Part shown: in pieces, positions 1 through 40,244 of the stretch | How the letters are laid out: the number at the start of each line of letters is the position of its first letter | Position numbering within the stretch: position 1 is the first letter of the stretch | Source: Gemmatimonadota bacterium | GTDB lineage: Bacteria; Gemmatimonadota; Gemmatimonadetes; Gemmatimonadales; Gemmatimonadaceae | Length of the DNA stretch: 40,244 nucleotides | Assembly: GCA_016218305.1 (NCBI GenBank) | Contig: JACREJ010000029.1 | Location: forward strand, 1-40,244 | Direction of reading: 5' to 3' | Position numbers and translations under genes: made by a program | Notes under the pieces: model-generated | What the model saw: only the letters and a program-made list of their open reading frames with translations | Databases searched by the model: none | What the model was told of the DNA's origin: nothing

Positions 1-687
1 GACGCCATCTCCTTCGGCGTCGCGCCCGCGCTCATGATGTACTTCGCCGAGCTCAACAGGACGGGGTGGGACTGGATCTTCGTCTGGCTGTACGTCGCCT
101 GCGCCGTGATGCGCCTCGCACGGTTCAACGTCGAGCAGGCCGGCAAGTCCAAGGTCTTCTTCCAGGGGCTGCCAAGCCCGGCGGCGGGCGGCACGCTCGC
201 CACGTACTACTGGTTCTCGCAGACCGAGCTCTATCAGCAGACGGCCATCGGCGACCTGCCGTGGCAGTCGATCATGCGATTCCTGATGGTCGCGCTCGCA
301 TTCCTGATGATCAGCCCCGTGCCGTACCCGGCCTGGCCGCGCTTCTCACTGCGCAATTGGTACGGGGCGTTCGGCGTGCTCGTCTTCGTCGCGGTGATCT
401 TCGGGATGTTCTTCCTGCCCAAGGAGTTCTTCTTCCCGTTCGGCGTCCTCTACGTCGCGACGGGCATCGCCGTCGCCATCGTGCGCGGGCTGTTTGACAT
501 GCCGTCGCCCTTCGCGTCCGAGGACAACGACGAGGATGATGAAGAGGACCTGCGGCCAGCCCCGGCATTCGCCACCGCGGCGCCGGACCGCCGTCCCGAC
601 GACCACCACCGCCGCCGCCGCCGGAACCGCAACCGCGGTGATCGCGGCGGCCCCGACCAGGGCGCTCCCGAGGGCCCCACGCCGTGA
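1..687 (+). CDS. pssA: CDP-diacylglycerol-serine O-phosphatidyltransferase, 5' end missing
   Basis: Phosphatidylserine synthase of the CDP-alcohol phosphatidyltransferase family, an inner-membrane enzyme joining CDP-diacylglycerol and serine on the route to phosphatidylethanolamine. The reading frame is open from base 1. The first visible residues, DAISFGVAPA, are the sequence that follows the catalytic CDP-alcohol motif in bacterial PssA, so the N-terminus and active site lie upstream of the window. About four hydrophobic segments follow, near bases 60-130, 280-330, 365-420 and 425-490. The last 55 or so residues form a soluble tail, first acidic (repeated D/E near 525-550) and then Arg/Asn/Gly-rich (600-650), not part of the family core. 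Its TGA overlaps the GTG of purS. The family call is firm; the substrate is inferred. Confidence 0.82.
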   Translation, partial: DAISFGVAPALMMYFAELNRTGWDWIFVWLYVACAVMRLARFNVEQAGKSKVFFQGLPSPAAGGTLATYYWFSQTELYQQTAIGDLPWQSIMRFLMVALAFLMISPVPYPAWPRFSLRNWYGAFGVLVFVAVIFGMFFLPKEFFFPFGVLYVATGIAVAIVRGLFDMPSPFASEDNDEDDEEDLRPAPAFATAAPDRRPDDHHRRRRRNRNRGDRGGPDQGAPEGPTP

Positions 688-941
688 AGTCATTCCGCGT
701 CAGCGTTCATATCGTCCCGCGCAAGGGACTCCTCGATCCGCAGGGCAAGGCCGTCGCCGATGCGCTGCACACCCTCGGCTTCCAGGCGGTGGGCGACGTC
801 CACGTCGGCCGCCACCTCCGCATCGACACGACGGCCACGGACGCCGCGGCCGCGGAAGCCTCGGTGCGCGAGATGTGCGCGCGCCTGCTCGCCAATCCGG
901 TCACGGAGGATTTTGAGATCGCCGGGGTGACGGCCACATGA
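684..941 (+). CDS. purS: Phosphoribosylformylglycinamidine synthase subunit PurS
   Basis: Small subunit (85 residues, the usual length) of the three-part FGAM synthase PurSQL, step 4 of de novo purine synthesis in the cytoplasm. PurS bridges the glutaminase PurQ and the synthetase PurL and helps pass ammonia between them. The sequence has the family's pattern: a strand with V-x-P-x-x-G-x-x-D-P-x-G, a helix ending in LGF, then V..V..G+ and a terminal E-x-F-E-I. The start is GTG at 684 inside GTGA, overlapping the pssA stop, with GAGGG about 9 bases upstream. The 3' end overlaps purQ by ATGA. Its place directly before purQ is the standard arrangement for this complex. Confidence 0.93.
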
Positions 942-1630
942 AGTTCGGCATCGTCAGCTTCCCGGGCTCGAACTGCGACGACGACGCCGTCTTCGCGGCC
1001 ACGGAGACCCTCGGCCAGCCCGCGGTGAAGCTGTGGCACAAGTCGCACGACCTGCAAGGCAGCGACGTCATCATCCTGCCCGGCGGGTTCAGCTACGGCG
1101 ACTACCTGCGCGCCGGCGCCATTGCCCGCTTCTCGCCCATCATGCGTGAAGTGGCGGCGCATGCCGAGCGCGGCGGGCCCGTGATCGGCATCTGCAACGG
1201 GTTCCAGATCGCGTGCGAAGCGGGGCTGCTCCCGGGAGCGCTGATGCGCAACGCGGGGCTGCAGTTCCTGTCGATGCCGGTCACCATTCGCGTGGAGCAC
1301 ACCGGCACGCACTGGACGTCGCAGTGCCACGAGGGGCAGCGACTGACGATGCCCATCGCGCACGGCGAGGGACGCTACACCGTGGACGCCGCGACGCTGG
1401 AGCGCGTCGAGGGCGAGGGACTGGTGGTCTTCCGCTACGTGGACGCGAACGGCGAACCCACCGAGGAAGCGAACGTCAATGGATCGCTCGACAACATCGC
1501 CGGCGTGCGCAACGCGGCGGGCAATGTCGTCGGGCTCATGCCGCACCCCGAGCGGGCGCTTGACCCCCTGCTCGGCTCCGCCGACGGACGCGTGCTGTTC
1601 GAGTCCGTCCTTGCCACCGTGCACGCCTGA
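938..1630 (+). CDS. purQ: Phosphoribosylformylglycinamidine synthase subunit PurQ (glutaminase)
   Basis: Class I glutamine amidotransferase subunit of FGAM synthase, 230 residues, normal for stand-alone PurQ. It releases ammonia from glutamine for PurL. The catalytic triad is visible: nucleophile Cys86 in GICNGFQ, and His203 with Glu205 in MPHPER. The N-terminal FPGSNCD and [10 protein letters not shown] stretches are typical of the family. ATG at 938 overlaps the purS stop, so the two are translationally coupled. The gene is followed 11 bases later by a small secreted-protein gene rather than directly by purL. Confidence 0.96.
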
Positions 1631-1641
1631 CCGGAGCTGCC

Positions 1642-2031
1642 ATGCGCCGCCTGTTCCTTCTTCTCCTCGCCGGGGCCCTGCCCCTCTCCGCCCAGGTCGT
1701 CATTGATCCCGGGATGCCACGGGCGCAGGTCGTCGCCCGCCTCGGCGCACCGGCCATCGAGCGCACCGCCGGAGATGCCACGTTCCTCTTCTTCACGAAC
1801 GGCTGCGAGCGCACCTGCGGCATGAACGACATCGTCGTGCTCGACAAGGGCGTCGTCGTGGATGCGGTCTTCCGCTCCGCGAAGCGCCGCTACAGCGGCG
1901 CCAGCTCGTCGCCGCGCATGATCCCGGCCGCGGAGGCGATCCGCGCCCGGCCCACGCGTCCCGACTCGCAACCGGGCGGACCCATCACGATCGAGCTCAA
2001 GGGCCGCAAGCCGTTGGCGGCGGACCGATAG
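1642..2031 (+). CDS. Small secreted protein, BamE/SmpA-like fold suspected
   Basis: A 129-residue protein of unknown function. It begins with a classic Sec signal peptide (MRR, a Leu run, cleavage likely after LSA before Gln), with no lipobox Cys, so the mature protein should be periplasmic. The mature part starts with a [14 protein letters not shown] motif, which resembles the helix-turn opening of BamE/SmpA-type domains. Two cysteines (NGCERTCG) could pair, and a basic tail follows. It sits in the middle of the purine operon, 11 bases after purQ. Nothing in it suggests a purine role; co-transcription may be incidental. The BamE-like label rests on that one motif and is tentative. Confidence 0.6.
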
Positions 2032-2097
2032 CCCCCCGCGCCGCACCCGGCGGCGCGCCGCACTCCTGCAGACACGACCCCTTCACCCGATCGAGCC

Positions 2098-2433
2098 ATG
2101 GACGATTTCAAGCCGCCCCGCCCCGATGAGTTCAAGAAGTCCCGCAACGAGGACGAGTACTTCCTCAAGCTCGACGCCGAGCTGATCAAGGCGCACCGGG
2201 CCCGGCTGGACGCCGAGCGCCAGCGCGCCGAACAGCATGCCACGCACAACCACTGCCCCAAGTGCGACGGCATCCTGCAAGAGGTCAAGCACGGGCACAT
2301 CCTCATCGACGCCTGCCCGAAGTGCAAGGGCGTCTGGCTCGACGCCGGCGAGCTCGAGATGATCGAGCACGTGCAGGAATCCAAGGTCGGCACGTTCTTC
2401 CAGGACCTTCTCAAGGGCCTCAGCCAAAAGTGA
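2098..2433 (+). CDS. Zinc-ribbon protein of the TFIIB (zf-TFIIB) type
   Basis: A 111-residue cytoplasmic protein. The N-terminal 60 residues are charged and probably helical (many Lys, Glu and Arg). The C-terminal half holds a zinc ribbon with two CPKC knuckles about 26 residues apart, the second followed by [11 protein letters not shown]. That CxxC-x-G-x-W-x-D-x-x-E-L-E signature defines the zf-TFIIB family of small bacterial proteins, whose function is not established. Its stop overlaps the GTG start of purL, so it is translated together with purL. The ribosome-binding site is weak. Family call is strong; role unknown. Confidence 0.82.
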
Positions 2434-4739
2434 CCGCCACGCCACGCCCGGGCGATCCCGTCATCACACCGGCGCTGGTCGCCGAGCACGGACTCACCCC
2501 CGACGAGTTCGAGCGCCTTCGCAACATGCTCGGCCGCGAGCCCACGTTCACCGAGCTCGGCATCATCTCGGCACTCTGGAGCGAGCACTGCTCCTACAAG
2601 CACTCCCGTCCGGTGCTCAAGACACTGCCGACCCAGGCGCCGTACGTGCTGCAGGGCCCCGGCGAGAACGCCGGCGTCATCAGCATTGGCGAGGGACTCG
2701 CCGTCGCGTTCAAGATCGAGTCGCACAATCATCCCTCCGCGGTCGAGCCCTATCAGGGCGCGGCAACAGGCGTGGGCGGCATCCTGCGCGACGTCTTCAC
2801 CATGGGCGCGCGCCCCATCGCCATGCTCAACTCGCTGCGCTTCGGCTCGCTCGAGACGCCGCGCGTGCGGTACCTGGTCGGCGGCGTCGTGAAGGGCATC
2901 GGTGACTACGGCAATTGCGTCGGCATTCCCACCGTCGCCGGCGACGTGATGTTCGACGCGGCGTACGAGGGCAACCCGCTGGTCAACGCGATGTGCGTCG
3001 GGCTGCTGCGCGAGGAGGACCTGATCCGCGCGAAGGCCGAGGGGGTCGGCAACCCGATCATCGCCGTGGGCGCCCGCACGGGGCGCGACGGCATCCACGG
3101 CGCCTCGTTCGCGTCCGAGGACCTGAGCGAGGAGAACGAGGCCAAGCGCCCCCGCGTGCAGGTGGGTGACCCGTTCACCGAGAAGCTGCTGCTCGAGGCG
3201 TCGCTCGAGCTCATCACGAGCGGCCACATCGTGGCCATTCAGGACATGGGCGCCGCCGGCCTCACGTCGTCGTCAGCCGAAATGGCCGAGCGCGGCGAGG
3301 TGGGCGTGACCATCGACACCCGCAAGGTGCCGCAGCGCGAACAGGGCATGACGCCATACGAGATCCTGCTCAGCGAGTCGCAGGAACGCATGCTCGTCGT
3401 CGCCAGGCAGGGGCGCGAGGAGGAGGTCAAGAAGATCCTCACCAAGTGGGACCTCACCGCCGAGGTGATCGGCGAGGTGATCGCCGAGCCGGTCTACCGC
3501 GTGACCGAGGGCGACCACATCGTGGCGGAGTTCCCCGGCGTGCGGCTGGTCACGGACTGTCCGCAGTACCACCCGGAGGCCCGCGAGGCCGACGAGGCCG
3601 TGGCGCGCCGCGCGCGCGACGTGCACGCCATCCCCGAGAAGCCCGAGGAAGCCGATCCGGCGTGGACGCTGGAGCGCCTGCTCGAGTCGCCGACGATCGC
3701 CAGCAAGCGCTGGATCACCACGCAGTACGACTCGACGGTGCGCACGAGCACCGTCCTGGGTCCCGGCGACGGCGACGCGGCCGTGATCCGCATCCGCGGC
3801 ACGCGCAAGGCGATCGCGCTGAAGACCGACTGCAACGGCCGCTACGTCTATCTCGACCCGCGGGTCGGTGGACGCATTGCCGTCGCCGAGGCCGCGCGCA
3901 ACGTGGCGTGCGTGGGCGCGCGCCCGATGGCCATCACGAACTGCCTCAACTTCGGCAATCCGAAGAAGCCAGACGTCTTCTTCCAGTTCCGCGAGGCCGT
4001 CTTCGGCATGGGCGACGCGTGCCGTGCGCTCGGGACGCCGGTGACGGGCGGCAACGTGTCGCTGTACAACGAGAATCCGCTGGGCGCCGTCTACCCCACC
4101 CCGGTCATCGGCATGGTGGGCCTCATCGACGACGTACGCCACGTGACACGCGCACCGTTCGCCGCCGAAGGGCACTCCATCGTGTTGCTCGGCGAGAACA
4201 CCGCCGAACTGGGAGGCAGCGAGTACCTCTCGTGGATTCACGGGGTGGTGGCGGGAGCGCCCCCCGCCTGCGACCTCGACGCGGAGAAGCGGCTCATCGA
4301 CGCCCTGCTCGCGGCCATCGCCGGCGGACATGTGGCGTCCGCACATGACTGCTCCGAGGGCGGGTTGGCGGTCGCGCTCGCCGAATGCTGCATTTCCCGC
4401 GAGGCGCGGCCGCTTGGCGCGCAGGTGGACCTGTCGGCCTGGTCGGCACTGCCGTTGCGCGCGCTGCTCTTCGGTGAGGCGCAGGGTCGCGTGGTCGTCT
4501 CCACCGCCAAGGCCGACGTCGTGCTGGAGATCGCCAGGCGTCACGGCGTACCGGCTGCGGTCATTGGCACCGTGCGCAGCGCCAGCGCCGGCCTCGTCAT
4601 CACGGTCGGTGCGTGCGCCATGCGCGCCGAGACGTCCAGGTTGTCCGGCGCGTTCCATGGCGCCCTGCCGCGTGCCATGCGACGGGCCGCCGCAGAGACC
4701 GTGGAGCGTGACCCCGCCCTCGCCGGAGGGTCGCGCTGA
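2430..4739 (+). CDS. purL: Phosphoribosylformylglycinamidine synthase subunit PurL
   Basis: ATP-dependent synthetase subunit of FGAM synthase, 769 residues, which is the short PurL type that needs separate PurS and PurQ (both encoded upstream). The N-terminal part has the typical EPTFTELG and [14 protein letters not shown] stretch with the catalytic His, then the two repeated AIRS-like halves: substrate and Mg/ATP motifs ([27 protein letters not shown]) and later FGNP.KPD and [10 protein letters not shown]. The start chosen is GTG at 2430, within GTGA overlapping the zinc-ribbon gene. The frame is open further upstream to 2262, but that extension is an Arg-rich out-of-frame reading of the zinc-ribbon gene. 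The 3' end overlaps purF by one base (TGATG). Confidence 0.97.
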
Positions 4740-6115
4740 TGTGCGGTATCTTCGGCATTCGGGGGTCTGAGGAAGCGGCCCGCGTCACGCATCTCGGTCT
4801 CTATTCGCTCCAGCACCGCGGGCAGGAATCCGCCGGCATCGTGGCCGTCGCCGAGGACGGCAGTGCGCAGACGGTGCGGAAGATGGGGCTGGTGTCGGAT
4901 GGCTTCGAAGAGGACCGCATCGCGCTGCTGCGCGGCTCCACGGCCATCGGGCACACGCGCTACTCCACCGCGGGCACCAGCACCATCGACAACGCGCAGC
5001 CGGTCTTCGTGCGCTTCCGCGGCGGACACATCGCGCTCGCGCACAACGGCAACCTCACCAACGCCGTCGAATTGCGCGGGGCGCTCGAGGCGGAGGGATC
5101 GATCTTCGCCTCCACCATGGACAGCGAGGTCATCGTCCACCGCATCGCCAAGTCGCGCGCCGCGAAGCCGGAGGAGCAGCTGGCCGAGGCGCTCAACGGC
5201 GTGGAAGGGGCGTTCTCGGTCGTGGTCGTCATCGGCACGACGCTGCTCGCCGCGCGCGACCCGCACGGCTGGCGTCCGCTCGCCATCGGGCGCCTCGGGG
5301 ACGCGTGGGTGTTCGCGTCCGAGACCTGCGCGCTCGACATCGTCGGCGCCACCTACGTGCGCGACGTCGCCGCGGGCGAGATCGTCGCGGTGGATGAGCA
5401 CGGCATGCGCTCCATGGCCGGCCCTGCCTCGCCCGTCCTCCATCGCTGCGTCTTCGAGTACATCTATTTCGCCCGCCCCGACAGTCGGGTGTTCGGCGGT
5501 TCCGTCGACCGGGCCCGCCGCGCACTCGGCCGCCAGCTGGCCAAGGAGCAGCCCGCCCCGGGCGCGGATATCGTGTTCGCCGTCCCCGACTCGTCCAATG
5601 CGGCGGCGCTCGGGTACGCGGAGGCCTCGGGTCTCCAGCTCGAGCACGCGCTCATCCGCAATCACTACGTCGGCCGCACCTTCATCCAGCCCACGCAGGC
5701 CGGGCGCGATGCCAAGGTGAAGGTGAAGTACAACGCCGTGCGCGAGGTGCTCGAGGGCAAGAGCGTGGTGATGGTGGACGATTCGATCGTGCGCGGCACC
5801 ACCACCCGCGGACTGGTGGCGCTGCTCCGCGGCGCCGGCGCGCGCGAAGTGCACATGCGCGTCTCGTCACCGCCCATCACCGGGCCGTGCTATTACGGCA
5901 TCGACACGCCGGAGCGCGAGCAGCTGATCGCGGCCAATATGCCCGTCGCGGAAGTCGGCCGCGCCATCGGTGTGGATTCGCTCGGCTACCTTTCGCTCGA
6001 CGGCATGCTCGCCGCCGTCCCCGACGGGCCCGGCGGATTCTGTCACGCGTGCTTCTCAGGGCAGTACCCCACGCAGCCCCCCGTGGATATCAAGCGGTAT
6101 CGGGCCGGCGCATAG
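4739..6115 (+). CDS. purF: Amidophosphoribosyltransferase, iron-sulfur type
   Basis: First committed enzyme of de novo purine synthesis: PRPP plus glutamine gives phosphoribosylamine. It has 458 residues. The Ntn nucleophile Cys2 follows the initiator Met directly (MCGIFG), so there is no longer propeptide as in Bacillus. The glutaminase half has GHTRYST and AHNGN; the transferase half has the PRPP loop VVMVDDSIVRGTTT near 343-356. Cys237, Cys384, Cys435 and Cys438 fall where the Bacillus-type enzyme binds a 4Fe-4S cluster (the last two as CHAC), so this is probably the oxygen-sensitive, cluster-bearing form. It overlaps purL by one base. The cluster assignment is by motif position, not alignment. 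Confidence 0.97.
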   Translation: MCGIFGIRGSEEAARVTHLGLYSLQHRGQESAGIVAVAEDGSAQTVRKMGLVSDGFEEDRIALLRGSTAIGHTRYSTAGTSTIDNAQPVFVRFRGGHIALAHNGNLTNAVELRGALEAEGSIFASTMDSEVIVHRIAKSRAAKPEEQLAEALNGVEGAFSVVVVIGTTLLAARDPHGWRPLAIGRLGDAWVFASETCALDIVGATYVRDVAAGEIVAVDEHGMRSMAGPASPVLHRCVFEYIYFARPDSRVFGGSVDRARRALGRQLAKEQPAPGADIVFAVPDSSNAAALGYAEASGLQLEHALIRNHYVGRTFIQPTQAGRDAKVKVKYNAVREVLEGKSVVMVDDSIVRGTTTRGLVALLRGAGAREVHMRVSSPPITGPCYYGIDTPEREQLIAANMPVAEVGRAIGVDSLGYLSLDGMLAAVPDGPGGFCHACFSGQYPTQPPVDIKRYRAGA

Positions 6116-6148
6116 CGCACCGGCCCCCCTTCAGGGAGGGGCAGCATT

Positions 6149-8809
<2,661 letters not shown>

Positions 8810-8846
8810 GCGCCGCGCCGCACGCGTTCCCACGCCGCCGCACGAC

Positions 8847-8880
8847 GCGCGCCGGTCCACCCGGGCCGGCGCGCCGTTTC
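8847..8880. terminator. Hairpin between convergent ppdK and the acyltransferase-aminotransferase gene
   Basis: A perfect 9-bp stem (8847-8855 with 8866-8874, GCGCGCCGG and its complement) with a 10-base loop, followed by TTTCT on the plus strand. It lies between the ppdK stop and the stop of the minus-strand gene. It looks like a factor-independent terminator for ppdK, though the T-tract is short. Confidence 0.6.
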
Positions 8881-8890
8881 TAACCGCGCC

Positions 8891-10501
8891 TCAGCTCGCC
8901 AGCGACCGGCTCAGCGCGCGCGCCAGCGCGTCCGCCATCGGCGCAACGGCTGTCTCGTCGAAATCTCCCATGAGGGCGGTCTGCATCCATTGTCGCGCGC
9001 GCAGGTACCCGCTTTCCCAGCTGACCGCATACCCCGCATTCAGCACGCGCGCCGCGAGATCCGAGGTGTCCCGCGCCGAGCCCGCCTGCCACGTCGCCAC
9101 CGCGGGCGAGGCATCGACGCCCGAAACGAGTGGCTCGTGTCCGCTGGCGGCGAGACGGTCGCGCAGCGCGCGATTGCCGCGCTCAATCGCGGCATATCGC
9201 GCAGGCCAGTCGGTCGAACGGAGTGCCGCGGCGAGGGCCGCGACGAGCAGCGACGACTGCGTGAACGGCACGCCATCTCCGTCGAGATACCGTGCCAGGT
9301 CCAGGTAACGTGGCAGCGCGCTGTCCCCGGGAAACGGCACCTCGGCGCAGCAGACGATGGCCAGGCCGGCGACGGCGCCCAGTGCCTTGCCGCTGACCGT
9401 CGTCGCCAGGTCCACGCCGTCGAGCGACATCGGCACCGTACCGGCGCTCGACGCGGCGTCGAGTGCCAGCCGCGCGCCCGTCGCGCCGCACACGTCCCGC
9501 AGCGCCCCCAGGTCGTTGAGCATGCCGGTGCTCGTCTCGTGATGCACCACCCAGATCCATCCGGCACGCACCCGTCGCGCCGCGCGCACCACGCGTTCCA
9601 GCGGAAGCGGCGACCCCCACGGCGCGCGGAGCGCCTCGTGATCAATGCCATGCCGACGGGCGTGGTCGATCAGTCGCTCACCGAATTCGCCATTCGAGCA
9701 GACGACCGCCGGGCTGCCGTCACGCGCGATCTGGGCGGCGACGGCATCGTTGGCGAGCGTGCCCGACCCCGCAAAGACGGCCACGTGTCGCGCACCGATC
9801 AGCTCGGCGAGCGACCGGCGAATCAGCGCAAGATCCTCCGCGAACTCCGGCGACCGGTGCGAACGCAGGGGCTCCGCGATGCGGCGCCGCACCTCGGCCG
9901 AGAGCGGAACCGGACCGGTCAGGAAGGTCGCCGGCGCGGCGCGGCGATCACTCGTCAGGCCAAGCAACGACCCCGCGTGGCTGACGGCGGATTCCCGCGT
10001 CAGGTACATCGGCTGGAACGCCGCCTCCTCGGTGCCCATGAGCGGTCCGAAGGGCACGAAGCCCATGTGCGTGTACAGCTTCAGCTGTCGCGTGGTGGCG
10101 GAGATGACCGCGGTGTCGAGGCCGCGCGCCTCGCACTCCTCCACGACCCGCATCAGCAGCGCCCGCAGGACGACGCCGTGTCGGTACCCCGGCTCGACGG
10201 CCAGCAGGCGGATCTCACACAGCCGTCGGCCCGGCGGCAGGTAGCGGTCCACGTCGGGCAGCTTGGCGTCGATCGAGAACGGGCGCTGGTCGCGGAGCGC
10301 GAGCATGCCCGCCAGCTTCTCGTGGTCGCGCGCGATGATGAACGTCGACTCGTCTTCGAACCGGTCGATGAGGCGGCCGTCCGCGCGCGGCGCGTGCTGC
10401 GGGATCTCGGCCGCAAAGGTCTGGTGATTCAGGCGCCGGATATCGTCGAAATCATCTGCCGTCGCAAGCCGGACGGTCAGGGCGGCACTCGAGTCGCGCA
10501 T
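8891..10501 (-). CDS. Fusion of a GNAT-type acyltransferase and a class V (PLP) aminotransferase
   Basis: A 536-residue two-domain protein. Residues 1-175 are a GNAT/N-acyl amino acid synthase-like domain (ADDFDDIRRLNHQTFA; ESTFIIARDHEKLAGMLALR; CEIRLLAVEPGYR; LYTHMGFVPFGP). Residues 190-536 are a class V aminotransferase of the alanine-glyoxylate/phosphonate type: LTGPVPLS opening, SHRSPEF, AGSGTLAND (cofactor phosphate), HETSTG, cofactor Asp348 in LDAASSAG, and PLP lysine 372 in SGKALG. Start ATG at 10501 has GGGGGGA seven bases upstream; the frame stays open 40 codons further but that part is Arg/Pro-rich and lacks a site. A likely job is making an amino compound and acylating it; substrates cannot be read from sequence. 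It is divergent from osmC. Confidence 0.8.
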   Translation of the reverse strand: MRDSSAALTVRLATADDFDDIRRLNHQTFAAEIPQHAPRADGRLIDRFEDESTFIIARDHEKLAGMLALRDQRPFSIDAKLPDVDRYLPPGRRLCEIRLLAVEPGYRHGVVLRALLMRVVEECEARGLDTAVISATTRQLKLYTHMGFVPFGPLMGTEEAAFQPMYLTRESAVSHAGSLLGLTSDRRAAPATFLTGPVPLSAEVRRRIAEPLRSHRSPEFAEDLALIRRSLAELIGARHVAVFAGSGTLANDAVAAQIARDGSPAVVCSNGEFGERLIDHARRHGIDHEALRAPWGSPLPLERVVRAARRVRAGWIWVVHHETSTGMLNDLGALRDVCGATGARLALDAASSAGTVPMSLDGVDLATTVSGKALGAVAGLAIVCCAEVPFPGDSALPRYLDLARYLDGDGVPFTQSSLLVAALAAALRSTDWPARYAAIERGNRALRDRLAASGHEPLVSGVDASPAVATWQAGSARDTSDLAARVLNAGYAVSWESGYLRARQWMQTALMGDFDETAVAPMADALARALSRSLAS

Positions 10502-10697
10502 GCGTCCCCCCGGGGTTGCAGAGCGTTGGAGGCGCGATGCGGTGCGCGACGGCCTCCCCGGAATACGTCCGAAAGCTCCGTTCGACGTGCGTGCGGCGGG
10601 GGGCATACCGGTGCGCCACATTGCCCCCGTTCCGGCGCGCTGTCAAGCCATTGCCGCGCCAGCCGGCGACGCCCGCACGGGAACGCACGCGCCCCGG

Positions 10698-10723
10698 AGG
10701 GCGTTAACTTACGGTTACGCCCT
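10698..10723. promoter_or_regulatory. Inverted repeat upstream of osmC, possible operator
   Basis: AGGGCGT at 10698-10704 and its exact complement ACGCCCT at 10717-10723 flank an AT-richer centre (TAACTTACGGTT), 29 bases before the osmC start, in the 250-base gap between divergent genes. The arms extend imperfectly inward. It could be an operator or a small hairpin in the leader; no clear -35/-10 pair can be named here. Confidence 0.35.
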
Positions 10724-10751
10724 TCACATCACGTCAGGGAGATTTCTTTAT

Positions 10752-11177
10752 ATGGATCGGAAGGCAGAAGCGCAGTGGTTCGGCGACCTCAAGTCAGGCC
10801 ACGGCACGATGTCGGTCGGCAGCAAGGCCTTCAGCGGCCCTTACTCGTTCATCAGCCGCTTCGAGGGCAGCAAGGACACCAATCCCGAAGAGCTGCTGGG
10901 CGCCGCGCACGCGGCCTGCTTTTCCATGGCGCTCTCCAACACGCTCGCCCAGCGTGGCACGCCGGTCACGAACGTCACGACGACGGCCGTGGTGACGGCC
11001 GAGAAGACCGATGCCGGCTTCGCCATCACCCGGATCGCGCTCACGACGCGCGGCGTCGTCCCCGGCCTGTCGGCCGAGGAGTTCAAGAAGGTCGCGGAAG
11101 AGACAAAGACCGGCTGCATCGTCTCGCGTGCACTGGCCGCCGTGCCGATGACGCTCGACGCGGAGCTGGTCGGGTAG
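10752..11177 (+). CDS. osmC: OsmC-family peroxiredoxin-like protein
   Basis: A 141-residue protein of the OsmC branch of the OsmC/Ohr family, thiol-dependent hydroperoxide reductases acting in the cytoplasm. It matches OsmC along its length: a tri-peptide MDRKAEAQW start, the NPEELLGAAHAACFSMAL helix containing the first redox Cys, and a second Cys in KTGCIVSRAL, near residue 122. These two cysteines form the catalytic pair in the family. ATG at 10752 has AGGGAGA eight to ten bases upstream; the same frame is open to 10500 but without supporting site. The divergent gene is the acyltransferase-aminotransferase fusion. A role in peroxide or osmotic stress is inferred from family. Confidence 0.92.
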   Translation: MDRKAEAQWFGDLKSGHGTMSVGSKAFSGPYSFISRFEGSKDTNPEELLGAAHAACFSMALSNTLAQRGTPVTNVTTTAVVTAEKTDAGFAITRIALTTRGVVPGLSAEEFKKVAEETKTGCIVSRALAAVPMTLDAELVG

Positions 11178-11269
11178 CCTTCCGCTCGCTCGAGCCGCCG
11201 GCCCGGCGTACCTTTGGGCCGACGGTCGCATGAATCGACTCCGATCGTCACCCCAGAACGGGAGCCCGC

Positions 11270-11473
11270 GTGCAGCTCGAGATCATCGCCCTCAACCTGC
11301 TCTATGCCGTCGTTGGCGTTGTCCTCATGTTCCTGAGCTACCGGCTGATTGACCGGCTCACGCCCGAGGTCAACTTCCCGGCGGAGTTGAGCAAGGGCAA
11401 CGTCGCCGTCGCGATCTTCGTCGCGTCCATCTTCATCTCGATCGCGCTGATCATCGGCAACGCGCTCAACTAG
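11270..11473 (+). CDS. Small DUF350-type inner-membrane protein
   Basis: A 67-residue protein with two hydrophobic segments (about 5-25 and 45-65) joined by a short polar loop containing RLTPEVNFPAEL. That pattern, one half of a DUF350/YjfL-type protein, includes the N-terminal segment with GVVLMFLSYRLIDRLTP. No function is established for the family. Start is GTG at 11270 with GGGAG nine bases upstream. It follows osmC by 92 bases and precedes the lytic transglycosylase by four, so the latter two are probably one unit. Confidence 0.72.
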   Translation: MQLEIIALNLLYAVVGVVLMFLSYRLIDRLTPEVNFPAELSKGNVAVAIFVASIFISIALIIGNALN

Positions 11474-11477
11474 GGCC

Positions 11478-12197
11478 GTGCTCCCGATCAAGGCCTCCTG
11501 CGCCGACGCCGCGCGCGCCGTGGGATGGTGCGCCGCGGCTTGGCGCGTCGCGGTGCAACGCGGCGCGCTCGGCATCACCCTCGCCTGCCTCGCGTCGCCG
11601 GCGTCGCGGCCCGCCTTGCTCGCGCAGGACACGAACCACGTCGCGAACCGCGCCGCCACCCCAGCCAGCGCCAAGCGGCTCGCCCTGCGCAACGCCAGCC
11701 GCTACGACGACCCGTTCCGCCGCTACAGCAAGCGGTATTTCGGCCCCGGTTTCGACTGGCGCCTGTTCAAGGCCCAGGGCATGGCCGAGAGCGGACTCGA
11801 CCCCGAGGCGACGAGCTATGTTGGTGCGCGCGGCATCATGCAGTTGATGCCCGCCACCTACAAGGCGATCGCCACCCGGCGGCCCGACTTCGGGGCGATC
11901 AACGACCCCGAGTGGAACATCGCCGCCGGCATCATGCACGACCGGTACCTCTGGAAGCTCTGGTCGAAGGCCATCAGCGAGCAGGAGCGCCCGGCCTTCA
12001 TGTTCGGGAGCTACAACGCCGGCGAGGGCACCATCAGGCGGGCGCGCGCCACGGCCAAGGGCGTGGTGGGGCGCGACGAGCAGTGGGTGCACATCGAGCA
12101 GGTGGCGCCCACCGTGCCGCGGTGGCGGTACCGCGAAACGCTCGGCTACGTGCGCAAGATCGATCGCTACTACGCGGACATCAAGAAGCCGCGCTGA
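11478..12197 (+). CDS. Lytic transglycosylase (SLT domain), exported
   Basis: A 239-residue murein-cleaving enzyme with a Goose-lysozyme-like SLT domain. The first 50 residues are a long signal region with a hydrophobic core (LGITLACLASPASRPALLA) and likely cleavage before QDT. Catalytic Glu104 lies in AQGMAESGLDPEA, followed by the family landmarks GARGIMQLMPATY, NIAAGIMHDRYL, and FGSYNAGEGTIRRA. This order matches MltF/MltC-type soluble transglycosylases. Start is GTG at 11478, four bases after the DUF350 gene. The stop is immediately next to that of the convergent dCMP deaminase, with no space for a terminator. It acts in the periplasm on peptidoglycan. Confidence 0.9.
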   Translation: MLPIKASCADAARAVGWCAAAWRVAVQRGALGITLACLASPASRPALLAQDTNHVANRAATPASAKRLALRNASRYDDPFRRYSKRYFGPGFDWRLFKAQGMAESGLDPEATSYVGARGIMQLMPATYKAIATRRPDFGAINDPEWNIAAGIMHDRYLWKLWSKAISEQERPAFMFGSYNAGEGTIRRARATAKGVVGRDEQWVHIEQVAPTVPRWRYRETLGYVRKIDRYYADIKKPR

Positions 12198-12629
12198 TCA
12201 CGCCAGCGTCAGCTGCTCCCACTGCACGTCGTAGTGCGTGAGGATCGAGGCGCGCTCCTCCGCTTCCAGCGGCGCGATGCTCACGTACGGGTGCTGGAAC
12301 ACCACGCGCCGCACGCCGCGGCGCACGAGCGCCCGCGTGCACGCCAGGCAGGGTTCGTGCGTGACGTAGGCGGTGGCAATGTGCCCATCGCAGAAGCCCA
12401 GCGCGTTCTCCTCCGCGTGGCTCGTGTGCAGGCACCGCTGCCCCGGCCGGCACGTGTCCGGCGTGCAGTGGGGCATCCCGGGGAGCGCGCCGTTGAATCC
12501 GGCGGACGCGACGCCGCCGTCCGGCCGCAGGAGCACGGCGCCGACTTGCAGGCGGCAGCAGGTACCGAGCCGGCTCAGCTCAGCGGCCATCCGCAAAAAG
12601 ACTTCGTCCTTCAACGCCCGCCGGTCCAT
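12198..12629 (-). CDS. Deoxycytidylate (dCMP) deaminase, ComEB type
   Basis: A zinc-dependent deaminase of 143 residues converting dCMP to dUMP, supplying substrate for thymidylate synthase. The zinc and proton-shuttle motifs are complete: HAE in HTSHAEENAL and PCLACTRAL (PCxxC). The additional CTPDTCRPGQRC stretch before HAE is typical of ComEB-like dCMP deaminases and distinguishes them from tRNA or cytosine deaminases. Start ATG at 12629 has GGAGG eight bases upstream; 12 further in-frame codons upstream lack a site. Located between a convergent transglycosylase gene and a terminator hairpin, it looks like a single-gene unit. Confidence 0.9.
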   Translation of the reverse strand: MDRRALKDEVFLRMAAELSRLGTCCRLQVGAVLLRPDGGVASAGFNGALPGMPHCTPDTCRPGQRCLHTSHAEENALGFCDGHIATAYVTHEPCLACTRALVRRGVRRVVFQHPYVSIAPLEAEERASILTHYDVQWEQLTLA

Positions 12630-12741
12630 CGCCGCATCCTCCGCATGGGTGTCGCGCCGCCGCACCCGCGACGGCGGAAAACATGCGCCGCGTCCGTCGC
12701 CGCGGCAATGCGTGCCGCTGCCTCAGCAGCGGACCACACGA

Positions 12742-12773
12742 AAACAGCGACGCCTGGCTGGGCGTCGCTGTTT
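12742..12773 (-). terminator. Strong intrinsic terminator after the exported-protein gene
   Basis: A perfect 13-bp stem, AAACAGCGACGCC at 12742-12754 and its complement at 12761-12773, with a six-base loop. On the minus strand the stem ends in TTTT, a good intrinsic terminator for the gene at 12814-13374. It is nearly symmetric (the plus-strand side also ends in TTT), so it may act both ways, although no plus-strand gene runs into it. Confidence 0.85.
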
Positions 12774-12813
12774 CCTCAACCCGCTCGCCGTTGGCGCGAG
12801 CTGGGCTGCGTCG

Positions 12814-13374
12814 CTACGGAATGATGATACTCGCTGATTCCACGGTGCTCGCATCGCTCAGCGTGGCCACGATGCGATAGGTGCCGGCCCCGTACGCCTC
12901 GACGCTCGTGTACGCCGCCGGACCCGTGCCCACCACCGACTCCAGCGTGGACCACGACCCGATGCCGCCGAGTCCGGACGGCGGAATGTAAATCTGCACG
13001 TCGAAACTCACCGCGTTCGGTGAACCCTGAACGGTCCAGTTGATAAAGTAGAAACTCTCCTCGAAGAAGGTCGAGGAGACGCTGGCGAACACGAACGGAT
13101 CAGCCGACAGCGTGCAGGCGGCGCTGAATCCACCCTCACCCGGCTGCCCGTCGCCGTGCGCCAGGTGTGCCTTCTTCGCGTTGACGCTGATGTTGATGAG
13201 CTTGTACGCGCCCAGTTCGTCGACGTGGCACACGGCCACCTTGGACGCCGTGGCCGCGGCAGAGCGCGACATCAGCGACGCACTCTCGGGCTCGGTGGCA
13301 GGCGCGAACGGTGTGGCCTCGTCGCTGCACGCGGCAGCGATCAGCAGGGCAGCGAGCGGAAAGAATCGCTTCAT
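12814..13374 (-). CDS. Small exported protein with HLAHGD motif, probable lipoprotein
   Basis: 186 residues. The N-terminus MKRFFPLAALLIAAACSDE is a signal peptide with a lipoprotein-like Cys16; the -3 residue is Ala rather than the usual Leu, so lipidation is likely but not certain. Residues 40-75 hold VCHVDELGAYKLINIS and HLAHGDGQPGE, a motif recurring in exported proteins of several environmental phyla, with no known biochemical role. The rest (about 85-186) is Ser/Thr/Gly-rich and predicted beta, like an Ig-like or cell-surface domain. Start ATG at 13374 has TGGAG nine bases upstream; an 89-codon upstream extension is rejected. Function unknown. Confidence 0.7.
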   Translation of the reverse strand: MKRFFPLAALLIAAACSDEATPFAPATEPESASLMSRSAAATASKVAVCHVDELGAYKLINISVNAKKAHLAHGDGQPGEGGFSAACTLSADPFVFASVSSTFFEESFYFINWTVQGSPNAVSFDVQIYIPPSGLGGIGSWSTLESVVGTGPAAYTSVEAYGAGTYRIVATLSDASTVESASIIIP

Positions 13375-13443
13375 GAGTTTACTCCAGACCGGGAGGACGC
13401 CGCCCGGGGTGGGGGAAAGGCCTACGGACGGCGCGTCTAACGA

Positions 13444-13472
13444 ACGATAGAGCGCGCCGGGCCAAGGGTCAA
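13444..13472 (-). promoter_or_regulatory. Sigma-70-like promoter of the exported-protein gene
   Basis: On the minus strand TTGACC (13472-13467) and TATCGT (13449-13444) are separated by exactly 17 bases. The -35 matches five of six consensus positions and the -10 four. It points at the gene starting at 13374, giving a leader of roughly 60 bases. Confidence 0.6.
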
Positions 13473-13489
13473 GCTGGATCTGGCCCGGC
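13456..13489. promoter_or_regulatory. 9-bp perfect inverted repeat around the -35 element
   Basis: GCCGGGCCA (13456-13464) and TGGCCCGGC (13481-13489) are exact complements separated by 16 bases. The -35 hexamer of the promoter above lies between them and one arm lies in its spacer. It may be an operator or a second stop for ssrA transcripts coming from the right. Confidence 0.45.
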
Positions 13490-13549
13490 GGTGGCTGATG
13501 GCGAATTATCAGACCGCGGGTGCCAGAAAACAGTGACCTACGACACAAA

Positions 13550-13578
13550 CCAGCGGCGACCCATGGGGCCGCCGCTGG
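13550..13578 (-). terminator. ssrA: Probable terminator of ssrA
   Basis: A perfect 9-bp stem (13550-13558 with 13570-13578, CCAGCGGCG and its complement), 11-base loop. On the minus strand it is followed by TTTGTGT and begins about 20 bases after the tmRNA 3' end, which fits transcription termination of ssrA. Confidence 0.7.
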
Positions 13579-13596
13579 CTCTTTTCCGACCGTTTC

Positions 13597-13959
13597 AGGT
13601 GGAGGCGGAGGGAGTCGAACCCTCGTCTTGCACAGGATCATCCACAGCGTCTACGTGCGTAGCTCACCGATTGATGTTTCCGGCGGCTGGGTGGTGAGCG
13701 CCCGACCGACGGATGAGCCCTCTAGAGTTTCGCGCTGCCGCCGAGGACGTACGGCCACGCTATCCCGGATTTGCGATACCCGGCAGCCCGCCCCGGGAGG
13801 GCTGACCATCGGGCACTGCTGGGGTAAAGCCTAAGCTTTACGCAGCAAGAGCGAAGTTGTTGTTCGCAGGTAACGTTTCCCAGGCGGTTTTACGAGGAAC
13901 CCGAGGACCTCGGCACGCAGCCATGAAGCCACCTACACAATCGAAACCAGGTCGCCCCC
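13597..13959 (-). ncRNA. ssrA: Transfer-messenger RNA (tmRNA)
   Basis: tmRNA rescues stalled ribosomes in trans-translation with SmpB. On the minus strand the 5' end GGGGGCGACCTGGTTTCGA is diagnostic. It pairs over 7 bp (one G-U) with CGCCTCC at the 3' end, and a T-arm with GGTTCGACTCCC lies just inside it. The mRNA part reads GCG AAC AAC AAC TTC GCT CTT GCT GCG TAA at 13867-13838, giving the tag ANNNFALAA with the standard ALAA ending that Clp and related proteases recognise. The gene ends ...ACC followed by T, so the terminal CCA is not fully encoded and would need to be completed after transcription. A one-piece, not permuted, tmRNA of about 360 nt. Confidence 0.96.
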
Positions 13960-13973
13960 TGAACTGACATTTA

Positions 13974-13979
13974 AATATA
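13974..13979 (-). promoter_or_regulatory. ssrA: Likely -10 element of ssrA
   Basis: TATATT on the minus strand, with its 3' end 14 bases before the mature tmRNA 5' end, in a short AT-rich patch. Transcription would begin several bases upstream of the mature end, which RNase P normally trims. The matching -35 region is weak, so this is tentative. Confidence 0.4.
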
Positions 13980-14000
13980 GCGGGATGCCTACCGATTTAC

Positions 14001-14148
14001 GATGGGGAGCTCGGATGTTGAGTCGGGATAGGGAGTTACGAGCCGGATGTACGATCGGAGTCGCCATCCAAATCGTGAATCCGAATCGTGAGTCAGAATC
14101 GCGAATCCGAATCGCCCATCCCCATCCGAGCTCCCAATCGACAATCCT
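14001..14148. repeat. Repeat block A: 13-bp tandem units plus 17-bp inverted arms, between the GGDEF gene and ssrA
   Basis: Four contiguous 13-base units of the form AATCGTGAATCCG run from 14071 to 14122, with degenerate ones to 14148. Outer arms 14001-14017 and 14123-14139 are inverted copies (GATGGGGAGCTCGGATG, 16 of 17 matching). Read on the minus strand the block starts 15 bases after the GGDEF stop codon with a purine-rich arm and ends in a pyrimidine-rich arm, so a long imperfect hairpin is possible. It has no coding potential that looks real. Confidence 0.75.
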
Positions 14149-14163
14149 GACTCGCGGTGCGCT

Positions 14164-15768
14164 TCACCCCACGACCCGATTCCGTCCCCCATGCTTCGCC
14201 GCGTACAGGTTCTCGTCCGCCCGCTTGAAGAGCGTGCCCTTGCCGTCACTGCCGGCGCTGTAGATCGCCACGCCCATGCTCACCGTCACTCGGATCGCCA
14301 CGCCGTCGTGCGGCACCGTGGCCGCCTCGACGGCCTGCCGGAGTCGCTCCGCGAGCTCCATCGCCCCGTCCATCGCGGTCTGGGGCAGGAGGAGCGCCAG
14401 TTCCTCACCGCCGAGCCGGGCGCAGATGTCCACGGTGCGCACGCCGTCGCGCAGTACCGTGGCGACCTGCTGGAGCACCGCGTCGCCCGCGTCGTGCCCG
14501 TAGGTGTCGTTCACCTTCTTGAAGAAGTCGAGGTCGCACAATACGAGCGCGGAGGTTCCCCCGAACCGGTCCGTCTCGTTGAGCACGCGTTCCAGTTGCT
14601 CATCGAAGTGGCGACGGTTCCACAGCCCGGTCAGCGCGTCGGTCCGCGAGCGTCGACTGGTCTCGGCGAGCTCCCACGACGCCTCCAGGGCATTGACCGC
14701 GAGCGCCGACAGCACGCTTCCGTTTCGTATCTCGAGCGCCCGCAGCACGCCGAGCTGGGTTGCCCCCACCACAATCGCACCGATCGCCGTGGTCCCGCGC
14801 ATCATCGGCAGCACGGCCATCGAACCGGCCACGACACCGCCATCGTCGTCGCGCAGCAGGCCGCCGCGTTCGGCGAGGAACCGGGCGTCTTCCCAGAACG
14901 ACGCGCTCCCGTCGATGCAGGCGGCGCCCGCCACGGAGCTCGGCGTGACCACCCCGTCCCGCATGGCCCACGGGGCGTGGGCGCTATGGGCCGCGACGCA
15001 CCCCGTGCGCTGCGCCGCGTCCCAGCGCAGCAGCACGGCGAACTCGCCGCCGGTCACTTCGACGGCATAGTCACAGAGCGCGCGCTCCAGCGCGTCCGGC
15101 TCGTGCGCGCGCTGCAGGTCGCGCGCGATGCGCAACAGCGCGCGCGTGAAGCGGCTCTGGCGCGCCACCTCGTTGCGCGTGGCGAACAGGCTCGCCAGGC
15201 GCCCCACCTGCGCCGCGTGCCGAGGCAGCCAGTCACGGAGCGAATCGCGTGTCGACGTGAATCGGTCCGTCGCCGCGAGCACGATGGCGCCCGCCGCTTC
15301 ACCCGAGGCGAACCGCACCGGGCAGATGGCGATGCGGGGCTCGTCGTCCCGGCGCTCGAACCCCACCATCTGCTCCGCCGCCGACCACGCAACGAGCGCG
15401 CGTTCCGGCACCGTTCCCCACGTCGCGGCGGCCGGCGGCAAACCATCGCCCGACCATGCCACGATGTCCAGGGCGTTCCGGTCGCCGCCGGCGTGCCGCC
15501 ACAGCGTCACCTCGGCGGCGCCGTGCTGGCGCGCGACGTCCATCAGGTACGGCCGCAGCTCCTCCGCGAGTTCGCGGGCGTCGCGCTCTGCGAGGCCCGC
15601 AAGGTCCTCGCCGCGCAGCACCTGCACCGGGCTGAGCGACGGCCGCGGCGGCGCGGCCGGTGGCGGCGCCGGCGCGGGCGGCGCCTCGCCGGCGCGACGG
15701 CGTACACCAAGCAGGTAGCCGGCGAGCGCGCCGACTGCGGCAACCGCCAGCACAAGCGCGCCGCTCAC
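14164..15768 (-). CDS. Membrane-anchored GAF-GGDEF diguanylate cyclase
   Basis: 534 residues. One N-terminal transmembrane helix (about 2-22), a Pro/Ala-rich linker (25-50), then two regions consistent with GAF-like sensor domains (about 60-195 and 205-350), and a C-terminal GGDEF domain (about 370-534). The active site is GGEEL at 453-457; DLDFFKKVND and the NRRHFD helix are typical. An RTVD at 444-447, five residues before the GGEEL motif, is the inhibitory (I) site, so c-di-GMP feedback is expected. It therefore should make c-di-GMP from two GTP. The signal sensed is unknown. The stop is followed by repeat block A and then ssrA. It starts three bases after the larB stop. Confidence 0.88.
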   Translation of the reverse strand: MSGALVLAVAAVGALAGYLLGVRRRAGEAPPAPAPPPAAPPRPSLSPVQVLRGEDLAGLAERDARELAEELRPYLMDVARQHGAAEVTLWRHAGGDRNALDIVAWSGDGLPPAAATWGTVPERALVAWSAAEQMVGFERRDDEPRIAICPVRFASGEAAGAIVLAATDRFTSTRDSLRDWLPRHAAQVGRLASLFATRNEVARQSRFTRALLRIARDLQRAHEPDALERALCDYAVEVTGGEFAVLLRWDAAQRTGCVAAHSAHAPWAMRDGVVTPSSVAGAACIDGSASFWEDARFLAERGGLLRDDDGGVVAGSMAVLPMMRGTTAIGAIVVGATQLGVLRALEIRNGSVLSALAVNALEASWELAETSRRSRTDALTGLWNRRHFDEQLERVLNETDRFGGTSALVLCDLDFFKKVNDTYGHDAGDAVLQQVATVLRDGVRTVDICARLGGEELALLLPQTAMDGAMELAERLRQAVEAATVPHDGVAIRVTVSMGVAIYSAGSDGKGTLFKRADENLYAAKHGGRNRVVG

Positions 15769-15771
15769 GCG

Positions 15772-16527
15772 CTACGCGCCCAGCTCGAGAATGCGCGAGG
15801 CGGCGACGGCGGCCCCAAAGCCGTTGTCGATGTTGCACACCACCACGCCGGCCGCGCAGCTGTTGAGCATGGTGAGCAGCGCCGACAGTCCGCGGAAGCT
15901 CGCGCCGTAGCCGACGCTCGTCGGCACGGCGATGACGGGCACGCGCACCATGCCGCCAACCACCGACGGCAGCGCGCCATCCATGCCGGCCACCACCACC
16001 ACCACGCGCGCCGCGCGCAACGCGTCCTGCTGCGCGAGGACGCGGTGGATCCCCGCCACCCCGACATCGGCCACGCGCCGCGACGCGTGCCCAAACGCGC
16101 GGAGCGCCACGATGCACTCCTGCGCCACCGGCAGGTCGCCCGTCCCCGCCGTCACGATCAGCGCCCCCGATTCGGCGGGCGCCGCGGCCCCCGTGCGGCG
16201 CAGCAGCACCGTGCGCCCCAGGTCATCCGCTTCGGCGGCCGGATACGCGGCACACAGCGCCTCACGCATCGCACCGTCGGCGCGCGTCACGAGGAAGCCG
16301 TCTCCCTGCGCGGCGAGGCGGGCGCAGATCTGCCGCGCCTGATCCGGTGTCTTCCCTTCCCCGAACACCACCTCCGGATACCCCTGACGCAGCGCGCGAT
16401 GGTGATCGATCTGCGCGAACGTGAGGTCTTCCACCGGCGCGGCATCGAGTTGCGCGAGCGCGTCGTCCACGGTCCGACGCCCAGCCGCCACGTCGCCGAG
16501 CAGGGTCCGCACGCGGTCGCGCATCAT
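15772..16527 (-). CDS. larB: LarB, pyridinium-3,5-biscarboxylic acid mononucleotide synthase
   Basis: 251 residues; a PurE-related carboxylase. In nickel-pincer cofactor synthesis LarB carboxylates and cleaves nicotinic acid adenine dinucleotide. The N-terminal domain has the family's F-x-x-ID-H-R-x-x-R-G-x-P-E-V-V-x-G-x-G-K-T, and the C-terminal domain has TAGTGDLPVA, VADVGVAGIHR, VVAGMDGALPSVVGG and PTSVGYGAS, the PurE-like active region. Start ATG at 16527 overlaps the dus stop (ATGATG containing TGA), so it is translationally coupled to dus. No larC, larE or larA is in the window. Whether the cell makes the cofactor cannot be judged here. Confidence 0.92.
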   Translation of the reverse strand: MMRDRVRTLLGDVAAGRRTVDDALAQLDAAPVEDLTFAQIDHHRALRQGYPEVVFGEGKTPDQARQICARLAAQGDGFLVTRADGAMREALCAAYPAAEADDLGRTVLLRRTGAAAPAESGALIVTAGTGDLPVAQECIVALRAFGHASRRVADVGVAGIHRVLAQQDALRAARVVVVVAGMDGALPSVVGGMVRVPVIAVPTSVGYGASFRGLSALLTMLNSCAAGVVVCNIDNGFGAAVAASRILELGA

Positions 16528-17561
16528 GCGGCCGGCTCGACGAGCTCGGGCGGCTCTTCTGAGCCCGTGCCCGCCGTATCGTGCATCCAGTCGCTGGCGA
16601 GGTAGTCGCGAAAGATCCCCTCCACCTCGTCGAACGACTTCACGGCGTGGAGCTGCTTGCGCAGGGAGGCCGAATTGGGCAGGCCGCGCACGTACCAGCC
16701 GAGGTGCTTGCGGAACTCGAGGGCGGCGCCCACCGGATCGTGCTCGAACTCCTGCACCATGCGCGCATGCGCCAGCGCCGCCTCGAACCGGCCCTTCACG
16801 TCGGGAGCGGCCGGCACCGGCGTGCCATCGATCAAGGCGCGCGCCTCGCGGAAAATCCACGGCTGGCCGAACGCGCCACGACCGATCATCACGCCCGCGC
16901 ATCGCGTGTGCTGCCACATGCGCAGCGCATCGCCCGACGTCTTGATGTCGCCGTTGCCGAGCACCGGGATCTCAAGCGCCTCCACGACGCGTGCGATCTC
17001 GTCCCAGTTGGCCGCCCCCGAATACATCTGCGTGCGGCTGCGGGCGTGCAGCGCGAGCATGCGGGCGCCGGCGTCCTGACAACGCAGCGCGATCCCCACC
17101 GGGTCGCGCATGTCCTCGTTCCACCCGCTGCGGATCTTCACCGTCACGGGCAGGTGCGTCGCCCCCGCCACGGCGCGGATGATCGCCTGCACGAGATCCA
17201 GGTCGCGCAGGCACCCCGAGCCGCCGTTGCGCCGCACCACTTTCTTGACCGGACAGCCGAAGTTGATGTCGATGTAGTCGGGCTGAAACAACTCCGTGAC
17301 CAGCCGCGACGCATCGGCCATGGACTCCGGCTCGGCGCCGAAGATCTGCACGCCAATCGGTCGCTCGTCGGCCCCGAACGCCAGCTTGCCGAGCGTCGCC
17401 TGGTTCTCCCGTCGAATCCCCTCGGCGGAGAGGAACTCGGTGACGACCACGTCCGCGCCAAAGCGGCGGCAGAGGCGTCGGAATGGGGACTCCGACACCC
17501 CCGCCATCGGCGCCAGGAAGACAGGGACGTCCGAGGAAACCTGAAAGGGAAAACGGGGCAT
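16524..17561 (-). CDS. dus: tRNA-dihydrouridine synthase, DusB-like
   Basis: FMN enzyme reducing uridines in the tRNA D-loop, 345 residues, typical length. It starts MPRFPFQ and has APMAGVSESPFRRLCRRFGA, the substrate-binding DYIDINFGCPVKKVVRRNGGSG with the catalytic Cys (NFGCP), and the FMN-phosphate motifs NGDIK and MIGRGAFGQPWIF. The C-terminal 90 residues form the helical tRNA-binding domain. ATG at 17561 was chosen because it begins the conserved N-terminal strand; 14 further codons upstream lie in the divergent promoter region. Which uridine it modifies is not certain; DusB is the nearest group by length and motif. It is the first gene of the pair with larB. Confidence 0.93.
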   Translation of the reverse strand: MPRFPFQVSSDVPVFLAPMAGVSESPFRRLCRRFGADVVVTEFLSAEGIRRENQATLGKLAFGADERPIGVQIFGAEPESMADASRLVTELFQPDYIDINFGCPVKKVVRRNGGSGCLRDLDLVQAIIRAVAGATHLPVTVKIRSGWNEDMRDPVGIALRCQDAGARMLALHARSRTQMYSGAANWDEIARVVEALEIPVLGNGDIKTSGDALRMWQHTRCAGVMIGRGAFGQPWIFREARALIDGTPVPAAPDVKGRFEAALAHARMVQEFEHDPVGAALEFRKHLGWYVRGLPNSASLRKQLHAVKSFDEVEGIFRDYLASDWMHDTAGTGSEEPPELVEPAA

Positions 17562-17606
17562 CCTGATCAACCTAATTGGAAGGCCAAGTCCGTGCAACAA
17601 CATGAT

Positions 17607-17635
17607 TTGACTTCACTTGCGACGGAGGTTAGCTT
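17607..17635 (+). promoter_or_regulatory. Likely promoter of the ptsN-like gene
   Basis: TTGACT at 17607-17612 and TAGCTT at 17630-17635, spaced by exactly 17 bases, lie between divergent dus and the IIA gene and point at the latter. The -35 matches five of six, the -10 only three of six, so the call is moderate. Confidence 0.45.
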
Positions 17636-17675
17636 CGCCACACTACCGTCAATTGCTGCGTTTCCGGGGTCCTGC

Positions 17676-18128
17676 ATGGAACTGCGTGAATTCTTTTCCG
17701 AAGATGCCGTCCAGCTCAACCTGGCTGGCACCACCAAGGACGACGTCCTCAAGGAACTGATCGGCCTGCTCGCGCTGGACGAGAAGAACGAGCAGATGCT
17801 CTTCAAGATGCTGAAGCGCCGGGAGAACCTCGGCTCCACCGGTATCGGGCGCGGCATCGCCATTCCCCACTGCCGATCGCTTGTAGTCAGCAAGCTCCGG
17901 GTGGCGTTCGGACGCAAGAAGGAAGGGCTCGACTTCAAGGCGATGGACGGCCAGCCGGTGCACTTCTTCTTCCTCATCGTCGCGCCGCCGCTCGAGGTCT
18001 CCAACCAGTACCTGCCGGTGCTGGGGAAGATTGCGCAGTTCTCCAAGGAGCCCGACCTGCCCGACCGCCTGCTCGCGCTCGACGAGCCGGCGCAGTTCAT
18101 GAAGCTGCTCGAGGAGAAGGGCATTTAG
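17676..18128 (+). CDS. ptsN: PTS IIA (fructose/nitrogen-type) phosphocarrier protein
   Basis: 150 residues, the length of PtsN/EIIA-Ntr. Phosphorylatable His lies in GIAIPHCRS near residue 66, in the G-x-A-x-P-H signature of the fructose/mannitol IIA family. The start is MELREFFSEDAVQLNL and the fold follows with VSKLRVAFGR, DGQPVHFFFLIVAPP and LGKIAQFSK. It probably acts as a regulatory phosphoacceptor, because no IIB or IIC permease, HPr or EI gene is nearby. ATG at 17676 is preceded by CGGGG; the frame is open far upstream but that is antisense to dus. The gene is a single transcription unit ending in a short repeat and hairpin. Symbol is by family, not by proof. Confidence 0.85.
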   Translation: MELREFFSEDAVQLNLAGTTKDDVLKELIGLLALDEKNEQMLFKMLKRRENLGSTGIGRGIAIPHCRSLVVSKLRVAFGRKKEGLDFKAMDGQPVHFFFLIVAPPLEVSNQYLPVLGKIAQFSKEPDLPDRLLALDEPAQFMKLLEEKGI

Positions 18129-18140
18129 CGATTGCCGCGT

Positions 18141-18184
18141 CGCCCGCGGATCCCCCGCGGATCGCCCGCGGATCGCCCGCGAGC
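18141..18184. repeat. Repeat block E: four 11-bp tandem units after the ptsN-like gene
   Basis: Four contiguous 11-base units, CGCCCGCGGAT with small variations, at 18141-18151, 18152-18162, 18163-18173 and 18174-18184. They begin 12 bases after the stop codon. Each unit carries the palindrome CCGCGG except the last. Confidence 0.8.
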
Positions 18185-18241
18185 CTGCGCGACGAAACAT
18201 GACGTGAGGCGCCTCCGCTTCGTGCGGAGTCGAACAGCAAC

Positions 18242-18267
18242 GGGCGGTGTGCAAACGCGCACCGCCC
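18242..18267. terminator. Hairpin between the convergent ptsN-like and MATE genes
   Basis: GGGCGGTG at 18242-18249 and CACCGCCC at 18260-18267 form an 8-bp perfect stem with a 10-base loop; CAAC before and GTTG after extend it past a two-base bulge. It stands between two gene 3' ends and may serve both. It lacks a T-tract. Confidence 0.55.
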
Positions 18268-18277
18268 GCGTTGCCTC

Positions 18278-19660
18278 TCAGGGCGTCTGCGCCGCCGGGT
18301 GCTCGACCACCGTGCGCGCGATGTCCCGGCGCAGCCGGCGCCGTACGCGCCCGGCCTGCAGCACCGCCGCGACGATGAGTCCGAGCGTCAGCCCCCACCA
18401 GATCCCGGCGCCGCCCAGTGGCGTCCGGAAGCCGAGGACCGCCGCGAGCGGAACGCCGAGCGCCCAGAATCCGAAGAGGTGGAGGAACATCGGCACCTTG
18501 GTGTCGCCGGTGCCGCGGGCGAGCCCGCTCGCCACGGCTTGTGTGCCGTCGAAGACCTGGAAGACGCCGGCGATGGCGATCAGGGGAGCGGCGGCCGCCA
18601 CGACTGCCGCGTCCAGCGTAAACCACCGCGCGATCGCGGAGGGAAAGGCAAGCATGAGCATGCCGCTGAACGCCATGAAACCGACTCCCAGCACCCAGGC
18701 CCCCGCGGCGTGGCGGCGCGCGGAGGGCATGTCGCTCCGCCCCACCGCTTGCCCCACGAGGGCAGCCGCGGCCACCGAGAACCCGACGGGGACCATGAAC
18801 GTGAGTGAGGCGAGGCTGAGGGCCACCTCGTGCGCGGCGAGCGGCACGGTGCCGAGCCATCCGAACATGAGCGTCGCCATGGCGAATGCGCCGGCTTCGA
18901 AGAACCACTGAAAGCCGATCGGCGCCCCGAGGCGTACGGTGGCCCACAGGGGCCCGAATGCGGTCGCCGCGCGCCACGATCCGGTCAGATGCGGCCGCAG
19001 CGTGGGCCACCCCGCCACCAACAGCGTTGCGCCCATGACCCAGCGCGCCAAGACGGTGGCCCACGCCGAGCCGGCGACGCCCATGGGCGGCGCCCCGAGG
19101 TTGCCGAAGATCAACACCCAGTTGGCGAAGACGTTCACGAGGTTGGCGACGACCACGGCAACCAGCACCGGTCGCACGACCAGCATCGCCTGCAAGGCCT
19201 GCCGCAGCACCACGAAGAGGAAGAAGGCGGGAAGGCCGACGGCGCTGATCTCCACGTAATGACGCGCCATGGGCACCACGGCCGGCGGCTGCCGCAACAG
19301 CTGGAAGGCGGAGCCGCTGAATGCGAACGCCGCACCGACGAGCACGCTGATGAGGAGCGCGAGCAGGACGCCGCGCTGGATGCCGCGTCGCGCCCCGCCC
19401 AGATCACCGGCCCCGAAGGCCTGCGCGACCACGGGGTCGAGCGCCATCAGCGTGCCCATGCCGAAGATGGCGACATTGAAGAAATAGAAGTTGCCCAGCG
19501 CCACGCCGGCGAGCGCGTCCGCGGAGAGCCGCCCGACCATCAGCGTGTCCACAAACCCCATCACCTGCAGGCCGACCTGCACGATCACCACCGGCGCGGC
19601 GACGGCGAGCATCTCGCGCAGTTCGGTGCGAGTGGGCCAGGAGAAGGTCGGCGTCAGCAT
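18278..19660 (-). CDS. MATE-family multidrug efflux transporter
   Basis: 460 residues with about twelve hydrophobic segments in two six-helix halves, the length of NorM-type MATE exporters. The first half has ELREMLAVAAPVVIVQVG, MGFVDTLMVGRLSADALAGVALG and MALDPVVAQAFGAGD, and the second half has GFQWFFEAGAFAMATLMFGWLG and SMPSARRHAAG-like repeats, matching the family's duplicated signature. MATE proteins export cationic compounds or drugs using Na+ or H+; neither ion nor substrate can be read here. It is divergent from the receiver-EAL gene. The 208-base gap holds an AT-richer TTCGCTATCGTTTACC patch but no promoter I can assign. Confidence 0.92.
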   Translation of the reverse strand: MLTPTFSWPTRTELREMLAVAAPVVIVQVGLQVMGFVDTLMVGRLSADALAGVALGNFYFFNVAIFGMGTLMALDPVVAQAFGAGDLGGARRGIQRGVLLALLISVLVGAAFAFSGSAFQLLRQPPAVVPMARHYVEISAVGLPAFFLFVVLRQALQAMLVVRPVLVAVVVANLVNVFANWVLIFGNLGAPPMGVAGSAWATVLARWVMGATLLVAGWPTLRPHLTGSWRAATAFGPLWATVRLGAPIGFQWFFEAGAFAMATLMFGWLGTVPLAAHEVALSLASLTFMVPVGFSVAAAALVGQAVGRSDMPSARRHAAGAWVLGVGFMAFSGMLMLAFPSAIARWFTLDAAVVAAAAPLIAIAGVFQVFDGTQAVASGLARGTGDTKVPMFLHLFGFWALGVPLAAVLGFRTPLGGAGIWWGLTLGLIVAAVLQAGRVRRRLRRDIARTVVEHPAAQTP

Positions 19661-19868
19661 GGGCGTCAGTCAGAATAACACGCGCGCCGTCTTCGCGGCG
19701 GGCCCGCTCGGGAGTGCGCCGCGTCCGCAGTTCCAGAGATGCGGAGTGACGGGAATTTCGCTATCGTTTACCCTCGAACGTGCGCTGCCGCTGCCTCTCG
19801 TGCAGCCCCTTCGTCAGCCCCGCCCCACACACCTGGCGTTTCCCCGATCCGCGTGAGCTGGAAGGTCC

Positions 19869-21062
19869 GTGCCCGAGATCCTGCTGCTCGATGATGATCC
19901 GCTGCAACTGAAACTGCTCTCTCGCACTCTGCACGGGCTCGGGTACACGGACCCCATCGCGTGCGACTCCGCCGAGGCGGCACTGCAGGCGCTGAGTGCG
20001 CCGCATCAGGCCATAGGGCTCATCCTGCTCGACCTCAACATGCCCGGCGTCGACGGCGTGGCCTTCCTCAAGCTGCTGAGCGAGCGGCGCTTCGACGCCG
20101 CCGTGGTGCTCGTCAGCGGCGAGGACGAGCGACTCATCGAGAGCGCGGCACGCTTCGGTGCGTCGCAGAACATCAGGATGCTGGGCGCCATCTCCAAGCC
20201 GGTGCTGCCCGCAGAGCTGAAGACGGTGCTCGAGCACTGGCAGAAGCCGACAGCGGCCCCCGCCCCGCCCAAGCAGTATCCCGCCGACCAGATTGCCCGC
20301 GCCATTCTCGAGAACGAACTGGTGCCGCACTTCCAGCCCATCGTCAATCTGGTCACCGGCGCGCTCGCCGGCGCGGAGACGCTCGTGCGCTGGCAGCATC
20401 CCAGCGATGGACTCGTCATGCCGGGGCAGTTCATCGCGGTCGCCGAGGAGCGGGGCCTGATTCGCGACATCACGAGACTCATGATCCGCGCCGCAGTGAC
20501 GCAGGGCCGCGTCTGGCGCGACCAGGGGCTCCATGTCTTCGTCGCCGTGAACGTGTCGATGGGTGACCTCACCCGCGCCGATTTCGCCGACTTCGTGCTC
20601 GACGCCCTCGAACGCAGCGGCCTGCCGCCCGACGACCTCGTGCTCGAAGCCAGCGAACAGCGCGTCGCCCAGGACCCCGACACCGCGCTGGCGGCCATCA
20701 GTCGGCTGCGCATGCGCCGCATCACGATGGCCATCGACAACTTCGGCATCGGGTCGTCGTCGCTCGCCCAGCTGCGCGACATCCCGTTCAACGCGGTGAA
20801 GGTGGACGGGTCATTCGTGCACGGCGCCGGAGGCAGCGCCGTCCTCGGCGCCATCGTCAACTCAAGCATCGACCTGGCGCGGCAGCTCGGCATGCGCACG
20901 GTGGCGGAGGGCGTCGAGGACTCCACGGACTGGGTCTGGCTGCGATCCAGCGGCTGCGAGATGGCGCAGGGCTGGTTCATCGGCGCGCCCATGGCCGCCT
21001 CGGAACTTGCCGCGTGGCTCACCGCCTGGGAGAAACGCCGACGGCGGCTCTTCGACGCCTGA
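19869..21062 (+). CDS. Response regulator with receiver and EAL domains, RocR-like, one metal ligand changed
   Basis: 397 residues. Receiver domain 1-125 with acidic pocket DDD (8-10), phospho-acceptor Asp55 in LILLDLNMPG and Lys110 in SKP. EAL domain 140-397. The EAL motif reads E170-T-L, and the other catalytic positions fall at RocR-like spacing: Asn228, Glu260, Asp290, Lys311, Glu347, Gln367. The residue equivalent to the second Asp of DDFG is Asn291 (DNFGIGSSSL), and loop 6 is otherwise altered (TGY to IGS). Loss of that metal ligand suggests weak or absent c-di-GMP hydrolysis, perhaps a binding role. Start GTG at 19869 has GGAAGG upstream. No cognate kinase is adjacent. Confidence 0.88.
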   Translation: MPEILLLDDDPLQLKLLSRTLHGLGYTDPIACDSAEAALQALSAPHQAIGLILLDLNMPGVDGVAFLKLLSERRFDAAVVLVSGEDERLIESAARFGASQNIRMLGAISKPVLPAELKTVLEHWQKPTAAPAPPKQYPADQIARAILENELVPHFQPIVNLVTGALAGAETLVRWQHPSDGLVMPGQFIAVAEERGLIRDITRLMIRAAVTQGRVWRDQGLHVFVAVNVSMGDLTRADFADFVLDALERSGLPPDDLVLEASEQRVAQDPDTALAAISRLRMRRITMAIDNFGIGSSSLAQLRDIPFNAVKVDGSFVHGAGGSAVLGAIVNSSIDLARQLGMRTVAEGVEDSTDWVWLRSSGCEMAQGWFIGAPMAASELAAWLTAWEKRRRRLFDA

Positions 21063-21084
21063 CGGCGCGGGCCGCGCGCGCTGC

Positions 21085-21104
21085 CGGGCGCCGACCGGCG
21101 CCCG
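21085..21104. terminator. Hairpin between receiver-EAL gene and guaA
   Basis: An 8-bp perfect stem, CGGGCGCC (21085-21092) and GGCGCCCG (21097-21104) with tetraloop GACC. It lies in the 45-base gap between two convergent 3' ends. No T-tract follows, so termination is probable but unproven. Confidence 0.5.
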
Positions 21105-21107
21105 CTG

Positions 21108-22646
21108 CTATTCCCACTCGATGGTGGCCGGCGGCTTGGAGCTGATGTCGTAGACGACGCGGTTCACGCCCGGCACCTCATTGATGATCCGGCTCGACAT
21201 GCGGCCGAGCACATCGGGCGGGAACGCAAACCAGTCGGCGGTCATGCCGTCGGTGCTGGTCACGGCGCGCAATGCCACCACGTGCTCGTACGTGCGACCG
21301 TCGCCCATGACGCCAACGGAGCGCACGGGCAGGAAGACGGCGAAGGCCTGCCAGATGGTGTCGTACAGCCCGGCCGCGCGGATTTCCTCGAGGTAGATGG
21401 CGTCGGCCTGCCGCAGCGTATCGAGGCTCGGCTGGTCCACTGCGCCAAGCACGCGAATCGCCAGCCCCGGGCCGGGGAACGGATGGCGACCGACCATCTC
21501 CTCGGGCAGGCCGAGTTCGCGGCCGACGTTGCGCACCTCGTCCTTGAACAGCTCACGGAGCGGCTCGATCAGCGTGAACACCATGTCGGGCTTCAGGCCG
21601 CCCACGTTGTGGTGCGTCTTGATCGTGGCGCTCGGACCGCCCTTGGCGCTCACCGACTCGATGACGTCGGGGTAGAGCGTCCCCTGCACGAGGAAGGCCG
21701 CGCCCTGCCCTGCCTCGGCGGCCGCGTCCTCGAACACGTCGATGAACGTGTGCCCGATGATCTTGCGCTTCCGTTCGGGCTCCTCGACGCCGGCGAGCGC
21801 CGACAGGAAGCGCTCCTCGGCCCGCACCGTGATCAGCTTGATGCCCAGGTGGCGGCCCATCAGCCGCTCCACCTGCTCGCGCTCGTGCAGGCGCAGCAGG
21901 CCCGTATCCACGAAGATGCAGGTGAGCTGGTCGCCAATCGCCCGGTGCACGAGCGCCGCGGCCACCGAGGAATCCACCCCGCCCGACAGGCCGCAGATCA
22001 CGTGCTTGTCGCCGACCAGGGCGCGGATCTTGGCCACCTCGATGTCGATGAAGTGCCCGGGGGTCCAGTCGGGCGTGCAGCCGCAGACGCCGAAGAGGAA
22101 GTTCTGGATGATCTCGGCGCCGCGCACCGTGTGCGCGACCTCCGAGTGGAACTGCACCGCGTGCACCGGCTTGTGCGCGTGGCGGAAGCCGGCGATCACG
22201 CGGTCGCTCCGCGCCGTGACCACGTAGCCGGGCGGCGCCGCCTCCACGTGATCCCCGTGGCTCATCCAGACCGTCGTCTTCTCCCCGGTGTCGAAGCCGC
22301 CGAAGAGTCCGGCCGGCTCCACCACCTGCACCTCGGCGCGCCCGTACTCACGGCCGCCGCCCGCGACGACCTCGCCGCCCTCGGCGTGCGCGATCCACTG
22401 CATCCCGTAGCACACCCCCAGCAGCGGCGCGATGTCGAGGATCCCCGTCTCGAACGACGGCGCCCCTTCATCGGTGACCGAACTCGGCCCGCCCGAGAGA
22501 ATGATGCCGGCAGGGTTCCACTCGCGGATCCACGCGAGAGAGCGCGTGGGCGGGTGGATCTCGCAATACACGTGCGCCTCGCGCACGCGGCGGGCAATGA
22601 GCTGGGTGAACTGGGATCCGCAGTCGAGGATCAGGATGCGCTTCAC
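21108..22646 (-). CDS. guaA: GMP synthase (glutamine-hydrolysing)
   Basis: Converts XMP to GMP with ATP and glutamine, 512 residues. Domains in order: class I glutaminase (1-195) with nucleophile Cys in [11 protein letters not shown] and His in [11 protein letters not shown] pyrophosphatase (200-390) with SGGVDSSV; C-terminal dimer domain with [13 protein letters not shown] and the ending KPPATIEWE, a hallmark of GuaA. The start is taken as GTG at 22646, within GTGA overlapping the phosphoesterase stop, giving [12 protein letters not shown]; a GTG at 22658 in the same frame would have no spaced ribosome site. It is the last gene of the accD-to-guaA unit, which adds the GMP branch to the purine genes at the left end. 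Confidence 0.97.
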
Positions 22647-23155
22647 GAGTGCTTCCACTCCGGTCCGTCGAGCTTCACGAACTCGACATGCTTCGAGTCG
22701 AGGTCGATGATCGCAGCGCAGGGGGCGCCGTGGACCCAGCCACAGGCTTCGCCGGGGTTCACGATCAGCGTCTCCCCGCGCGTCTTCATCTCCTGCTTGT
22801 GCTCGTGCCCGTGCACGACGAGCGTGTGCGTTGCCAGCGAACGCTCCGACACGTCGGCGAGATCGTGCACGAGGAGGATCTTGTGTTCGTTGATCTGCGT
22901 CGAGTGCGGCGCCTCGAACAGCTCGCAGGCCAGCGCCTGCGCCGCCGTGGCGCGCAGCCCCTCGCGGTCCCCGTCGTTGCGGCCGAATACGCCCACCATC
23001 GGCGCGGCATAGTCCAGGAACGGCTGCAGCGCGAACGGCGAGCAGTAATCACCCGCGTGCAGCAGCATCTCCACGCCCCGCGCCTGGAACTCCTGCAGCA
23101 GCGCCGCGATGGCCGGCACGCGATCGTGGGTGTCGCTGATGAGTCCAATGCGCAT
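22643..23155 (-). CDS. YfcE/MJ0936-type metallophosphoesterase
   Basis: 170 residues. Calcineurin-like phosphodiesterase with two-metal ligands in order: SDTHD (residues 7-11), [14 protein letters not shown], and HGHEHKQEM near 120. These match the small YfcE/MJ0936 family, which cleaves simple phosphodiesters in test systems and whose cellular substrate is unknown. The start ATG at 23155 overlaps the lysA stop by one base (TGATG). The 3' end overlaps guaA. It lies within a housekeeping operon, with no clear pathway tie. Confidence 0.88.
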
Positions 23156-24435
23156 CACCCCTCCGTCCATTCAAGGGTCTCGGCTTCGAGCCGGACCAGG
23201 TCATCCATCGTCTCGCGGCGCGTGATCACCGCCCACCGCGTTCCATCAACCAACACCTCGGGAGCCCGCGGACGCGTGTTATACGTCAGCGCCATCACGT
23301 AACCGTACGCGCCGGTGGTGCGAACCGCCAGCAAATCCCCGGGCCGCGCGTCGTCCATCGCCCGGTCGCGCGCAAGGAAGTCGCCGGTCTCGCAGATCGG
23401 GCCCACCACGTCCACCATGCTCGTGCCGCCGCGCGGCCGCACCGCCTCGATGGCGTGATACGCGTCGTAGTGCGACGGCCGCAGCAATTCCGACATCCCC
23501 GCGTCGCAGATGACGAAGTCGGTGCCCCCGCTCGGCTTGCGGTACAGCACGCGCGTGAGGAGCGCCCCCGACTCGGCGACCACGAAGCGACCGGGCTCGA
23601 CGATGAGCTCGAGGCCGAGCGACGCCGCCACGGGTACGACGATCTGTGCAAAGCGCGCGAGGTCGGGCGCCTCCTCGGCGTCGTAGCGCGCCGGCAGTCC
23701 GCCGCCGGCGTCGAAGTACCGGAGCGGCGCCCCCTGGCGCTGCAGGTCGCGCGCGAGCTGGGCCAGCCGCGACACGCCATCCACGTACGGTTCCAGCGAC
23801 GTCAGCTGCGACCCGACGTGCATGTCGAGGCCCGCCAGTTCCACGTGCGGCGACGCCAGCGCACGCGCCGCCACCGCCGGCACGTCGCCCCACGGAATCC
23901 CGAACTTGTGGCCGCGAGAGCCGGTCGCAATGAACTCGTGCGCGTTCGCCACGTGCACTTCGGGGTTCACGCGGAAGGCAATGCGGGCGCGCACGCCGAG
24001 CGCCTTGGCCTCCTCCTCCACGATCTCCAGCTCGGCGCCCGATTCCACGTTCAGGAGCAGGACGCCGGCCTCGATGCCCGCGCGAATCTCGGCGCGCGTC
24101 TTGCCGACGCCGCCGAAGATGATGTCATCGGGGGCGAACCCGGCTCGGCGGGCACGCAGGAGCTCGCCGCCGGAGACGACGTCGGCGCGGCAGCCGGCGT
24201 CGCGCAGCACCCGGAGCAGCCCGCGGCTGCTGTTCGCCTTCAGCGAGTAGTGGATGCGGTGCGGCACGCCGGCGAGCACCGCGTCGAGTGCGCGGTAGCG
24301 CTCGCGCAGCGCATTCGCGCTGTACACATACGCCGGCGTGCCCGCCGCGGCGGCGATCGCCTCCAGCGGGACCCCCTCACACCAGAGGGTCCCGTCGCGA
24401 CGCTCGTAGGGCTGTCCTAGTACGCGCGCGCCCAC
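23155..24435 (-). CDS. lysA: Diaminopimelate decarboxylase
   Basis: Last step of lysine synthesis: meso-diaminopimelate to lysine, PLP-dependent, 426 residues. The PLP lysine is in HYSLKANSS, with GGGLPARYDAEEAP (phosphate loop), EPGRFVVAESG, and catalytic Cys and substrate residues in CETGDFLARDR. The start is chosen as GTG at 24435, 19 bases inside proS, because from proS's stop to the conserved N-terminal strand there is no ATG, GTG or TTG in frame. That overlap also gives a ribosome site (AAGG/GAGG). The gene shares its operon with proS and hisS and couples amino acid supply with cell-wall precursor use. Confidence 0.93.
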   Translation of the reverse strand: MGARVLGQPYERRDGTLWCEGVPLEAIAAAAGTPAYVYSANALRERYRALDAVLAGVPHRIHYSLKANSSRGLLRVLRDAGCRADVVSGGELLRARRAGFAPDDIIFGGVGKTRAEIRAGIEAGVLLLNVESGAELEIVEEEAKALGVRARIAFRVNPEVHVANAHEFIATGSRGHKFGIPWGDVPAVAARALASPHVELAGLDMHVGSQLTSLEPYVDGVSRLAQLARDLQRQGAPLRYFDAGGGLPARYDAEEAPDLARFAQIVVPVAASLGLELIVEPGRFVVAESGALLTRVLYRKPSGGTDFVICDAGMSELLRPSHYDAYHAIEAVRPRGGTSMVDVVGPICETGDFLARDRAMDDARPGDLLAVRTTGAYGYVMALTYNTRPRAPEVLVDGTRWAVITRRETMDDLVRLEAETLEWTEG

Positions 24436-25889
24436 ACGGCCTCGGCCTTGGACGGACGCCCGCAGCACAGGCAGGTCGCCGGCGCGTCCGGGCTCCTGAA
24501 CTCCGCGTCCGGCATGCACCGGATCGTGGCTTTCGTCTCCTCCTTGACCTTGGCTTCGCATGCCGCGTCCCCGCACCAGCCGGCAAAGACGAACCCGCCC
24601 TTCCCGTCCATCAGCGCCTTGAACTCGTCGTACGAGATCTTGCCGCGCACGCTGTTCGCCTCGCGGCGATCGAGCGCGGCCTGCAGCATGTCATTCTGGA
24701 TGCGCTCGAGGAGCGCCGCCGCCGCGGCCGGCAGCCCGTCCATGGGCAGCGACTGCTTGGCGCGCGTGTCGCGGCGCGCCGCGAAGACCGCCTGCTTCTC
24801 GAGGTCCTTGGGGCCGAGCTCGAAGCGCAGCGGGACGCCGCGCAGCTCCCACTCGTAGTACTTGGCGCCCGAGCGCATGCCGTCGCGCAGGTCCACGTGA
24901 ACGCGCAGGCGGTCCGTCGCGCCCCGCCCCGTCCACTCGGTGAGCTCGGCCTTCACCTGGAGCGCCGCCGCGGTGAGGCGCGCCTTCTCCTCCTCGTTCT
25001 TCCAGATGGGGACGATGACGATCTCGATCGGCGCCAGGCGCGGGGGCGTGCAGAGCCCGTTGTCGTCGCCGTGCGTCATCACCAACCCGCCCACCATGCG
25101 CGTGCTCACGCCCCACGACGTGTTCCAGGCGAACGCCATCTCGCCCTTCTCGTCCTGGAATTGCAGCTCGAACGCCTTGGCGAAGTTCTGCCCGAGGTTG
25201 TGCGAGGTGCCCGCCTGCAGCGCCTTGTTGTCCTGCATCATCGCCTCGCACGAGTACGTGCGCAGCGCGCCCGCGAACTTCTCGCTCTCGCTCTTGAGCC
25301 CGGTGATGACGGGCATCGCCATCCACTGCTCCATGAACGTGCGATAGACGCCCAGCATGCGCCGCGCCTCTTCCTCGGCCTCGTCATGCGTCGTGTGCGC
25401 GGTGTGCCCTTCCTGCCAGAGGAACTCGAGCGTGCGCAGGAACAGCCGCGTGCGCATCTCCCACCGCACGACGTTCGCCCACTGGTTGATGAGGATCGGC
25501 AGGTCGCGGTACGACTGCGTCCACTTGGCGAACATGTGGTAGATGATCGTCTCGGACGTCGGACGGATGAACAGCGGCTCCTCGAGCTCCTTGCCGCCGC
25601 CATGGGTCACGACCGCACACTCGGGGGCAAAGCCCTCGACGTGCTCCGCCTCCTTCTTCATGAAGCTCTCGGGAATCAGCAGCGGGAAGTACGCGTTCTG
25701 GTGTCCCGTCGCCTTGAACATGTCGTCCAGGGCGCGCTGCATGCGTTCCCAGATGCCGTAGCCGTTGGGCCGGATGACCATCGATCCCTTGACGGGCGAG
25801 TAGTCGGCCAGCTCGGCGCGCAGCACCAGTTCGTTGTACCACGCGCTGAAGTCGTCGGCGCGGGTGGTCAGCTTCTTGTCGTCAGCCAT
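24417..25889 (-). CDS. proS: Prolyl-tRNA synthetase, archaeal/eukaryotic-like (short) type
   Basis: Charges tRNA-Pro, 490 residues. Class II motifs: RPTSETIIYHMF (motif 2 region), LRTLEFLWQEGHTAH, and GDDNGLCTPPRLAP with WGVSTRMVGGLVM (motif 3). It is the shorter ProS type, lacking the inserted editing domain of E. coli ProS, and it ends in a zinc-binding-type C-terminal domain: CGDAACEAKV and CLCCGRPSKAEAVWARAY, the last residue being Tyr as in that family. Start ATG at 25889 has AGGA six bases upstream. It follows hisS by ten bases and overlaps lysA by 19. Confidence 0.96.
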   Translation of the reverse strand: MADDKKLTTRADDFSAWYNELVLRAELADYSPVKGSMVIRPNGYGIWERMQRALDDMFKATGHQNAYFPLLIPESFMKKEAEHVEGFAPECAVVTHGGGKELEEPLFIRPTSETIIYHMFAKWTQSYRDLPILINQWANVVRWEMRTRLFLRTLEFLWQEGHTAHTTHDEAEEEARRMLGVYRTFMEQWMAMPVITGLKSESEKFAGALRTYSCEAMMQDNKALQAGTSHNLGQNFAKAFELQFQDEKGEMAFAWNTSWGVSTRMVGGLVMTHGDDNGLCTPPRLAPIEIVIVPIWKNEEEKARLTAAALQVKAELTEWTGRGATDRLRVHVDLRDGMRSGAKYYEWELRGVPLRFELGPKDLEKQAVFAARRDTRAKQSLPMDGLPAAAAALLERIQNDMLQAALDRREANSVRGKISYDEFKALMDGKGGFVFAGWCGDAACEAKVKEETKATIRCMPDAEFRSPDAPATCLCCGRPSKAEAVWARAY

Positions 25890-25899
25890 CGTCCTGGGG

Positions 25900-27258
25900 T
25901 CAGTCTTCACGCGGGGCGGGAACCCCCGCCTCGGCGAGCGCGGCGAATCCGCGCTCGGGATCCAGCAAGTCGTGCAGCACTATCTCGGCGCCCTCGCGCG
26001 CCACCGCGCCCGGCGCGCGCGACAGCGGGCGCACCTCGGCTCGCGTGTCGTCGCGCAGCACCATCAGCCACGCCGCACCGGCGCGTTCGGCCGACTTGAT
26101 CTGCGCCGACGACTTCTGCGTGCGCAGCTTCTCCTCGTTGAGCACATACTCGGCGGCGTAGCCCAGGCGGCGCAGCGCCGCCGCAGCGCGCAGCACCGTC
26201 GCCGGCTCGTTATGCTCACTGCTCACCACCCAGAAGTCCGGGCCGTCGGCCAGGGCATCGTCGAACAGGCCGTGCTCCTTGAGCAGTTCGCCGAGCACCA
26301 CGTCGCCCATGCCGAAGCCGAGTGCCGGCAGGTCCACGCCGCCGAGCTGGCCCAGCAGGTTGTCGTAGCGTCCGCCGCCACAAATGGCGCGCAGCTCGCC
26401 GCGCGCATCGAACAGCTCGAAGACGGTGCCGGTGTAGTACGCCAGCCCGCGCACGATCGAGAGGTCCACGTCCACCCATGCCTCGACGCCGAGCGCATGC
26501 AGGTGACCGAGGTATCGGCCGAACTGCGCGATGGCGGGCTTCGCCGCCTCCACGTGCCCGAAGTCGCGGTCGAGGTCGTCCATGGACGAGATGTCGGGCA
26601 ACGCCATGACGCGTTCGATCTGGTTCGGCACGAGGCCCGCTGCCTCCAGCTTCTCCCGCGAGATCTCGTGCGGCTGGCGCTCGACCTTGTCGAGCACGCC
26701 GTACACGGCCCCGAGCTGGCCCTCCGCAACGCCAATGGCCGCGAGCAGCGCGTTGAGCAGGCGCCGGTCGCTCACGCGCGCCCGCACACCGTTGGGCCCG
26801 AGGCCAAGCTCGCGCATGATGTCGATGGCCACGCACAGCAGCTCGGCGTCTGCCAGCTCGCTCGGCTCCCCGACGATGTCCACATTGAGCTGGAAGTGCT
26901 CGCGCAGGCGACCGCGCTGGGCCCGCTCGTAGCGGAACAGCTGCGGCAGCGAGAACCATCGAACGGGTTTCGGCAGCGCGTTGGCGCGCGCCGCCACCAT
27001 CCGGGCGAACGTCGGCGTCATCTCCGGACGCAGCGACACCGCGCGTCCGCCCTTGTCCTCGAAGCTGTAGAGCTGGCCGACGATCTCGTCGCCGCTCTTC
27101 GCCGTGTACAGTTCGAGGGGCTCGAGCGGGGGTCCGTCGTACTCCACGAACGAGTACCGGCGCGCGACCGCGCGCCAGGCACGAAAAATCGCCGTGCGGC
27201 GCGCGAGATCTTCAGGGTAGAAGTCGCGAAAGCCGGGAAGTGGGCCTTTCGGTTGCAT
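25900..27258 (-). CDS. hisS: Histidyl-tRNA synthetase
   Basis: Charges tRNA-His, 452 residues. Class II motifs are visible: LRPEMTPTFARMV (motif 1 region), PQLFRYERAQRGRLREHFQ (motif 2), GGRYDNLLGQLGG and GFGMGDVVL (motif 3), and the histidine-specific RGLAYYTGTVFE. The C-terminal anticodon domain occupies about 345-452. ATG at 27258 is the first in-frame start and gives MQPKGPLPGFRDFYPE, the expected N-terminus. The ribosome site is poor, so coupling to folC (stop nine bases upstream) is likely. Confidence 0.96.
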   Translation of the reverse strand: MQPKGPLPGFRDFYPEDLARRTAIFRAWRAVARRYSFVEYDGPPLEPLELYTAKSGDEIVGQLYSFEDKGGRAVSLRPEMTPTFARMVAARANALPKPVRWFSLPQLFRYERAQRGRLREHFQLNVDIVGEPSELADAELLCVAIDIMRELGLGPNGVRARVSDRRLLNALLAAIGVAEGQLGAVYGVLDKVERQPHEISREKLEAAGLVPNQIERVMALPDISSMDDLDRDFGHVEAAKPAIAQFGRYLGHLHALGVEAWVDVDLSIVRGLAYYTGTVFELFDARGELRAICGGGRYDNLLGQLGGVDLPALGFGMGDVVLGELLKEHGLFDDALADGPDFWVVSSEHNEPATVLRAAAALRRLGYAAEYVLNEEKLRTQKSSAQIKSAERAGAAWLMVLRDDTRAEVRPLSRAPGAVAREGAEIVLHDLLDPERGFAALAEAGVPAPRED

Positions 27259-27267
27259 CCATTGAAA

Positions 27268-28557
27268 TTACCCGGCGGTGGGCGATACCTGCAACCGCGT
27301 CATCGCATCTCCCACCGTGTGGAAGCTGCCGGTGATGACCACCGTAGCCCCCTCCTCGGCCGCCCGGACGAGCGCCCGGTCGAAATCGCGCACCACCTCG
27401 GCAGCCCACCCATGGACGCGGGCGTATGCCATCACGTCGGCGACGTGCCAGGCGCGGCTCGCCGGCGCGGTGGGCGAATTCGTGAGGACGAACAGGTCCA
27501 CATGGGGGGCGAGCGCCGCCATCATCGACGCCCAGTCCTTGTCGCTGAGCACGCTGAAGACCACGGCGATGGGCCGGGGCATGCGGGTCTCGGCGAGCGT
27601 TTGGGCCAGCGTGCGCGAGCCGTCCGGGTTGTGCGCGACGTCGAAGACGTGCTTCCCGACCCGCTGGAACCGCCCCGGCAGGCTGACCCGGCGCAGCCCG
27701 GCCTCCACCGCGGCCGGGCTGGGCCGGAGGTCGTCCGGCAGCTCCTCGAGCATCGCGAGCGCGACGGCCGCATTGGACGCCTGGTGGCGTCCGATGAGCG
27801 GCGTGCGCACCATCCGCACGTCATTCTCGCGGCGCAGGTTGAACCGGGTCCCCTCGGCGGTCACCGCCACGTCCTCGACGGCCGATTCCCCGAACACGGT
27901 GCGGATGGGCGTGGCCCCGTGCGCCCGGGCGTGCGACACCAGCAGGTCGCGGATGCCCAGTTCAGGCTCGCCCACCACCGCCGGGATGCCCTCCTTAAAG
28001 ATGCCCGCCTTTTCGAAGGCGATCTCTTCGCGCGTCGCCCCCAGGTACTCGACGTGGTCGATCTGGATGTTCGTGACCCCGGCGACGAGCGGGCGCAGGA
28101 CATTGGTGGCGTCGAGCCGCCCGCCAAGGCCGGTCTCGATCACCGCGACGTCGGCGCGGTCTTCGCTGAAGAACTGGAACGCCATCGCCGTGGTGGCCTC
28201 GAAGAACGTGGCGCCCAGCCGCTCCACCTCGGGCGTCCACTGCTCCACCCACGACACGATCCGCTCGCTCGCCACCGGCGCGCCGTCCATGAGGAAGCGC
28301 TCGGGGAAGTCCACGAGGTGCGGCGACGTGTAGCGGGCCACGCGCAACCCGCGTTCGCGCAGGACGGCGTCGAGCGTGGCGCAGACGCTTCCCTTCCCGT
28401 TCGTGCCGGCCACGTGCAGGGCCCGCAGGTTCAGGTGCGGATCGCCGAGCGCGCGCAGGAGTGCCTGCACCCGTTCAAGGCCCAGCTTCCATTTTCCGGT
28501 CGTGCGCCCATACAGGAAGTCGAGCGCATCGTGGTACGTCTTCAGGCCGTGTCCCAC
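27268..28557 (-). CDS. folC: Folylpolyglutamate synthase/dihydrofolate synthase
   Basis: Adds glutamates to folates (and may also make dihydrofolate), 429 residues. The Mur-ligase-type ATP site is HVAGTNGKGSVCATLDAVL near residues 47-65. TSPHLVDFPERF, ETGLGGRLDATNVL and HVEYLG follow in family order, with the C-terminal domain holding SLPGRFQRVGKHVFDVAHNPDGS. Start GTG at 28557 lies 16 bases inside the end of accD, so the genes are coupled. Folate derivatives feed purine and thymidylate synthesis, linking it to genes elsewhere in the window. Confidence 0.95.
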   Translation of the reverse strand: MGHGLKTYHDALDFLYGRTTGKWKLGLERVQALLRALGDPHLNLRALHVAGTNGKGSVCATLDAVLRERGLRVARYTSPHLVDFPERFLMDGAPVASERIVSWVEQWTPEVERLGATFFEATTAMAFQFFSEDRADVAVIETGLGGRLDATNVLRPLVAGVTNIQIDHVEYLGATREEIAFEKAGIFKEGIPAVVGEPELGIRDLLVSHARAHGATPIRTVFGESAVEDVAVTAEGTRFNLRRENDVRMVRTPLIGRHQASNAAVALAMLEELPDDLRPSPAAVEAGLRRVSLPGRFQRVGKHVFDVAHNPDGSRTLAQTLAETRMPRPIAVVFSVLSDKDWASMMAALAPHVDLFVLTNSPTAPASRAWHVADVMAYARVHGWAAEVVRDFDRALVRAAEEGATVVITGSFHTVGDAMTRLQVSPTAG

Positions 28558-29405
28558 CCGGACGCCACTGGCTTAAGGCTCATGTGCCGCAGGAGTCGGC
28601 CCACCGTCTGCTTCAACTGGTGGCGGTGCGCCACATGGTCCACCATGCCACGGTCGAGAAGGAACTCGGCGGTCTGGAACCCCTCCGGGAGGTCCTGCCC
28701 CAGCGTCTGGCGGATGACGCGCGGCCCCGCGAACCCGATGACGGCGCCCGGCTCGGCGAGGATCGCGTCGCCCAGCATGGCGAACGAGGCGCTGACGCCG
28801 CCGGTGGTCGGATTGGTCAGGATCGAGACGTACGGAATGGCCCGGTCGTGCAGCTGCGACAGCACCGCCGACGTCTTGGCCATCTGCATCAGGGAGAGCA
28901 CGCCTTCCTGCATGCGGGCCCCGCCTGAGGCCGACACGATGATGAGCGGGAACTTCTTCTCCAGGGAGCGCTGCGCGAGGCGCGCGATCTTCTCTCCCAC
29001 CACGGAGCCCATGGAGCCGCCCATGAACGCGAAGTCCATCACGCCGAGGTTGACGGGCATCTTCTCCATCGTGCCCGTGGCCGTCAGAATCGCGTCAGTG
29101 TCCCCGGCCGTGCCCAGCGCCTTCTTGAGGCGCGCCGGGTAATCCGGGAACTGGAGCGGGTCGGTGGACCGGAGGTCCACCTCGGTCTCCTCAATGGACC
29201 CCTCGTCCAGCAGGAGTGCGGCGTACTCATGGGCCCGCATGCGACGGTGGAAGTCGCACGACGGACACACGTGCCAGTTCCGGACGAGTTTCTCCCGGAT
29301 ATCCGTATGCCCACAGGCCTCGCATTTCTCCCAGACGTCCGGCGGAATCTCCAGCCGTTCACGTCTCGGTTCGCGGACCTTCTTTTCCTTTCGGAACCAA
29401 GCCAT
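28542..29405 (-). CDS. accD: Acetyl-CoA carboxylase carboxyltransferase subunit beta
   Basis: Beta subunit of the carboxyltransferase that makes malonyl-CoA, first step of fatty acid synthesis; 287 residues. An N-terminal zinc ribbon has Cys28, Cys31, Cys47 and Cys50 (CEACG and CPSCD). The crotonase-like carboxyltransferase domain follows with FMGGSMGSVVGEKIAR, SASGGARMQEGVLSLMQMAKT and NPTTGGVSASFAMLGD, all typical. Start ATG at 29405 gives MAWFRKEKK; three further codons upstream are in frame. The alpha subunit accA is not in the window. A CRP-type palindrome lies just upstream, so this is probably the regulated first gene of the operon. Confidence 0.96.
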   Translation of the reverse strand: MAWFRKEKKVREPRRERLEIPPDVWEKCEACGHTDIREKLVRNWHVCPSCDFHRRMRAHEYAALLLDEGSIEETEVDLRSTDPLQFPDYPARLKKALGTAGDTDAILTATGTMEKMPVNLGVMDFAFMGGSMGSVVGEKIARLAQRSLEKKFPLIIVSASGGARMQEGVLSLMQMAKTSAVLSQLHDRAIPYVSILTNPTTGGVSASFAMLGDAILAEPGAVIGFAGPRVIRQTLGQDLPEGFQTAEFLLDRGMVDHVAHRHQLKQTVGRLLRHMSLKPVASGWDTA

Positions 29406-29412
29406 AGACACC

Positions 29413-29434
29413 AAATGTGATACGGATCACACGT
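29413..29434. promoter_or_regulatory. CRP/FNR-family type palindrome upstream of accD
   Basis: TGTGA at 29416-29420 and TCACA at 29427-29431 with a six-base spacer are exactly the CRP half-sites and spacing of Escherichia coli. Flanking AAA on the left extends the match. The centre is 18 bases upstream of the accD ATG, so it would lie in the leader or over the promoter, a position more consistent with repression than activation. Which regulator binds it here is unknown. Confidence 0.6.
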
Positions 29435-29460
29435 GGGAGCAAGGACTTAGAACCCCGGCA

Positions 29461-29596
29461 GGAGGAGGAGTGCAGCGGTTTGGAAGGAGGGAGGAGTGGA
29501 GAGAGGGGGATGAGTCCGGAGGCCGTCGGCCGCCTCTCTCCTCCCCCTCACTCCACTCCTCTCTCCTCCTGAACCCCTGCACCCCTCCTCCTCCTC
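29461..29596. repeat. Repeat block B: ~65-bp imperfect inverted repeat between rodA and accD
   Basis: Left arm 29461-29525 is purine-rich on the plus strand and the right arm 29529-29596 is its imperfect complement: TGCAG...GGTT, GGAGTGGAG, GAGGGGGA and GGCCG all recur in the same order with few gaps. On the minus strand the hairpin begins right at the rodA stop codon (29595-29597), again with a purine-rich 5' arm. It could terminate the mre/rod transcript or shield its 3' end. It also lies 40 or more bases upstream of the accD leader. Confidence 0.8.
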
Positions 29597-30848
29597 AGAT
29601 CACCAGCATATCCGAAGGCCCCCGGCCCTCCCCCGAGATCCGGACCAGCATCCCCACGGCAATCCAGCACACGAGCATGAATGAGCCCCCGTAGCTGAAG
29701 AACGGCAGTGGGATCCCCGTGATGGGCATAAGGTTCAGCGTCATCCCCACATTGACCAGGATGTGCACGAACCAGGCGGAGGCGAGGCCGAAGGCGACGA
29801 GGCTCGGGAATGGGTCGGCGGAACGGGCCGCGATGCGCACCGAGCGCAAGAGCAGGAAGAGGAAGAGGCTCAGGGCGATGGTCACGCCGATGAAGCCCAG
29901 CTCCTCGCCTACCACGGGGAAGATGAAGTCGGTGTGCTGCGCCGGCAGGAAGGCCAGTCGCTTCTGGCTGCCGAGGGTGAAGCCCTTCCCCAGCCACCCG
30001 CCCGAACCGATGGCCACCTGCGACTGGATGACGTGATAGCCCGACGCCTGCGGGTCCGTTGTGGGGTCGAGGAAGACGAGTAGTCGCTTCTGCTGGTACG
30101 GATTCAGCTGGTCCCACAGCACGGGCGCCACCACGCCCGTGACGACGTTGGCCAGCACCACCGCGACCCCTTCCACGAGGTACGGCCGGTACCACAGCAC
30201 GAGCGCGATCAGCACGAGGAACCACGCCCCCCAGAGTCCGGTGCTGAAGGCAAGGATCAGGCTCACCACTGGGCTGGCCACGAGCACCAGCAGCTGCCAC
30301 GACGCCCCGGCCCAGAAGAGCATCGCGAAGAAGATCCCCACGAAGACGATGCCGGTGCCGAGGTCGGGCTGACGCATGATCAGGACCCACGGGATCGCCA
30401 CCGCGAGCGCCGGTTGCCACAGGTCCATCAGCGAACGCGGCGCCACCTTTCGGGACGCGAGGATGCGCGCGAGCATGAGGATCACGGCGATCTTCGCGAG
30501 CTCCGATGGCTGCCCCAGGCGCACGCCGCCGATGGCCAGCCAGCTCTTGGTGCTCGCCGCCGTGCCGGCGCCGGCGCCGATGAACAGGAGCAGGAAGAGC
30601 AGCACGATCGACACGGCGTAGGCCGGTGTGGTCAGCCAATCGAGAAAGCGCACCGACGCGCGGCTCACTGCATAGGCCGCGCCGAGCCCGAGGATGAACC
30701 AGGCGATCTGCGTCCGGTACAGCTTCGCCACGACCGTCGGGACGTCGGTCTGGCCGGCGCTGTACACCATCGCGATGCCGAAAAGGGACAACGCCATGGC
30801 GAGCCCCACCAGCGTCGGATCGGCGATGCGGCGGCGCGCCGAGTTCAC
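29595..30848 (-). CDS. rodA: Rod-shape SEDS peptidoglycan glycosyltransferase RodA
   Basis: Polytopic SEDS protein, 417 residues with about ten membrane helices, polymerising peptidoglycan in the elongation complex together with PBP2. Family marks: RLGQPSELAKIAVILMLARIL, MRQPDLGTGIVFVGIFF, DPQASGYHVIQSQVAIGSGGWLGKGFTLGSQ, HTDFIFPVVGEELGFIG, and MTLNLMPITGIPLPFFSYGGS. The order and these loops are those of RodA rather than FtsW, consistent with the neighbouring mre genes. Start GTG at 30848 overlaps the mrdA stop (GTGA). Its own stop abuts repeat block B. Confidence 0.95.
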   Translation of the reverse strand: MNSARRRIADPTLVGLAMALSLFGIAMVYSAGQTDVPTVVAKLYRTQIAWFILGLGAAYAVSRASVRFLDWLTTPAYAVSIVLLFLLLFIGAGAGTAASTKSWLAIGGVRLGQPSELAKIAVILMLARILASRKVAPRSLMDLWQPALAVAIPWVLIMRQPDLGTGIVFVGIFFAMLFWAGASWQLLVLVASPVVSLILAFSTGLWGAWFLVLIALVLWYRPYLVEGVAVVLANVVTGVVAPVLWDQLNPYQQKRLLVFLDPTTDPQASGYHVIQSQVAIGSGGWLGKGFTLGSQKRLAFLPAQHTDFIFPVVGEELGFIGVTIALSLFLFLLLRSVRIAARSADPFPSLVAFGLASAWFVHILVNVGMTLNLMPITGIPLPFFSYGGSFMLVCWIAVGMLVRISGEGRGPSDMLVI

Positions 30849-32623
30849 TCCCCCTCCGTGTTGATCACCTGCGTCGTCTGCACGCCGAGGTAGTGCTCGA
30901 TGATCTTGGACGCGATGCGGGCCGCCCGCGTGCCATGGCCGCCGAACTCGAGCATCACCGCCACGACGATCTTGGCGTCGTTGGCCGGGGCGAATCCCAC
31001 GAACCAGGCGTGGTCCCGCAGTGGATCATGCGCGTTCTGCGCCGTCCCCGTCTTGCCCGCGAGCATGACGCCGCGAATCTGCGACGCGGCTGCGGTGCCG
31101 CGCTGCACCACGCCCGCCAGCGCCTTCTTGACGCCGTCCATCTGTTCGTCGTTCAGCTGGAACATCCGTTCGCGCTGCGCCTCGCCGCGCACGATGCGCG
31201 GCTGCGCGGCCTGGCCGTCCGTGGCGAGCGCGGTGTAGAAGCGCGCCATGTTCACCACCGTCTGCGCGTTCTCCCCCTGCCCGATCGCCAGGTTGAGCGA
31301 CACGGCATTGCTCCACCCGCGCGCGCCGAACCGCCGGTTGTAGTAGTCCGTGGCCGGCGTGCTCGGGAACGACGACCGCGTCTCCGACGGCAGGTCGATG
31401 CCCGAACGCTCGCGCGCGCCAAGCTCCACCCCGCCGGCGACCAGCCGTGAAAGCCCGATCTTCAGCCCGAGCTGGTAGAAGTAGACGTCGCACGACACCT
31501 CGATCGCCTGCGCGAGGTTGACCTGGCCGTGTCCCTTCTTCTCCCAGCACTTGAAGCGCCGGTTGCCGTACTGGTAGCCGCCCGTGCACGCCACCGGCAT
31601 CTGGTCGTCAAGCGACACGACGCCCGCCTGAATGGCCATCACCGCGGTCGCGAGCTTCCAGATGGAGCCGGGTGCGTAGGCGCCCTTGATCGCCTTGTTG
31701 TAGAGCGGACGACGGCTGTCTTCGTTCAGCGCGCGCCAGTAGTCAGCGGGGATGCCGCCGATGAAGCGATTGGGATCGAACGTCGGCGCCGAGTGCAGCG
31801 CCAGCACCGCACCCGTGTTGGGCTCCATCGCCACGATGCCGCCGATCAGCGAGTCCCCGAACAGCGCCACGACGAACTTCTGCAGGTCGAGGTCGATGTT
31901 CGTGTAAAGCGGCGGCGCCGCCTCGGGGAGCAGGTCCTGGCGGGCCCCGGCCTCGCGCACCACACGTCCGCGCGCGTCCACTTCGACGAACCGCGTCCCT
32001 TCGCGCCCGCGCAACAGGTGCTCGTACTGCCGCTCGAGCCCGTCCTTGCCCACCTGCTGGCCGGCCTTGTAGCCCTTGAAGTTCGCGCTGCCGAGTTCGG
32101 CCTCGTTGACCTCGCCCGTGTAGCCGATGAAGGCCGCCATCGCCGGACCGTCGGGATAGTAGCGCTTGGGCGCGCTCTGGATGATGAGGCCCGGAAACTC
32201 CACGCGGTGCTCCTCGAGCACCGACACGACGTCGAACGACGCATCCGGGAAGATCACCGCCGGCCGGTTGGGTGCGCGCCGGAAACGGCGGATGGCCTGG
32301 TTGATCTGCTCCGGCGACATCGGGATCGTCCCCGCAAGCCGCCGCAGCGCCGCACGCAGCGAGTCGACGCCGGGTGCGAGCAGCGAGACCGAGTAGCCCG
32401 GCAGGTTCTCGGCGATGATCTGTCCATGGCGGTCGTAGATCACGCCGCGCGGAGCGGGCAGCGGCACCTCGCGCAGGCGGTTCTCCTCGGACTGCAGCAC
32501 GTACTGCGCGTGCTGCAGCACCTGCGTGCGGAAGAACGACCCGACCAGGAACACGAACGCGAGGAAGAGCAGCGCGGAGGCAAGCCGCGCGCGGCGCTGC
32601 ATCTCGTTCGGATGGAAGCTCAT
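30845..32623 (-). CDS. mrdA: Penicillin-binding protein 2 (elongation transpeptidase)
   Basis: Peptidoglycan transpeptidase of the elongasome, 592 residues, single N-terminal membrane helix (about 10-32), a dimerisation domain with PAPRGVIYDRHGQIIAEN, and the penicillin-binding domain. Active-site motifs: SxxK in APGSIWKLATA, SxN-equivalent SCD in EVSCDVYFYQLG, and KTG in LAGKTGTAQNAHD; the sequence WFVGFAP follows. ATG at 32623 overlaps mreD's stop; the upstream open frame is antisense-like, Gly/Arg-rich and unsupported. Between the SxxK and SCD motifs is a small Cys-containing loop (ACTGGYQYGNRRFKCWEKKGHG), seen in some PBP2 proteins. Confidence 0.95.
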   Translation of the reverse strand: MSFHPNEMQRRARLASALLFLAFVFLVGSFFRTQVLQHAQYVLQSEENRLREVPLPAPRGVIYDRHGQIIAENLPGYSVSLLAPGVDSLRAALRRLAGTIPMSPEQINQAIRRFRRAPNRPAVIFPDASFDVVSVLEEHRVEFPGLIIQSAPKRYYPDGPAMAAFIGYTGEVNEAELGSANFKGYKAGQQVGKDGLERQYEHLLRGREGTRFVEVDARGRVVREAGARQDLLPEAAPPLYTNIDLDLQKFVVALFGDSLIGGIVAMEPNTGAVLALHSAPTFDPNRFIGGIPADYWRALNEDSRRPLYNKAIKGAYAPGSIWKLATAVMAIQAGVVSLDDQMPVACTGGYQYGNRRFKCWEKKGHGQVNLAQAIEVSCDVYFYQLGLKIGLSRLVAGGVELGARERSGIDLPSETRSSFPSTPATDYYNRRFGARGWSNAVSLNLAIGQGENAQTVVNMARFYTALATDGQAAQPRIVRGEAQRERMFQLNDEQMDGVKKALAGVVQRGTAAASQIRGVMLAGKTGTAQNAHDPLRDHAWFVGFAPANDAKIVVAVMLEFGGHGTRAARIASKIIEHYLGVQTTQVINTEGE

Positions 32624-33108
32624 CCCCTCGGCGTCCCGACGACGGGGCGCAGCACCACCAGCACGCCCAGGCCCACCACCGCCGTCACCGCGGCCGCCAG
32701 CGGCGACCAGAGGAGCGCCTGCGCGAGGAACTCGCTGCCGCCCAGCCGGTGCTCCGCGGCAAGGAACACGAGGTCGCCCACCCACTTGCCGAGGAAGACG
32801 AAGACCGCGTTCAGCGCGATGTTGTCGGCGAAGAACGCCGCCTTGAGCGACGACGCCGTGTACGCCACCACGCTGAACGCCAGCGCGCCGGCGCCGAAGG
32901 CGCTGGGCATCATCGCGTCCGACGTGATGCCCACCGCAAAGCCGACGATCGTCGCGACGCCGGGGCGGGCCCGCACCGCCACGAGGAGCACGGCGATGGC
33001 GAGGACGTCGATGGAGGCCCGCCAGTCGAGCACCGGCCGCAGCGTGTAGTGCAGCACGACGAGCGTCAGGAAGACCAGCGTGAACCAGAACCCGCGCGCG
33101 AAGTTCAT
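32620..33108 (-). CDS. mreD: Rod shape-determining protein MreD
   Basis: 162-residue integral membrane protein with five or six hydrophobic segments, an elongasome component linking MreC and PBP2/RodA. The sequence is poorly conserved in general, but FARGFWFTLVFLTLVVLHYTL, DWRASIDVLAIAVLLVAVRARPG, VGFAVGITSDAMMPSAFGAGAL and WVGDLVF fit the family. Start ATG at 33108 overlaps the mreC stop (ATGA), and the stop overlaps mrdA. Identity rests strongly on the operon position. Confidence 0.88.
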   Translation of the reverse strand: MNFARGFWFTLVFLTLVVLHYTLRPVLDWRASIDVLAIAVLLVAVRARPGVATIVGFAVGITSDAMMPSAFGAGALAFSVVAYTASSLKAAFFADNIALNAVFVFLGKWVGDLVFLAAEHRLGGSEFLAQALLWSPLAAAVTAVVGLGVLVVLRPVVGTPRG

Positions 33109-34190
33109 GGCGTCGTGTCTCGCGTCGCGGGCGGGATGACCGGCGGCTTGACCGGCGGCTTCACGGGTGGCGCCGTCGCGCCAGTCGCGCCGCCCGGTCC
33201 GGGTGCGGGCCGAGAGGCGGCGTCCGCCGAGTCGGGACGCGGACGAAGCGCCTGCAGCGAATCCAGCCGCTGCCGCTCCGCCGTCGCCAGCGAATCGGCG
33301 CGGCGCCGCACCAGCGAGTCGCCCGCCGATACCACCGTGCGCAGCGCGCTGTCCACGGCGTGCTGCCATGCGACCGACACGCCCTCCTTGGCGCGCTTCG
33401 GCTGCACCACCATCACGGCGGTCGCGTCGGCGGGCCGCACGGCCGGACGCAGCAGGTAGTTGCGCGCCCACCCTTCGGCCGTCTTGATCTCCGACAACAC
33501 CGTGCCCACCGGGATGCCGCGCGGGTACACGCCGCCCAGGCCAGCACTCACGATCAGCGTGCCGGGGCGCAGCGCATTGCGGAACGCCACGCCGCGCAGC
33601 TCGAGCAGGAAGCGCGTCGCCCCAGTGCCAAGGTGCGGATACACGATGCCGAACGCCGTGCCGTCGGCCGACATCGCGCTCACGCGAAAGTCGGGATGCG
33701 GCCAGACGATGGCCACCGAGGAGCGCGCGTCCACCGTCTCGATCATCCCCACCAGTCCATCGGGGGCGACGACGGCGCTGAAGGGTTCAACGCCTTCATT
33801 GCGCCCCACCGTGAGCGTCATCGTGTAGTCGTCGCCGAGGCCGCGTCCGTGTAGCGCCTCCGCGGGAACGAAGCCCCACTTGATCGCGGCGCCGAGACCC
33901 AGCAGGCGGCGCAGGCGCTCATTCTCCGCCGCCGCCACGTCGGCCTGGCCCGCTTGCAGGCGGATGCTGTCGGCCACGCGCACGGAGGCGTCGTAGGCGA
34001 GCACGGCGCGGCGCGACACCTCGGCGCGCTCCTGCAGCGACGCCAGCGGCACCACCACCGTGCCGCGCAGCGCGCCGGCGACCGCCGAGCGGATGGGTGC
34101 CGGCAGGACGAGCGCCACCAACGAGAGCAGCACGCAGGCGACGAGCATCGCCTGGTCCGCGCGGGAGGATGTGCGTGCCGGTCGCGGCAC
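33105..34190 (-). CDS. mreC: Rod shape-determining protein MreC
   Basis: 361 residues. One N-terminal membrane helix (about 13-33), a coiled-coil region with VRVADSIRLQAGQADVAAAENERLRRLL, then the periplasmic beta-barrel domain with VGRNEGVEPFSAVVAPDGLVGMIETV and GTLIVSAGLGGVYPRGIPVGTVLSEI. MreC organises the elongasome outside the membrane. The C-terminal ~95 residues are a disordered tail ending in Pro-rich PPVKPPVKPPV repeats, longer than usual. Start is GTG at 34190, seven bases after the mreB stop. Confidence 0.92.
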   Translation of the reverse strand: MPRPARTSSRADQAMLVACVLLSLVALVLPAPIRSAVAGALRGTVVVPLASLQERAEVSRRAVLAYDASVRVADSIRLQAGQADVAAAENERLRRLLGLGAAIKWGFVPAEALHGRGLGDDYTMTLTVGRNEGVEPFSAVVAPDGLVGMIETVDARSSVAIVWPHPDFRVSAMSADGTAFGIVYPHLGTGATRFLLELRGVAFRNALRPGTLIVSAGLGGVYPRGIPVGTVLSEIKTAEGWARNYLLRPAVRPADATAVMVVQPKRAKEGVSVAWQHAVDSALRTVVSAGDSLVRRRADSLATAERQRLDSLQALRPRPDSADAASRPAPGPGGATGATAPPVKPPVKPPVIPPATRDTTP

Positions 34191-34196
34191 CGTGCG

Positions 34197-35240
34197 CTAG
34201 GTGGAGAGGACCGACCAGTACTTCTCTTCGTCGTCGAGGATACGGCCCGTGCCGCGCACCACGCACGTCAGCGGATCCTCGTCAACGTGGATCGGGAGCC
34301 CCGTCTCCTGCGTCAGCAGCACATCGAGGCCGCGGATCAGCGCGCCGCCGCCGGTCATCACGATGCCGCGGTCGACGATGTCGCTGGCCAGCTCCGGCGG
34401 CGTGATCTCGAGCGCGCGGCGCACGGCATCCACGATCTGCTGGATCGGCTGCTGCATCGCGTCGCGAACCTCGGAGCTGTGTACGCGCACCGTCTTCGGG
34501 ATGCCCGACACGAGGTCGCGTCCCTTGACCTCCATCTCGCGCTCCTCGCCCATCGGCGCCGCCGAGCCGATCTGGATCTTGATCATCTCCGCCGTCGGCT
34601 CGCCGATCAGGAGGTTGTACGACGAGCGCATGAACTGCACGATGCTCGTGTCCATCTCGTCGCCGCCGGTGCGGATGGACGTGTCGCTCACGATGCCGCT
34701 CAGCGCGATGACCGCGATCTCCGTCGTGCCGCCGCCGATGTCGATCACCATATTGCCCGTCGGCGTCTCCACCGGAAGCCCCACGCCGATCGCCGCCGCC
34801 ATCGGCTCGGCCACCATGAACACTTCCTTTGCGCCGGCGCCGAGCGCCGAGTCGCGCACCGCGCGCTTCTCCACCTCGGTGATTCCCGACGGCACGCAGA
34901 CGATGACGCGCGGCTTCACGCGGAAGACGTGCTTCTCGATGATCAGCTCGAGGAAGTAGCGCAGCATCTTCTCGGTGACTTCGAAGTCGGCGATCACGCC
35001 GTCCTTCATCGGGCGCACCGCGATGATGCCTTCCGGCGTGCGGCCGAGCATGCGCTTCGCCTCGAGGCCGACGCCCTTGATCTTCTTCGTCTCGCGATCC
35101 ATCGCGACGACCGACGGCTCGTTGAGCACGATGCCTTCGCCCTTCACGTAGACGAGCGTGTTCGCCGTTCCGAGGTCAACGGCGATCGCGTTCGCGGGAA
35201 ACAGGGATCCGGACTTGAAGAACGGAAAATTCCAGCGCAT
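34197..35240 (-). CDS. mreB: Actin-like cell-shape protein MreB
   Basis: Cytoplasmic actin homologue guiding cell-wall synthesis, 347 residues. Phosphate-binding loop [15 protein letters not shown] near the N-terminus, [38 protein letters not shown], the [12 protein letters not shown] loop, TGGDEMD, and [24 protein letters not shown] are all MreB signatures. The start is ATG at 35240 (MRWNFPFF, amphipathic N-terminus for membrane binding); a GTG six bases upstream is possible. It is the first gene of the mre/rod cluster, and repeat block C lies immediately upstream. Confidence 0.97.
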
Positions 35241-35350
35241 GGACACTCACGCGCGATCACGGCAAAGCGCAATCGGCTGGGGGCGGGCTACTATTGAGGG
35301 CGGGCGGCGGACGCGAGGAAAGTTAGGCGGCGGCCGAGGGAGCGACAAGT

Positions 35351-35608
35351 AGAGAGACAACAGAGAGACAACAGAGAGACAACAGAGAAACAACAGAGGG
35401 GGCTGCGTCCTACAGGGGGCGCGACCCGGATGGAGTGGCCCCCCGGGGCGGGCGCGTCCCCGCAGGCGCGCTGCGGGGACGCCAGGAGCCGCCGCCCCGG
35501 GATCCTGACATGCCGGATCCGGCCCCCAACGCCAGAGGGCCCGGTGCCAGGCACCGGACCCTCTGTTGTCTCTCTGTTGTCTCTCTGTTGTTTCTCTGTT
35601 GTCTCTCT
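35351..35608. repeat. Repeat block C: 258-bp element, 50-bp inverted arms of 11-bp tandem units between ald and mreB
   Basis: Left arm 35351-35400 and right arm 35559-35608 are inverted copies with 48 of 50 positions matching. Each arm is a run of the 11-base unit CAGAGAGACAA, one unit carrying a single G-to-A change (AGAAAC); that variant unit sits fourth in one arm and second in the other arm's complement. On the minus strand the first arm starts at the TAA stop of ald. The 158-base centre holds a perfect 12-bp stem (35454-35465 with 35471-35482) and a near-perfect 13-bp palindrome (35536-35562), plus CCGGATCCGG near 35514. No open reading frame or transposase lies within it. The 367-base gap between ald and mreB is almost wholly this element. 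Confidence 0.9.
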
Positions 35609-36720
35609 TAGAGGAAGCTCTCGGGAGCCACATACTCCATGCCGAAAGCCTCCGCCACGCCCTTGTAGGTCACCTTGCCGGCGATCACGTTCAGGCCCAT
35701 CAGCAGCGCCTTGTCGTCCTTGCAGGCCTTCTTCCAGCCCTTGTTCGCCAGCGTCAGCGCGTACGGGAGCGTCGCGTTGGTCAGCGCCAGCGTCGAGGTG
35801 CGGGGCACGCCGCCCGGCATGTTGGCCACGCCATAATGGATCACGCCGTCCACCACGTAGACCGGGTTCTCGTGCGTGGTTGCATGGATCGTCTCCACGC
35901 AGCCGCCCTGGTCGATGGCGACGTCCACGATGACCGAGCCCTTCTTCATGAGCTTCAGGTCGTCCTTGCGGATCAGCTTCGGCGCCTTGGCCCCCGGGAT
36001 CAGCACGCCGCCAACCACCAGGTCGGCCGTCGCGATCTGCTCCAGGATGTTGTGGCGGTTGCTGTGGATCAGCGTCACGTTCGCCGGCATCACGTCGCTC
36101 AGGTAGCGGAGGCGCGGGAGCGACAGGTCGAGGATCGTAACCTTGGCCCCCATGCCCGCGGCCATCTTGGCCGCGTTGATGCCCACGATGCCGCCGCCCA
36201 GCACCACCACGTGTGCGGGCGGCACGCCCGGCACGCCGCCCAGCAGCAGGCCGAGGCCGCCGTACAGCTTCTCGAGGTACTTGGCGCCTTCCTGCGTCGC
36301 CATGCGCCCGGCCACCTCGGACATCGGGATCAGCAGCGGCAGGTCACCGTTGGCCAGCTCGACCGTTTCGTACGCGATGCACGTCGCGCCCGAGTCGAGG
36401 TGCGCCTTCGTCAGCTGCTCGTCGGCGGCGAAGTGGAAGTAGGTGAAGATCGTCTGCCCCTTGCGCATCCGCGGCCACTCCACGGCGATGGGCTCCTTCA
36501 CCTTGATGATCATCTCCGCTTCCTTCCACACCTCGTCCGCGGTCTTGAGGATCTTGGCGCCGACGGCGACGTACTGCTCGTCGCTGAAGCCGCTTCCCTC
36601 GCCCGCCGACTTCTCGACGAACACGGTATGACCGGCCGACACAAGCGCCTCGACCCCAGCGGGGACGCAAGAGACGCGGTTTTCGTTCGTCTTGATTTCC
36701 TTCGGGATGCCGATGCGCAT
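35608..36720 (-). CDS. ald: Alanine dehydrogenase
   Basis: NAD-dependent oxidative deamination of alanine to pyruvate (reversible), 370 residues, normal length. N-terminal [23 protein letters not shown], Lys in the [10 protein letters not shown] region and catalytic His in YFHFAADE, then the Rossmann loop [14 protein letters not shown] near 170-185, and [24 protein letters not shown]. Start ATG at 36720 begins the conserved strand; the ribosome site is weak, and 13 additional in-frame codons upstream are not supported. The upstream region has an AT-rich -10-like TAAAAT. Its stop codon is the edge of repeat block C. Confidence 0.97.
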
Positions 36721-36873
36721 GGTATGATCGCGAGTTGAATGGTCAGGGAAAAACAGCACCTAAATTTTACCACATTTTCGAGGCAAGCGGGCACTCGCTT
36801 TTCCCCTAAACGGAGTCAGGCAAATCCCCGTTGACCGATCGGTGCGGCGCGGGGCGAGAAGCAGCGTTCCGCC

Positions 36874-36922
36874 GTCTACCCTCTTCGGTCTACCGCCTAC
36901 CGTCTACCATCTACCGTCTACC
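36874..36922. repeat. Repeat block D: seven 7-bp units after the M16 peptidase gene
   Basis: Seven consecutive 7-base units with consensus GTCTACC run from 36874 to 36922: five intact in a row from 36888 and one at 36874, with a degenerate unit between. On the minus strand this is (GGTAGAC)n, beginning two bases after the stop of the peptidase gene (36924-36926). No complementary arm is present, so unlike A-C it is not a hairpin by itself. Confidence 0.8.
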
Positions 36923-36923
36923 T

Positions 36924-38183
36924 TCAGCCCTTCGGCCCCAACGAAACCACCGTCTGCTCCGCCGGCCGGAAGAACTCGGCGCACGCCGCGCGCGCCGCGT
37001 CCACGTCGATGGCGTCCACGCGACGCAGCACCTCGTCGAGCGGGCGGAACGGCTCGTGGTAGAGCTCCACCGACGCCAGCCGGTACATCCGCGCCGACGG
37101 ACTCTCGAGCCCGAGCGTAATCTGCCCCTTCAACTGCTGGCGTCCCTGCGCGAGCTCCTGCTCTGTGATGCCGAACTCCGACACCCGGTGCAGCTCCTCC
37201 TGCACGGCGGCCAGCGCGTCAGCGCGCGTCTCCGGCGCCGTTCCTACGTACACGCCGTGCGCGCCGGCCAGCGAGTGGAAGCTCTGGAAGGTGTAGACGC
37301 TGTACGCGAGCCCCAGCTCCTCGCGCACCCGCTGGAACAACCGCGAGCTCATCCCGCCCCCAAGCAGCGTGTCCACCAGCATCAGCGCGTAGCGCCGTTC
37401 GTCGCGGTGCGGCACCGTCGCGGAGCCGAGGACGACGTGGCACTGTGCGCCGTCGCGGTCCACGTGGCGCATCGACGGAGCGAGCGGCACGGCCGCCACT
37501 TCCACCATCGGGGTATCGTCACCGCGCGGCAGATCGGCCCACCCGGCCGCCGCCAGCACGGCAAGCAGGTGCTCGTGCGTCACGTTGCCGGCGGCCGACA
37601 CCACGACATGCGGCGGATGGTAGGCCCGCGCATGCAGGGCCCGCAGATCCTCCAGCTTCATGTTGGCCACCGTCTCGCGCGTCCCGAGGATCGTGTACCC
37701 CATCGGGTGCGTGCCCCACAGCGCCTCGTTGTGCATCTCGAAGACGAGATCGTCCGGGGTGTCCTCCACCATGGAGATCTCCTCCAGCACGACCTTGCGC
37801 TCGAGCCGCAGGTCCTCGGCCCTCAGCAGCGGACGGAACATGAGGTCGAACATCACGTCCGCCGCCTGCGGCAGGTGCTCGTCGAGCACCCGCGCCTGGA
37901 ACGACGTGTGCTCGCGCGACGTGTAGGCGTCCAGCGACCCGCCCAGCGACTCCAGGGAGAGGGCCAGCTCGTGCGCGTTGCGACGCTCCGTCCCCTTGAA
38001 CACGAGGTGCTCGAGCAGGTGCGACACGCCCATCACCTCGCGCGGCTCGTGCACCGATGCCGCGCGCACCCAGGCACCCAAAGCAACTGACCGCACTCCC
38101 GGATAGAACTCCGAGAGCACGGTCAGACCGTTGGGCAGCACGGTGCGCTGCACCCCCGACGCAGGGACGGGGGAGTGCGTCAT
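36924..38183 (-). CDS. M16-family zinc peptidase
   Basis: 419 residues; an inverzincin, with the HxxEH motif reading HLLEH at residues 55-59 and a downstream Glu in the VVLEEISMVEDTPDD region near 134-135 completing the zinc site. It is the compact one-chain type of bacterial processing peptidase (YmxG/PqqL-like), with a second inactive half at about 200-419 (ARYALMLVDTLLGGGMSSRLFQRVREELGLAYSVYTFQSF). A role in peptide or protein processing is inferred; substrate unknown. It starts two bases after pnp ends, so it shares the pnp transcript, a common order in bacteria. The ATG at 38183 is well placed. Confidence 0.93.
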   Translation of the reverse strand: MTHSPVPASGVQRTVLPNGLTVLSEFYPGVRSVALGAWVRAASVHEPREVMGVSHLLEHLVFKGTERRNAHELALSLESLGGSLDAYTSREHTSFQARVLDEHLPQAADVMFDLMFRPLLRAEDLRLERKVVLEEISMVEDTPDDLVFEMHNEALWGTHPMGYTILGTRETVANMKLEDLRALHARAYHPPHVVVSAAGNVTHEHLLAVLAAAGWADLPRGDDTPMVEVAAVPLAPSMRHVDRDGAQCHVVLGSATVPHRDERRYALMLVDTLLGGGMSSRLFQRVREELGLAYSVYTFQSFHSLAGAHGVYVGTAPETRADALAAVQEELHRVSEFGITEQELAQGRQQLKGQITLGLESPSARMYRLASVELYHEPFRPLDEVLRRVDAIDVDAARAACAEFFRPAEQTVVSLGPKG

Positions 38184-38185
38184 GA

Positions 38186-40244
38186 CTACTTGCGGGGTCC
38201 GCGCCCGCCGCGGCCGCCACGGCCGCCGCGATCGCCGCCTTCACGCCGCGGACGCTCGTCGCCTTCCGACGACGTCGGCGCAGCCGGCGCGCCTTCCGTC
38301 GTGGCGTAGGCATCGCCCTCCGGCGCCACCGTCGGCGCCGGCGCGGCGCCGGCCTCGCCGGCCCCCGGCTTCGGAATCAGGGCCTTCATGGAGAGGCGCA
38401 GGCGGCCGCGCTCGTCGCGCTCCACCAGCTTCACCGTCACCACCTCGCCCTTCTTCACCACGTCTTCCGGCTTCTCGACGCGCGTGTGGCGCATCTCGGA
38501 GACGTGCAGCAGCGCCTCGGTCCCGGGCATGATCTCGATGAACGCGCCGAAGGCCGTCACGCTCTTCACGGTGCCCTGATAGGTCAGGCCGACTTCCGGC
38601 TCGGCGGTGATCGCCGCCACCATCTGGCGCGCGCGCTCCATCGCCTCGCCGCCGACGGCGGCGATCGTGACGAGCCCGGTGTCGTCCACCGTCAGCTCGG
38701 CACCCGTCTCCTCCTGGATGCCGCGGATCGTCTTGCCCTTCGGGCCGATCAGGTCGCCGATCTTCTCGGGGTTGATGTGCATCGTCACGATGCGCGGCGC
38801 CCACTTGCTCAGCTCGGCGCGCGGCGTCGGCAGTGCCTTGTCCATCTCGCCGAGGATGTGCAGGCGGCCCAGCTTCGCCTGCGCCAGCGCCTCGCCCATG
38901 ATCTTCAGGTCGAGCCCCTGGATCTTGATGTCCATCTGGATCGACGTGATGCCGTCCTTCGTCCCCGCCACCTTGAAGTCCATGTCGCCGAGGTGGTCCT
39001 CGGTGCCGAGGATGTCGGTGAGGATGGCGTACTTCTTCCCTTCCTTGATCAGCCCCATCGCCACGCCGGCCACCGCGCCCTTGAGCGGGATCCCCGCGTC
39101 GAAGCACGAGAGCGAGCCGCCGCAGACCGTCGCCATGGACGACGAGCCGTTGGACTCGAGCACGTCCGACACGATGCGGATGGTGTACGGGAAGTCGGCG
39201 AAATCGGGGAGCACGCCCTGGATGGCACGCTCGGCCAGGTTGCCGTGGCCGATCTCGCGGCGGCTCGTGCCGCGCATCGGGCGCACTTCACCCGTGGAGA
39301 ACGGCGGGAAGTTGTAGTGCAGCATGAAGGCCTTGGTGGTTTCCTTGGCCGTGTCGATGCTGTCCATGCGCTGCACGTCGTTGCCCGTGCCCAATGTCGC
39401 CGCCACGAGCGCCTGCGTCTGGCCGCGCGTGAAGAGCGCCGAGCCGTGGGCGCGCGGGAGCACGCTGGTGTCGATGCTGATCGGGCGCACTTCGTTCGGC
39501 TTGCGGCCGTCCACGCGGAGGCCCGTCGACAGCACCTGGTCGCGCAGCGCGTTGTACTCGAGGTCGCCGAGCACGGCGCTGATGAACGGCACCTTCTCGG
39601 GCTCGAGCGTCGCCGCCAGCTCTTCCTTCACCGCGTCCTTGACGGCCTCGACGGCCTGGATGCGCGTGTGCTTCTCCTTCTGGTTGATCGCGGCCTCGAT
39701 CTTCGCCTTGGCGGCCTTCGTGACCGTCTTCAGCACGTCGTCCGGCGTCTCGGCCTTCGTCCACGCCATCTTCTCGACCGTGACTTTCGCGAGCAGCTCT
39801 TCCTGCATCGCGATGAGCTCCTTGATGCCGCGCTGCGCGATGCCAAGGCCCTCGATCACGTCATCTTCGCTGATCTCGAGCGCGCCACCCTCGACCATCA
39901 TGATCGAGTCTTGCGAGCCGGCGACCACGAGGTCCATGTCGGAGAACTCGAGCGCCTGGAACGTCGGGTTCAGCACCCACTTGTCCTCGACGCGGCCGAC
40001 GCGGACGCCGGCGATCGGGCCGGCCCACGGAATGCGCGAAGCGCTGAGCGCGAACGACGTGGCCAGCAGGCCGAGCACGTCGGCGTCATTCTCCTGGTCG
40101 GCGGAGATGACGTAGATGAAGACCTGGACCTCGTTCTGGAAGCCCTCGGGGAAGAGCGGCCGGATGGACCGGTCGATGATGCGGCACGAGAGGATTTCCT
40201 CGTCGCGCGGGCGCCCTTCGCGCTTGATGAAACCGCCCGGGATC
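38186..40244 (-). CDS. pnp: Polyribonucleotide nucleotidyltransferase (PNPase), 5' end missing
   Basis: 3'-to-5' phosphorolytic exoribonuclease of the RNA degradosome. 685 residues are visible; the frame runs off the window, losing roughly 75 N-terminal residues. Visible in order: GRPRDEEILSCRIIDRSIRPLFPEGF, the first RNase PH domain, helical linker, the second RNase PH domain with GRKPNEVRPISIDTSVLPRAHGSALFTRGQTQALV and SSMATVCGGSLSCFDAGIP, the KH domain with IGPKGKTIRGIQEETGA, and the S1 domain with GTVKSVTAFGAFIEI. The C-terminal 60 residues form a disordered, Ala/Glu then Arg/Gly-rich tail ending in RGG repeats. Followed by the M16 peptidase. Confidence 0.97.
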   Translation of the reverse strand, partial: IPGGFIKREGRPRDEEILSCRIIDRSIRPLFPEGFQNEVQVFIYVISADQENDADVLGLLATSFALSASRIPWAGPIAGVRVGRVEDKWVLNPTFQALEFSDMDLVVAGSQDSIMMVEGGALEISEDDVIEGLGIAQRGIKELIAMQEELLAKVTVEKMAWTKAETPDDVLKTVTKAAKAKIEAAINQKEKHTRIQAVEAVKDAVKEELAATLEPEKVPFISAVLGDLEYNALRDQVLSTGLRVDGRKPNEVRPISIDTSVLPRAHGSALFTRGQTQALVAATLGTGNDVQRMDSIDTAKETTKAFMLHYNFPPFSTGEVRPMRGTSRREIGHGNLAERAIQGVLPDFADFPYTIRIVSDVLESNGSSSMATVCGGSLSCFDAGIPLKGAVAGVAMGLIKEGKKYAILTDILGTEDHLGDMDFKVAGTKDGITSIQMDIKIQGLDLKIMGEALAQAKLGRLHILGEMDKALPTPRAELSKWAPRIVTMHINPEKIGDLIGPKGKTIRGIQEETGAELTVDDTGLVTIAAVGGEAMERARQMVAAITAEPEVGLTYQGTVKSVTAFGAFIEIMPGTEALLHVSEMRHTRVEKPEDVVKKGEVVTVKLVERDERGRLRLSMKALIPKPGAGEAGAAPAPTVAPEGDAYATTEGAPAAPTSSEGDERPRREGGDRGGRGGRGGRGPRK

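Follow-up and report, generated by a model that had tools for sequence, protein, structure and literature searches.

What might be made by a protein that carries, on one chain, an acyltransferase of the FeeM type and a class V PLP-dependent domain of the aminotransferase fold? Such a protein is encoded at positions 8891 to 10501, on the reverse strand, of the 40,244-nucleotide stretch of Gemmatimonadota DNA analyzed here (hereafter the window; GenBank assembly GCA_016218305.1, contig JACREJ010000029.1). An earlier note on this DNA had suggested that amine formation and acylation are linked in the protein to make an N-acyl amino compound, perhaps a lipid or signal. Aminolipid pathways that combine a GNAT N-acyltransferase with an O-acyltransferase are known (PMC11631085), and the function that we propose, with about an even chance of being right, is that of a bifunctional enzyme of amide-lipid (i.e., aminolipid-type) synthesis, including O-acylation by a PlsY-like protein where one is present. 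New here are a recurrent linkage to a PlsY-like gene, a neighboring gene of the LTA-synthase family in some relatives, and an invariant glutamine (Gln507) in the PLP domain.

Integrity and distribution of the fused gene

The gene is a single intact open reading frame of 536 codons plus a stop (536 aa), with exactly the boundaries that the earlier note had given. The same frame stays open for 40 codons upstream of the Met at 10501, and the start was placed at this Met because the alignment of relatives begins there. The window genome holds one copy, which is evidently under purifying selection, with dN/dS values of 0.08-0.16 in each domain in comparisons with four congeners. Intact copies in many genomes, together with this selection, rule out an assembly artefact or a chance fusion; both domains are intact and selected, and the fusion is conserved. 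A full-length AlphaFold2 model from 92 sequences had a mean pLDDT of 91 and a pTM of 0.72 (one plasmid-derived row was left out of the structure-model alignments). The domains are joined by a linker of low model confidence (approximately residues 176-189; 9935..9976, reverse strand), in which pLDDT falls below 50 at residues 181-186 and across which T168 and G196 have 20-37 residues between them in 92 relatives; given the pTM and this linker, the relative placement of the two domains cannot be read from the model.

Both flanking genes lie on the forward strand. The divergent neighbor (10752..11177) is an open reading frame found where the earlier note had placed an osmC gene, and the osmC-like name is carried over from there; the convergent neighbor (6149..8809) is ppdK-like, as named by inspection, and the fused gene stays beside it in congeners. 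Neither is thought to be part of the system, and a promoter/terminator scan gave no match.

Full-length relatives with 33-85% identity occur in three phyla, Gemmatimonadota, Acidobacteriota, and Bacillota. Relatives were present in 22 of 395 Gemmatimonadota and 9 of 297 Acidobacteriota genomes as well as in 162 of 261 and 26 of 199 genomes of two Bacillota orders, counts that were obtained with strict E-value limits and that include a few split-form or partial matches; named carriers include Gemmatimonas, Fredinandcohnia, Sporosarcina, and Cytobacillus. The 92 proteins compared share 38 invariant residues, which are distributed over both domains. In a quick tree (midpoint root, short search), the Bacillota proteins fell apart from a Gemmatimonadota-Acidobacteriota group. 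A split form is found in three genomes (G100, G191, and G848), where the domain genes are adjacent in different frames, with start and stop overlapping as judged from the sequence at the joints. The N-terminal domain was detected in 27 of 179 genomes of the window's family, as fused or adjacent split genes among the copies looked at. Separate, unlinked domain genes, which the earlier note had named as evidence against its reading, were not seen in relatives (small fragments and contig-edge copies were inspected in part).

In genome G260 (locus L271), the fused gene has decayed, with frame breaks in both domains, and hence can be lost. Plasmid-borne spread was considered and rejected, as a single plasmid copy, in Cytobacillus, was found. 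A record named Arthrobacter beigongshangensis REN13 (L024) holds a Sporosarcina-type copy, and its genome belongs to Sporosarcina's order; the name or the contig of this record is probably wrong.

The acyltransferase and PLP domains

With regard to the N-terminal domain (residues 1-175; 9977..10501, reverse strand), the Pfam models FeeM (PF21926; 36.5 bits, gathering cut-off 27) and Acetyltransf_5 (31.3 bits, cut-off 22.4) were both passed, the former also by Bacillota and Acidobacteriota relatives. Residues F29, E32, I33, Q35, D46, R70, P74, S76, K80, E96, R98, L99, and R107 are invariant among the 92 proteins. The best solved fold match of this domain, which was also modeled alone with AlphaFold2 (70 sequences, pLDDT 88), was FeeM 2g0b (Foldseek E 1.1e-9; VIA Z 18.1, rmsd 3.1, 173 residues of chain A); AHL synthases and some acetyltransferases followed within 1-2 Z, and acetyltransferase matches had Z of 14-17. 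The fold common to FeeM and the AHL synthases BjaI, LasI, and TofI covers residues 2-182 of the window protein, which differs from these enzymes in its low identity to them (17%) and in being fused to a PLP domain or, in the split relatives, encoded by a gene that overlaps the one for that domain. Sequence and predicted fold thus support a FeeM-like domain, as the earlier comparison with N-acyl amino acid synthases had anticipated; since acetyltransferases match too, the GNAT fold alone is no proof of a long acyl chain.

The C-terminal domain (residues 190-536; 8894..9934, reverse strand) is of class V (PLP fold type I) and passes Aminotran_5 at 28.0 bits (cut-off 21.5), so that both parts of the fusion exceed their Pfam cut-offs. 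Its structure matches are 2dr1, 7e7g, PhnW, and AGT, at Z of about 40-42. The predicted PLP Schiff-base lysine, Lys372 (codon 9386..9388, reverse strand), and the predicted ring-nitrogen aspartate, Asp348 (codon 9458..9460, reverse strand), are invariant in all 92 proteins; Lys372 lies in an SGK motif that aligns with the SQK of free-standing class V aminotransferases. Thr323 and the GSGT phosphate loop (245-248) are conserved, with G245 and G247 invariant in the same set. Aminotransferase-type motifs and the PLP lysine are hence intact, as had been claimed, and the fold, PLP lysine, Asp, ETSTG, and phosphate loop are shared with PhnW/AepZ and the alanine-glyoxylate aminotransferases. The earlier assignment to an alanine-glyoxylate/phosphonate-type aminotransferase holds for the fold but not for the substrate site: the position of the substrate-carboxylate Arg of other class V aminotransferases is occupied by Gln507 (codon 8981..8983, reverse strand) in all 92 fused and all three split proteins, versus Arg in all 17 free-standing class V aminotransferases, controls that were drawn from the same searches as the family. 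A one-residue alignment gap adjoins the site, and residues 505-507 include no conserved Arg. In human AGT, Arg360 forms a salt bridge with the substrate carboxylate (PMC9340776); an invariant Gln at this position means that the substrate, or even the reaction, must differ, and we infer either a substrate without the usual carboxylate at the Gln507 site or a different reaction. A basic residue at position 503, present in 85 of 92 proteins, might compensate for the lost Arg. The best NCBIfam aminotransferase model, PhnW-AepZ (TIGR03301), gave 123.3 bits against an equivalog cut-off of 360.8, and other near models (relatives of PhnW-AepZ) also remained far under theirs; scores this low mark the PLP domain as a relative of PhnW-AepZ and not as that enzyme.

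Linkage to a PlsY-like protein and other neighbors in relatives

A PlsY-family gene lies immediately upstream of the fused gene, on the same strand, at 45 of 98 loci, these 45 being in Bacillota and Acidobacteriota (two of them in Acidobacteriota), with gaps from -23 to +90 nt and many overlaps of 4 or 1 nt. This count is a lower bound: a family search found a PlsY-like gene directly upstream in two Gemmatimonadota genomes as well (G282 and G351), with GTGA and ATGA stop-start overlaps, which gene calling had missed in their GC-rich DNA. In the genomes checked, the linked copies are additional to canonical plsY, and they form one clade versus canonical PlsY (SH-aLRT 98; 95 with 90 rows). Pairwise identities of the fusion and of its PlsY-like neighbor were correlated across 42 loci (Pearson 0.91, Spearman 0.65, shared ancestry not removed), and all five tested Bacillota without an adjacent copy had a clade member elsewhere in the genome. 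A genetic tie between the PLP-GNAT protein and a distinct PlsY-like protein is present in each of the three phyla. No member of the PlsY-like clade was found in the window genome or in its congener G001, both of which have only canonical PlsY, nor in another four genomes of the window's family and three of Acidobacteriota that were tested. The earlier observation that no other biosynthetic gene is adjacent thus applies to the window genome, but not to the many relatives with PlsY-like or LTA-synthase-family neighbors.

Compared with PlsY itself (acyl-phosphate:G3P acyltransferase, 5xj5), the linked proteins are paralogues that keep Ser35 and His92 (each 45 of 45) and mostly Arg45 (41 of 45), His177 (42 of 45), and Lys104 (38 of 45); residues are in aaPlsY numbering, which is offset by one from the PDB chain, and their roles are taken from PMC5700162. 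Acceptor-site residues are altered, by contrast: 35 of the 45 have Arg instead of Thr41, 42 no longer have Ser142, and only 20 retain Asn180. Together with Ser35, Arg45, and Lys104, Asn180 belongs to the clamp for the G3P phosphate. As Ser142 is naturally variable in PlsY at large (52.6% among all homologues; PMC5700162), the changes at Asn180 and Thr41 are more telling. One PlsY-like group combines N180D with K104M. The linked copies pass the PF02660 cut-off, and one of five tested passes an NCBIfam PlsY cut-off.

At 17 loci in some Bacillota, the next gene downstream of the fusion belongs to the LTA-synthase family, although these calls include one 66-aa fragment and one other protein without the GKTSD motif; on a Cytobacillus spongiae plasmid, plsY-like, fusion, and LTA-synthase-family genes stand in a row. 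In nine loci of one Bacillota clade, where there is no PlsY-like gene, a ThiO-like FAD oxidase (202 bits, under the ThiO cut-off; e.g., L115:6644-7759) is encoded directly upstream instead.

Proposed function and alternative explanations

Under the proposed function, the C-terminal PLP domain would make a small amine, most likely by transaminating a substrate without the usual free carboxylate, and the FeeM-type GNAT domain would N-acylate this amine, taking a fatty acyl group from acyl-ACP or acyl-CoA. The resulting amide would, in many lineages, pass to the dedicated PlsY-like membrane acyltransferase, whose O-acylation with acyl-phosphate would give a two-chain lipid, and in some Bacillota the LTA-synthase-family enzyme would be added, perhaps attaching a head group. 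In the window's lineage, the missing PlsY-like partner makes a single-chain N-acyl product likelier, although a second acylation by another enzyme may occur. These reactions and their order, as well as the acyl length and the amine, are what we infer; the earlier suggestion that amine formation is joined to acylation for a lipid appears strengthened, because the linkage to PlsY-family and LTA-synthase-family genes is conserved in relatives. The logic would resemble that of OlsB/OlsA and GlsB/GlsA (PMC11631085), in which a GNAT-type N-acyltransferase is followed by an O-acyltransferase from an adjacent gene; here, however, the partner is PlsY-like (acyl-phosphate) rather than PlsC-like, the window genome has no adjacent partner, a fused PLP domain would make the amine, and the best Pfam match is FeeM. 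The further proposal of a new class of membrane aminolipid in Bacillota, Acidobacteriota, and some Gemmatimonadota, made by a PLP-GNAT enzyme, fused or translationally coupled, together with a repurposed PlsY that adds a second chain via acyl-phosphate, with use by an LTA-synthase-type enzyme in some species, is tentative, and we would sooner expect it to fail than to hold. In the open literature, we found no class V PLP domain fused to an N-acyltransferase with a PlsY-type partner, and a search there for bacterial ceramide synthase as a parallel likewise gave no match. If the aminolipid reading is right, many Bacillales would have a lipid pathway that has yet to be described (162 of 261 sampled genomes in one order), hidden by the annotation "aminotransferase class V-fold PLP-dependent enzyme"; the second, altered PlsY clade would gain a role, and acyl-phosphate chemistry would be tied to amide lipids.

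Some observations count against an aminolipid: the gene is an orphan in the window genome and G001, and nine Bacillota loci have the ThiO-like oxidase in place of a PlsY neighbor. The lack of a PlsY-like partner in the window genome and in those members of its family that were tested would fit an enzyme that makes a soluble N-acyl amino acid or amine, i.e., a FeeM-like signal or surfactant and no membrane lipid, with the PlsY-like neighbor serving another role; FeeM-type enzymes make N-acyl tyrosines, as cited in PMC11631085. Such a product would leave unexplained both the LTA-synthase-family gene and why a PlsY-like gene is so tightly and repeatedly coupled to the fusion in three phyla, and we consider it unlikely, if still a serious contender. 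The ThiO-like oxidase in nine loci, along with the fold match of GNAT acetyltransferases, could instead indicate detoxification or acetylation of a small molecule, with acetyltransferase and aminotransferase acting on an amino compound unrelated to lipids; the nearest sequence family and fold are enzymes that transfer acyl chains, however, and with the lipid-gene linkage this makes detoxification the poorest candidate.

The lost substrate Arg bears on the PLP step, and it may fit a domain that is not an aminotransferase. As a decarboxylase, aldolase, lyase, or racemase, this domain would use an amino acid as substrate and hand its product to the GNAT domain for acylation; the invariable loss of this Arg and the change from the usual SQK to SGK around the PLP lysine would agree with such chemistry, while a fold and PLP site very near those of aminotransferases (Z about 40) speak against it, and we regard it as improbable. 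The Gln507 site would also suit a carboxylate-free acceptor, as in a more specific form of the aminolipid reading in which the PLP domain would convert dihydroxyacetone (phosphate) to serinol (phosphate) by amination, N- and O-acylation of which would give an amide analogue of diacylglycerol or phosphatidate. RtxA provides a precedent for aminotransferase activity on DHAP (PMC3222319), the altered PlsY residues would fit a changed acceptor, and one hydroxyl group would be left free for glycerol-phosphate transfer, so that the LTA-synthase-family enzyme could perhaps take the amide as its acceptor. Yet the amino donor would still require carboxylate recognition, and N180D together with K104M in one PlsY-like group speaks against a phosphorylated acceptor, so that only the dephospho form would fit that group; we think the serinol form quite unlikely.

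Comparison with other proteins and additional observations

PntC-AEPT of Treponema (6pd1) likewise has an N-terminal catalytic domain and a class V aminotransferase domain; its N-terminal domain is a cytidylyltransferase, whereas that of the window protein is of the acyltransferase type. Methionyl-tRNA synthetase 9os7 was rejected as a similar fusion, as the aminotransferase domain matches it but the N-terminal domain of the window protein has no match in 9os7. Some Bacillota contain a third PlsY-family clade (L243, L244, L233, and L239), which lacks two residues of the G3P clamp, Ser35 and Arg45. Finally, in a small Bacillota group, a DUF2785 gene directly follows the fused gene (L103:6616-7455).
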